Source: Tetracentron sinense
Taxonomy: Eukaryota > Streptophyta > Magnoliopsida > Trochodendrales > Trochodendraceae
Length of the DNA stretch: 64,000 nt
Direction: 5' to 3'
Assembly (NCBI GenBank): GCA_015143295.1
Contig: CM026557.1
Span: 22,725,760 to 22,789,759 of the forward strand
Shown here: positions 1 to 64,000 of the stretch, one piece after another
Layout of the letters: each line of letters begins with the position of its first letter
Numbering within the stretch: position 1 is the stretch's first letter
Position numbers and translations under genes: made by a program
Notes under the pieces: model-generated
What the model saw: the letters and a program-made list of their open reading frames with translations, nothing else
The model's database searches: none
What the model was told of the DNA's origin: nothing

Positions 1-607
1 GAGTAAATAAGAAGAGAAGATTCACAGAAGGATGAAACAACCCTGCATGTGCTATAAAATAAGAAGTAAGTTCAAGCCATTAATAGATCCAACTTTTGCA
101 AAAGTGTTCACTGGTCATATTCCTACTATTTGATTTTGGGTTTGCAATCTTTCAACTTCAACTGATAGACATGGCCGCTTTGATCATGTTTTTCTTATGT
201 TTTTTTAATATACCTACATTCTAGAAATACAATGATATCAGAGCATCCAATCCGACCCTTAACTCATCCATGGGTAAGAAACATACAAACAAAAATAGAA
301 GGTAGGAGAAGATACAAGTGCATATGAACAAACCAGTAAGATTATACTTTTTGGAACCGGTATATTGAAGAAAAATAAAATTTCACCAGAAAAACAAGAC
401 ATGTATATCAAGCAGTAGCAAATGAGAGAATCCCACAAAAACATATAGTCCTAAAAACAAGTAATGTAGCACAGAGTCACCAACCTCTTCAAATAAAAAC
501 AAGATCAAAAAAAACATAAATTGAAACACTGTAATACCAAAAAACCAAAATTGAAACACGTCTATAAGAAATTAGAACGATGATTTAAATAATATTAAAA
601 AAACTAC
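1..607 (-). other. Start of PNP1 intron 8
   Basis: AT-rich sequence downstream of exon 8 on the gene strand. No further PNP1 exon and no element with recognisable ends was seen. Confidence 0.6.
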
Positions 608-664
608 CTGCCCAACCTCCACAGCCTGCAGTAACTTTTCCTCCGGAAGAAAATTACAATAGCC
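608..664 (-). CDS. PNP1: PNP1 exon 8 (last exon in the window)
   Basis: 19 codons [19 protein letters not shown] with ACAG acceptor and GTAGTT donor. The next exon (DAVR... in relatives) was not found in positions 1-607. Confidence 0.9.
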
Positions 665-2739
665 CTGTAAGGAAATAGGTCACATATAATTTATTTTTTA
701 TCGTTGAAAAGGTCACATATATTGATGACAGCTTGAAAACTTAGCTAGTAGCAATTACAAACATCCCAAATCCAACACCTCAGTTCCATTAATTATTGAG
801 GGCAAACAGAAGCAAATCCAAAGCTTAGGGCATAGCCGCAAAAGACTCAGTTTGACCTTGAAAATCATAAAACAGGACTTGACAATCCTAACACACACAT
901 ATAATCCCAGACCCCATGAATATGTGGACCTTGTGGTGAACCCACACCTCAAAAGTAGTCTGATCAGTGATACATTGGGGCTCACCAACTCCGTGAATGT
1001 TTGGCCCACCCCATGGATACTCACACTCGGAAAATTGCCTTGACTAATGAGTCCAGGCAATCAACATTTAGGGTGTGGATTCACCAGGTGAGCAAGATAC
1101 TCATAGAGTCAGTGACCCCAACTTGTGTCACGTATGGGGAACGCTTATGGCAGCAAACCACAACACACACAAGGAACAATCCTTGTGGGTCATGCATAGA
1201 TGCCTCGAGTTTTCTGTCATGGTGGAGATGAGCATGATTTTGGATTTTGTGAAAGGACTTAAACAATTGCCAATGTTGAAATATAAAATTAACTGCTAAT
1301 TTTCTTCATGGGAAAAAATAAAGTTATGGGAGTGATATACTTTTATATATATACACCCAGAGGCCCCTATCTATTTACAATTTGCGGTCGGTCCCCTCGC
1401 TCTAAATGTGTGAGGTTCACTTTAGAACCTGTTGGACCATAACTGAGACTCTACTTTCCTTCTTTAGACATTGGGGTAATTGCTTTGCAAACATTGTGGG
1501 ATGGAGGTGATGAAACAAGTGGACCAATTTTTAAGCAGAATAGAGCACTTGGTAATTTCAAGGAATTCTCAGGAGCTTGAGGAGAGGCTGAACTTAACAC
1601 CTTGTGTTTTAATGGCTCAATTCATTAACCAACCTTTGAGAAGCATTTAGGTGGATATTAAAGGCCATAGGGAATTGAGGGCACGTAAATAAGGAAAATC
1701 TACATCGACATGAACATATTCCGTTAAAGGTGTTATGGTCAATTATTGGGAGGTCACAGGAACTTTTTGGCCTAATTATATCATATATGTCTATGATAAA
1801 AGATAATATACAGTACAACCACTTACAAAAGAATAGAGATGTTGGTTTAGTTGAAATCTACTCTGCTACCTCTCATTAATGTAACTTTACATCCCAACCT
1901 CAAGGACATCGTCAAACAATGGTTATGTCAACATCCAACATATGTTACCTGGAACTTAAGATGCACTGATACCCATGTCTTAATACCTTTAAATAAAAAA
2001 TACCATTGTCGGGTTGTACCACTGCTGTACACATGCAATAAAGCATATGAAAAGTTGAAAATTATAAAATATACAGATTACTAACTAATGAATACAATTT
2101 GCAACATGTAATAAAACCTTCCTAATGTTGAAATAACTGTTGAATACTTTCTTTAAGACTTGTACATGTTCTTTGTCCTACAGCCCTCTAGTTTCATCAG
2201 CCCATATTAAGGTTCAAAAGAATTTCATCAAATTTAGACTCAATCTTGGGGACCCTTCCAAACTTGGCTCGTAGCTTGACATACCCAACTCACATGCACA
2301 CGACAACCGCTTTTAGTTTAAAAGCCCCATGAAATTTTGTTATCTGAAATATAGTAAAATACTAATTACATATAATTAACATAATCCACATACACGCCAC
2401 AAATGTTACATATATAAGCAGAGCTTCTATATAGGTACACACAGAGGAGCACAAGAGAGTTGGGTTGAGAGATTAATCAAATGATATATGTGAGGGTAAC
2501 ATGTTCAATATAGGGACCACACATTAGGCGCCCATTTTTTTCATTTTTATCGGTAAGAGATATCAATGAATAGATTAAGAGAAAAAGGAGTGAACACACT
2601 ACACAGACAAAATACAAGAGAAAAAAAGGAAAAACAAATCGAAACAAAATATAAGCTACGTAGTAGGAGAAGAAAAATGAAAAACATGCTCCAAGAAGTC
2701 GTCCTAAATAGAGCACCAAGCCCACTTATTAGGCGAACA

Positions 2740-2772
<33 letters not shown>

Positions 2773-5700
2773 ATAAGAATGTGCATAAGCATAGTAGAGA
2801 CACATTTAGTATTTATGTGTAGCAATACCTAGAGCATCTGAATTTATTCATATGTAACTTAAGCAACATGAATTGGATGAATTAGGTAAATGTTGATTAT
2901 AGATACAAATAGGGCATTTGAGAGATTAACGTCAAGAGAAGAGACCCACATGAAGTACAACAATTCGAAAAGAAAATATACAATGAAAACACCTATTTAG
3001 GATAAATTAATAGAGGGAAACAAAAGTATAGTCATGTACATACATCTCAACATGAATCTCCAAGTTGATGTGTTAACAACTTTGATCAATACTTTCCAAC
3101 TTTCAACTTTTAAGCAAGTTAATCTTGGTAACACTTTGTAACATAATGTCATTTCCCAAATTGACTGTAGCGGTATCCATATATGTGAATATATACTCAT
3201 TTGCAACACTTGTTTAAACCAGAGAGTATATACTGATGTCATCTACATGGCCTACAATAAAATAAAATAAAAAGACATATGCCATAGCAACCTATGATGC
3301 CATATCCATGGATACCCATGTATGAGATGGAAGAGGCATGGTAGACCAGTATCTAATAACCTTCTTGTTCAGGCACTTCAGCATCGAACAGCTTATTCTC
3401 TACTTTCAGCTAGTGCTCCCATTTTTATTTGGAAATTACTGTGCACTAAAGAAGGAGACAGGCTAAGACTGGATTTTTTAACACTACTTGAATTCGGATG
3501 ACTTACACGTCATATAACGGCCGTTATGTGACAGAAATTCCATTACATAATGCTGTTTCACAAGTTATATATAAATTTAGGGGGGGTAATCAGTAGTGCA
3601 ATGGTACGTGGTCTTGTGAAGCCATTACCTAACAGTTTCAGCAAGTTCTTAAACCATAGCTTAAAAGTGAAAATAAATATTTTGGAATTGTAGCATATTC
3701 TACTAAAATAATCAGCATTTTAGTCATGGCGTGTAAAGGAACATAGAAAAGACATTAGCAACAAAAAGTGATTAATTAATAAGAGCCTATGTTCATGATA
3801 AACAAGGAAAAACCATTGACATTAATTCAGGCTAAGAAGTTTTCAAGTAGAAAATGAAGATAAATTCATGTCACTATTCACATCTTCATGTTCTTTGGGG
3901 TATAAAATAACGCAAAATGGATAGATGAATCATGAACTTCAAAAGATAAAATAAGGACGAGAAGTAAACCTCTATCATCAATATTGCATTGTCTGTGCCA
4001 GCAAGTAGTAAGTCCAACTTTGAATCTTTCATCTGTTTGGTAGTTGGATTCACAATAAAGTTATCACCAACCAGACCAATTCGAACTCCTGCAATTGTTT
4101 TAGAATTTGGCACTTCTGAAAGAGCTCTGCAGTAATTTTAAATGATTAAGCGTAAGAATAGATGCCATCTTGAATATATTATCATACATTAGGGTCATAA
4201 ATTAAACACAAACTAGAAAGAACTTGAACCAACTTACAATGCAATTCCAGCTGCTGTGACAGCCAAAGAATCAGGAGAGTGAATACCATCATAGCTCAAA
4301 ACCTATAGGTGTGAGTTGATGGTAGAGGTTCTTAGTGAAATAAGATATGGAGCAATCAAGACAATGAGGTGATACTACAGGTTCTTAGCAAAAATAAGAG
4401 GTGCAGCTAGCAAGACAATTATAATCTCCTATCAAAAACATAAGCACGAAATTTGGAAGATGACACTTTGATGATCAAGCTCAATTAACAGCATAACATG
4501 TTACAAGGCATCAAAGATCTGAAGCTCAACTAATTAGAAAGGAAACATCGTCCTCTCAGGATATAAAACAATCCATTGGCAAAGAAACTCCATCTTTAAT
4601 AAAATAGCAACATGTCTTATAAACTCGCTATTGAAATCAAATCTCTGTTGCTCCTTATCTTTTGATTGCATTTAGGTACAATTTATATAATTATTACATG
4701 AATATACTATCCAAAGAGGCAAAGATATTCTAACACAGTAGTTTTATCATAAAATTATATAAATATATATAGCGGAATGTTAACCTTCACCAAGACAAGT
4801 GAACTTGGAACCTTCACCAGATTGTTTTACTATGCGTCGAATACCATTTTATTAGATATAAGGGTTTTTTGATATTTTCATAGGAGACAATTCATTAAAT
4901 AAGAGAGAGAAAGTACAAAAAAAGTCAAACTATATTTTATCTCTCTTACATTTATTGAATGGTCCCCTCATAGTTGTTAAAGGCCTAGCCTCAGGCGGTC
5001 ATTCTTAAAAATCTGATCTATGTAATATTAGTATTGTTTAAGAATATAAAAATTTATTTTATTTGAATATGATTGTGCGGTAAACAAAAAAATATGTTAT
5101 TTTATATACTTTTCATGTCTTTTACAATATAATATCTTAGGATTTCTATATCCAACAAAAAAAGTTTGCAGATAGAATAAAAAAGAAGTATACTTTTCAT
5201 GTCTTTTACAATATAATATCTTAGGATTTCTATATCCAACAAAAAAAGTTTGCAGATAGAATAAAAAAGAAGTGATGAACGGTGTCAAGTATATTTCTTT
5301 CATGTTAACTTGTTCTCTCTCTCAATAGGTGGATCAATTAGTTTCTCTCCCTCTATTTATGGGTGAACCGTATAGTCCTCATTTGTTTTTTTTTTCATGG
5401 TTGTTAAATTACATCTAGCTTAGGCAGCCCAATAACAAATTAAAAGTCTTTAAATGCCTCAAATTCCTTTTAAGACCCCCAAAACTCTCGTAAACTCATA
5501 TTTAAAGGGGTCTTTTACCCCTTTTATAATTTAAATATGTGCAAACCCTATAGTAATATATTTTATTTATCAATATTATTTTTATTACTTATCTTGAGTA
5601 TAATCGATAAAAAGAAAGAAATGAGAGTAAGAGGTACGACCTTAGCAACCCAAACCGTCAACATTAGTGTCCGCTCCCACTCTCAAACCTTGCTCTCACG

Positions 5701-6306
5701 GTTTGAGAGTGGAATCGCCATCGGAGCGCAGTTGCAGAGTATGTAGAGCGCGGTTGAAGAGTTAGTAGAGCGCAATCGTCGATTTAGAGTGCAAAATCTC
5801 TGGTTTAACGACACTAATAACAGGGTTTTAAAACCTGCAACTCAAGTTCTTCGGAAGTAGAGTTCGTTGGAAGAAGATGAACGAGTTCTCTTATTTCCTT
5901 TGTGTAAATTTACACTTATGCCCTATTTTAATGTCAAGTGGGTCTCTTCTTTTCTTTGTATAAATTTACATTTGTGCCCCTATTTTTAATGGCAAGTGGG
6001 TCCTTGACCGGTCAATAGCTAATAGTTTAACACTTTTTAAACTTAAGTTTTTTTATTCTTTTCTTTTATCCTATTCTATGACCGTCGAATCACATCCAAT
6101 CATGATTGAACTCATGGAGAGTTCAATCGCACCGACACAGGTGTCCCCTAACACATGTCTCTATTAAGTATTAGCCACTATTAACTATGGTTAAAATTCA
6201 CTAATCCTTAAGGTTTATAATCCAACCTTAATTTTATAAAAAAAATATTTAACTGCTGTTTGGAACTTTTAACTCTTCCAACATTTGACACCAAAAAAAA
6301 TAAAAT

Positions 6307-6342
<36 letters not shown>

Positions 6343-9300
6343 AGCGCTCCGGAGGCGCTCTCGACCCAAACCTAAATTGAAATTTGATGCTCCCGCGCTC
6401 TCGCTTCCGCTCTGGTTACTTAGGGTACGACACCTCCCTCTCCCCCCTCTCTTCTTTCTCCCTTATTCAACGTCACATTTGATTGTCGGTCTATTTTTCT
6501 ACTTTTTATTCAGTCTTATATTCTTCCTCATCTCCTCTCCTCTCTCTCTCTATCTCTCTCTTTCCTGTTGGCCTGTCTATTTTTTTATCCCTCACAATTC
6601 CTCTCTCCCCTCTTTCAACAATCATTGTAGACATAATTTTTACTCCAATTTTTTCCAACACTTAAAATCCCCTTTTATTATTCTTAGAACTATCTCTAAC
6701 AATGATTCTATCAAAGTGCATCTTGTCAATGGTGTAATTTATGTGAATGTATGGTCTCTTATAAAAGAAAATGCATCATACATAGATCTCATATTAGGGG
6801 AAATTTCTGCAAACAAAAAGTTCATCAGGTGACACCTCGGGCACCTCAGGCGTCCATGGGATTTGTCGCCTGGTCACCTTGACAACTATGGGTCCCCATA
6901 AAAAGACTAAACTACCCTTTACTTTAGTGATATTGATAATTGATACAAGGGTAAAAAAAGTATGGTGAAGGTAACCAAGTTACATTTAATGAATGGTCCC
7001 TTGTAAAAAGACTAAACTACCCTTTACTTTAGTGATATTGATAATTAATACAAGGGTAAAAAAGTACGGTGAAGGTTACCAAGTTCACCAACTGAGTGAA
7101 CGTTAACAAGTATATATATATATATATATATATATATTACAAGTTTACAACATTAAAGTAATTCTATAAGTGTGTCCGTGTGACAGTTTCTTTGCATATC
7201 AAGACCGGCGTTGTGCCAGTGTCTAACACAACACTCGTCTTCATGTCTAGGCTATCTAGCTAACTATGAATATACACTTCCACTATTTGTTTCCAATTAT
7301 CAACAAGGACATTACATTTTCTATTGTTATTAACATCCAGGCCTTGTTGCCATCGTTGAATTCAAGCTAATTCATGTTCTAGGGAGGCTAACCAACCAGC
7401 TGACATTTTGTAATCAAGATGTAGATATTTACTATACCCTAGTGTTCTCCTAATGACTTGCCTAGGCTGTTGGATAACAATGCTTATTCTTTTTCTTTAC
7501 ACCGTATCCAACTATTTGGGGTTGGTAACCGGAATCCTATTCTACTATTCTAGTGTACCAAGAACTAGTGGGTCTCAACAGACCCAGGGGGGCAGTGACT
7601 AGCCCCAATTAATAAACATGGCGGTCCAGGCCAGCCAGTTTATTAATTGGTCTTGGCCAGACTCAGGCCAAGCCTGCCTAAGGAGTCAAGAGAGAAAAAG
7701 GCTTGTTTTGGGGGTTTTAAATTGGCCTTGTTGAACCGGGCCAAGCACGCTTAGAAGAATACTATAACGGGCCTTGGGCCTACGACTCCAAGCCCAAGCC
7801 TGCCAATTATTTAGTCGGACCGGGGCCCGTAGCCCGTTGACACCCCTACTAAGAGCCATATCTTCTGTTGGATCATGAATCATGATGTTATGGGATCTAA
7901 ATATCATATGTGATATTCCAACCCTTTTTTGGCAAGGTCAAAGAGGCATCTGCCAAACCAGCCATATGCTCATCCACGAAAAAGAACATGCCATATTATG
8001 AAACTTGAAAGAGTTATCACATTTTGCACTCATGTGTCAGACACATGCCAACACTCTTTTTCAGATGATCATATAATTTATCATGTCTCTAGCTTTCAAC
8101 TGTTATCTATATTTCATTTGTAAGATTGTCATATATATTAGCTTGTTTAAGTACATTATTTTGATATTGTGCCTGATACTTCCTATCCACATCTGACGAG
8201 GACAAACAAAACGTCTCCATGTCAAAACTACATAATTTTTCCAAACTCTAATTATCTTTCAGTGATGTATATAAAATAGCTATTTTCTTTCCAAGAAGTA
8301 GAATATGTCCAAAATCTCAAAAGAAAAGAAAAGTAAGGATCTGTAATGTGCTATCATCGGCCAAGCAATGGTTATCAAGATTCAGGACAGGTAACAGTAA
8401 ACAGAAACACATTTTGCGAGAACCAATTGATTAGCAGCTGATGAACACTTAAACCAGAATGCATTAAAGATATATTTACACATTTGACAGCAGTTAGGTG
8501 CCTAATCCGAAAGCAGTGAAAGGACCATATGGCATTCTTTGGTCAAAATATAAGAAAAGGTATCCCAAAGAAACTAGAACTCTTGGTACACCTAAGGAAG
8601 CAGGTGATACAATTCGAAGAAGCAATTAAATAATATGTAGATAGATTGTTCCAACTTCCAAACCCAACCAAACCATAATCATTCAGAAGGCAAAAACCAC
8701 TCCCCACTTCCATGGACGGTGTACCATCTACATCAAGCACGATCATGTATTTAAACTTTTACATATTTCCATTGACATAGGCCAAAATGTGTCAGATTCA
8801 CCAGCCCAACAAGAAATCACCATGTGGTTTTTGTGATGAAAAATTGGAAATATTGGAGAAAACCCAGCATCATAGTCAATGCCTTATCCCAAATATTTGC
8901 GGCTGGCAACACAAATCTCAATTCTCCTTTATTTTGATCCTTAATAGTGTTGAATGATATATATAAATTGTTAAGTTTCCCTGATCTACAACTTGATTGG
9001 TTAAGAATATTTAATTATACATTAAAAAATTAAAATTTAATCTATAATAACAGTTAATGATCTCCATGTTTATATTTGAAGTTGTTTAAATGTTATTAAG
9101 GTTGGCCCTACTACAACTTGGTTAAGTAAGTCCTATTCGAAAAATTAAGTTATTGTTAATCAAATACTTTTTTCAAAATAAAATCATTAGTATAAGGGGA
9201 ATATCTCCTAAAACGACTAAAGAAATTCCATTTGAGAGTCACCTATTGGCCCATGTGGACTCCATATTAATTTTGCAAAATCAACATTGGTTAATATTCG

Positions 9301-12300
9301 CTTATTAAAGAATGTCAATCAATACGAGGTCAGCTATGGTATTGAATCAGATATGTGATGGGTCACTTGTTAGTTGTTACATACAACAGTGGAATAATTT
9401 TGACTAAGAATTCCGGTCAGTTAAAAGAAACTCTAGTCGGTTAAAAGAAACAACTAACCTATTTTGAGTGTCAAATATTCATTTATTTATGTTGTTATTT
9501 AAATTATAGTTATTATTGTTTAATTCAAAAGGCAAAAAATTAAAACAAAGCAAAAGGAATATCCAGTTGTTTTTATGTATTTTTAAATTATTTTCTCATT
9601 AAAAATTTATTTACAGGATAAAGACAATTATTTTACCTAAAAACATAAAAGTTAATTCATTTATAGGATAAAGACAATTATTTTACCTAAAACATAAAAG
9701 TTTAAATAAAAGAATAGGATAGATAATCTCGTATGAACATAAATGCAATTTTGTATGATATATCCTAGGCTCTTAGCTGCATAATTAATAACTAGATAGT
9801 ATTTTCATGAATAAGGTTTAAGTTTAAACTATTTTTCGTTAAAAAATTAAAATTAAACAAACAACAACAAAAAACATTGTGCAGCATGAAGCTTCGTCCT
9901 TGAGAGATTGGCAACGCATTGAGTGAACCCCTTGATCAGGTACGCATCTACCAAAGCTAAGGCTCGAGCGATGATGATACTCACCACAATTAAATCAGGG
10001 TTATATCCTCGATGAATTCAAGCTACGTTGTGACTTAAGGCAAAAAAGAGTTTTGACATTTAGGGTTTCAGGCGTGATATTAATCTCACTTTTCCTAATT
10101 TAAATGGTTATTATGTTACAAATGAGTCTTGGGTGTGAAATGATGTTAAATTATCATTTCCCAAAATTTCATCCTAGAGTTCAGACTTTTTCATAATGTT
10201 TCCTTAGTTTTAACGAGAAGTTTCTCAAACTTCCTTGTAATGTTTCACTTCCAGAGGGACCGAAGTTTATACCGAAACTAGAGTTTAGAAGCTGGGTCCA
10301 TTGCATGCATATAGAGGAATCATCAAGCCTTTAACAGTCTAACAAAATAAGTGCAGCCATTATAGATACCTAAAGCATCCTCTAGAATGGTTGATTAATG
10401 CTTAAATTAAAACGAGAACAAATATCTTGAGTGGATAGACAGAAGTAACTCTCATGAAGAAAAGTACGTAGATTAAAGACAAAGAAATTCATGCTCATTG
10501 ACTGACATTAATAGAGAATGAGAACAGGAGACTACCACCTAGTGCTGAAGTTATTTGACTAAATGGTCATGTATCTCAAACCCTAGCATGTCATAAATTT
10601 CAGATCTAAATATAGTGTCCTAATTGAAGTGGAGCTCGCAAAAGCAGCTGCATGCAAAGTGGACTCCACACGTGCAAGAACACTAAAGATTACAATACAC
10701 TAAACAAATCTCCGCTGCCCCGCACTTAAACACCAAAAGTAACATATTATAAGCAATGAAACAGTTGAAGGGGAACACAGGAAGGCTGTACCCAAGACAG
10801 AATCTGTGTTTCATGATAGAAGCCTTTAAGTATAGTCGGGCGCAAGGGCCTATCAATCAATCTACAAATAAGAACCTACATGCAACAAACACAGTTCATT
10901 TTAGAGACATCCAAAGTATAAAAAGAGATTACTCTTATATTATGAATCCATAGCCACTAAATATTTTCGGAAAGTAAAAACCGATCGAATCATATGATCA
11001 TTACCTCTAAAAGATTTTTGATACATCACTATAGTCAAGCAGTGGTGTTACTATAGCTTATCTTGTAGATATATTATAAACTATCTTTTCAGATAATTAA
11101 GTGGAAATTCTGAACAAATTAACAAAGCATGTCGAAAACAAAAGCTGAGATCAAGTGGCACAAAATGACACCACCTTGTAAGTCAAAACAATCTTCTGAT
11201 GTCATATAACAGGTACATCGTAACAAGCATGGTTCGAAATACGAGTGTATCAATGTGTCTCATTAATTCTTGATACCCTAAACAAAACTCAACTAACATG
11301 CAAAAATTCCTGCTTTTCTGTGCTATCGATTGGCCTAGTAGTCCATTTAGAGAAATAGATATGATACTTTGGAAGATGTTTTACTGTGTAGTCAGTTGGG
11401 GTTTATAGAAGAAGCGCAATCATAGGATATTTGAAGGCTTCGATTGAAATGATCCAAAGGACAAGCAGTGACATTGGTTGGTCTATTATTGAATGGTCGG
11501 CCATTTTGAAGGAGTTCAAGGATTCAAAAAGGGTAGAATCATCAAAAGATAAAAGGTCATTATATATAGGGACTTGTAATCTTGTTTTCTCTTGAGGGAT
11601 GCTTTTCCCCTTACACATCCTTGATCTCTCTGAGAAAAATCCACACCATTCAACAGAGGCAAAGAGAAGTTCTAATCCTCTCTTAACAAAAGAACAATAG
11701 ATTAAGAGAAGAGTATCACACTCTTAATAAGTCTTGCACAGGCTGCACCTATTCGGCATTGTCACTCCATGACGATTGGGTTGATCCATTGTCAAATCGC
11801 ATTCACGTGTGTCCAAATGAGGGATTCTACTTACTCAGTTTACCCAAAGATTCATGTGATGAGCCAACAAAAAGGCCACCATTCAGGTCTAATTTCCAAA
11901 TCCAGGCGTCTACTCTATCCAAAGGGATAAAAAAAATTCAACAACTACTTGAGAAGGAAGCTGCATACCAATTTTTTCCCTCAAGAAGATTTTTCCAAAT
12001 GTCGGGCATCAAATGATCTCTCATCATCTTCTTTTAGAGTAATGGCCCACAGTTAAAAACTTGATTAGGACTAATCCAGAAAGGCATGGGGCAAACATCA
12101 CAAAGCATACCAATTGCATACAGTTCATCTTCCCAAAATCTAGTTTTTTTCACCATTCCGCATCTTTGAAACAGGTATCCTTCATGATAGAAGCACTCGT
12201 ATATTGATTACACAAGTACCTTAAATAAAAGGTCTACTATTGGGTATTATGCCTGCGGAGAGGCAAAGTTGTGGCTTAAAGGAGTAAGAAGCGGCCACTG

Positions 12301-13114
12301 GTAGCTCACTGTAGTCTCGATGTAGAGCATAGAGCTGTAGTTCATACCTCATGAAAAATGGTACAGGAGATTGATATGTATCCATATTGCAAGTATTGAG
12401 ATTTAGTGTAACATATTGGTGGACAGAGACTTGACCGATACATTACAACACACAGTAACGATATGAAACCCCAACATAGTTTGTTTATCATTTTTTCTTC
12501 AAAAATACACCTTCTGTCCATTTAAAAAAGGAACAGTGGCCAACCCTTTCAAGACCTATGTAACAATTTTGAAGATTGAATATTTAAATTACAGTTACCT
12601 TCTTCATTTTCCTTGATTTTTAATTTCGCAAAAAATGCTTAAATTTTGAATCATTATAAATCAATGATAGATCTACTATGAGCTATTATCCGCTTTGAGA
12701 AATATTGAAGATTTCTTTTTGAAGCATCAAAGGAAAACCAATATTTTAAAAAAATCAATTACTTTAGCCGATTTCGCTTAAATCTTCTCCCAACATGCAT
12801 GCTTATCCATCCATGTCCAACCATGCATGCAGTGTGTTCCCCAACAGTTTGAATCTGATTGCCTTCCAACTTCATATGACACCATAAATAATTCTTGAAA
12901 TATCTATGGAATTCATGGCAAATCTGTATTTCGTGGATTTTGTAGATTTTCTAGACTTCAAAAATAATTACTACTTTTAGTTTAAAAAATTATTAATACA
13001 CCAAAAAATTTACAAATTATAATAGTTTCAGAAAAGACTAATGTAATTCATAGATCCATGGAGGATCTATAAATACAAAGAAATCTCTTATATGAATGAA
13101 TTGGGGGGTAAATT

Positions 13115-13161
<47 letters not shown>

Positions 13162-16100
13162 AATTTCTTAAAAATATTTATAAAAAAGAATAAAATGAAA
13201 TATTATACTCAATTACAAAAGAAGTTATAAATCTGTGGATGACAGTATAATTAGACTTTAGGCCTATATTAATGGCCAATTAGCAATTCAAGTCTGTCAT
13301 TCAAATATTAAGTTAAATGTTGTATTATTTGGGTCAGATCACTTAGAATTTGCCAGTACTTTACAGGATCTTTGATATATATATTGCATATTTTCCAATG
13401 TTTTTATTACATTATCATGTATGTAATTACTAATATGTTACGTGATTGTGTAATTTTAGAGTCTCAGTTGTATTCATAATCTGGCTCAGATTAGCATTAA
13501 ACAAAGCTTTGGCATGAGTATCATGGTGTACCCAGATGTAACCATGTGTTTTCTAACTTTTCTCGATGCCAAAGCATATCGCCTTGATATGTATCTGTAT
13601 CCTGAGCCATTGATCCACTTATTGCATCCAAGTTCTCAACCTCGCCTGTAATTTGAAAGCCATCATTGGAGTTGGCCTTCATGCAGTAGTTTCGCAACAA
13701 TCCGATAGCCATGTATTTTGCAAGAAATCTCATGTTCCATGAGCAGGAAAGCAAATCAAGGTAGATTGCAATTTCATCTAAGAAAATTTATCAATAAGGA
13801 GATTGAGATCAAGACTTTAACTTGTGACCAGTTTATGGTCTTACTTGCAAACTCTGATTCACTGATGAAGGCAATCTTTATTATGCAGGTCTAACCAAGG
13901 GGTGGACAGATCATCCATGGGTCAATGGGCTAGAAGGCATGCCACAACACACCAAGCTGCATCAGGCATATGGAACAATAACTATTCGCAACGCATTTCC
14001 CTATATATATTTGTATAAATTCTCCAACTTCTAGGAGTGTGTTAACCACATAGATATTTATGCATTTATCTTCATATTAGGGGCATTTTAGTCTTCTCAT
14101 CCATTTTACAGACTTAAGAGTGTTATTGTCAATGGAACTATCTTTTTAGTCATAAGATAAGGAAGGAGAACACCCACCCCCCTCTTTACTCCTCTTCGTC
14201 TATTCATCTCTCTTATCTTTCAGTTTATATCAATCATCAAAACAAACTTTTCCAACCATTCCAACACAAGCTTAATATTTTTCACAAAACAACTCATATA
14301 AATGAAATAGCAATCGCAACTCATGAAAGAAAAAGATCTTAGACGGAATGGCCTAAATTTACCAAGACAGGTTCAGTTGTCAACTAGGATTAAAAATTTA
14401 AAACAACTCCTCATAATAGGTATTTGCTAGTACCTCATGATCTTTTGCCCTCCCTTCTCGTTTGAAAAAACCTCCACTGAAATGATGTCAGATCAAAGGC
14501 AGAAAAAAAATCACTTTATAGTATTTAATAAAATAACTTGAAGAATTGCAGGTGAGAGTGTAAAACACACCTAGTCCGACCAGCTGCAGAAAAACGCTCT
14601 TGATAATTTACTGTGAGGGGGAAAAAATCAGAAGGCTCGCTTGGAACATCAGCCAAACAAACAGATGTGTAGACAACCTACAAGAAGCAACATAAAATCG
14701 GTTTTTTCCTTGTATGCAAATATTTCTGACTAATCAATGAAACTCTGAACAGTGGTGAAAAATTAATGAAGCAATACATGCAACGTGCATAAATTGCAAA
14801 AAATGTTGTCCATACTAGATGAAACAATAAAGAATTGAAGGCTTGGAAGTTTCATAATCAGAAACAATCTTATCTTTAGATGGAATCAATGTTTTAAAAC
14901 GTGAAGGCATGAGGCAAGGCGTTAGGATCACAAGATGCGTGAGGCCGCTAAGGCGTAAGCCTTGAGGCGTGAGGCGTAAACCTCACACGAAAGTTTCATG
15001 CTCTCTCATTTTAACAAATAAATAAATATTAGAAAAATTGCAATAGGTTTCAAATTGTGAATGAAAGATTATAATATATATATATATAGAGAGAGAGAGA
15101 TACATTTATATATATATAGTTGTATTCGTGTACATTGTGTGTGTTTGTGTGGGTGCACGCGTAAACATAAGAAATACTATTTAAATTAGTTGAAAAAATA
15201 ACAAATAAAAAAAATGACATTTTAAGTCTCATTTGTGACTAGAAAGTAGAAACCTAATTTTAGTTAATGTATAAGATGTACGCCATATACATAAAGTGAG
15301 CTTCAAGGCATGAGGCATGTGCCTCATGTGTGCCTCATGGGATTTAAGTCTAATGGTTGAGCCTTAAGGCGTTTTCTTTAAGCCTCGCCCCGACACGAGC
15401 CTCGTGGCGTAAGCCTCATACGCTTTATAAACACTGGATGGAATATATGAAATCTTCTACCTCCCTTGCTAATAGTTTTTTCAATCAAGTGGAAATAAAG
15501 TTACAATTTACAATAAAATGAGCAATGGATGGATGAACAGGCATACTACAAGTATGCCATCAATTACATGTCACAGTTCTCAACATTCACATTCAGCATC
15601 AATATGTTTCCATTTATCAGCCATGTCGTGTGTTTCCCAGGACTGCAATAAATTAGTCCAACTGGACCGGAAGAAAGGACAGTATATGCTTCACCTACAA
15701 CTGGGGAAAAAACCACCTCCTAGCGGTGACAGCCTCTATCTCTATGCACTTTGTCCGTGAGCTATGAACCCTCTCCAGTTTAAAGTGGACCCTTCAGTAC
15801 ATTCTTCAATAATTCCAATCCATTAGAAAGTGCTAGGGCATCAGTCCTAAGTGCATCACTCCTAAGTGCATCACTCCTCCTGGCCAACCGGACATATATA
15901 GGAAAACATGGCATCTCTCTCTTCTTTTTCTATTTTTTAAAATATCAGTAAAGCATAGGCAATCATAATATATATGGAAAAATGAAGCAATACAAACAGC
16001 TCAAAAAGCGCAAGGGGTCACAAAAGCATGAACCCAGGGGCAAAACAAGCAAAAGAGAGCAAACAGAAAAGAAGGGGAACATCGTAAGATAATAAAAAAG

Positions 16101-19100
16101 ACAGAAGACCAAGACTGCTACTGGATGTCTGGATCACCCTAAGACAAATAAATCCACCTCCTCGGGGTCTCCCCTCGTAAATCCACAATCTGAGATCAAA
16201 CTGCTAATCGCCACGCACGTCCTCTAGGGAGAAGAGGCTACACCATCAAAGACTCTCTGGTTCCTTTCCTTCCAAATCGGTACCACTCCTGGTAAGAATG
16301 CCCACAACACAGAGATGGGAGTTTCCAACCTTGCCGATAGCCAATAGGATAAGAAACCCTGAAAGGAAAATGAGAAGACCCATGCCACACCCCAAATTGC
16401 AAAAGGAAATGATTCCATACCTCCGTCGCAAAAGGGAAATGTAACAAGAGGTCATCCACCGACTCCTCCAACTCACAACACATGAAACAACAAGTAGCCA
16501 TCCTCCACCCTCTTTTTTAAAATGATCACAAGTGATAACTTTGTCCAGGGATGCCAACCAAAGAAAAAAAGTGATACCTTGGACAAAACTCATGGGTTCT
16601 AGTCTTCCAGACAGCCTTGTAAGGATATAAGAGAAGAAAATCCCACACTGCTAGAGCAAATGATCCCACTGAAAACTAACCCTTGTTGTCCAAAGACCAA
16701 GCACAACTATCCCTAAGCTGGGGATGAATGACTACCTTTTCGAATCTACCCAAAAGACAAACTAATTCCTCCAACCCCCAATTGTTAAGATTGCGCCTGC
16801 CTAAGTCTAAGATTACACACCGCCACCGCCCACAAGCTCAAAACTAGATGCCATCAAGGCATCCTTCTCTATGGAAAGAGAGAACAAAGCACTAAACTCC
16901 TCCCTAAGGGGCGATAAACCGCACCATAAATCCTCCCAGAATTTCACGTCCTTACACCTCCTACATGGTAACTAGGGAAATTGGAAAACTTTCATGAATC
17001 CCCATAATGGCCTTCCAACAGCTCACCCCATACAATCTCCACACCTCTCGAGATTTCCAAACCGGCCTAACCCCATATCTAGCAGCAATAACTTGTCTCC
17101 AAAGTCTCTCCCTCTCTACAACAAATCTCAATAGCCCACTTCCCTAATAGTACCATACTAAAAGAGACCAACGGCTTAATTCCTAAACCTCTTGATTCCA
17201 ATGGTCAACAAATGGACTTCCACTTAACCAAGCGGTACTTGTTGGACTCCATCTTCCCATTCCACAAGAATTTTCTTTGAAGCTTCTCCAAACTAAATGA
17301 TGTTATTGACGCAAGAATGGTGAAGAGAGACATGAAATAGACATATAGACTACAAAGAGAGCTCTTAACAAGAGTCAATCGGTTCCCCTTCGGAACGCGA
17401 ATGGATTCCCTTCTCACAAGTCTTTTGGAGAAACGATCTACGACTGGTTGCTAAATTGCCTTTGCTTTCTGACCAGCTCCCAAAGTCAGGCCCAAGTAAG
17501 AAAAAGGCAAAGATCTGATTGTACACCCAAGGCACTCGGCTAATTGTGGCAAATGTGGGATTTCCCCAACCGCAAACGTCTCACATTTGGACAGGTTTAT
17601 CTTTAACCCAAATACTGCCTTGAAACATCTACAGATGCAATGGAGGTAAGTTACTTGACGACAAGATGCATTGTCGAAGATCAATGTATCATCTGCGAAC
17701 TAAAGGCGAGTGATCGAGAGGGCCTCCCTACCTAGTAAGAAGCCCTCAATAACGAACAATGCCGCTCTCGAGAACATCCTATTCAAAGCCTCGTTGATCA
17801 TAATGACAAGAAATGGAGATATCGGATCACCTTACCGCAACCCCCTGGAACTTTTGAAGAAACCTGCTGGACAACCATTAATCAAAACATAAAAAGACAC
17901 TCTCGAGTAGCAAGCTTTCATCCATTTGATCACAAAACCCATTTCGCCCAACACATAGTCCAACCTCCAGGAATTCCCAATTGACATGATCGTAGGCTTT
18001 TTCCAAATCGATTTTGCATAAAATACCTAAGCGATTCAATCGTAGCCTCTCATCCAGGCATTCATTAGCAATCAACACTTCATTGAGAATCTGACGACTT
18101 CCTACAAAAGTCCCTTGAGATAAAGAAATAAAAGTTCCCATAACCAATTTCAACCTCGAAGCTAGCAACGTGGTCAAGATTTTATATAAACTCTCAATTA
18201 AGCTAATGGGGGCAAAAGTGTTGAATATCCCAGGCCGCTTCCAGCTTAGGAACTAGAGCGATGAAGGTGTTGTTGAGGTAGCAATCAAAAACCCCAGAAC
18301 CCTGAAATTTCTTTGCTACCTCAAGTAAGTCTATTCTCACAATATCCCAGTTTTGGTGAATGTATGTCATAATTTCAAAATCTCAAATTCCAAACTATTG
18401 TTATCAAAGTTCAGTTACAACCATCCACAAGGAGTTCCATAAATGTCATGAGGTATAAATTCGGGTGTGTACACAAGCCCATCAAGTGTAGTCAAGGCGT
18501 TCAGGCAACGCCTAAGCGATAGGGGGTTCCCTAGGCGACCAAAATTTATTTATTTTGTTTATATTATATAAGAATTAAAGAGTACCCGCCTAAATCATGA
18601 TCTAGGCGATAGGGGTCCTAGCTAGGCGAGGCGGTGACCTAGGCGTTGCCTAGGTGACATTTTGACTACACTGAGCACAACCAACATTTGTCATCTACGA
18701 TAATGACATGCCTTTGAAATATGTAAGCGTTGTTGACCTTTTACCTTTTGACATTTTTTTTTTCCGGAAGTGAGCTGGGATTGTTGAACTTGTGACAGCA
18801 AGGTTGCTACTAGAAGTTTCATACATATAAGCTATTGGTTGACATACAAAGCCTTGATGACAACTGGAGGATGGTATCCCTAATTGGGATCCACATTGGT
18901 ATCATAATCATTTCTCTTTTGCACGTAAGAAATTAAAATTTTAGTAGCGAGGAACATTAGGAAGACTGACCAACGACCATGATTTCAGTTTCCCATGAAA
19001 CTGCGAATTTCTATTGAAATTTCTAATTCTTCCCACCTTGCAGAAACATCACTTCAGTGAATTGATACATCACTTCAATGAATTCCAAGAGTAATAATTT

Positions 19101-22100
19101 TTTGCACGAAAATTTCTGAAACCAATAATTTGCCCTTCACAAAATAACGTGATATTAGTAAAATAATCTATATATTAATAATAATTAAAGATACAAGAAC
19201 AGGTTCGCCAATAAATGAACAAGAAAAGCATGAACAAAGAATATACCAATCTTTCCCAATTTTGGTGAATGTGTCATAATTTCAAAAAAAAATGCCCGCA
19301 ATTCCATAAGGAGTTCAACAAAACCAATCTTTTAATTTTTTTTATCAATAAAAACGACACCTATTCATAGAAAGGAGGAAGTACAAGGAGAGACAAGAGA
19401 GAGAGAAGTGGAGGGAGAACACGGCTAAATACTTCAATGAGTTCAATCCTTACGACCCCTTCTTTTGTCAAAGAATCTTCCAACTCATTTGTGGATCTAG
19501 GAACCCAAGAGAATGAGATGTACTTTTGGAATAGCAAGGAAGAAGCAAAAATCCCTCAATATCTCTAATATCGGTAGACATTTCAATATGTCTACCAACA
19601 TATTGTAGTTTTATACTAAAAACAAAAAGTCAATTTATTGCCGATACTTTGTGATATTGGTAACTAATTAGTATATATTGCGAATACCGCAATATTCTAA
19701 CGATATTAGATGAAATAATTCAAGAAGATAAATATCAGTAATAGATAATTAGATATATATAACCAGCCGATATATCTTGTACGCCATAGATATTCTAAAC
19801 CTAGCCTCCCTATCGTTCCATAAGAAATCATAGTCACTAGCTAGAGTTTGGGAAATATTCGGGTATGGAAAAATTGGGGACAAATCAGGAAAAAAGTCCA
19901 GAAAATCAAGAAAACTTCAGAAAAATAATATCATTAATGACAAAATTACATATATATGATATTTATTTGTGACTATCTAAAAAAGTAAAAATAATAATTC
20001 ATGTTTAATTCTTACTTTTGCGATTTGTTAATAAGTTGAATTATTTATTCCAAAATTCATGATTAAGTCGTGAAATAATCGTTTGACGAAAAAATCACCA
20101 ATTATTAACGACATTTTGAAAAAGATGCGGAACTTTGTTACACTGTAAGAACTCCTTTTGGGCTCTTTCGAGCCTTTAGCAATGGATACTGAGATGGTGA
20201 GGAGGAACATGAAGTAAGTGGGATTGCTAGTTAACGTAATTCTACTCCCTTGGGTCAAAAGTATGGGAGTTCCAAACCGCCAATTGGCGATTTACTCTTT
20301 CTAGAACGGATCCGGCACAGACTTGTAGGGGTGGGCACAAGTTGTCCAAGCTCAGCCTCGGCTCGATAAAAGCTTGACTCAAATCGACTCAGCTCGAGTG
20401 GCTTATCAAACAAGCTTGAACAGGTTTGTTAGGCTCGTTTAGTTCAAACACCCTCCTACTCGACTCGTTAAAAGCTCGGCTCGTTTAAAAATACATAAAT
20501 ATATTAAATATATATAAAATTAATAATATACATAAATATAATATATATATATATATATATATAATATAAATAAAATATCATAAGTATTTAGATATATAAT
20601 ATAAAAAATTAATAATATATGTAAAAATACAATTTAAATATTTTAATTAAAGAGTTATTTTATTAAATTAATCATATATTATAAGTTTTATATTAAATTA
20701 ATCGTATTTAATCAAGCTTGTTAAAAACTCGGCTCGGCTCATGCTTGGTTTGGCTCGTTTATAAACGAGCCGAGCTTGAACCCTAAAAAATGTCAAAGGT
20801 CGATAAAATCTTGGCTCATTTACTAGGCTTGGCTCAATACCCACCCCTACAGACTTGGCTTTGAAGATGGCCCCCAGGGGCATACCCAAATACATTGCAG
20901 GAAAATGATCAATCTCGCAATGCTTGCTCAAGCAAATAAATACTTGGCCCCAAGGGCATACCCAAAAACATTGCAGAAAATGATCAATCTCGTAACCCAA
21001 GCAATGGCTAGCTCCTCCAAATTTTAATATTCGATGCCTCCTCCACATAGGAGTTAGGACATCTTACTTTTCGGAGATCAACTCTCAGCCTCGACAACGC
21101 TTTGAAATATCTAAGGAGATATCTAAGATATCCAAGCTAATAGGAGAATGCATCACACATAACTAGAGTATCATTATCGACTTGCAAATGTGATACAGTC
21201 AGACTTTCTCTTCCCAGCGCATAGCCTTAAATGATTGATTCCTCTGTTTTACTTAAAAGCTTGCTCAAATACTTGGTGACGATAATGAAAAGAAAAGGGG
21301 ATAAGGGGACTCCTGGTCTCAAATGCTGAGCACCCCTGAAAATCCCCACAAGCTTCAGTTAAATAGGGCCGACAATAATAAAGCGTAGCATACTTTCATC
21401 CAACTCCTCCGTCTAACCCCAAAGCCCATTCTACTTAGCATTGAGTCCCGAAACTCCCAATTGACATGATTGTAAGCCTTTTCAATATTTGATTTGCAAA
21501 CTATACTCTAAATTCCATTTCAGATTCTCGCGTCCATATATTCATTTGTTGTTAAGATCCCATCAAGGGGAGGCGAAGTAATCAATTTCATAACTGATTT
21601 AAGCCTTGTAATTTTGCCAGAATTTTATATCCACTGCCCATTAAACTGATTAGACAATGATCTTTAGGTCCTAAGAGCCCCCAGACTTTAGATGAGAGCA
21701 ATGAAAAGCATGTCGAGAACTTTATCAAAGGTTCCTTTCCTATGTAATTCTTCTTCCACATTCAAAAGATCAGCCCCAATGATTTTCCAACGTTTTTTAT
21801 AGAATGATATTATGAACTCATCCAGCATAGGGCTTTATCACCTTCCATCTCTTTTAAAGCCCCACAAATTTCATTCTCTACGAAGGACCTTTCCAATTGA
21901 TCCCTCTCCTCATTTGATATTATATCAAACACAGGTCCCTTGAACTTTTTCCTATAACTATGTCTTTCCTCATTCAGCTATTCTGCCTATTCATAAAAAT
22001 AAAAAAGGCCACTTTTTAACCTCCTCTTCTTTTACACACTCTGCCCCATTCTCTAACTTTGAGATGTGATTGTTCTAGCACTTGCCATCTAATAAAAATA

Positions 22101-24583
22101 TTGAATTTTATATTCTTCTTTGAGCTATCTAAACCTTGACTTTTGCCTCCAACTGATTCATTTGCCTACTAGTAGACCTTGATATTCCTCTTTTAGGTAT
22201 ATTCGACTCTTGGCCACAATGCCCGTAACAAATCCATCCTTCTCTTTTCGATCAATAGCCTCTAACTCCGCTAGGATGTTTGCCATCTTCTCCGTAATGT
22301 TGCCAAAGACATCCTTTTTTTTTATCGGTATTGCCAAAGAGATCCTTGTTCCCTCTTTTTACTTTCTCCTTCACCATTTTAAAACACGTGTGAACCAAAA
22401 ACTTTTTCCTACAAACCAAATTATCAGTCATCTTATCACAAAGAACTCTCCACATGTAGGCGGAAATTTTAGGAGGAACCAGCAATTGAAAGGAAAATTA
22501 GCGAAAAGAATGAATGAATGAATGATCCACTACAAGAAGAAAAACTCTCTTTCAAAAACTTGGGTTTCCTAAATGAAAGTTAACAAAAGTTGTAAATCTT
22601 TAGGCCATCTCATAGTGAAGGCTAAATGTTGCCTACTTAACTTTCCCTTAATGACCAAATTTTCTAGATTATTATAGGAATGACAATCAGTGTCACCTAC
22701 CGGCCAATGTTAAGCACTACATTACAATTTAAAGGGAATCGTTGACAAAAATGTCAATGGCTACTTCTATCCCTTCCCTCGAGGTTCAAATTTCAGTTTT
22801 GCAGGAAATTTTGCAGATTTGAAATTGTCCATTAGCGGGAAATGGCGCAAGATATTTACGGAATATAACGCATTAGTCCAAATGGACCAAATATAGGGAT
22901 GTCAACCAAATTCTTAAACACCAACACAGAAAATGCAATATCTCGTCTTTGCAATTAATAGCTTAACATACTAGACCATGTAACAGATTTACCTCTTAAA
23001 GCTAACCTTCTAGAGGACCATAGTTTAGAAGCTAGCAAAAGAAACCTGGGGAAAAAGTCCAAACACTTCCTCTCAGAAGAACTTAATCAACGAAATTCTG
23101 CTCTATTGAAACCCAGATTTCAATTGCGGGCCAAAAAATCCACTAAGTCAGAAACCCACCTCTACATATTTTTATTTTTTTTCATATAATCTTAGATTGG
23201 AGGTTGGAGTGACAGATACTGAATTTGTAAATTTAATGAGTTTCTGTAAGAGAAAAAAGTGCATAGAAACATTCTCACTACATGCAGTGTATGTGCCTTT
23301 GCATGCTACAGTTAATATTTTAACGGATGTGGAGCTCACCTCACTAAAATAAGGTTGAAACATCAAAAAACGCTTGGATATAAAATTAAATAATAATATT
23401 CAGTGCTATTATAAATATCTTACTAGAGAATTCAGCCCATGTACATCTATCTCGCGACCAGGTTCCTACGAATGGAACTGTAGCATGGTTGCAAAGATAA
23501 TAGACTCATACTTACAGTTTCACCATCTGTCACCGTAACAGAACCACTAGCTTGTCTCCCTATATGGCCTGTCTCCACCAAGATCTGTAATGATGTATAA
23601 CAAGACATAGTACATAGTTAGCAGGCGTGTTTCTGGCAATGATTTGGAAGGAGGATACCTCAGTCTAAAATTTGATCCAAGTACAAATCATAATTCAATA
23701 AAGAATCGACCAAAAACAGATTTACTAAGAATACTTAAACAAATCGAAACCCAAAGCAAATCTAGTCAAGGGGAAACGATTAAAAAATGTCATGACTCAT
23801 AATTAAAAGCAAATTTCCTTGCTAACACAATCAGAGAGTGAAGAAAATGCCCATTGGAACTTGAAATGAGAAACGAACTCCAGCTGAGAATATGGAACAC
23901 GAACAACAACACAATCCCAAGAGAGAGAGGAGTAAATTTCCTCCAACACAAGAAATACCAAAAAAATCATAAGCAAATAGTCAAGGCCTCAACCAGTTGA
24001 AAAATATGAAACACGAACAACAACACAAACCCAAGAGAGAGGAGTCATCATAGAACACGAAAATAGACTGTGAAATCACCAGAACTAGAAAAATGAGATG
24101 GTTTTCTTCAATCCTCTCATGAGAATATGGAAACTTTCTTGAAACTCAGAATTCAGTCAAAAAATCATCAGAACGCGGCATAAAAATAGAAAATCTCCTC
24201 CAAAACAAGAAATACCAAAAAAAAGAAAATCACCCTCGAGTGAAAAACAACAAATCATACTCCATTAAAGCAAATACATGAATCAAGAAGCTCCAACTTA
24301 CATGTCTATCACCGACGGGAATCTTGACGGAGTACGGCTCCGGAAAGTACTGTGCTCCACTGAAAGCTTCACCAGTTGCTTCTGAGTCTTTTGGTTCGGA
24401 CAAAGCTCGAATCCGAAGCTTCTTTGTCCTTCTTGACAGAAGCGAAGGCAATGGGAAAAGCTCAGGTTTAGCTGAACGGCAGAAGGTAGGGCGAAAGGGG
24501 GAGAGGAGACTTCTGCTTCGAAAGGAATGCGGAAATGTAGACGAATGAGAAGGGACGCCATTAAAGCTAGGGTTTGCTAACAT
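608..24583 (-). CDS. PNP1: Chloroplast polynucleotide phosphorylase, 5' part, eight exons
   Basis: Polyribonucleotide nucleotidyltransferase degrades and tails RNA 3' to 5' by phosphorolysis in the plastid stroma. Exons on the minus strand: 24302-24583, 23516-23584, 14571-14677, 14434-14476, 10792-10875, 4238-4302, 3970-4126, 608-664. All eight visible junction sets have GT donors and AG acceptors, and phases fit throughout, giving 864 nt (288 codons). The protein begins with a Ser/Arg-rich, acid-poor transit peptide (about residues 1-60), then [28 protein letters not shown], the [33 protein letters not shown] stretch (split over two exons), RPLRP, and [20 protein letters not shown], all typical of the first RNase PH core of plant plastid PNPase. 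The family is about 900 residues long, so the second core, KH and S1 domains must lie left of position 1. It looks intact. Oddities are the very long introns and RPTIL in exon 5, where RPTMP is what I recall from relatives. Confidence 0.93.
665..3969 (-). other. PNP1 intron 7 (3.3 kb)
   Basis: AT-rich intron with a (TA)n run at 2742-2771 and no coding sequence that I can support. Short open frames here look like chance. Confidence 0.7.
2742..2771. repeat. (TA)n microsatellite
   Basis: About 15 TA units inside PNP1 intron 7. Confidence 0.95.
3970..4126 (-). CDS. PNP1: PNP1 exon 7
   Basis: 157 nt, beginning with the last base of the Leu codon and encoding [20 protein letters not shown] and [14 protein letters not shown] to ILMIE. 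GCAG acceptor and GTTTAC donor. A 111-bp intron separates it from exon 6. Confidence 0.93.
4238..4302 (-). CDS. PNP1: PNP1 exon 6
   Basis: 65 nt encoding [20 protein letters not shown] and Ala, ending in two bases of the Leu codon. TAG acceptor and GTAAG donor. Confidence 0.93.
4969..6890. mobile_element. hAT-like non-autonomous element, 1.9 kb
   Basis: The ends are CATAGTTGTTAAAGGC and, inverted on the right, CATAGTTGTCAAGGTG. They are flanked by GGTCCCCT (4961-4968) and GGTCCCCA (6891-6898), an 8-bp target duplication with one mismatch. The flanks join into one continuous 105-bp repeat unit when the element is removed. No transposase is visible. Inside are an 84-bp tandem duplication and a (TA)n run (6308-6339). 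Confidence 0.75.
5107..5274. repeat. Two tandem copies of an 84-bp unit
   Basis: The segment starting TACTTTTCATGTC at 5107 recurs at 5191 with almost no change. It lies inside the hAT-like element. Confidence 0.9.
6900..7109. repeat. 105-bp tandem duplication
   Basis: AAAAAGACTAAACTACCC starts at 6900 and again at 7005, and the units are nearly identical. A further part-unit precedes the hAT-like insertion at about 4860-4968. Confidence 0.85.
7566..7848. mobile_element. Small hAT-like element (TAGGGGTGTCAA family)
   Basis: 283 bp from TAGTGGGTCTCAAC to the inverted GTTGACACCCCTA. Flanks CCAAGAAC and CTAAGAGC match at 6 of 8 positions, both differences being transitions, as in an aged 8-bp duplication. 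The GC-rich GGCCCG/TTAATTGG interior resembles 55973-56257. Confidence 0.65.
9611..9700. repeat. Short tandem duplication, about 51 bp
   Basis: AGGATAAAGACAATTATTTT followed by ACCTAAAA occurs at about 9616 and 9666. Confidence 0.8.
10792..10875 (-). CDS. PNP1: PNP1 exon 5
   Basis: 28 codons, [16 protein letters not shown] then [12 protein letters not shown], with TAG acceptor and GTACAG donor. RPLRP is the RNA-binding signature of RNase PH folds. The Ile-Leu after RPT replaces what I recall as Met-Pro in relatives. Confidence 0.93.
11370..12210. mobile_element. LINE fragments in opposite orientation
   Basis: On the plus strand at about 11385-11440 a [10 protein letters not shown] motif appears, like the ERNRRIFEG near the end of plant L1 ORF2, after a TAG where Trp is usual. 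On the minus strand at about 11720-12200 are KTRFWEDEL and, further on, MPNRCSLCK, both of the L1 zinc-binding C-terminal region, with many stops. The two fragments face each other, so this is rearranged LINE debris. Confidence 0.5.
13118..13157. repeat. (TA)n microsatellite
   Basis: About 20 TA units in PNP1 intron 4. Confidence 0.95.
13521..13790 (-). pseudogene. Unidentified open fragment within PNP1 intron 4
   Basis: A minus-strand frame of about 88 codons runs from about 13790 to a stop at 13521 and ends [16 protein letters not shown]. Its composition ([46 protein letters not shown]) looks protein-like rather than random and its base content is richer than its surroundings. I do not recognise the family. 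It is not part of PNPase, because exons 4 and 5 join in phase without it. It may be a captured exon or an old insertion. Confidence 0.35.
14434..14476 (-). CDS. PNP1: PNP1 exon 4
   Basis: 43 nt completing AGT (Ser) and encoding [14 protein letters not shown], the conserved substrate-side loop. It is separated from exon 3 by a 94-bp intron. Confidence 0.94.
14571..14677 (-). CDS. PNP1: PNP1 exon 3
   Basis: 107 nt encoding [19 protein letters not shown] and [12 protein letters not shown], then two bases of the Ser codon completed in exon 4. TAG acceptor and GTGTG donor. It lies 8.8 kb from exon 2. Confidence 0.94.
14887..15436. mobile_element. hAT-like non-autonomous element, 550 bp
   Basis: Flanked by perfect 8-bp duplications GATGGAAT (14879-14886 and 15437-15444). 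Terminal repeats are CAATGTTTTAAAACGTG and, inverted, CAGTGTTTATAAAGCGTA. Sub-terminal parts are rich in GAGGC/GGCG. A (TA)n(GA)n stretch is internal. No coding capacity. Confidence 0.85.
15911..18260 (-). mobile_element. LINE-1 remnant (RT to C-terminal end)
   Basis: Decayed ORF2 in several frames. RT pieces: ANECLDERL then [17 protein letters not shown] near 17980-18090 (catalytic Asp of motif A), FADDTLIFD near 17680-17702 (catalytic Asp pair of motif C), [20 protein letters not shown] and [10 protein letters not shown] at 17480-17620. The C-terminal zinc-binding region ([19 protein letters not shown]) is at about 16400-16500, and the frame ends near 16236. The presumed 3' UTR runs to an A-rich end near 15911. 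The endonuclease and ORF1 are missing, so it is 5'-truncated. Frameshifts make it inactive. Confidence 0.85.
18484..18673. mobile_element. Small hAT-like element, 190 bp
   Basis: Ends AAGTGTAGTCAAGGCG and, inverted, CAGTGTAGTCAAAATG. Flanks AGCCCATC and AGCACAAC agree at 6 of 8 positions. The interior is full of CCTAGGCG/CGCCTAG motifs and can fold on itself. A related sequence is at 48405-48475 inside the CACTA element. Confidence 0.6.
20028..22510 (-). mobile_element. Second LINE-1 remnant, interrupted
   Basis: Minus-strand sequence resembling L1 ORF2 with many stops. Near 20130-20258 it reads [20 protein letters not shown], comparable to the region after the RT palm. The 21300-21500 stretch reads as the lysine-glutamate-aspartate RT motifs in broken frames, and 21700-21960 as the region before RT. 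The small element at 20326-20849 interrupts it. It lies on the same strand as PNP1. Confidence 0.65.
20326..20849. mobile_element. hAT-like element inserted in the LINE
   Basis: Perfect 8-bp duplication CAGACTTG at 20318-20325 and 20850-20857. Terminal repeats TAGGGGTGGGCA and, inverted, TAGGGGTGGGTA. GGCTCG/CGAGCC-rich ends surround a TA-rich middle (20500-20700). The LINE reads on across the excision point. No transposase. Confidence 0.9.
23516..23584 (-). CDS. PNP1: PNP1 exon 2
   Basis: 23 codons, [16 protein letters not shown] onwards, with ACAG acceptor and GTAAG donor. Phase 0 on both sides. This is the conserved first strand pair of the RNase PH core. Confidence 0.93.
23585..24301 (-). 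other. PNP1 intron 1 (717 bp)
   Basis: AT-rich intron with GTAAGT donor and ACAG acceptor. Short direct repeats around AACACGAACAACAACACAA occur at about 23897 and 24010. Confidence 0.85.
24302..24583 (-). CDS. PNP1: PNP1 exon 1: transit peptide and start of core
   Basis: 94 codons from ATG at 24583-24581. The start is the first ATG after a CT-rich leader and opens a Ser/Arg-rich plastid transit peptide. The exon ends GGT GAT AGA CAT, followed by a GTAAGT donor at 24301. Phase 0. Confidence 0.92.
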
Positions 24584-24749
24584 CTTCCTCCTCTGGTTTG
24601 CCGATGCTGAGAGGGAGAGAGAGAGAGGGAGTGCTGTAAGCCAATCTCTCAGACTTTATCCGTTTTACACAAATAGATTTTGAGCTCAAATGCGCGGCGA
24701 GAGATTACAAGTTATTGCCTTCGTTCCGGGCGTGTGTGAATTGTTACCC

Positions 24750-24790
<41 letters not shown>
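24584..24790 (-). promoter_or_regulatory. PNP1 leader and proximal promoter
   Basis: Upstream of the ATG on the minus strand is a CT-rich leader (plus-strand GAGAGGGAGAGAGAGAGAGG at about 24609), common in plant 5' UTRs. No clear TATA box is seen. A (TA)n run at 24752-24790 lies about 170-205 bp upstream of the ATG. Confidence 0.5.
24752..24790. repeat. (TA)n microsatellite
   Basis: About 19 TA units upstream of PNP1. Confidence 0.95.
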
Positions 24791-24796
<6 letters not shown>

Positions 24797-25884
24797 CCCT
24801 GCCGTTTGGAAACTCCAAGTGGATAAAGCTAAACCAATTAGGATCCTAATTGAGATTAATCTTCATAAACTCCTTTATACTAACTAACTTCACTTTTCGG
24901 ATATGTATGAAGAATTTAACATACCTCGGGTGAAGCTCCTAGCTCATTGAGCAAGAAGGTTGATTCTCCTTTACTCGTGTTATCTTTGATCCGGATATGG
25001 TAGGGAGAAGAGAAAGTTGCGAGAGCGAGAGTGGCAGCTCAGTTGTGCATATATCTTAGCCTTTGAGTTGAACACTTCATCGAGCAGCGAAAGGGCCTTA
25101 AGGTCAGTTATTCAATTTGAGTGGGATGTGTTGTGGAAATCGTGTGCGTTCGTTTGGTGAGAAAGTGAGGGAAAGTAAAAGAAATGGGAAAATACATTTA
25201 AACCTCTTGAGGTTTGACGAAAATATATAGACCTCCTCAATTTTCATAACATAGAGTAGGTATCCTTATGTTTCAAACTAATGACACTTACACCTCTTCT
25301 ATCAGTTGCCTGTCAGTCAACGTGTGAAAAAGTCCAAAAATGCTAAAAATACCCCCCTCATAGCCGTTGGAATGCTAAACTAGCCGTTACAGCCAGTTGT
25401 CGAAGAAGAGTTATCGTCGTCAGAGTCGAGATCAAGTCGGTTGTTGCAAACGATTATAGGGTTTCACTTTCATTGATTTGGGGAAAATGATAAGTTTCAT
25501 ATATATGGAATAAGGAAATTTGACTTTGTTTATCATGAGTACCATATTAAGGTGTAAACTTTGTTTTTTTTGGAATTCTTAGCATGTTGGCTGGCGGTCA
25601 ACTGATGGAAGGGGTGTAAGTGTCGATAGTTCGAAACATTAGGGTACCTACTCTATTTTCTGAAAAACGAGGGAGTCTGTGTGTATTTTTGTCATACCTC
25701 AGAGGGTGTAAATATATTTCCCCCTTAAAAAAATTGGTTTTCTTGCACTTTTTTGCGTTCGGTGTGCAAGAAACACACTTTCATTTTCTTACACTTTCTC
25801 AACAGTGACAAACTTTCTCCCAAAAACTTCCTCCATCCTTTGATGATTGTTTTGCAATAAATTTTAATTTTTAAGTGTCTTTTA
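24791..25884. other. Intergenic stretch upstream of PNP1
   Basis: No gene that I can support. A minus-strand segment at about 24920-25090 stays open for some 38 codons in two overlapping frames and ends at a GTATG, but has no recognisable family. Confidence 0.5.
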
Positions 25885-26655
25885 TTTTCCTTTCCTTTTT
25901 TTTATTTAGCTCACTTTATCGCCAAACGCGCACACTATATCCCTGACGTTTAGAGATTAAATTATTTTGTTGGTTGGCAATCCAAGGCTGAATATTTTCT
26001 AATAGTAACTGAGTTATTCATATTCATCATATGACGACAATGTGTAATCCATTGGAGCAAATTGTTAAAAAAGGTTTGGAAATGTTTGTTACAATGCATA
26101 TATCCAAGGGAATAAGATAGTTTGAACTCAGAGATTTATTGAATTGAAGGCTCTAGAGTTTGGATGTGAAATTTCTAGTGAACCCTAAAAATAATATTTA
26201 AGTTGAAAACTCACAAACTCAATGGGGTGGCTAGGTCTTCCTAATGTCTATCTACCCAATTTTAATGTATGCAGAAATTTAACTTAGAGAGGATAAACAA
26301 AAACATTAAAGTACGGAATCAAGAAAGATAAGCAAACCACAATACAATGATTTTTACGTATAAGAGTAAAAGAGATATCACTAAGAGTAAAAGCAAACAA
26401 ATACTTACTAGACTCGAACTATACTCAACCAGACTCAACAACGATCCTCAGTTTTCAGCCCTCCACACCTTGATATGCAATCACGAACCCGCAAGTCTCA
26501 CAATCTATTGTAGTAGCCTATGCTTATCTTAGATATCGGCAACCACGATTTCTTGATCGATCTCCATCAATGAAGGCTCCAGATTCCTTCAACCAAATAA
26601 CCACGATCCTTTTCGAATCGATCTCATTCGCAAAGACTTCGGATTACAACGAATC
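25885..26655 (+). repeat. Duplicated LINE-derived block, copy A
   Basis: Begins near CACTTTATCGCCAAACGC and runs to GACTTCGGATTACAACGA. It matches 32930-33515 plus 36016-36478. Copy A lacks 279 bp (33089-33367 of copy B) that encode the LINE zinc-binding region, so its LINE part is broken. The two copies diverge after 26655 and 36478. Confidence 0.85.
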
Positions 26656-27068
26656 ACTCGAACTGAGAGATACTCAGAGATTCTTTCTTGAAGATAGTCA
26701 AAGCCTCCCATTGTGCAAAGGATAAGGCAGCTCTATCTCCGGGATTCAACTCAGCTCGGATTCATCCGGTCTTTCCCTACAAGTTTGTACTATTTGGCGG
26801 AAGACGACGATACCCAACCTCCTTTAGAATACCCGAATAAATAAATTTTAAATTAAAATTGAATTTCTTTATATACTTTAAATTTAACCACATATATATA
26901 AAATTAACCAATTTAATTTTATTGCATCAAAATTAATTTCAATAAAATTAATTCAATCTCACGATAAAAACGTCCCATAATATGAGATTTTAAAATCGGG
27001 TTAAATTATTTTACCGATTAATTCAAAATACTTCTAAATTTAATTATTTAAATTAAATTATATAAAGT
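26656..27068. other. AT-rich spacer
   Basis: Between copy A and the copia LTR. AATTAAATT-rich with nothing recognised. Confidence 0.5.
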
Positions 27069-27979
27069 GTTGCAGATTGTCCAAAATTCGCCAGAGTCTC
27101 CCCTTTGTATATGCAGTTTCAGGTTGATGGATTAGCCCAATTAAGAACCGATCAAAAAAGTTGACGATCCGATCGAATTATCTCAAAATACTAGTCAGTT
27201 AGGATGGATCCAAAATAGTCAGTCCAATTAGTCTAGTCAAGAGACGATCCATTTGGATTGTCAAAAATTAATCTTAAGGTCTGTCTAAAAAGACAATCTG
27301 TCTAGATCAATTAAACAAGTCCGAACTAAATAGTCTGGTCCCAAGAAAGATCAGTCATATGATATGGTTGGTCAAGAGAGATTAGAGTGGATAAGAAAAT
27401 CTTCAAAGTATGACTTGGACCCGCCTTATAGTACCTCTGCAACACAGGTATAAGATTTACTTAATCTGGAGGCATATCAGCAGAGCTTCTGCGCCTAAGG
27501 ATGATCTCTCCAAGTCTCTTACCCTTTCTCTATTTATAGAGTGTGAAGGGACCAAGCTTTGAGGCAATCCAATAGTCACACGGTTTGGCTTTAAAGCACC
27601 ATGATCATGATTATGGTATTAACCCACACCCATGAACACACCCATACATTATGGTATAAGAAAACCAAAGAGACAAACACTATGGTAAAAACGTTGGACA
27701 AAGAAAGGTCTCAAGTCTCAAGACAATATCCAATGTATCTTCACATTGGTTAAAGGAATATCTTAAAGTTAAAATCCAATGTATCTGTACATTAGTTAAA
27801 GTTCCTTCATCATAATCATTAGTTTTACAAGGACAATTAAATCCAACAGTCCAAATCTCTTGGGTGTACCATGAATCATACATACTAAGTCACATACTTA
27901 GAAGTCTCTAAATAGGCACGTTCAAATCAGAATATATTATGAGTAAAATATTATTTTATAAATCAAATCAAATTCAACA
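27069..27979 (-). mobile_element. Ty1/copia 3' LTR (left limit approximate)
   Basis: The right end (sense start) is TGTTGAATTTGATTTG, directly after a purine tract AAGTGGGGGTT on the minus strand. A promoter-like CTCTATAAATAGAG lies at about 27534-27547. Two hairpin motifs, CCAATGT...ACATTGG and AATGTA...TACATT, sit in U3. The left limit near 27069 (TGTTGCAG) is a guess. Confidence 0.65.
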
Positions 27980-30280
27980 AACCCCCACTTGATTTTATTT
28001 TTAAAATATATATGGACATTCAAGAATATCATGTGCATACATGAAGGTGTCTTTGGACTTGAACCTCCACTTAGTGCAAACAAACCAAAGATAGCCAAAG
28101 AACACAATGGATAGAACCTTGAACTATGAACCCGAACTGACTAAACGGATATGTCGCACACGCATTCCTTTTAGAGGTTATTTGTACCAAACAACTCAGC
28201 ATTTTTACGTCCATGCTTCAATCCCAATTTATTAAGAGCTCTAGAGATAGGCTTCAACTCATAAGAAGTGACGAACTTCTTACTCTCAGAAAGGTGAGTC
28301 TATCAAGAATGCTCTTGTTACACTCCCACCATTTAAGGCATATAACACTCATTAAGAGAATTCTTAATAATTCTCAACTTATAACCACAAGATCATCTGT
28401 AGGTTGGCAGCCTACAAGATATGCACTATCTATCACGTACAAGGAAGGGACACATCTCAAAAGAGATTGATAGAAAGAAATACTTTCTTTAGTGATAGTG
28501 CTCAATAGTTATTACATATGGGCTTGTTTGTCCCATTGAACCTGAGAGACTTATCAGGTTGGGTTTCCATCTCATATAACTATTTTACAGGCTTTAGTCC
28601 CATTCCCTCCAAAGTTTTTATCACAAAGTCTGTGCCAAGGCCCTTGGATAAAGGATCTACCAAATTTTCTTTGGACTTAACATACTGAACAACTATCTTG
28701 CCATCAGTTATAAGACCCCTCACATGATTGTGGTTCTCGTTGCATGCCTTGAGCATTGCAGCCTGGTTGTCACAATAAATTGTGATAGCTGATACAGGTG
28801 TACCCCATATTGGTACATCTACCAATACACTTTTAAGCCATTCTACCCTTTCACCTGCAGATGACAAGGCGATGACTCAGATTCCATAGTTGAATGAGTA
28901 ATGCATGTCTGCTTCTTGGATTTCCATGATATGGCTCCTCCACCCAAAGTAAATCTCTAGGCCGTTACAGATGTGGACTCATCTGAACATGAGTTCCAAG
29001 TTGCATCACTGTAACCCTCAAGTACAACTGGAATTCTCCCAAAATGTATCTCATAAGTCAAAGTACCCTTGAGGTATCTCAGTACTCTGATAAGCGTTAT
29101 CCAATGTGTCTCCCTTGGATTACTAGTGTGTTTGCACAATATGCCCACTGCTTGGGCAATGTCCGGTCCTGTGCAGTGCATGACATACATGAGACTGCCA
29201 ATAATTTGAGAGTATTCAAATTGAGATGCACTTCTGCCTTCATTCTTACTTAACTTAATATAGGAATCAACTGGAGTGGGGCAGGGGAGCAATCGAACTG
29301 ATGATTAAATCTTCTGAGGAATTTCTCTATGTAATTTGATTGAGATAGAGCAATTCCTTGGTTACTTCTAATGATCTTAATTCCCAGAATTACATCAGCT
29401 TCGCCCAAATTCTTCATGTCAAAATTCGACGATAGAAACCTTTTAGTGTTCATAACATTTTCCAAATATGTTCCAAAAATTAGCATATCGTCAACATATA
29501 GACAAATGATAACTCCAGAATTTTCTCTGAATTTGTTGTATACACAAATATCACCACTATTTATTTGATAGCCATTAGAGAGGAGAATCCTCCTAAATTT
29601 GTCGTGCCACTGTCTGGGTGCTTATTTAAGACCGTAAAGTGACTTTAACAACTTACATACTTTCTTATGATTCTTTGGCATGACAAAACCTTCTAGTTGA
29701 TCCATAAATATCTCTTCTTCAAGATCACCGTTGAGAAAAGCGGTCATGACATCCATCTGGTGGATGATAAAGTCATTGATCGCAGCCAGAGCTATCAACA
29801 ATCGAATAGTGGTCAACCTTGCTACTGGGGCATATGTGTCGAAATAATCGAAAATCGTTCTTTGTCTAAACCCCTTAGCAACAAGCCTCGCATTGAACTT
29901 ATCAACTATACCATCAGGTTTTAACTTTTTCTTAAAGATCCACTTACATCCAATAGTCCTGCTTCCAGGAGGAAGATCCACTAAAGTCCAAGTGTTGTTG
30001 GACAATATGGAATGCATTTCATCATCTATTGCTTTCCAAGTGTAGCATCGTTTGATGTCATAGCTCCAGCATAGCTGACAAGTTCTTCCTCCACATTGTA
30101 AGTGATGAAATCAAGATCAAAATCTTTAGAAACCTTAGTTCTAGAACTTCTACGAGGATTTAGCAGAACAGAAGTTTCAGGCTCTTCTCTTAGCACTGGT
30201 CTCCAAATGCACCCCCACTTTGAGTGCGGATTTCTATGACACTCACGAGGAAGGATTGGTGTATGTACCTGTACCCTCAC
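27980..30280 (-). mobile_element. Ty1/copia remnant: RT and RNase H
   Basis: Minus-strand pol remnant. 29622-30017 encodes the RT start (WTLVDLPPGSRTIGCKWIFKKK, LVAKGF, YAPVARLTTIRLLIALAA, QMDVMTAFLNGDLEEEI) up to SLYGLK, followed by TAA where family members have Gln. 29487-29498 encodes the catalytic YVDD. 28957-29486 carries LGIKI, PDIAQAVGIL and the RNase H segment GYSDATWNS. 28580-28867 carries IYCDNQAAM and the RNase H C-terminus. The part 30026-30276 (RRSSRTKV, DFITYNVEE) is upstream linker. Integrase, gag and the 5' LTR are absent, cut off near 30280 by the next LTR. It is inactive through stops and truncation. Confidence 0.88.
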
Positions 30281-31241
30281 GGGTGTGAAAGGTTATGTTT
30301 AAGAGTCGCCACCTATTCATTCAGAAGGGATAAGTCCCCTGGGTTTGGATAAGGTCTTGGTCTGCGAGTAAGATCAGGGTAAGGGGTTCAGTTAAGTCCG
30401 GGGAAGGTGTTAGGTACCCCGAGACTTCCGTTTTACAACGGTTTCGTACTCCCTAGGTATAAGCCAATTAAAGTTAATCTTGTTTAAAATGTCGGAGTAT
30501 TTAAGTTAACACTAATCCAAGAAAGGAAAGCTAAATGGGGTCGAACCTGGGTTGAGTTGCCTACGTACTCACAGGGTGAGATCAGATCGAGCGTAGTTCT
30601 GGCACGTGAGCCTGTGCCGAGGCTAGGGGCGTGTGTGTGTGCACCAAGGGTGGCTAATATGGCTAGTCCGATAGACTAGGTTTTAATTGACCGAGGAGGG
30701 TCAAGTGCAAGGTACAAGCCCGATAGACTTAGGGGTAGTCAGATAAACTAGGGCGGAGTTTGGCCAGGGTTAGGGTTGCTAACCGAGGTTAGGCAAAACT
30801 AACCATGGTTAGGATTACTAACCACAGTTAAGGGGATGTGAGATTAAGCCTGGTAGGCTAAGGCGGGGCCCGGTAGGCCGAAGATAAGTCCGGTAGACTA
30901 GGTTTTTAGACCCGGTAGTTCGCAAACTAAAAGTAACCGCGGTTAGGGTTACTAACCGGGGTTAAGGGTAGTCTAACCGTGATTAGGTTTGCTAATCAGG
31001 TTAGGAAAATGGGCCAAGGTCAGTTTTATGGTCCGTTTGATTTTTAATCATTTTTTAATTATTTTTCAAGATTTGTGGGGTTAAGGGGTGCTTAACCATG
31101 GTTAAATGCTAATCAGAGGTGCATTTAACCCTAGTTAAGGGTATAGTTAAGTCCAAGGTGGGCGCAAGGGGCTAGGCAGGGCTTAAAGTGGCCTCCTACT
31201 AGACCTGGGCCCATGCAAAAAGCCCAGAATTAAAACAAAGG

Positions 31242-31726
31242 TAATATCGGTAATGGGATTACCGACATTAAAACAGAAGTTTTAATCGTGGTTTTGCACA
31301 CAGTTAACTAGGGTTAGGGGTTAACCTTGGGTGATCTGAAACCATGGGTGTGAAGAGAGGACTCAGTGAAGATTTTGGGCCTGGTGTAGACCCTAGGGGA
31401 TGCCTGGAGTGGGCGCCACAAAGGTCCAAAGCTACTGTACCTGTAAGCACATATTGGCAGTAGATGTTCTACCGCCAATCTCAAAATAGGCAAAAACAAG
31501 ATTGGCGGTAGAAGATCTACCGCCAACCTGCACAAGGTCTACTTTTTTGAATAATAACCATGGTTAATGCCATGGGGCCACCCTGGAAGGACCAGGGTGA
31601 GTCAAGGGAGATGAGAGGGGTTCAACCTGGGCCCTAGACATGGACCAGGGCCCACCTAAATAGGCCAAAACAAGTTGTAACAGTAAAGGCCAGGAATGGC
31701 GGTAATGAGTTTACCACCATTCCTGG
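31242..31726. repeat. Palindromes downstream of the TATA box (30-33 kb LTR)
   Basis: Four long inverted repeats. 31242-31270 has TAATATCGGTAAT with ATTACCGACATTA. 31453-31479 has ATTGGCAGTAGA with TCTACCGCCAAT. 31502-31526 has TTGGCGGTAGA with TCTACCGCCAA. 31690-31726 has CCAGGAATGGCGGTAA with TTACCACCATTCCTGG. Spacers are 3-5 bp. Confidence 0.9.
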
Positions 31727-32370
31727 TTTTTCTTAAAAACTGAATTTTGCCCATTGGGGTTGTGCACAGGGGATACCAGGGGTTCCCTCATGACCTGAGG
31801 GACCCCCAGTGGGTCTGTGGTGGTCTGATGAGCTTAGGAGAGTGGTCTATACCCGTAGGGGTGTCTCTTACCTATGAACAAGGTAAGGGACAACCCTGTG
31901 TGAGGTTTGACCCAAAAGCAAACAATAGCAGTAAGCAAAAATATGTCCCCTAGAGGTGACTAGGGGCTCACAGGCAATGCTCAAATTAAAAAAAAGGAGG
32001 GTAGGGGAGGCCCTACCCTGGTACTCTATTTTCTTTGCTACAAAATGGAGGTTTGTGCATAGGTGGTGCGCCCTAGTGATGCTACACGAACAAGGGGGTC
32101 TCAGAGGACTCCTAGGATCCTAGGGATGCTTACAGAAGCTTCAAGAGGGGTTTTAGGCTCTGGTTTTTTGGACAAGGTTTCACCTGGGTGTATTCGGATG
32201 CTGGTTACGGTTGTGGGAGTTGGGTTTTATAGAGGAAGCTCTAGGGGACCTAAGAGGGATTAGAGAGAAGGGGGAGATGGTGGTTGGACCCTCTGGAGGT
32301 CGAGTGAGGGTTGTGAAGTGAAGGTGGAGTGTACAAGAGGTGTACGCAGACTATAAACTCGAATATCACA

Positions 32371-32483
32371 CAATGGCGGTAGATGGTCTACCGCCATTGT
32401 CAAAATGGGCATGAAATATAATGATCTACCGCCATGACAAAAATAGGCTAAAAACTAATTGGCGGTAGATCATCTACCGCCAA
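32371..32483. repeat. Palindromes upstream of the TATA box (30-33 kb LTR)
   Basis: 32371-32399 has CAATGGCGGTAGA with TCTACCGCCATTG, perfect 13-bp arms. 32423-32438 is a half-site GATCTACCGCCATGAC. 32459-32483 has TTGGCGGTAGAT with ATCTACCGCCAA. They lie about 140-250 bp upstream of the minus-strand TATA box. Confidence 0.9.
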
Positions 32484-32929
32484 ACTAAGATTTTCTTTGA
32501 TTTGGGCCTGGCCCATGCACACACAGGGTTTGGCATAGGGTTTTTGGGCCTTGTGGGCCCAGGTTAAGGGTTCAGGCTCTAAAGGCCATGGATTTTAGGG
32601 TTTAAGCCCAAAGGGCTCTAGGGCTAGGCTAGGGCTCGGATGAGGGTTACCTAGGTCTAGGGTTTTGACATAGGATTTGTACTAGGGTTTAACTAGGGTT
32701 GAGTCCTAGGGTCTAACTAGGGTTTAGCTAGGGTTTAGCTGGGGTTAGGGTTTGGTACTAGGGTTTTTCTAGGGTTTGTCTCAGGGTGAGGCCTAAGACT
32801 AACTAGAGGCTTACCTAGGGGATTAAGGCAGGGGGTAACCATGGTTAAAAGGCCTTAACCATGGTTAGACAAGGGTGTAAAAAATTGGTGCTTACACCCA
32901 CTATTTCCAAAATTTCCTTAAATGAAAAA

Positions 32930-33515
32930 GTATTTTCCTTTCCTTTATTTTATTTCACCCACTTTATCGCCAAACGCGTACACTATATCCCTGACGTTTG
33001 GAGATTAAATTATTTTGTTGGTTGGCAATCTAAGGCTGAATATTGTCTAATAGTAACTGAGTTATTCATATTCATCATATGACGACAATTTTGAGTTGCT
33101 CTAGGTGTAACCAACTTGTGGAGAATACTCTCCATACTCTTAGATATTGTCCTCGAACTAGAGCAATATGGAATATACTTGTTCTCCCCAAGAAGAGTCT
33201 CCCCCAAGAAGAGGTAGAGTTCTTCATCGTTGATTTGTTTGGTTGGTTTAAGCTAGATTTGGGGAAATCAAAAGGAGGGTATATTGATAAAGTTATTTGG
33301 TGTGACTTGTTTGCTATATGTTGTTGGCAAGCTTGGAACTTGAGGAATAAATTGGTGTTTGGCTCATTGTGTAATCCATTGGAGCAGATTGTTAAAGAAG
33401 CTTTGGAGATGTTTGTTATAATGCATATATCCAAGGGAAGAAGATAGTTTGAACTCAGAGATTTATTGAATTGAAGGCTCTAGAGTTTGGATGTAAAATT
33501 TCCAGTGAACCCTAA
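32930..33515 (+). repeat. Duplicated LINE-derived block, copy B, left part
   Basis: Matches copy A (25885 onwards) and keeps the 279-bp segment missing there. The block continues at 36016 after a solo LTR. Confidence 0.85.
33079..33447 (+). pseudogene. LINE C-terminal zinc-binding fragment
   Basis: Open frame with LSCSRCNQLVENTLHTLRYC, TRAIWN and CCWQAWNLRNKLVF, the order seen in the zinc-binding region and tail of plant L1-type ORF2. No RT is present upstream, so it is a fragment. It is the intact version of the stretch deleted in copy A. Confidence 0.75.
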
Positions 33516-34210
33516 TGTTACGACCCCAAAATCCTACTAAGGCTAAAATAGGACTTTGGAATCGCCACATTACTTAAACCTGCTTACAAACCATGCATAC
33601 AAGGCTACTACACGAGTCTCCCAAAAATTAGAGTAATAAAATTCCGATATATAAACCCAATCCAGCCTGCACAAGTCTAAGGTCTATATATACAACTCAC
33701 GATGAACCAACAAGTCTGATACACAACTAATAAGAAGTCTACTGAGCAACATCCTCTAAAAGTCAATTACAAAACTCTCTCAAATGAAAAGAAATGTAAA
33801 CTAAGAGATGTAGCCGCCCAAGTCTCCGGCTCCCTCCTCAGAAGGCTCACCTTCACCTCCTTCCTCAATGTATGTTTCCTCAACCCACGGCTCCACCGTG
33901 TACTCCTACTCTATACCTGCCAAGACAAAAGTCCGGCTGAGTACAAAGGTACTCAGTGTATATAAAATCCAATCAACAATAATAATGTACCTGCACTTAG
34001 TCAGAAACATATCCAATAGCATAATAACATAATCAGAGTGCGGAAGAACGTGTGCGCATATACATCATATCATCACCTTGACTCGTGTACTTGTGAGAAT
34101 CTTAGACTTGGAAGACAATACACTTATGAGTTGCTTATGCTTATGAGACCACGTGCTTGTGAGATGCTTACGCTTATGCTTATGCACTTATTCAGATCAT
34201 ACAAGAATGA

Positions 34211-34355
34211 GACATGCCGTTCTTGGCGGATACGGACCATGCGTTATGCACTTATTCAGATCACAGAGTAATGAGACATGCCGTTCTTAGCGGATACGGA
34301 CCATGCCTTAGAAATCATATGGTTGACATGCCGTTCTTGGCGGATACGGACCATG
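34211..34355. repeat. Three copies of a 30-bp hairpin-prone repeat
   Basis: GACATGCCGTTCTTGGCGGA then TACGGACCATG starts at 34211, 34275 and 34325. CATG-CCGT can pair with ACGG-(AC)-CATG with a small bulge. It lies in the presumed transcribed half of the LTR. Confidence 0.9.
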
Positions 34356-35267
34356 TCATGCTTATGCTTATGCTTATGCAGAATGTCATACGTATGTCAT
34401 GCTCATGCTTGTGGGCCACGTGTGACTTGTGAGACTCTTATCTTAACATACACGTGCCTATGTGCTTAAGTGTCGAAATTAACATTCGAGTTGGTAATTG
34501 CTTAGATTTCGATCTCCCACCATAGAAACTCCACTATACTGTCCCATACCAAATAGTTAGAGAATTCCCGGTTTGAGAGATGTTCCTCTAAGTTCTTACC
34601 TTCCCGACTATCAATTTCCATGCAAATAATTAGACATACTTAACAAACCATTCACATATACATATCTTATCATAATCCATATTGCAATTCATAATCAATT
34701 TACCACCATTTCATAAGAGTATAATAGCATTTATCCTTTTAAGCATTTTCACAAACACCTTGTGTACGCATAATATGAATCCATTTCTCCTCTATATTTT
34801 TAAGCATTCATCAAACCATATTTCATCCATACAATCAATTCACTATTCACATCCACATATTAATCCCATCTTCCATACATTTCCCATCCTCCATATATTT
34901 CCCATCCACATCCAATCCACATTTTCATCCACATTTCCATCAATAATTAGCTTACTTCATAGAAAATTAGGGAAAATGCATCAAACATCTATTTCTACCA
35001 TTCCTAGCATCTTCACATTCACAAAACCTTAAAATAAAGTTGATTAGGATAGTATATCGACCTTAGGAATCTTTCCCTTGGATTCAAAATGCTCCCGAGG
35101 AGATTTGGAGAAGCTTTGAGGACGATCTCCAAGCTTTCCTCTCAATCTTCTAGCAACCTCCTTCTTCTCCAAGAAAACCCTCTCTCAAAACCCTAGGGTT
35201 TCTCCCCCTTTTTGCCAAATTAGGTTAGAACTAGGTGGAGTATTTTAATATTTCGAGTAGGACCCCC

Positions 35268-35277
35268 TATTTATAGC
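35268..35277 (-). promoter_or_regulatory. TATA box of the solo LTR
   Basis: CTATAAATAG followed by GGGG on the minus strand, then a leader with AAACCCTAGGGTTTTGAG, as expected near an LTR transcription start. Confidence 0.7.
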
Positions 35278-35339
35278 TCCAAGGTCTGAGAACGAAAAGA
35301 CCAAAAAGCCCATACTAAAATTCTGCAAAAACACGAAGG

Positions 35340-35525
35340 ACCGAGCGATCGGTGGTAATGACCGAGCGATCGGTTGCCTACCGATCGATCGGTGTTTATG
35401 ACCGGGCGATCGGTCAAAAACACACTCTCTGGAAAATTTCCCCATACAAAATTTTGGACCAGTCGATAGATACCGATCGATCGGTTTTGGACCGATCGAT
35501 CGCTGCTTCTGACCGAGCGATCGAT
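35340..35525. repeat. Array of ACCGATCGATCGGT palindromes
   Basis: 14-bp units start at 35340, 35361, 35380, 35401, then 35458 (degenerate), 35472, 35491, 35512. The best units are perfect palindromes and others read ACCGAGCGATCGGT. Spacing within blocks is 19-21 bp. The array ends 62 bp upstream (minus sense) of the TATA box. Confidence 0.95.
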
Positions 35526-36015
35526 GCTCTATTTCGACTCATTTTACTGTTTTGGCCATAACTTTTTACTCGTTCATCGGATTTTGACGATTCAACTTGC
35601 GTTGGATTCGTCTCTCGAAAACGAACATTTCTGGCGTTTAGAATTTCTAATTTCCACTAAATTAATAAACTAAAATATCCCCAAAGTTGACTGATCTGTA
35701 ATTCCATTAGACAAAACTCACTATTGACTTGACTTAAACTCAAAATGAGGAAAAACACTAACCATGAACCTCGAAGAGGGTTCCAACACCTTTCTAATGG
35801 TTCAAGAATCACACAATTCCAGTAAACGGTGCTAAAACTAGAGCTTCCTAAAGTTTAGGATGTGCTATGACATCCATCCATTACAAGTTGATTTAGCCTA
35901 GTTTACATCACCATAATTAGATATAAATACTCACACTTTAACACCTTATAAAGACTAAAATACCCTTAATGCAATGCACTAAAAACATGAAAAAGATTCG
36001 GGTCTCTACACCTAA

Positions 36016-36478
36016 AAATAATATTTAAGTTGAAAACTCACAAACCCAAGGGGGTGGCTAGGTCTTCCTAATGTCTATCTACCCAATTTTAATTTATGCA
36101 GAAATTTAACTTAGGGAGGATAAACAAAAACATTAAAGTACGGAATCAAAAAAGACAAGCAAACCACAACACAATGAATTTTACATGTAAGATTAAAAGA
36201 GATATCACTAAGAGTAAAAGCAAATAAATACTTACTAGATTCGAACTGTACTCAACCAGACTCAACAACGATGCTTAGTTTTCAACCCTCCACACCTTGA
36301 TATGCAATCACGAACCCGCAAGTCTCACAATCTATTGTAGTAGCCTGTGCTTATCTTAGATATCAGCAACCACGATCTCTTGATCGATCTCTATCAATGA
36401 AGGCTTCGGATTCCTTCGACCAAATAACCACGATCCTTCTCGGGTCGATCTCATTTGCAAAGACTTCGGATTACAATG
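36016..36478 (+). repeat. Duplicated block, copy B, right part
   Basis: Continues copy B after the solo LTR and matches 26180-26655. The junction on both sides is the CCTAA duplication. Confidence 0.85.
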
Positions 36479-37110
36479 ACCAATTGTTCTTCAAGAACGG
36501 GTTAATAGTTGTTCCATAAACAAACCCTAGTTGAATTCCAATCATATGGAATAAACAAGCAAACAAGAAGAATCAATGACTTGCAATCTCTAGGTGAAAG
36601 ATGAGAGGACAATGTGTTTGAGAAACCCTAATAATCTCAATTAGCTATCACAACTCTCTAAAACTCTTAGGTTCATTATGGACAACAAACCAATATATAG
36701 GGATACAAAAAATATAATTAAGAACAATTAGGAAAATGTTTTTGCGCTAATTGTTCTAACGAGTCAGGGTCCGTTTGAACGATCTTAGGATCCGTTCAAA
36801 CGGACTGTCGAACAGAGTGCCAGTCAAGCTACTAGAATTCTGAAATATGCTCAACCATCCGAACGAACTCGAGTCTGTTCGAATGGGTTCAAACGGACAG
36901 ATTTGCATATTTTAAGCACTTTTGACCGGAAATCCCTCAAACGGTCAAGTCTCTAGTCACCTAAGGTATATTAAATATTCTAAGTCAATTCCTCCTAAGG
37001 CATACTAGATATCTAGGTCACTTACCAGACTACTAAGTGATATGATCTTTAGTTGATCTTCTTTAGTCTTCATCAATCACGAGCATGACACACTTGTCGA
37101 TGACTTTTCA
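36479..37110 (-). mobile_element. LTR fragment with promoter-like region
   Basis: Minus-strand CTATATATTG (36692-36700) with a palindrome array 69 bp upstream and a TGTCATGCTCGTG-like start near 37090. Boundaries are not certain. Probably the U3 and R of an LTR, family unknown. Confidence 0.45.
36769..36898. repeat. Array of CCGTT(TG/CA)AACGG palindromes
   Basis: GTCCGTTTGAACGATC at 36769 and ATCCGTTCAAACGGAC at 36790 are 21 bp apart. Looser copies (ATCCGAACGAACTCGA, GTCTGTTCGAATGGGT, TTCAAACGGAC) lie at 36857-36898. Confidence 0.75.
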
Positions 37111-38640
37111 TTTAAATATTGATTTGACTAGTAAAAGGTGCATATTGCACGTATTAACTTGTCATTAATAGAATATACAATATGATTAAATTGAATATTA
37201 TCATTATTATTTATAATTTTATGACCTCAATAAGATGAGACTAAAAATAATATCACGTTATATTTATACTATTGAAAGATAATTTAACTAGTTAGAATTA
37301 TTATGGCCCTCCTAATTTTATAGGATTAAAAAAAACTTTTAAGTAGTTTACTAAAATAATTATTAATGACTTTAAATAGGTAAATAATATATTTGAATTT
37401 ATTTATTAATTATAATGAAATCATAACAATTGAAGACTACTAAAGTTATCCACCAATAGATTTTTCTTATGAATATTTAAAGTGTTTTAATTTTCATTTT
37501 TGTATATATTACTAGGTCTCACCTATAGATGCTCCTTATAGATAAGTATAAGGAATGAGGTGCAAAAAATCATTGTTATTAAATTGTATAGTCTAATTAC
37601 CCAAAATAGAGTCCTATAAAATATATTATCTTGTAATAGTTTACAATACAAGGTTAATATATTCTAATAAAAATTATTACAATTTTTTTTAAGCAACTAA
37701 ATAACTTCTTCCCCACGCGTGTTGTGTCCTACGAAATGTACACCTCTACAAGCTGCCACTTGTCACTTTTAAAACATATTAATCGTTGTTAAGATCCACT
37801 CATCCTTAAGATTAATAAATCTAACTTGGTTTTCAAAAAATAAGAAAAATATTAACCGTGAATTGGTTAAACTTAACCAGAAGGAGGAGAGAGGGACATG
37901 CGGCAGCCTGTAGAGGTGGGCACGCGCGCAGAAATATCCAAGGCATAGTTGAATTTGGGGGTTTTCCCAGATTACCCCTCAAGTTTAGGGTTATTTCCCA
38001 GATACCCAAGTTCTAAAAACTTTCTTTTAATGCCTCTACACATATGTATTTTTTTTTCTTTTTGGACTATTTCATTCAACTCATTTGACAAAAAGATATT
38101 TGTGTCCCCACCCCATTCCTGACCAGAGAGATTCATTCGACAAGTGTTCTTTTTGTGTAGAAATGGTTTTCGAATGTTTATGCATGTGTAAAACTCATTG
38201 AGTTGATACGCACATCCAAACAAGAGAGTTTCGTTCCAATCAGATCAAACACTAGAATGACTAGCAACCACGCTCATGAAAGAACGCTATTAATCGAAGA
38301 ATCTTATTCTTGGGTTTCTTGTGTTTCTTTAATGAATTTGTTAAAATTAGTGCATATATGATTAATTCAAGGAAAAAAATTATAATAATTGTATTTGTAA
38401 TTTTTAACCTTAAATTTCATGATACATGATTTTACATGAGTTTTTTTTTTGTTATGGTTTATGGTGTAGGATCGATACTCAAAAAAAAATAGGGTCGATC
38501 CTTTATGTCGATATTGGTTATGTTCTGATCGGTGCTAGATGTTACACATATATGCACCTTAAACTGCATTTGTTAATCCATTAGAGTATTCTTTTTAAAC
38601 TGTTTTACAGTAGTTGGTTGTCTTCATTGATTTCAAGTTC
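37111..38640. other. AT-rich intergenic DNA
   Basis: No gene recognised. At 37126-37150 the minus strand reads GTGCAATATGCACC then CTAGT, like a Helitron 3' end. Around 37790-37900 TTAACC/GGTTAA repeats resemble those near 6120 and 46910. Confidence 0.5.
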
Positions 38641-39900
38641 ATGGGAGGAAAAGAATGTTAAAATCAAGATTTAAAGACTTCCAAAAATCTCAAAAGAACT
38701 CCAAGCATGTGAAGATCAAAAGAAATGAGAAATTTAGAAAAATTCCATACCTTGCGATAAATCATAGCAGAATTGCAATAGATCGCAGGTCTGAGCCTCC
38801 GATTGATGAAAACAACTACGATCCATTGTATATGTGGCAGAGAGTTTCTTCCTGACTGCAATCGATCGCAGTTGCTTTGCGATTGATTGTAGATCGGCGT
38901 TTTTGTCTGGAGATTTATGCACGAAATATAGGATTTTGAGTCCTAATGGGTTTACAACAACCCTAATCCGAATGGACTCCCTCTTTTTATAAATAGAAGA
39001 CTTTTTGGCCATAAAAGATGTAGAATTTTTGGATCTAAAGAAGAAAAGAAGCTTTGGAGATTAAGGAAGCCATGAAGATGAGTCCATCGTTTTTGTCTAT
39101 GAAGATGATGTGCTCCTCCCTCACGATAAACTAACTTTTCGTTTTAGGGTTTCGATGAAACCTTAGCCTAGTAACTGTGTTCTTATTTAGTATTTATTTA
39201 GATTTCTTATTTGTAAGACATTGATTGCATAATGAGAGGGTTGTTTTATCAACAAATTTTATTGTTAAAATTTGATTTCAATCGAATTTCTATCACTGTC
39301 TTAGGTGTTAGGAAATTGGAATTAAACTCACTTATGTTAATTTTTGTTAGAATTTTAATATAGGTTTTATGTAATGATTTTAACATAACTAGAAATTAAA
39401 TCCTAAGATATCTTATACTAAGGGAAGACGAATGATTACACGACCGTAATTTAGTGTGTATCATTCGTACGAACCGGATATACGAAATGCCCAGGGCTTG
39501 ATCCCTTATACTTTTCTTGATCAATTGAGAGGGGATGTGCTGTCACTCTAACTGTAATGTTTGCAAATCAAAAGGTCTGAATAAATTCAGAATGTGATTA
39601 GTTATGAGGTTAGTGGTGGATTCGAACACCCTAGATCTTCTTTCAAAAGGATTTAAAAATTCAGTAGTTGATAATTAAATTAGAAGTCACCATTAGTTTA
39701 AATAATTATTTTAGTTTAATCCATTAAAAATCAATTCTTTCAATTATTAGTTTAAAATTAATCTTGATAAAAGGCAATGAAACCAGTGCAGTCCTCAGAG
39801 GTTCGATACCCTTACTAGTACTATTCTACGGAATTATTACTCTAAAGAATAATTAAATTGCATAACGATCATTTTCCAAGGTTGAAAACAATATGTTGAT
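38641..39900 (+). mobile_element. LTR-like segment with palindrome array
   Basis: A palindrome array (38753-38891), a plus-strand TATAAATAG (38988-38996), then a long AT-rich leader and a CCTCAGAGGTTCGATACCC motif (about 39794-39813) that I associate with LTR ends. Boundaries and family are not determined. Confidence 0.5.
38753..38891. repeat. Array of TGCGATCGATCGCA-type palindromes
   Basis: Units start at 38753, 38774, 38795 (weak), 38817, then 38857 and 38878, with steps of 21, 21, 22, 40 and 21 bp. The clearest is TGCAATCGATCGCA. Variants differ mostly at CpG (CG to TG or CA). Confidence 0.85.
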
Positions 39901-40913
39901 ACATATGTGGACAATAGTATCAATTTGTGTCGACATGTATCAACTTGGTGTATCGACCGGTATCAAAATGGTGTAATATCAACCAATATTGATCTTGCGT
40001 GCAAAAACTCTATTAAAATTTCAAAATTGTACGAATTTTTCAGATTTTTCTAGAACACTCATTTTAAATGTATTCTTAAACAACAATTATCAATTATTCT
40101 ATATTGTTAAAATGTATAAGAATAACGTAGGTGCAAAAAATTCAAACAAACGTACTATTTTTAATGTTAGGATAATAATTTATGAGCAATAAAAAATTTT
40201 CTTTTCACACATAAAAAAGAAGAAAGTGAGGAGTTTCGCGAGAGGGGAAGATGGGGGAGTGAGGAGCTTCTCCCCCTAATGCACGTACGTAAATCTTTTT
40301 AAAAATTATTCCAAGTGTTAGTAGTAGTGGAAAGCTATTTAAGACTTTTAATAAATGTTGAATTATGAAAAATGCTCGTAAGCCTCTTAAGGAAGATATT
40401 TTAAAACTCGGGGGGGATCAGGAAAAATGAATTACTTATTATATAACCCGAGCAGGTCAGTGGACACATGGCGGTTCTAAAAAGTTTTGAGGACATGTGA
40501 AAGTTGTTGAGTAGTTTTTTGTTAATGTGCCACATATTCATGCCATGTATTCGAAGTAATGGTTGTTATGCAGTAACGGGATGTAGAGGGGTGCACGAAC
40601 GGGATGTGGAGAGGGTGCAAGAATGGTTTTCTCCTTCAATAGATATCTCTTAAAATGGATGTTTTAATGGACACAAAGACTTTAAAACTCTCCTTCTATT
40701 CCTCTCTTTAAAACACTCCCTCTAAAAGATTATTTGAAATCTCTTTTAAAACACTCTCTTAAATGTTTCCTCTCTCGATCTCAATTGTTTTCACTCTTAT
40801 GAGGAAAGAAAAGAAAAGAAAAGAAAACGTTTTCACATTTAAACATTTTCATATGTTACAATATTCTCAACTTCCTAACATGTCTACTATATGACTGTTT
40901 AAGAGGGGCGTTA
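39901..40913. other. AT-rich intergenic DNA
   Basis: No gene or element ends recognised. Confidence 0.5.
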
Positions 40914-41332
40914 TGTAGCGCACCAGAACTTTTGTCCATATATAGAAACTTGTGCTAATGCTTTGAGCCTTTGTAATCTTCAATTTTCTGTGAAATAAGA
41001 ATTTGGAAGGTTTGGGTAGTCTTAATTAAGTATTAAGGAATGTTGATAGGAGTTAAAATGGAAGTGAAAAGTGCTCTAAGTGTTAAAAAGGTGGGATTCC
41101 TAAGTCGGATATGTTGAAAACCCGGACTGCTGAAACCCGATTTCAGACCAGTCAACTTTAGGGGTATTTTAGTCCATGAATAAAGTAAAATTCTAAAATT
41201 CTAAAATATCAGAATTGTTCTCCTTCGAATGACGAGTCCAACGCAAGTTGAATCGTCAAAATCTGACTAACGAGTCAAAAGTTATGGCCGAAATACCAAT
41301 GGGAGAAATATCTGAAAAATTATTGTCTAAAT

Positions 41333-41519
41333 TACGAACGATCGTACAGACCCTACGAACGATCGTAGGTGAGCTACGATCAATTGTAGAAAATCTACGA
41401 TTGATCGTAGGATTTCGACAATGACCAAACTCTCAGCAACGTTTACGATCGATCGTAGAAACTTACAACCGATTGTAGAGATGTTACGATCGATCGTAGA
41501 AAACTTACGATCGATTGTA
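41333..41519. repeat. Array of TACGATCGATCGTA palindromes
   Basis: Two blocks of four 14-bp units: 41333, 41354, 41375, 41396 and 41444, 41464, 41485, 41506. Steps are 21, 21, 21 and 20, 21, 21 bp with 48 bp between blocks. Two units (41444, 41485) are perfect. The others differ by changes such as CG to CA or TG. Confidence 0.97.
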
Positions 41520-41573
41520 GTCGCGCGACCCATAATTTTTATACAGGATTTTTTAGGGTTTCTACCATCTTGC

Positions 41574-41583
41574 CTATAAATAG
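41574..41583 (+). promoter_or_regulatory. TATA box of the split LTR
   Basis: CTATAAATAG followed by GGG, 54 bp downstream of the palindrome array. Confidence 0.7.
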
Positions 41584-41712
41584 GGGATTCCTTTGGGGGG
41601 TTTTTGGCTTACCCTAAACCTAGAGAGACTAAGAGAAATTGAGAGGAAGAAAAGGATGAGAGATTTGGGGATTTCAAAGAGTGTTGGGATTGAAGAAGGA
41701 GGAGATCAAGAT

Positions 41713-44472
41713 TGTCATGCCTCAAAATACCCCCTAGAAGTTTTGGGAACTTTGGATTATGACTTGACCTGACTTGTTAAACCATCCTGTAATTAACAAA
41801 GCATGCTACAATGGAAATATACCTAATTGAAATATTCCAAGACATACTAAAGTTATATACATGCACCTAAAGTAAATAATAAACATACTTGCTCAGTTTC
41901 CCCTGATTTCCAGAGCCTACGCACAAAGGCAGGCATCCAACTCTCTCGCCTCCACCTGAGATTCTATACACTGCTCTTCTTCGCCGTAATCTTTCTCAAC
42001 CCATGACCTAGAACCGCAATTATCAAAGTCAATACCTACCGACATAAAATGTACGGCTGAGTATGGAATATTCCGCGAGTACAAATCAATAGCTAACATT
42101 GGATAATAAACATGACATAGCTTACATGGAAAGTAAAACAATATAGTCATGATGCATGCATGGACTTAATACTTAAACATTTCTTTTCATGCCATTATAA
42201 AACATACTTGTCGATGCATAACTCATGGTTCTTGTCAGGGTACATGTTTGTAAAATCCTGCAGTATTGATCTTGTTCTTGTCTTGCGTGAATCATGATAT
42301 TATACTTGTTTTCACTGGTTTGTTCTTGTTCTTTCTTGAACTCTCTTCGATACATGCTTGTGAGCCGGGAGTTAGAGCCTTGACTTGGTAACGGCCATGC
42401 TTGACCGTTATAGGATAATATATATATAATGTCAAGGTCTCCAACTTCGTTGAACCAGCCCTTGTGTCTGGCATTATCATTGTTTTTAATCCTTGAAAGC
42501 CTACTAAACTAGATTTAGACATGATCCTTGGAGCCTAAAACAAAGATCTTAGACTTGTCATGCATAAATCATTTTCGTTTCTTTTCAAATTCACGCTAAC
42601 ACTTGTATAAATCTGTCTTCTTAAAACTGACATTGAAATCATGACATGCATGCATGAGCAATCATGAAATCTAAACAATAGAGCATACTTAATTATCATG
42701 CTTCAATACCAAGTAATAATAGTCATGAAATTAGAATCTCATTACATATTTCCATCTACAAAGTATGCTAGTAAAGTGTAGTTACAATTATATCTACAAA
42801 GTTAGTTAGTAGAATGTACTTACCTGATTATTTAGTACTTTGGAAACACCTCTATAGCGAGATCTGAATTTCGGGAGCAAGAAGGAACTCCTTCTCAGTC
42901 GATAAACACCAACCCAAGCCTTAGTCAACACCCTCTTGTTTCTCCATACTTTTTCCTTTAAAAATAACAAATGACCATCTTTAGAAATTCCTTTTCCAAA
43001 TTGTTTATTTAATTTCTTTTATACTCTAGGGTCCTTTATGTAGCTTATGCTCTTAATTTATGATTTGCCAAGTGTGGATCCACATTTAGCATATTATGTG
43101 ATTCCTGGCAGATAGACCCTCTAAAATATTGCTAACATTGATAAGACCTAGTTTCCTGAAAACGAGACTCACTATGCTTAAATTTCATAATACATAAGAT
43201 TACTAAATCATTTGGGAAGTCGACAAAATAAAGCAGGGGACAGAGAACTGGTTACATATGCATAACTCCTTGGTCTGATCCTTCATTTGGATTCCTACAG
43301 CTGGTTCGAAATGAACAGATTTACAGAAACTGGATGTGTATGCTAAAACACATGAGATTAAGATATAATCCAAGATTTACTTCCAAAATACACCTAAATC
43401 ATGAAGATCGGGAAACTTTCCCATCCTACTCAAGTTGAACTCATCCCTCACATATCAATTTCATACTTCAAGATATACGAAACGTCCAATAATCATGGTT
43501 CAATTCAAGATGACTTAATCTTAACTCTATCTTGAACCAAAATAAGAGAAGATGAGAGATTTATACCCTCTAGATGAAAATATGTCTCTGAGGTTGAGAA
43601 TGACGCCGAAAACGGATTCAGAGAGCAGAATTAGCTAGGGTAGTGAGCCTTCTTCTCAATAAGACCTTCTCTTTCTTTTTCTTTCTCTTTCTTCCCTTTT
43701 CCTTCTCTATTTCCTTTTCTTTCCCTTTTCTTCCTTTCCCTTTTCCCTTTCTTCTCCTCTTCTCTTCTCTACGTAAGCTTGCTGCTACGGTTATTGTTAC
43801 TGTGCTTCTAACTTGCTGCTACTGTTACTGTGCTGTACAACAGTAACTCTAATGTTCATATTATCCCCAACGTATAGCAGAGCTGACTTTAAAGCTGAGT
43901 CAATTTGGTGGTTTCACCTCCACCCAACACATGCCTTTACACATATCTTATTTATACTATAAACTTAATACTATATTATACTTAAGTCCGTAAATCTCAA
44001 TTAGTTATTATTAGCTTCTTTAAACATGAATTAGTTCATTAGTTACTTACTACTTGTAATTAAGAATACAAAGTAACCTTATTAGACTTCTTTAACTTAC
44101 CTTAGTGACAATTTAACCCTCCCTCTTAACATTTATTATACTTAAACCCTTAATCTCAAAATAAAGTATAATTAACATCTTAATCACTAATTAATCAATT
44201 AATTACTCACTAATCATAATTAGTAATAAAAAATAATATATATTTTTTATCTCTCCAAACCCTTCTTTACAATAGACGGGTCATTTCTATTAATGTTAGA
44301 TTTTAAAAATTCTGCCCCGATTGGTCGAGATTATGATCTGAAGTCTAATTTCTTAGGATCTCTTAGGGTCGCCCCTTCTATGTCTATATGAGAGATAATA
44401 TTAACTCATATATTTACTACCTTTAGGTACTAATAACACATTCTCTTGGCAAGGAGAAGTTGGGTCCCTACA
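41713..44472 (-). mobile_element. Nested solo LTR, 2,760 bp
   Basis: Starts TGTCATGCCTCAAAATACCC, ends GGGTCCCTACA, with perfect AAGAT duplications (41708-41712, 44473-44477). The plus-strand start matches the inverted end of the host LTR, so it lies in the opposite direction. The sense-strand TATA candidate TATAAATA is near 43948. A hairpin TAACGG...CCGTTA is at about 42393-42414. It inserted into the leader just after the TATA box of the host LTR. Confidence 0.9.
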
Positions 44473-45202
44473 AAGATCAAGGTTGGTCTTCCCCAAATCA
44501 AGCAAAGATCACATCCCTTCTTAAGTGGTTGCCTTCTTCGTCAAGCTAAGGATTCCAAACATAGGGTTTTCTCCAATCAAGGAGTAATCCTCAAGGTTAG
44601 CACACCCTACTAACTACTTTAATAATAACCTAGGTTTATTTAAAAGCATGATTGTGGATTGATTGAGTTAATTTCTTTTCTTGAATTGCTTTATTAAACC
44701 CCTCAATTAAACAAAATAAAGAAGAAATTTGGTATGTGTGAATGCATGGTTGAGGCGATGGATGTCGTATGGTGTGGGGAATGTTTTGTGATGAAAAATA
44801 GAAGATGCGCATTGTACACATAATAAACACATGTGTATTGTTGATGCAATACATGAACTAAGAACACAAATAAATTGTTAAAAATAAGATGTATACCAAG
44901 TGTTTAATAAAATGTATAAATGAGAATTAAAGGAGTTAAATAAAGACTATTCAACCATGATTCATATAGTTTTCCCAATTAGTGAATTTGATCAAATGCT
45001 CTATGTGTTTTCATTTCATTACATCCCTCATGACTATGAAAATACAAGAAATGCTATATTTCACTTTTTTATCCCATGTCAACATGATATCACCAAGGGT
45101 CACACACAAGTACACATGTATGCATGAATCAAGTTTTTATGTATAAGTATATGAAAAGAAAAACCAATAACAAGAAATGTGAATTGTGAAACAATGATGA
45201 AT

Positions 45203-45373
45203 GTCAAGGGTAGGGCATATCCCTAGGATATATCATACCTGACTCATAAGTAAATAAGAATGAATGTCAAGGGTAGAGCATATCACTAGGATATGTTATA
45301 CTTGGCTCACAAGCAAACATGCATGAATGTTAAGGGTAGGGCATATCCCTAGGATATCATACCTGACGCACAA
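45203..45373. repeat. Three tandem 63-bp hairpin-prone repeats
   Basis: GTCAAGGGTAGGGCATATCC and what follows starts at 45203, 45266 and 45329. Each contains ATATCC-CTA-GGATAT or a paired variant (CATATC-ACTAG-GATATG). Confidence 0.9.
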
Positions 45374-45409
45374 GACAACATGACAGGCAAGAATCAAGAA
45401 ACATGGAAG

Positions 45410-45709
45410 GATGTTAGTGTACTAAGACCAGGTACGAGAACTAACATCTATTCTTCAACAAGTATGAGATGATGCTAGTATAATAAGACCAGGTACGGGT
45501 ACTAGCATCTGTCTCCAAGTAAAATGACAAGCATAAAATTGTGTTAATGTACTAAGACCAGGTACAAGCATTAACATCTGTTTCAAACAAGTATGAGAGG
45601 ATACTAGTATACTAAGGCCAGATACGGGTACTAGTATCTGTCTCAAAGCAAAAATAAAGAAATATGGAATGATGATAATGTACTTAGATCAGGTACGAGC
45701 ATTATCATC
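45410..45709. repeat. Five tandem hairpins with covarying stems
   Basis: 39-bp units at 45410, 45471, about 45540, 45600 and 45671. The loop is near TACTAAGACCAGGTACGRG in all. Stems are GATGTTAGT/ACTAACATC, GATGCTAGTA/TACTAGCATC, TGTTAATG/CATTAACA, GATACTAGTA/TACTAGTATC and GATGATAATG/CATTATCATC. Confidence 0.97.
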
Positions 45710-46430
45710 TGTTTCTAATTTAAGCAAGTAATAAGCAGACATGCATGATTCTTACAAGACAAGAATAATCTCATAAGATGTGCAAGGTAATCACAAGATA
45801 CTCAAGACGCATAAGGAACTCACAAGATAATTGAAACAAGATTAGTTAAAGCATGAACATAAGACATGATTTACTACATGATATTTAAGAGTTTACATTC
45901 GTTGTTACTTGTACTTGCTTCCGTACTCTGATTTTAGAAATGTGATGATGAACTGTATTATGTATGTTATGTTATCGTTATTACTATTGTTAGCTAGTAG
46001 CTTGTACTCGCTGAGTATTCCATACTCAACCGTACTTTTATGTCGGCAAGTACACTATGCGATATATAGACTTTGGTCCCTTTGATCGAGGTAGCTCAGG
46101 GAGAGCATGAGGTTATTCGGATGGTTAACCAAATGTTAGGGGTTGGCCTGTGGCCATAGGGTTGAAATGAGAGAGAAACATGTATTTTGGGATTTTCTTT
46201 TGAGGATTTTTCATGTGAGCTTGAGTGGGTAACTCAAGCAATTGTATCCCTTGTGATCATTGTATTTTATTCAGTCGTTGTTTATGTTGACTCTTGAAAT
46301 TATATTTATTTTAAAGAAATTTTCCAGATCACTATTTGACATGTTTTGTATATTCTTTGCAGGGTTGATTTAAGGTCAAGTCACATCGCCAAAGTATCGT
46401 AGCTCCTAGGGGGTATTTTGGGGTGCGACA

Positions 46431-46715
46431 CATTAGGAGTGATTATGTACATTAAAGTTATGATCGGTTATAATCTTAATTGGTTTAAGGAATGTGTTTT
46501 ACATATTGGTAGGGGAGGGGTGAAGTTAAATTGAAGAGCATATGCAATAGATACATGCATACAACACGTTTGTTCAAAATTTTGACATGTATCCATCTCT
46601 CTCTAGCAGCACTCCATTTGTATTTGTTTCTCATGCATGCTATGTAAGTTCTAATAACAACCCCTTCATTCGTAAGCATTGATCATTCACAAGAACAGTG
46701 ATTGAATCATACATT
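46431..46715. other. Spacer between the split LTR and the hAT element
   Basis: Nothing recognised. It includes CATACATT (46708-46715), the left target duplication of the hAT element. Confidence 0.6.
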
Positions 46716-47121
46716 CAGGGGCGGTGAAGGGACATGCCCCCCCCCCCCCCCCCTAAAAAAAATATTGGAAAATCATTTCTCTTTTAGGTAGGTTTTTAAA
46801 AAAATAAAAAATAGTATTAAAATTTTATATATAGTGGCCCCCCAAATTCTGAGTTAATGGCCCCCCCACCCAAATTTCCACACGCGCTCCGCCTGTCTCC
46901 CTTTAACTGTGGTTAAGTTAAGTTTAACCAAGATTAACCTTAGGGGTGAGTGAATCTTAACCATAGTTAGTGGGTGTTAAAAGGGATACATGACAACTAG
47001 TAGATCATCCTTTAACTATGGTTAAGCTTAATATTTTTGTTCTAAGAGCCAAGGTTAGATGGGTGAAGCTTAGGGGTGAGTGAATCTTAACCAAAGTTAG
47101 TGAATGTTAAAAAGGGACACG

Positions 47122-48705
47122 CACTACGTGAAAATAGGTAAAAAACAACATAAATGAGGCGCGAAAAGCAACGGTTTTAAAGAGTGGTTATATGAACAAT
47201 GGCCTATAGCAGTGGTATACAATTTTCGGTAATAACCACAGTCATTATCCATCTTATTTTGAGTCTAAGTAGCATTCCTTTACTACTACTGTGGTCAGCC
47301 AATATAATCACAACCGTTCGTTGATCATCCGACGGTTCACGTTAAGGGAGAGAGTTTCACTTTTAAAAAAGAGTGTTTAACGAATTTTAGTTCTCCTTAA
47401 CAACTCGTTCCAGCTCTCTCATTTTTCCCAACTTTATCACTTTGATCTCGTTGAAGGTTAGGGCACACACAAATTCATCGACTCGGGTCTCTCAGCTCTC
47501 GACTCTCGACTCCCGTCTCCATCTCCTCCATCTCCGGTGGCGATCAGGTTAATCTCTCTTTTTCTATCCTTCTTTCTATTCTCTTCTTACTGATTTTTGA
47601 TTTTCGTGGATCTATTTTAAAACTACCAAAAGCATTTTGATTCTGAATCTAAAGCATAAATCCCCAATTTCTCGTTAAATTCCTTCAAATATGTGTTTTT
47701 TTTGGAAGAATTCTAACTCCATTGCGTAAAATTTATACAAATCTTGTGCAATCTCTGGCTTCAATCTTGTGCAATCCTGGCTTCAATCGCATTCCATTAG
47801 AAATTGAGATTGAACAGTCTTCTTTGTGATTTTGGAGCCTGAAATTTCATCTATTGTGTTGTAGTTATTGAAAGTCTTGATCATCTTTATAGTCAAGATT
47901 CAGGTCTCTAAGTTAATTTCCTATTTGAAATTCCTAATTCCATTTCCCCGTAGTTCTTGCTGGTTTTGTAGTCCTATAAAAACTGCTATCAAATTATTTT
48001 TTTGAATGATTTATAACCAAGTTTTGCTGGTTTCTTGTTTGGATGTCTATTGTACATTCACAACCTGAATTTAAATCTTGCATATCAACTGTTTGGTGAA
48101 ATGCCTACTAAGAATATCATGGTTTGAAACACCAGACGACTTGGAATTAATGCAACAGTCGTTTAACATGATGGTGGATAGAGATGCTGTATCATGGAAT
48201 ACGATGATTGGTGCTCAGTGAGATTGCAACCAAGATGCTGCTTGCGTTTTCTAATCTAATTTTTTTCCTTAGTCAAACAGATAAAAATAGAAAATTAGGA
48301 AAAAAATTCTGGAAAATACTTCTATTGGAAAAGTTTTTTTTTTCATTCCATTTTCCTTGCAATCAAACAGAGCCTAAGCGTCACTAATCTTACAGAGTAG
48401 CAGTGTAGTCAAGGCATCGCCTAGGCGATTTTGGGCCTGCGTCACTTAGGCGCCCCTCTAGGCGGGCGATCTTATTAAATAAAAAATCCAAAATATCTCA
48501 ATAAATAAATTTTAAAAAAAACATGAAATGAATATCGTTTTTTTTTTTTTGAATCGTTTTTTTCACTAAAAATATCAATTTTTTTTACTAAAAATATCGT
48601 TTTCGACGCAAAATTCTCGACGGATCCTACCACGGCCAAACACCGTGGTTTTTGACCAAAAACCACGGTTTTTAACAGTGGTTTTTAGCGCTTTTTGACG
48701 TAGTG
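47122..48705. mobile_element. CACTA element carrying a gene fragment
   Basis: Starts CACTACGTGAAAATAGG and ends, inverted, CACTACGTCAAAAAGCG, with a perfect 3-bp duplication ACG (47119-47121, 48706-48708). The right sub-terminal region has AAAACCACGG/CCGTGGTTTT repeats typical of the superfamily. It has no transposase, so it is non-autonomous. The middle holds a UTR-like CT-rich stretch (47410-47550) and a PPR-gene fragment. Confidence 0.9.
48061..48217 (+). pseudogene. Captured PPR protein fragment
   Basis: The first frame reads LAYQLFGEMPTKNIMV then TGA where Trp is expected. After a frameshift it reads FNMMVDRDAVSWNTMIGAQ then a stop. Both are pentatricopeptide motifs of the type M-x-x-R/K-(D/N)-x-V/M-x-W-N-T. 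The captured copy lies on the plus strand within the CACTA element and is non-functional as protein. Confidence 0.8.
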
Positions 48706-48908
48706 ACGTCGCAGTTGTAGAGGCCCGCGCATTTCGCCGAAAAGAATAATTTTCCTTATATATAAAAAAATACGATTAATTTTATTTAAATAATAACTCT
48801 CCCTAGCCCATTGGCTAAATTTTTTTGGGTGGGCTATGCCCTCAAACCACCAAGACCCATAATTTGGCCCCCCAAGGAAAAATTCCTGGCTCTGTCCCTG
48901 CATACATT

Positions 48909-51441
48909 GCGGTACTTTTGTTTCTTGCTGTCATAATACCTAGGTAATTAACATCTATCACACCTTATTAAGGATTTGTTTGTTTTTTTCAAGACTCGTA
49001 AGTACTTTTCAAGTGTACCCTTTACATACCTTTCAAAATCTAGTTCGTATGTATTTATCAATTAAACTTTTTAATATGGAGATTCTTTTGAATTTTTTGT
49101 TCTTAACATTTTTGTTTTTTGTGAAATTTGTGCAGTTGGTGAGGTGTAGGACTCTGATTAGTGCCTAAAAAGGGCTATGAAGTGAGGGAAAAGAAGAATG
49201 ATAATTGTGTTCATTTCTTAAGAAGTCCTATTTGACGTCTCTTTCTTACTTTTCATCCTCTTTGTTTAGATTAATTGGTCATACGTTTATTTAAAAAATT
49301 ATTTGTTATTTTGGAGATATTGATAGATCATTGTACAAAAAATATTACCAATAATTATTTACATAGTTTTATCCGCAGAAAAAAAAAAAAAAAACATAGT
49401 TTTATCCACTTTGATAATCATCACCATAGATATAGACAAAGATCTTTGTTTCATAACCAAAACATAAGAATCGTGCACATAGTTAATTAGTATTACATGA
49501 CGTTAATAAATATGGAATGCTCATTTCAAAGATTAATAATAGATGATAGATGAAGATAGTTAAAGATGATTACATTACTAAACATCTTTTTTTCTCTCTG
49601 TGTACCTTTTTTTCCTCTATGTATTGATGTGTTTTCGTACATCGCATGGACTCCTAGCTAGAATTGTTTTGATATATATATATATATATAAATTGTTGGG
49701 ATGCTATGGTTATACTAAATTAGTATTATAATATAAGATTAACTACGAACATGGCCTCTGGTCGTTGAACATTCAATAAAAGCAAGCTACAAAAATGCCT
49801 TTGAAAGTAGTAGTTTGGTAATTATTAACACAAATAAGGATATTTTTTAGCATTAGTTTATTTCCATAAATATCACTTAATAAGACTTTTTTGGATTGCC
49901 CCAGTTGACTGTTCAACCGGAGCTTCATTCATAGTTACTCTTACAATATACTAAATTCAGCCATAGCATAAGAATTACAGTTTTAAATTTAAATATGAGC
50001 TCTGCTTATAGTAGAAAAGTGGAACTCCCCCTTTTACCTATGGCGGTGGCATTTAGGTGTAATTATAAGAGTTATTATTTGTTTTTAAGACACATGTCTT
50101 TATGTTATTGATAGAAGTGAAATGTAAATAAACTCAACAGACGCAAATGGGTAAAAAACCACATTACCACCCCATTAAATTAAAAAGTCTATAATTCTCT
50201 CTTATGTTCATGTTTATCAATTACTTGCATTTTTCAAACCTATGCCCGATCTGAGGTCTTAAAAACATAAAAAAAGCTACAATTCAGGTTGGGACGGGTT
50301 GTAGTGTAGAGCATATAATTGTGCAGGGCAACATGGTCACTTTTCTACTATCTTTAACTGTTAAAGTGAAAATTTTAGAAAGACAAGGGGTGGGTGATGA
50401 CAAGAGTTCGGATGGGCGATAGCCCCCATTGTTGCCCATTGGGCAACGACTCCAATAAGGTAACGTCACCTCAATAATGGCAGCCACATATGAAAGCACA
50501 AACGGAGACGGTAAAATTCCGTTTATTTTATTATAAATTCTAAATAATATTAAAATAATAAAGCATTAATGTGTTTTAGGTTTTGAGACTTCTTGCGTAG
50601 GAGAAAAGGCCACCTCTCTTTTCTTCTCCTACCTCCCTTCTCTTTTCGTAGAAACCTATAACACTTTACTTCCCCAATTTCTTATCTCTCTTCATCTTGC
50701 AACCGTGGTGTCTTGTCTTCCTTATTTTGGTGTAATTAAAATCAATGTCTTGACTTACAAAGAAGGTATGCATCAACCTATAGTTCCTGAGCATATGTGT
50801 AATGCATGAGCTAGTAGTTCTTGAGTAGAGGTGATATTCTTGTTTGGACTTCCCCAATTGTTGTGTAGTTGCTTTTTTTTTTTTAATGATGGGTTACTAA
50901 TACTCACTTTTGTTATTCTATAAATTCAGATTTCTGTCTTTAGATTTCATCAATAAAAGTATATGATTGATAGGTATGCATTACTGGTAGTTCTTGACCA
51001 GAGGTGGTCTTTTAGTCTTCAACAAAAAGCGAGGGTGACTTGATCAATGCAAATTAGAGAGCTTGGTTTGAGGTAAGTATTTTCTTCTTCTTTTTGTTGT
51101 TGTAGTTTAGATTCCTTAAAATAGAATAACATTATATTTGTATTGAACCGAACCCAACCAATTGCACTCTAATTGAAAGTCTTATTAGCTTACTATCTTA
51201 TTGTTGTTGTGTGATTAACACAAGGAACAAGTTAATTAACGCATAATCCACCTAAAAAGAAAAATTGAGGAAAGACCACAATTGGCTTGTACGTTGGAGT
51301 TCTACTTAGAGGAGTGTCAGAGCCCTGGAAATATTTATCATGGCTTAGCTGAGTCAAATATTACCATGGAACATAAATCTATAGTTAACTCAAATGTTTC
51401 TGCAAAAAATCAAGTTAAAATTGATAAAGCGTAAAAAATTG
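48909..51441. other. Intergenic DNA before the MULE remnant
   Basis: Mostly AT-rich with no gene supported. A Helitron-like end (ACATCGCATGG then CTAG) is at about 49640-49664. 50580-51070 has CT-rich, UTR-like sequence that may belong to the transposase gene downstream. Confidence 0.5.
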
Positions 51442-53130
51442 GCATGAAATTTGATCATGAAGAGCATGCTTACAATTTTTACAACAATTATGGCCGGAGT
51501 GTGGGTTTTAGTATTCGGAAAAATTAGGTACATAGGACTAGCACTGGTAGATTGTGAGATCGAAGTTTTACTTGTGCATGTGAAGGCCAACCCCACGAAG
51601 ATAAACGGCGTATCAATGCAAAGACTCGTCACCCAAAAACAAAAACTGGTTGTCGAGCACGCATGGTTATCATGCTTAAAGTTAATGATAAATATCATGT
51701 TACTCGTTTTGAGATAAATTCATAACAATGAATTAACTAGCACACCTCAAAATCACATACTAAGATCACATAAAAGAATAATTATTGTTCAAATGACTCA
51801 AGCTGACATGACAGGAAGTTCAGGAATACAACCTAAAACAACAATAGATTCTATGGGTAAACAAACAAATAGTCGAGAAAGTATTGGTTTTCTTCCTATC
51901 GACTATAAAAATTATATTCACCCTAAAAGGATGATAAAAATGAAGAAGAGAGACGCAAAGCGTGTTAGAATATTTTGAAAAAAAACTTGAAGAAAATGAA
52001 TAATTCTTTTATGCTATACAATTAAATGAAGACGAGTAGATGACCAACATATTTTGGGTAGATACAAAGTCAGTAATAAATTATTGGTATTTTGGTGATA
52101 TAGTTTGTTTTGATATGACATATAGAACAAATAAATATGGTTGACCATTTGCTCTATTTGTTGGAGTAAATCATCATAGACAAATCGTCATATTTGGTGT
52201 TGTACTACTTTATGCCGAAACTACTAAAGGTTTCAAGTGGTGGTTCAATACTTTTGTAAAGTCAATGTCTGGGAAAGAACCGAAGACGATTCTTATAGAT
52301 CAGTGCAAGGCGATGGAAAACACAATATATAGCTTCGGTGTTGTCAGAAATACATCATCATATATGTATATGGCATATGTACTAGAATGCCACGAAACAC
52401 CTAAGCCATGTATTTAGTCAAGTAATTGATAGTTTGAAACATTTTGCTAAAGATTTCAAGAGCTGTATATATGACCATGAAGTAGAAGAGGATTTTTTAG
52501 TTGCATGTGAAAGCATGCCTCAGAAGTACAAGCTCGGGGAAAATAAACGGTAATAATAATTATTTAAAGAAAGAGATAAATGGGCTTTGGTGTATAGACG
52601 ACATATTTTGTGCAGACATGAACTCCACGCAACGTAGCGAAAATACTAATAGTGTTTTAAGACACTATAAAAGGCCAAATTATGATTTGTTACAATTTTC
52701 CTATCATTTTAAAAGGGTTTGAGAAGGTCGGCGTTACAGTGAATTACAAACTGATTTCAACTAAAGTTAGACAAAGTAGTCCGATTACAGGTGCACCAAT
52801 GCATATGTTGAAGAAAGCATCAAGAGTATACACACCAATTATATTTGAAATGTTTCAAAAATAATACTTATGCATTCTAGATTATTCAGTTGAATTTTCT
52901 AACGAGGTTGGTTCAATAAATGAATATACAATTACCTCACATGGAAAACCTCATACATACATCATTACAGTTGTATCATCTGATAACACAAATGTCTGCA
53001 GTTGTAGAAAATTTGAGTTAGTAAGAATTTTGTGTAAGCACGTGTTGAAAGTGTTTGATTGCAAAAAAATAAATGAGATTCCGTCCAAATACATTTTAAC
53101 GAGGCGGACGAAAGATGCGACTGTAGTATA
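51442..53130 (+). pseudogene. FAR1/FHY3-type MULE transposase pseudogene
   Basis: Domains in order on the plus strand. The FAR1 DNA-binding region is at 51442-51720 (MKFDHEEHAYNFYNNYGRSV; KTGCRARMVIML after a frameshift). The MULE transposase core is at about 51990-52340, with FDMTYRTNKYG, a stop in place of one residue, then [20 protein letters not shown] and LIDQCKAM (catalytic Asp regions). The SWIM zinc finger at 52991-53053 reads VCSCRKFELVRILCKHVL with its CxC...CxH ligands. There are several in-frame stops and frameshifts. Whether it was a mobile MULE or a domesticated FAR1-related gene cannot be told. I did not find terminal inverted repeats. Confidence 0.85.
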
Positions 53131-55584
53131 AGTAAATCCTAAGACAACTCTAGTAAATTGTTACAATGAGTTGTGTCGCATCGTTGTTCAAATAGCAGCA
53201 AAGGCTGTAGAAACTGAAGAAGGTTATACAATTGTTGTTGACTATGCATGTAGGGTATTGTAAGAGGTGGAACTAAGTATAAGAAACTCAAGATGCACAA
53301 AACCTATAAATTTGACCTCACATGGGATAAGTCTTTTAGAAAATGCATGTGATAAGAGCATTATGACTTCTAATAAAATTGACAACTATATAGATATACA
53401 GTTTTCATCTCATGATAATGAGAATAAAATAGAATTGGTGGATAGTGCAACTTCCTCAATTGCAAAATGAATTAAAATGAGGGAGATCAGAGGAAAGAGT
53501 AGTGGTCGTAGAATTCAAAGTGGGATTGAAAAATGCAATCAAATGAGAAAAACCTCGAAAATAAGCAACTCACACACCTAATCATGTTATTCATGTGACA
53601 ACTCATCCCCTTTATAGTCGAAGCTATGTCATTGCATTCAACTAGTCAATTGACGCAGGTAATTAATTTTGATTATTTTAAGTGAATCTGTAATATTAGT
53701 AGTTTTAATATTTTATCAAATGTTAGTTAAATTTCCTTATACTCAATTGTTCCATGTAGGGGATGTATGGCTTTGAAGCAAATTTGTCAAATATTTCAAC
53801 TTTACCTGAGGGACATATTGATCATAAATTAGTTCAGTGCATGCATTAACCACCTACTTCAATTATGTTCAGGCCACCGTATCATAACATATATCAACAT
53901 CGCAGCATGACACAGTTATTTACGGTACTAAATGTTCATCTCTCTACATTTGGAATATTTGTTATGATTGATTTTGATCTAGATGAAATTTCTATCATTT
54001 CTATTTGCTTCTGATACAGGAATCATCAACTCCTTACTTATGCCAAGAGCATGTCTCTAACAACCCTCATTTAATTCAGGTACAAATTAAAGGATCTCAA
54101 ATCTAAAAATTATAATGTTTTGATTGTCTTGTGTAAAAAACATTAATTTTAGGATCCATATATATAGGAATCTTCATTCATGGACATGCGTAGACATATT
54201 TTTATAGGGAGCAGCTCATAACAAGAGTATCAAGAGATGATAGACAATGTGGTATGAAAATTAGTAGTTTGATTATTTTGTTTTGTCGTACAAGAGCATC
54301 AACTCTTTCTTTTATTTTCATATAAAATCAATATGTTGGGACATGCAACATCTCCAATTCAAGCTTCATTCCTACCAGATGACTGTTAATAGAAAGATTA
54401 CATTTATTAAAAGGCACGTGTGATGCACGTGAGTGTATAGTCCTAACGATTGTAAAATAAAATGAAATGACAAACTTGGAAAACATGAGTTCAATGATTT
54501 TGATATACAATACATCAAGTAAACTTTTATATGTATAATAAAAAACGAATTGAAGTATGATGCATAATAAAATCCGAAATAATCAAATATGTATCTTTAA
54601 TAACCTAATTTAGAATTTTAAAATCATATATTAAAAAAATAAGAGTTCCAAATAAAAAGAGTGATAGTAGCGGTTACATAGAATGAAAGTAAGACGATAA
54701 TTAACAAATTTTTTAGTATTAATGGAGAGCAAAGAAGACAATTTGAGAAGCCAGGATATGCGACATCTCCTATTTCAAGCTTCATTCCTACTAGATGACT
54801 GTCAATATAAAGATTAATCTGCTAAAATTATTTGAAATAGATGTAGTATGAATACCTTAATAAAATGTCATTTGCCATATACAGTAATAGTCATCTATAA
54901 TATTCAAAATTATTGATTGATCATTAATTTCTACAAAATCAATTTTATCACAATTGATTTTTGGCTAAAAAAATCCAATCCAAACACCCCATAAAGCATC
55001 AAGTAATTAAAAAATCAAGTTCTAATTAATTCAAACACATAAAATCAATTAGACGGTTAATGTCATAAAAAACAATAAATAGTCACATGCAAGACCTTGC
55101 AAATATATCATTCAAGCTTCCTAAACACATTAGTGGGGTGTGTATAACAATAGTTGCACCCTCACTACACCTAATCCAGCCCCCAACTTATCTCTAAAAA
55201 TCTCAAGTAGTGTCCTCTCTTTCCTTTTCTTATATATTTTGGGGGGTATCCAGGGGTAGGTGCGAAGCTAAGTTTCTCTTGCATGGGGGATTAACGATGG
55301 GTGTTCAAGGGTGTAGCCCCCGAAATTATTTCTTGAGGGCCAAGTTCTGGGACATCGTGTCTATTTGTGTCCGTTTGTATGGAATATTTTTTTTCTTTGA
55401 AGTTAAGAGGGGGCTAGAGCGCCCCGTCCCCTAGCTCTGCCCATCCCCTAGGCTGCGCCCATATTAGCACTACAGGGAAAAAAATTCCAAATTTTCAGGG
55501 GGGGCTTCATCCACCCTGGGCCCCATGTGGCTCCGTCCATGATACACCCACCCACTACCGAATCACACACCACTCTCTTTCTCT
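53131..55584. other. AT-rich intergenic DNA
   Basis: The first 350 bp may be the end of the FAR1-like gene. A direct repeat of about 60 bp is at 54341-54400 and 54756-54815. No other feature. Confidence 0.5.
54341..54815. repeat. Direct repeat pair, about 60 bp each
   Basis: ACATCTCCAATTCAAGCTTC and CATTCCTACCAGATGACTGT (54341-54400) recur with few changes at 54756-54815. Confidence 0.75.
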
Positions 55585-55835
55585 ATGGGTGCCAATTGCA
55601 CAACCTGACTGTTTGGTTGGGCTTGGAGTCTAAAGTTCGTGGCTTGTTTTGGTAAGCTTCTAATCGGGACTTACCTGACTAACCCGGCCCGATTAGTTCC
55701 ATTTAGTTAATCAGAAAGATTTTACACATGATTTTTCAGGCAGGCTAGCCCGGCCCAGACCAATTAATAAGTGGGTAGACTCGACCCGACCGATTTCTTA
55801 ATCGGGCTAAGTCAGGCTCGGCCCATTTACACCGA
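55585..55835. mobile_element. Degenerate TAGGGGTGTCAA-family copy
   Basis: GGTTGGGCTTGGAGTCTAAA, GACTAACCCGGCCCGATTA and ATTAATAAGTGG match the interior of 55973-56257 in the same order. Ends are not clear. Confidence 0.5.
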
Positions 55836-55972
55836 TATCTTTCTCATCCTTGTCTCTCTAATCCCACCCACATCTCTCCTTCTTTCTCATCTCATCACCA
55901 CCCTCAATCATACTCTTTCTCTCTCTGTAATCCCTCTTTGTAGGGGTGTATCAATCATGATACACCCACATC

Positions 55973-56257
55973 TAGGGCTGTCAATGGGCCGGGCCAGTCC
56001 GACCCCATTATTAATTGGGTTGGGCTTGGGGTTGGAGTCTAAAGCCAATGGCCCGTTTCAATAGGTTTCTAACCGTTCTTAGCTTGACTAACTCGACCTG
56101 ATTATGTCCATTTAATTCATGGGCAAAAAATTGCACATGGTTTTTTAGATGAGATGGACCGACCTAGCCCGGTTAATAAGTGGTCTGGCCCAGCTTGGCT
56201 AGTTTATTAATCGGGCCTAGTTGGGGCCGGACTAGCCCGAACCCATTGACACCCCTA
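55973..56257. mobile_element. Small hAT-like element, 285 bp
   Basis: Ends TAGGGCTGTCAATGGG and, inverted, TAGGGGTGTCAATGGG. Flanks CCCACATC and CTGACATC agree at 6 of 8 positions. Same family as 7566-7848. Confidence 0.7.
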
Positions 56258-57109
56258 CTGACATCTCTTCATCCCTTTTCCCTCCCATTCTCTAATCTCA
56301 TCTCACACTTCTCTTTTCTACGATTGTGCCAACCACCATTTCCCACTCAACTCCCCAAGTTGTCACAACTCATGCCTCATCTTACACCCACCTATCACTC
56401 AAGCACTCACTCTCCCATTATCTCTGATCTGGGGTGTATTTTACATGATACACCCTACCCACACCCGTATGATCATTCACCACCCCTCTTTCTCATCCTT
56501 ATGTCTCTATTCCCCCCTCTCCCTCACTCTTTAACCACTCCCCCTCTCTCACCCATTCCATACCAGCAACCTTTTTTGGACATTTGGAAGGCATTTGATG
56601 AGCAATACCTCCAATCAAATGACCATGTTTTCTCCTACGTTTGGAGCTATTGGCAACATTAGAAGTTTGGCTAGTGGTTTCTAGAGGAATCAAAGCAGCA
56701 AAGTTCTGTACACCCTATTAATAATCAAAGGTTACAAATCAAGGTTCACAATATGTATGCAATCATGGGTAGTAATTGTTCATGTTTGGAATGGGATGGG
56801 CATGGGTGGTATCGGTCCAACATGAGCTTGGATCGATTCTAACCGAACACAATTTAAACCTGATCTAAGATCATATATATGGTTAAATGATGAGTTCATT
56901 TTACATGTACAGGACCATGGTATAACCAATTAATCATCTTTGTTGCTGCATCGTTAGGTTCCAATATGATGTCGCTGTCTTGGATCTGGAGAAAATGCAG
57001 GTGGCTTGGTGGGTTGAGAATAGATTCCTACAACCCTATTGAAGACGAACCAGTGAAATCAAAAAAGAGAGTTGAGGGGATCGTGACTTTTAGAAGGGGA
57101 TGTAGGTAG
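56258..57109. other. Intergenic, CT-rich then AT-rich
   Basis: Long open frames around 56180-56660 arise from low-complexity C/T/A sequence. No gene supported. Confidence 0.5.
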
Positions 57110-57460
57110 TTATTTTTAAAAAAAATTACATTTATACCCTTTTTAAAAATAACTCATATAGGAATAGGCTATACAATAATACTGAGATTTTCTTGTCATT
57201 GTTAAAAGATTCAACCAACTTTTTTGGCTTTTAGAAGTGTAGGTAGTTATTTTTTAAAATTACATTTATACCCTTTTTAAAACTAACTCATGTAGGAATA
57301 GGCTATATAATAATATTGAGATTTTCTTGTCATTGTCAAAAGTTTCAATCAATTTTTTTACCTATACATCTCTCATTATAATAGTAGAGAAGATATACAA
57401 TAATACTAAGATTTTCTTGTCATTGTTAAATGTTAAAAGATTCAACCAACTTTTTTACCC
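57110..57460. repeat. Tandem repeat, about 130 bp, three copies
   Basis: ACATTTATACCCTTTTTAAA followed by GGAATAGGCTATA and GAGATTTTCTTGTCATTG recurs at about 57125, 57260 and (partly) 57395. Confidence 0.8.
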
Positions 57461-57461
57461 C

Positions 57462-57546
57462 TATCTCTCTAACTATAAAAATAGAGATTATTATTATCAT
57501 CATTTTATATTAGTGCATTAGTGCATCGCACGGGCTCCTTATTAGT
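57462..57546 (+). mobile_element. Helitron-like terminus
   Basis: Contains TCTCTAACTATAAAAATAG and ends with a GTGCATCGCACGGGC hairpin followed by TTATTAGT. Both resemble plant Helitron termini, but a CTAG end is not exact and no full element is defined. Confidence 0.35.
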
Positions 57547-57609
57547 TTAATTTGAACAGGCGGTTCCAAAGCCATCCGGGAATATGCAGATATAATAAGG
57601 GTATTTGAG

Positions 57610-57617
57610 TATAAATA
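57610..57617 (+). promoter_or_regulatory. Possible TATA box of an unidentified gene
   Basis: TATAAATA upstream of a GC-richer, low-repeat 300-bp stretch that looks like a first exon. Confidence 0.35.
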
Positions 57618-57947
57618 CATAATGTAATTCCCAGACTCGCCCAATCGTTTCGCCTTTCTAGGAGAGCGCCGGATGAGTTATGAAATAGAGCTCCTGTTCA
57701 TATTTTAATTTTTAATTTTCTTATCCGTTCACCTCTTTTTTCAAGCCGTGAACAGAATAATAATCTAGGGCATCTCCCGAAAGTTTGTGACAGGGTTTCC
57801 ATTCCCGCCATATTACCGGCAAATAGTTCCCGGAGACTTGCCGGAAAACTCCATTATCGACGGAGTCCAAGATATTCACCCACGGTTTCCGGCTACATTA
57901 TCTTACGTGACAGTATTTCCGTTCATTTTTCCGACTCTGTTTCTTTG

Positions 57948-58366
57948 ATGGAGTACACGAAACACGATAGCACTGGTAAGTCCTTTTGTTTGTTCCTTTA
58001 TTTGTTGATTTATCGAATTTAATTTAATTTATATTTTTTTCCTTGCCTGCCTTTTGTGTTTGGGAGTGTCAATGAGGTTTAGATTCGTCATTGTGGGAAG
58101 GCTTTGTTAGGGTTTTGATATTTGAGCTTGAAATGTTCTGTATACGGATTTTGTTGAGACAGTTAGGGTTTTGAACTTCGAAGAGAAGGAACTGAAATTG
58201 AACATATGTTTTTCTGAGTCTGGAATGGATTGCTGGTTTTAGGTTAAATTTTTGGTCTTTTGGGTTGAGCTTGAGATTGGTTTTTTTGTAGGCTTTCAAA
58301 CCTTTATCTGTAACCAGTAGCGCAATTTAGGGCTCCCTCTATCTTGATCGAAACTGCGACAATCAG
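57948..58366 (+). CDS. First two coding exons of an unidentified gene
   Basis: Exon 1 codes from ATG 57948 to 57975 (MEYTKHDST plus one base) with a GTAAGT donor. If the acceptor is the AG at 58316-58317, exon 2 (58318-58366) continues in phase as VAQFRAPSILIETATI and ends at a GTGAGT donor. An alternative acceptor at 58290-58291 gives an early stop. Upstream DNA is unlike the surrounding repeats (CCGG-rich, TATAAATA at 57610). The next intron is interrupted by the 3-kb LTR at 58586, so later exons, if any, lie beyond the window. I do not recognise the protein. Confidence 0.4.
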
Positions 58367-59499
58367 GTGAGTGTTAAATGGGTGCTATGGAGTTATATAA
58401 GGTGGGTTGTCGAATTGGGATTTATACTGGATGAGATATTGTGAATAGTGTTCTCGTTCTGCCTTTTGACAGTCGGTGGCTACTCATTGTCATTAATGTA
58501 TTATCCATAATGTTGGAATTAGGTTGCCATTGGACCAAGTTGATTGAATTTGACCCTAGTCGACTTATTATCTGAACTTTATTTCTGTGACGCCCCGAAC
58601 CCGCGCCTAGGGAATCAAGTTCCGAGACGCGTGTCCGTTCGTCAAATCATGCAAGCGGAAGACTTTACCCGCAAAAATGCGGGAAATTTAAACATTTATC
58701 AAATGCTCCCAAAAAGCAAATAATACCTGTCATCACAATAGCCATCATACAAACCATATACCTGTATTATTTACATCCAGTTTGTTTTACAAAAGTAGGC
58801 GTCTCTATCACGCCAGGTACAACTTGTACAAGCTTCCAAAATGTCCAATTGGACTTTCCACTTACTGGTCAGCAGCTCCGAGATCTGCTGACACAAAAAG
58901 TCAGTGAGCTATGAAGCTCAATAAAACCACAATCCTTCTAAACTATTTTCCACATAATAACACGCATCAATAATGATATAATAAGCAGTTCAATTTGCAT
59001 GTTACAGTAAAATAGAACAGTATATAATAAATTGTGACCCAAGGTCACTTAGGGTTACGTCACCCTAACAGAGGTTCCCGACCTCACATTACTTTCCAAT
59101 TATGAGGTTCAGTTATGAATGTATTATATTACCAAATTATCGTTTCAATCATCAATCATGTTTCATTTCGAGTCCTAAGACTCTATTAATTGGCCACAGC
59201 CCACAAATGTTTAGCTTAAAGTCTCTAAATCATAACCAAAATACATTGAGTCATTTAGACTCACACACGCTGTTCCGGCTTTCACCCGAACATGACAAAA
59301 CCTTGGGTATACCAACCCAACTCACCTGGAATCCGATGATTCCATACCGAACTATGAGTCCACCAACTCAAACAAATACACCAACTCTGAGTATACCAAC
59401 TCAGACCACTTCGTATCCGAAGCTTACACACACAACATGGGCATTCACCCAATAAGAACATTTTTCCATTCAATTGACTGGCCACATCTACCGTGTATT

Positions 59500-59930
59500 C
59501 GCCGCCATCGCCCTGGGTATCAGTTATGAAGGAACCCCGACCAACCTGCCTACCGTCATCTTCTGGCTAGTCTACGGAGGAACCCCGACATCTATACCAA
59601 TGCCGACATCTCCTGACGTTCCACCAAGAAGGGACCACGATAGACACGGTGCCGACATCTTCTAACCCACCCAGAGAGGAACCCCGGACTATACACTATC
59701 TGATGTTTAGCCACTTTAAACTCCCTAGGACTCCGACATCTCCTGACTACCAGTCACGGAGGAACCACGAGCCATGCAGGACACCGCCACTCCTGACTTA
59801 GTCCAAGAGGCACCACGGACGACCTAGACAAACAGACCGACATCTCCCGACTATCAGTCACGGAGGAACCCCGGGCCTTACTGGGCACCGTCTCTCCTGA
59901 CCTAGTCAAAGAGGAACCACAGACTATACT
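59500..59930. repeat. Degenerate hairpin repeats in the chromovirus LTR
   Basis: Repeated CCGACATCTCCTGAC / GGAGGAACCCCG modules. Several fold as CTCC-x-GACT-loop-AGTC-x-GGAG, for example near 59730-59765 and 59840-59870. Others carry TGACCTAGTCA-type cores. Confidence 0.7.
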
Positions 59931-60399
59931 TAACCCTGGTTAGATTTTCTAACCACAGGTTAACCCCAGTTAACCCAAGCCTCGCTTGATTAACTGAAAT
60001 ACTTGGGCCTCGCGCCCGTGAACCAACTCCGGTAACACACCGTCCCGTTAGGGAACGTTTTCAAGCTAATGGATGTCTCCATAGCCTTACAAGACATGCA
60101 AAACAACTTTTCGTCACCCTAGGGTGGCGATACAATTTACCCGGGACCCGATCTGGGCTCCCTGAAGGACCACATAAAATCACAACATCATATAGGGGTC
60201 TCCTCCCCTTTTTCTTTCACGTCAAAAGACATGCATATACATCACATGAAATAATATAACAAAATAAGCGGAAAATGAGAAGAAAAGAGGGGTTTTACCG
60301 TTTCACGCGTTTCGAGGCCTCGTAGGCAAAAACGGATGTCACCAACGCGTTCCCAACGACGATCAACCCCGGGGTAGAGCGCATGCAACTTTCTCTCTC

Positions 60400-60752
60400 C
60401 ACTTTCTCTCTCTACCTTTTTCTCTCTCTCTCTACACGCAAAACGAGACGCCGGAGAGAAAATCGGACGCCGCCAACGCGTCGGGGACGCCGAAAAACCT
60501 CAAGGACCCACTTCTCTCTTCTTTCTCTCTCTACCTTTTCTCTCTCTCTCTCTACACGCAAAACGAGACGCCGGAGAGAAAATCGGACGCCGCCAACGCG
60601 TCGGGGACGCCGAAAAACCTCAAGGACCCACTTCTCTCTTCTTTCTCTCTCTACCTTTTTCTCTCTCTCTCTCTACACGCAAAACGAGACGCCGGAGAGA
60701 AAATCGGACGCCGCCAACGCGTCGGGGACGCCGAAAAACCTCAAGGAGACCT
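60400..60752. repeat. Three tandem copies of a 120-bp unit
   Basis: The marker TACACGCAAAACGAGACGCC is at 60433, 60553 and 60674. Units are almost identical and are separated by CT-rich tracts. On the sense strand this is the leader downstream of the TATA box. Confidence 0.95.
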
Positions 60753-60912
60753 CCCTTTCTCTCTCTTCCTTTCTCTCTCCTCTTTCTCTCTCTTCCTTTC
60801 TCTCTCCTCACTTTCTCTCTCTAAAATCTGTTGTGGCAGATTTTCTTTTTTTTCTTTTCTACTGTTGCAAAACGTGAGATTGAAAGGGGCTGTCCCCTAT
60901 TTATAATACAAG

Positions 60913-60969
60913 GGTCATGTGCCATGCACATGACCTCCGTTAATGGTCCCCGTTGACCAAGTCAACGGG
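60913..60969. repeat. Two perfect palindromes next to the LTR TATA box
   Basis: GGTCATGTGC-CAT-GCACATGACC (60913-60935) and CCCGTTGAC-CAA-GTCAACGGG (60949-60969), 7 and 43 bp upstream of the TATA box in the sense direction. Confidence 0.95.
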
Positions 60970-61609
60970 TTGACCATTTGACTATTATTTCGTATTTTTT
61001 CGCATATACGGCCTCCGTAATCCTACTTAATGACATCCGATTTTGACGAAACTTTAGGTGACCGAACTTGGGGCAATCCGACACCTACTGTTAAAATTTC
61101 GGGGAAAAATACTGAGTTTTGACAGCTGCACTTTAGTCCGGAAGAAAATTGCAAAACCCACTAATTTTCTGATTTCGGACACAAAACACGCTGTCGCTTT
61201 TTCGTTTGAGATAACTAACTGCCGTGACGACAGACATTAGTCCCCACGGCCGACCGACACGCATTAGTGCTAACCGCACGGATTTCTATTAGGATCTCCA
61301 ACAGATATTGGGTCCCACTTAATTTCTGGAAATATGGAAATTTCCCGTTTCTCTCAATTTATCACACATAATGGCCCCGCGGTCCCGCGAAATGATACTT
61401 GACGGAACCGATACGGTAGGGGTGTGTCCCGGCAGTCGACCGGCACACTGTGTGCGAATTTTTGCCAAATGATACTGAGATTTCCTCGGTGCACTTCAAC
61501 CCTGAGCAAAATCCCCTTCTTATTAATTTAACAATTAATTAACTAATTAACCTTCATTAAGGACCCATAAACACATAATTTTATTATATTAAAATTCCGG
61601 GTCGTTACA

Positions 61610-61622
61610 ATCTCCCCTCCTT
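61610..61622 (-). promoter_or_regulatory. Polypurine tract
   Basis: AAGGAGGGGAGAT on the minus strand, immediately before TGTAACG, the expected plus-strand primer site of the retroelement. Confidence 0.85.
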
Positions 61623-61655
61623 ACAAAAATTTCGTCCTCGAAATTTATATATACA

Positions 61656-63980
61656 CTAGTCATCAAATAACTGAGGATGATTGCTTCTAATGACATCTTC
61701 AAGTTCCCATGTGGCTTCCTCTATGCTATGGTGTTCCCATAAAACTTTAACTAGCTTAATCGTTTTGTTTCGTAACACCTGTTCCTTGCGGAACAAAATT
61801 ATCACTGGCTTTTCTTCAAAAGTTAAGTCCTCTCTGACTTGAATTGGTTCATATCGTATCATGTGCGAGGGATCATGTACATATTTTCTCAACATGGATA
61901 TGTGGAATACATTGTGAACCCTTGCCAGCTCTGGTGGTAACGCCAAACGGTAGGCTACACCTCCTATTTTAGCCAAAATCTCAAAAGGTCCAATGAATCG
62001 CGGACTTAACTTTCTCCGCTTTCCGAATCGTACAATACCTTTTGATGGAGAGATTTTCAAGAAGACATGGTCGCCGACTTGAAACTCTAAGTCCCGACGC
62101 TTTCCATCTGCATAGCTTTTCTGTCGACTTTGTGCAGATAATAACCTTGATCGAATCAACTCGATCTTCTTTGTTATTTCTTGCACCAACTCAGGTCCCA
62201 GTAGTTTACGTTCCCCTACTTCAGTCCAACATACTGGTGACTGACAACTCCTGCCATACAAGGCCTCGTAAGGAGCCATTTGAATACTTGCCTGATAACT
62301 GTTATTATATGCAAACTCGATCAATGGCAAGTGATCATCCCAGTTTCCTTCAAAGTCCAGACTGCAAGTGCGCATCATATCTTCTAGAGTTTGTATTGTG
62401 CGCTCAGACTGTCCATCGGTTTGCAGATGATAAGCTGTACTCATGTTTAGCTGCGTACCTAAAGCTTCTTGCAAGCTCCTCCAGAATCGGGAAGTAAATC
62501 GCGGATCGCGATCTGACACAATAGATACCGACACACCATGCAGCTTCACAATCTCCTTGATGTACAACTTTGATAAATTTTCCAAGGTTATGGTATCCTT
62601 TATAGCAAGAAAGTGAGCCGACTTCGTCAATCGATCAACTATCACCCAAACGGCATCATGTCCACTCCTTGTTTTTGGTAACCCCACCACAAAATCCATC
62701 GTAATGTGCTCCCATTTCCACTCGGGAATAGGCAATGAATTTAACAATCCAGGTGGTTTCTGATGTTCTGCCTTGACTTGCTGACAAACAAGGCATCGAG
62801 ATACATACTCTGCAATTTCTCTCTTCATGCCGTTCCACCAGTAGTTATTCTTCATATCCTGATACATCTTTGTACTTCCGGGGTGCACCGCAAAACGAGA
62901 TCGATGGGCCTCATTGAGCAGTTCATTCTTCAACTCAGGATTTCTAGGCACACAGATTCGACATTTGAATCGAAGTATTCCATCTTCAGATTCTTCAAAA
63001 TCACCCATTTTTCCTTGAAGAATCTTATCTCTGATAACTTTGATCTCCTGATCTTCCAACTGTGCTTCTTGAATCTTTTGTAATAACACTGGCTTGGCCT
63101 GAATACTAGCCAACTTGGCACTATTACCCTGGACTCCTAGACTCAGATTCCAACTCTTGAATTCTTCGATCATCTTCCATCGCTCGGCCCTCATATATGC
63201 TACAGATCCAACTGTCTTTCTACTCAGGGCATCAGCAACCACGTTACCCTTACCAGGATGATATTGGATTACATAATCATAATCCTTCAAGAATTCCATC
63301 CATCTACGCTGTCGCATATTGAGTTCCTTTTGGGAGAATAGATACTTTAAACTCTTGTGATCACTATAGATCACCAACTTCTCTCCATAAAGATAATGTC
63401 TCCAAATTTTTAGTGCGAATACTACCGCAGCTAACTCCAGGTCATGCGTGGGATAATTCCGTTCGTGAATCTTGAGTTGTCTCGAACCATAAGCAATGAC
63501 CTTTTTATTTTGCATTAAGACACAACCGAGTCCCTTACTGGAAGCATCGCAATACACCTCAAATCCTCCAGATCCTGAGGGAGTTGTCAATACTGGAGCG
63601 GTTGTTAATCTCTTCTTTAATTCTTGAAAGCTTCACTCCCGAGATGCCGTCCATTCAAACTTCACATCTTTCTTAGTCAATTCCGTTAATGGAGCTGCTA
63701 TCTTCGAGAAACCTTCTACAAATCTGCGGTAGTACCCAGCCAATCCCAGAAAACTTCGAATTTCAGTAACAGTGAATGGCCTTGCCCAATCGGTTACTGC
63801 CTGAATCTTGGAAGGATCAACAGATATTCCATTTCTTAACACAATATGTCCAAGAAAGGTTACTTCTTCCATCCAAAACTCGCACTTGGAGAACTTAGCA
63901 TACAGCTGATTATCTCTTAATGTCTGTAGCGTAATCCTCAAGTGCTCAGCGTGCTTCTCATGACTAGGTGAGTACACCAA
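61656..63980 (-). pseudogene. Chromovirus pol: RT end, RNase H, integrase, chromodomain
   Basis: Ty3/gypsy polyprotein running off the right edge. 63633-63980 is the RT C-terminal part ([34 protein letters not shown]). It stops at a TGA (63633-63635), after which the frame continues without shift into RNase H ([44 protein letters not shown]). Next come the HHCC zinc region ([15 protein letters not shown] ... RCLVCQQVK), the integrase core ([29 protein letters not shown]: the DDE triad) and a C-terminal [25 protein letters not shown] chromodomain-like tail ending at 61656. Length and tail suggest the Tekay/Del lineage. Gag, protease, most of RT and the 5' LTR lie to the right. A single stop suggests a fairly young copy. 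Confidence 0.93.
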
Positions 63981-64000
63981 GATATCATCAATAAATACCA

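Follow-up and report, generated by a model that had tools for sequence, protein, structure and literature searches.

Retroviral packaging signals (Psi) are structured leader RNAs, often found downstream of the splice donor, in which case only unspliced RNA carries the whole of the signal. Among LTR retrotransposons, the 5' leader of Ty1 RNA has two kissing hairpins with complementary loops in a pseudoknot, a structure that has been tested experimentally, in which pairing was shown by compensatory mutations and which serves both dimerization and packaging, according to the available text of PMC5454406. In plants, conserved RNA structure within LTRs is described for the retrozymes, which carry hammerhead ribozymes (available parts of PMC4918200). 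Plant LTR elements are generally without introns, Ogre and EVADE being named as exceptions in the available text of PMC12786077, and the splicing described for BARE1, EVADE and Ogre divides element RNAs into pools and makes subgenomic RNA such as Gag mRNA (available parts of PMC3735527 and PMC12786077).

Here we follow up an earlier note on a stretch of 64,000 nucleotides (the window, C7:22725760-22789759) from the genome of Tetracentron sinense, in which five tandem hairpins lie within an LTR. We propose that the array folds in sense-strand RNA, as part of the LTR leader of a family of plant retrotransposons. Like the Ty1 structure of PMC5454406 it would consist of leader hairpins of an LTR retrotransposon, but it usually has five to seven hairpins that share one loop, which shows no unusual self-pairing, and the evidence for it comes from natural variation. 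Its likeness to Psi is that of structured leader RNA, any packaging role being suggested here by analogy. With the retrozymes it shares a conserved RNA structure in a plant LTR, whereas the window copy holds no ribozyme family in Rfam (positions 40900-46500). As in BARE1, EVADE and Ogre, splicing may divide the RNAs of the element into pools, but here the putative intron would lie wholly within the LTR and contain the hairpins. A literature search covering part of the literature found no covarying hairpin array of such a kind in a plant LTR.

The hairpin array and the LTR that carries it

The features of the LTR copy in the window are as follows.

40914..46430, + strand: array-bearing LTR copy, TGTAGCGCACC...GGGGTGCGACA, its ends set by comparison with the C1 LTR pair L021/L022
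41333..41520, + strand: U3 array of short palindromes in tandem repeats, CGATCG core, upstream of the TATA box
41574..41583, + strand: TATA-box-like CTATAAATAG, the counterpart of TTTATAAGCC in L022
41718..44400 (right end approximate, about 44.4 kb), - strand: nested related LTR in reverse orientation
45189..45383, + strand: 3-copy, 63-bp tandem array upstream of the hairpin array, each unit hairpin-forming in fold prediction
45405..45455, + strand: hairpin 1 (type s1), stem region 45410-45448 plus outer stem
45466..45516, + strand: hairpin 2 (type s2), stem 45471-45509 plus outer stem
45535..45585, + strand: hairpin 3 (type s5), stem 45540-45578 plus outer stem
45595..45645, + strand: hairpin 4 (type s6), stem 45600-45638 plus outer stem
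45666..45716, + strand: hairpin 5 (type s7), stem 45671-45709 plus outer stem

The LTR at 40914..46430 is probably a solo LTR; it is flanked by CGTTA and CATTA (four of five letters alike) and is broken by the nested reverse LTR, around which no target duplication was found. The two LTRs against which its ends were set are 99.3% identical over 2,430 bp, carry the 5-bp target duplication CGCAT on both outer sides and both start with TGTAGC (L022 ends with GTGACA, and in L021 an insertion cuts the LTR short of its end); the short target duplication and the TG...CA ends mark them as the paired LTRs of a retrotransposon. In L022, ACCGATCGATCGGT-type palindrome units stand upstream of the TATA-like box TTTATAAGCC. 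The hairpin array in the window (45410-45709) lies downstream of the TATA-like box at 41574..41583, as the earlier note had placed it, and about 0.7 kb short of the LTR end. In a related LTR on the - strand (35339-35528), short palindromes with the same CGATCG core likewise stand upstream of a TATA-like box, and the outer letters of the arrays at 41333-41520 and 35339-35528 differ in matched pairs (TACGA..TCGTA versus ACCGA..TCGGT).

Because the DNA following the LTR ends differs from copy to copy (LTR ends compared by eye; two probable segmental copies excepted), the compared copies look like solo or 3' LTRs. At most 2.2 kb inside the 3' LTR of the C1 element, and on the same strand, there is a Ty3-type gag piece and a zinc-knuckle piece, two ORF pieces in L148 that were searched separately (profile matches Retrotrans_gag 2.2e-17, Ty3_capsid 6.4e-12, zf-CCHC 2.9e-5); Ty3-type gag is thus present in one element, and its pieces may stem from a nested insertion. 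No pol (RT, RNase H, integrase) was found in 5.0 + 2.1 kb of the interval of about 14 kb between LTR parts, where there were only a reverse Copia-type gag-pol ORF and gag pieces.

The array consists of five units of 39 nt each, with start-to-start spacings of 61, 69, 60 and 71 nt. The earlier note had described five tandem units pairing over 8-10 bp, and the perfect stems of units 1-5 measure 9, 10, 8, 10 and 10 bp. Its reading of the varying positions is also correct for the fourth pair (G-C four times, A-T once), the fifth (T-A, C-G, T-A, C-G, A-T) and the eighth (G-C, G-C, A-T, G-C, A-T); the tenth pair, given as A-T or G-C, is so in four units, while unit 1 has G/A. Unit 3 has the two remaining exceptions, T/C at its first pair and G.T at its second. 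Each stem has an additional outer stem of 4 bp, absent from the earlier note (GGAA/TTCT, GAGA/TCTC, AAAA/TTTC, GAGA/TCTC and GGAA/TTTC in units 1-5), which varies pairwise too; its irregularities are a single G.U in unit 1, another in unit 5 and an A/C in unit 3.

When the 14 pairs of the five window units are aligned on the loop, 67 of 70 cells are paired and two-sided changes occur at six pairs; with the partner column shifted by 1-3, pairing is only 33-54%. None of 500 shuffles of these units was as high in percentage paired, in two-sided cells or in covariation score, but 26 of them had as many two-sided pairs and 346 as many pair types. The stretch 45380-45720 folds better than every one of 100 shuffles, with z -4.0 as RNA and -4.2 as DNA. 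That the arms fold as DNA as well speaks for selection at the level of DNA, either on a cruciform or hairpin or on inverted sites bound by a protein, as does the palindrome array that the same LTR has in U3 upstream of its TATA box, with paired differences between families in its outer letters; the strand on which changes are tolerated bears on this alternative and is taken up below.

Seven unit types across the family

The loop pattern has 1,408 + 1,445 = 2,853 exact matches in the 1.16-Gb assembly, against 2 + 1 = 3 for the reversed control, and one loop pattern has no exact match in a viral collection; the array belongs to a dispersed LTR family of the T. sinense genome. Units were sought by the loop alone, with up to 5 mismatches and not by pairing, which gave 820 units in 137 loci (window included). 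A first look gave 1,710 candidate copies in all, and the loci are a non-random sample made up of the first-listed C1/C2 places, the window's nearest relatives and the places of one loop variant. Not counted were L001-L008, which repeat places already covered by L009-L011; L055, which coincides with L046; L029, which is the window once more; and L079, an interior piece. The pairs L016/L017 and L043/L049, probably segmental copies, count as two rows each. By arm similarity, 764 of the 820 units were assigned to seven types; the 56 with more than 8 of 32 arm letters off any type were dropped, which may favour well-paired units.

The types are ordered along the array (judged by eye, as were the linkers between hairpins), and every type has its own stem and outer stem, with a majority 19-nt loop that is identical in all seven. 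The five units of the window are the fixed types s1, s2, s5, s6 and s7, so that the differences between them are old and few; because the stems mark fixed unit types they are not five independent replicates, and on this point the earlier note overstated its case. Taken across types, the majority pairs are standard in 98 of 98 cases (94 Watson-Crick, 4 G.U), against a mean of 86.6 when arms are reassigned among types, where 98 was never reached in 5,000 tries. In the same arrays, an arm forms a Watson-Crick pair with its own partner at 6,982 of 8,200 positions; with the partner of another type it does so at 28,085 of 42,600.

The number of units per array ranges from 2 to 13 (5 to 7 in 106 of the 137 loci), tandem repeats are common in the window, and within types the stems have decayed about as much as the loops (about 5% versus about 6% of letters), all of which would suit an ordinary tandem repeat without function, a palindromic unit amplified by unequal exchange. 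Drift, however, predicts neither a loop that is constant between types while stems change only as pairs nor the lean to pairing among the inherited changes described in the next section, and we regard such a repeat as an improbable explanation of the array.

Changes within types also keep pairing on occasion. A two-sided change from the type majority is found in 53 of 764 units (51 with one such pair, 2 with two), and on the tree described below two-sided events number 21 on terminal and 4 on internal branches; two-sided, pair-keeping changes of this kind are what a covariation-supported RNA structure calls for. The new pair equals another type's majority pair in 31 of the 53 units, which exchange between units may explain, and four within-type changes present in at least three copies are not another type's majority pair. 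Position 2 of s5 shows three states, A-T, G.T and G-C, in 41, 82 and 12 of 141 units, and T-A has changed to C-G at position 3 of s6 (6 of 129), at position 6 of s2 (5 of 114, two of the five C-G loci being only 6 kb apart) and at position 6 of s6 (3 of 129, alongside six C.A units).

Two-sided changes might also come from template switching in DNA replication, the neutral route offered by the earlier note and described for RNA genes in the available text of PMC8794818, in which one arm is copied onto the other and stems are perfect without selection. Single-pair changes are compatible with it. Multiple simultaneous repairs, however, which are the enriched pattern in the available text of PMC8794818, are nearly absent among the 53 units; in changes from G.U to Watson-Crick pairs the 5' base is not favoured (kept versus not, 7:5 internal and 9:24 terminal), although keeping it is the direction given there for intrastrand switching; and the 31 units that match another type may owe their pairs to inter-unit exchange. 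The excess of G.U states reported below is likewise not predicted by it. The two-sided changes thus argue against template switching as the main cause, and we consider it very improbable in that role.

G.U and A.C states on the sense strand

G.U pairs in RNA, and its opposite-strand counterpart, A.C, does not. Because a G.T on one strand is an A.C on the other, causes acting at the level of DNA should give the two states equally. Among pair states present in more than 10% of a type (137 loci) there are 13 G.T, 1 A.C and 0 other, against 59 G.T, 53 A.C and 136 other among those at 5% or less (Fisher test on G.T:A.C, p = 0.0037); states at 5-10% (8 G.T, 14 A.C, 1 other) resemble the loops in that band. 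The loops, taken as a control, give 34:32, 8:13 and 13:12 in the bands up to 5%, 5-10% and above 10%, and stem and loop differ above 10% (p = 0.013). The frequency contrast exists only above 10% and depends on the 10% cut, which, together with the 5% cut, was chosen after a first look at 77 loci using 5% and 15%; in that first look the states above 15% were 8 G.T and 2 A.C, beside four majority G.T states.

Comparison of LTR pairs yielded too few stem changes to test, since only L021/L022 is a good pair and L046/L086 is old and no more than probable, and a tree was used for this reason. It was built from flanks only (134 of the 137 loci, 451 columns, midpoint-rooted, 76 of 130 nodes above 0.8 support), and one unit per type and locus was counted. 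Among changes from Watson-Crick pairs, the terminal ones, together with any kept in a single copy, comprise 228 G.U, 178 A.C and 138 other, and those kept by at least two copies comprise 39 G.U, 13 A.C and 10 other; the loops give 247:267 terminal and 18:29 internal. In Fisher tests that treat events as independent, which is optimistic given the shared ancestry of unit types and recombination, and that depend on the midpoint rooting, internal and terminal changes differ in G.U:A.C (p = 0.011) and in kept versus lost pairing (p = 0.0018), and stem and loop differ on internal (p = 0.00026) and terminal (p = 0.017) branches. The earlier note had looked to other copies of the family for its check. 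Taken literally, its refuting condition, pairing broken as often as kept, holds for the terminal changes (178 A.C and 138 other against 228 G.U); the changes kept by at least two copies lean to pairing. We read the recent pair-breaking changes as decay after insertion. Terminal stem changes lean to G.U as well (228:178), perhaps through unresolved inheritance.

The G.U bias stems from A-T pairs (G.U:A.C of 24:3 internal versus 71:39 terminal) and from the inner stem (33:8 versus 166:108), not from G-C pairs, where there is little shift (15:10 versus 157:139), or from the outer stem, where there is none (6:5 versus 62:70); since it shows no shift, the outer stem rests on between-type covariation and not on G.U bias. 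By the number of copies that keep a change, the ratio is 15:4 for at least three, 9:3 for four and 8:0 for at least five, and the distinct slot-columns with inherited changes number only 20 versus 13. Strand-specific tolerance of G.U is thus found in inherited changes at A-T pairs and in the inner stem, and is absent in the 5-10% states.

The excess of G.U over A.C on the + strand favours sense RNA over cruciform DNA. Selection on DNA would be strand-symmetric, yet the inherited changes and the states above 10% favour G.T on the + strand, and seven distinct stem sequences argue against one sequence-specific DNA-binding protein. Of the two objects of selection that the earlier note had named together, folded RNA in the sense orientation is supported by the inherited changes (39 G.U against 13 A.C and 10 other), and cruciform DNA is disfavoured; we give selection on DNA structure or inverted DNA sites very little credence indeed. 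From the covariation and the strand bias together, it seems probable that selection acted on the element's own RNA during its active period. Comparing G.U with A.C on the coding strand, and inherited with terminal branches, with the loops as control, may be useful elsewhere, and the same approach can separate selection on RNA from DNA-level causes using dead copies alone.

A putative LTR intron and possible roles of the array

Two further features of the LTR suggest splice sites on either side of the array, the splice consensus being general knowledge.

44592..44603, + strand: 5' splice-site-like CAAG/GTTAGCAC, putative intron start 44596; fuzzy match in 48 of 49 loci
46356..46367, + strand: 3' splice-site-like TTTGCAG/GGTTG, putative intron end 46362; fuzzy match in 40 of 49 loci

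Both were sought in 49 long loci by fuzzy searches allowing up to 8 edits, in which at least the matches at the 5' site of L036 and at the 3' sites of L014, L021, L022, L042 and L057 are plainly spurious. The putative intron would measure 1.77 kb and hold the hairpin array. The block TCAAG/GTTAGTACAC..CTACTAAC is present in 48 of the 49 long loci (window included), adjoining highly variable upstream sequence, and in 29 ungapped 5' rows of the AAG/GTTAGTA block the G and the T are each found in 28. The nested related LTR has CAG/GTAAGTACATTC and TTACAG/GATGG, in diverged letters, at apparently corresponding places. A genome-wide search with one exact pattern gave 0 joined-exon copies, whereas the unspliced 3' site had 74 exact matches; such a result is expected if there is no splicing, and equally if spliced RNA is not reverse-transcribed. 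The general lack of introns in plant LTR elements (PMC12786077) speaks against an intron here. On balance, we lean slightly towards the array being located in a removable LTR intron.

A constant loop, stems that are paired yet changeable, and repetition would together suggest that something reads the loop in the context of a stem, and an array inside a spliced-out segment would mark unspliced genomic RNA. Selection on the RNA combined with a role on unspliced RNA, whichever the partner, is a serious possibility, if not one that we would count on. Gag with its zinc knuckle would be the natural candidate partner, and we put forward tentatively that the array may be a multi-copy Gag site that marks unspliced genomic RNA for packaging. 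The main rival for partner is an export or splicing factor, the hairpins then acting in nuclear export or splicing of unspliced RNA and not in packaging. This branch of the same explanation shares its evidence for the rest; an intron-retaining RNA would need unspliced export, if the putative intron is real, and an adaptor protein could bind repeated identical loops, but plants are reported to use the TREX complex and not TAP/NXF1 for mRNA export (available text of PMC12786077), and we judge such a role distinctly unlikely.

A packaging or export role would, in its fullest form, make the array a plant counterpart of the retroviral packaging/export signal, that is, a modular signal of usually five to seven hairpins with one majority loop, placed in the LTR's own intron and kept by selection via G.U intermediates; this reading is rather unlikely as a whole. 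If it were true, only unspliced genomic RNA would bear the signal, and the signal could be read from many dead copies. In this family there is a discrete candidate for a signal by which the genomic RNA of a plant element could be recognized.

Two other candidates were rejected. Kissing-loop dimerization is not indicated by the loop self-duplex, at -7.6 kcal/mol against a shuffle mean of -9.4, with 1,328 of 2,000 shuffles as low. As for a known RNA family, no Rfam match reaches the gathering score in 40900-46500, and the two matches with E up to 1 are both far below it.

Further structures were noted elsewhere in the window and in the family. Another related LTR on the - strand (34176-34355) holds roughly three units in tandem, with CCGT/ACGG stems and CTAAGA or CCAAGA in the loop, and the stretch 34170-34370 on that strand folds no better than shuffles (z +0.74). 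Between the splice-like sites of the nested related LTR (42350-42500, - strand) there is a single long hairpin (-40.8 kcal/mol, z -3.1) that does not evidently resemble the hairpin array in sequence. Several perfect inverted repeats of TTGGCGGTAGA type lie at 31467-31526 and 32370-32483. Finally, L046 and L086, about 15.6 kb apart on C9, have nine and eight detected units in a common unusual order, with a loop variant in the first unit, and are probably an old LTR pair, about 10% diverged.
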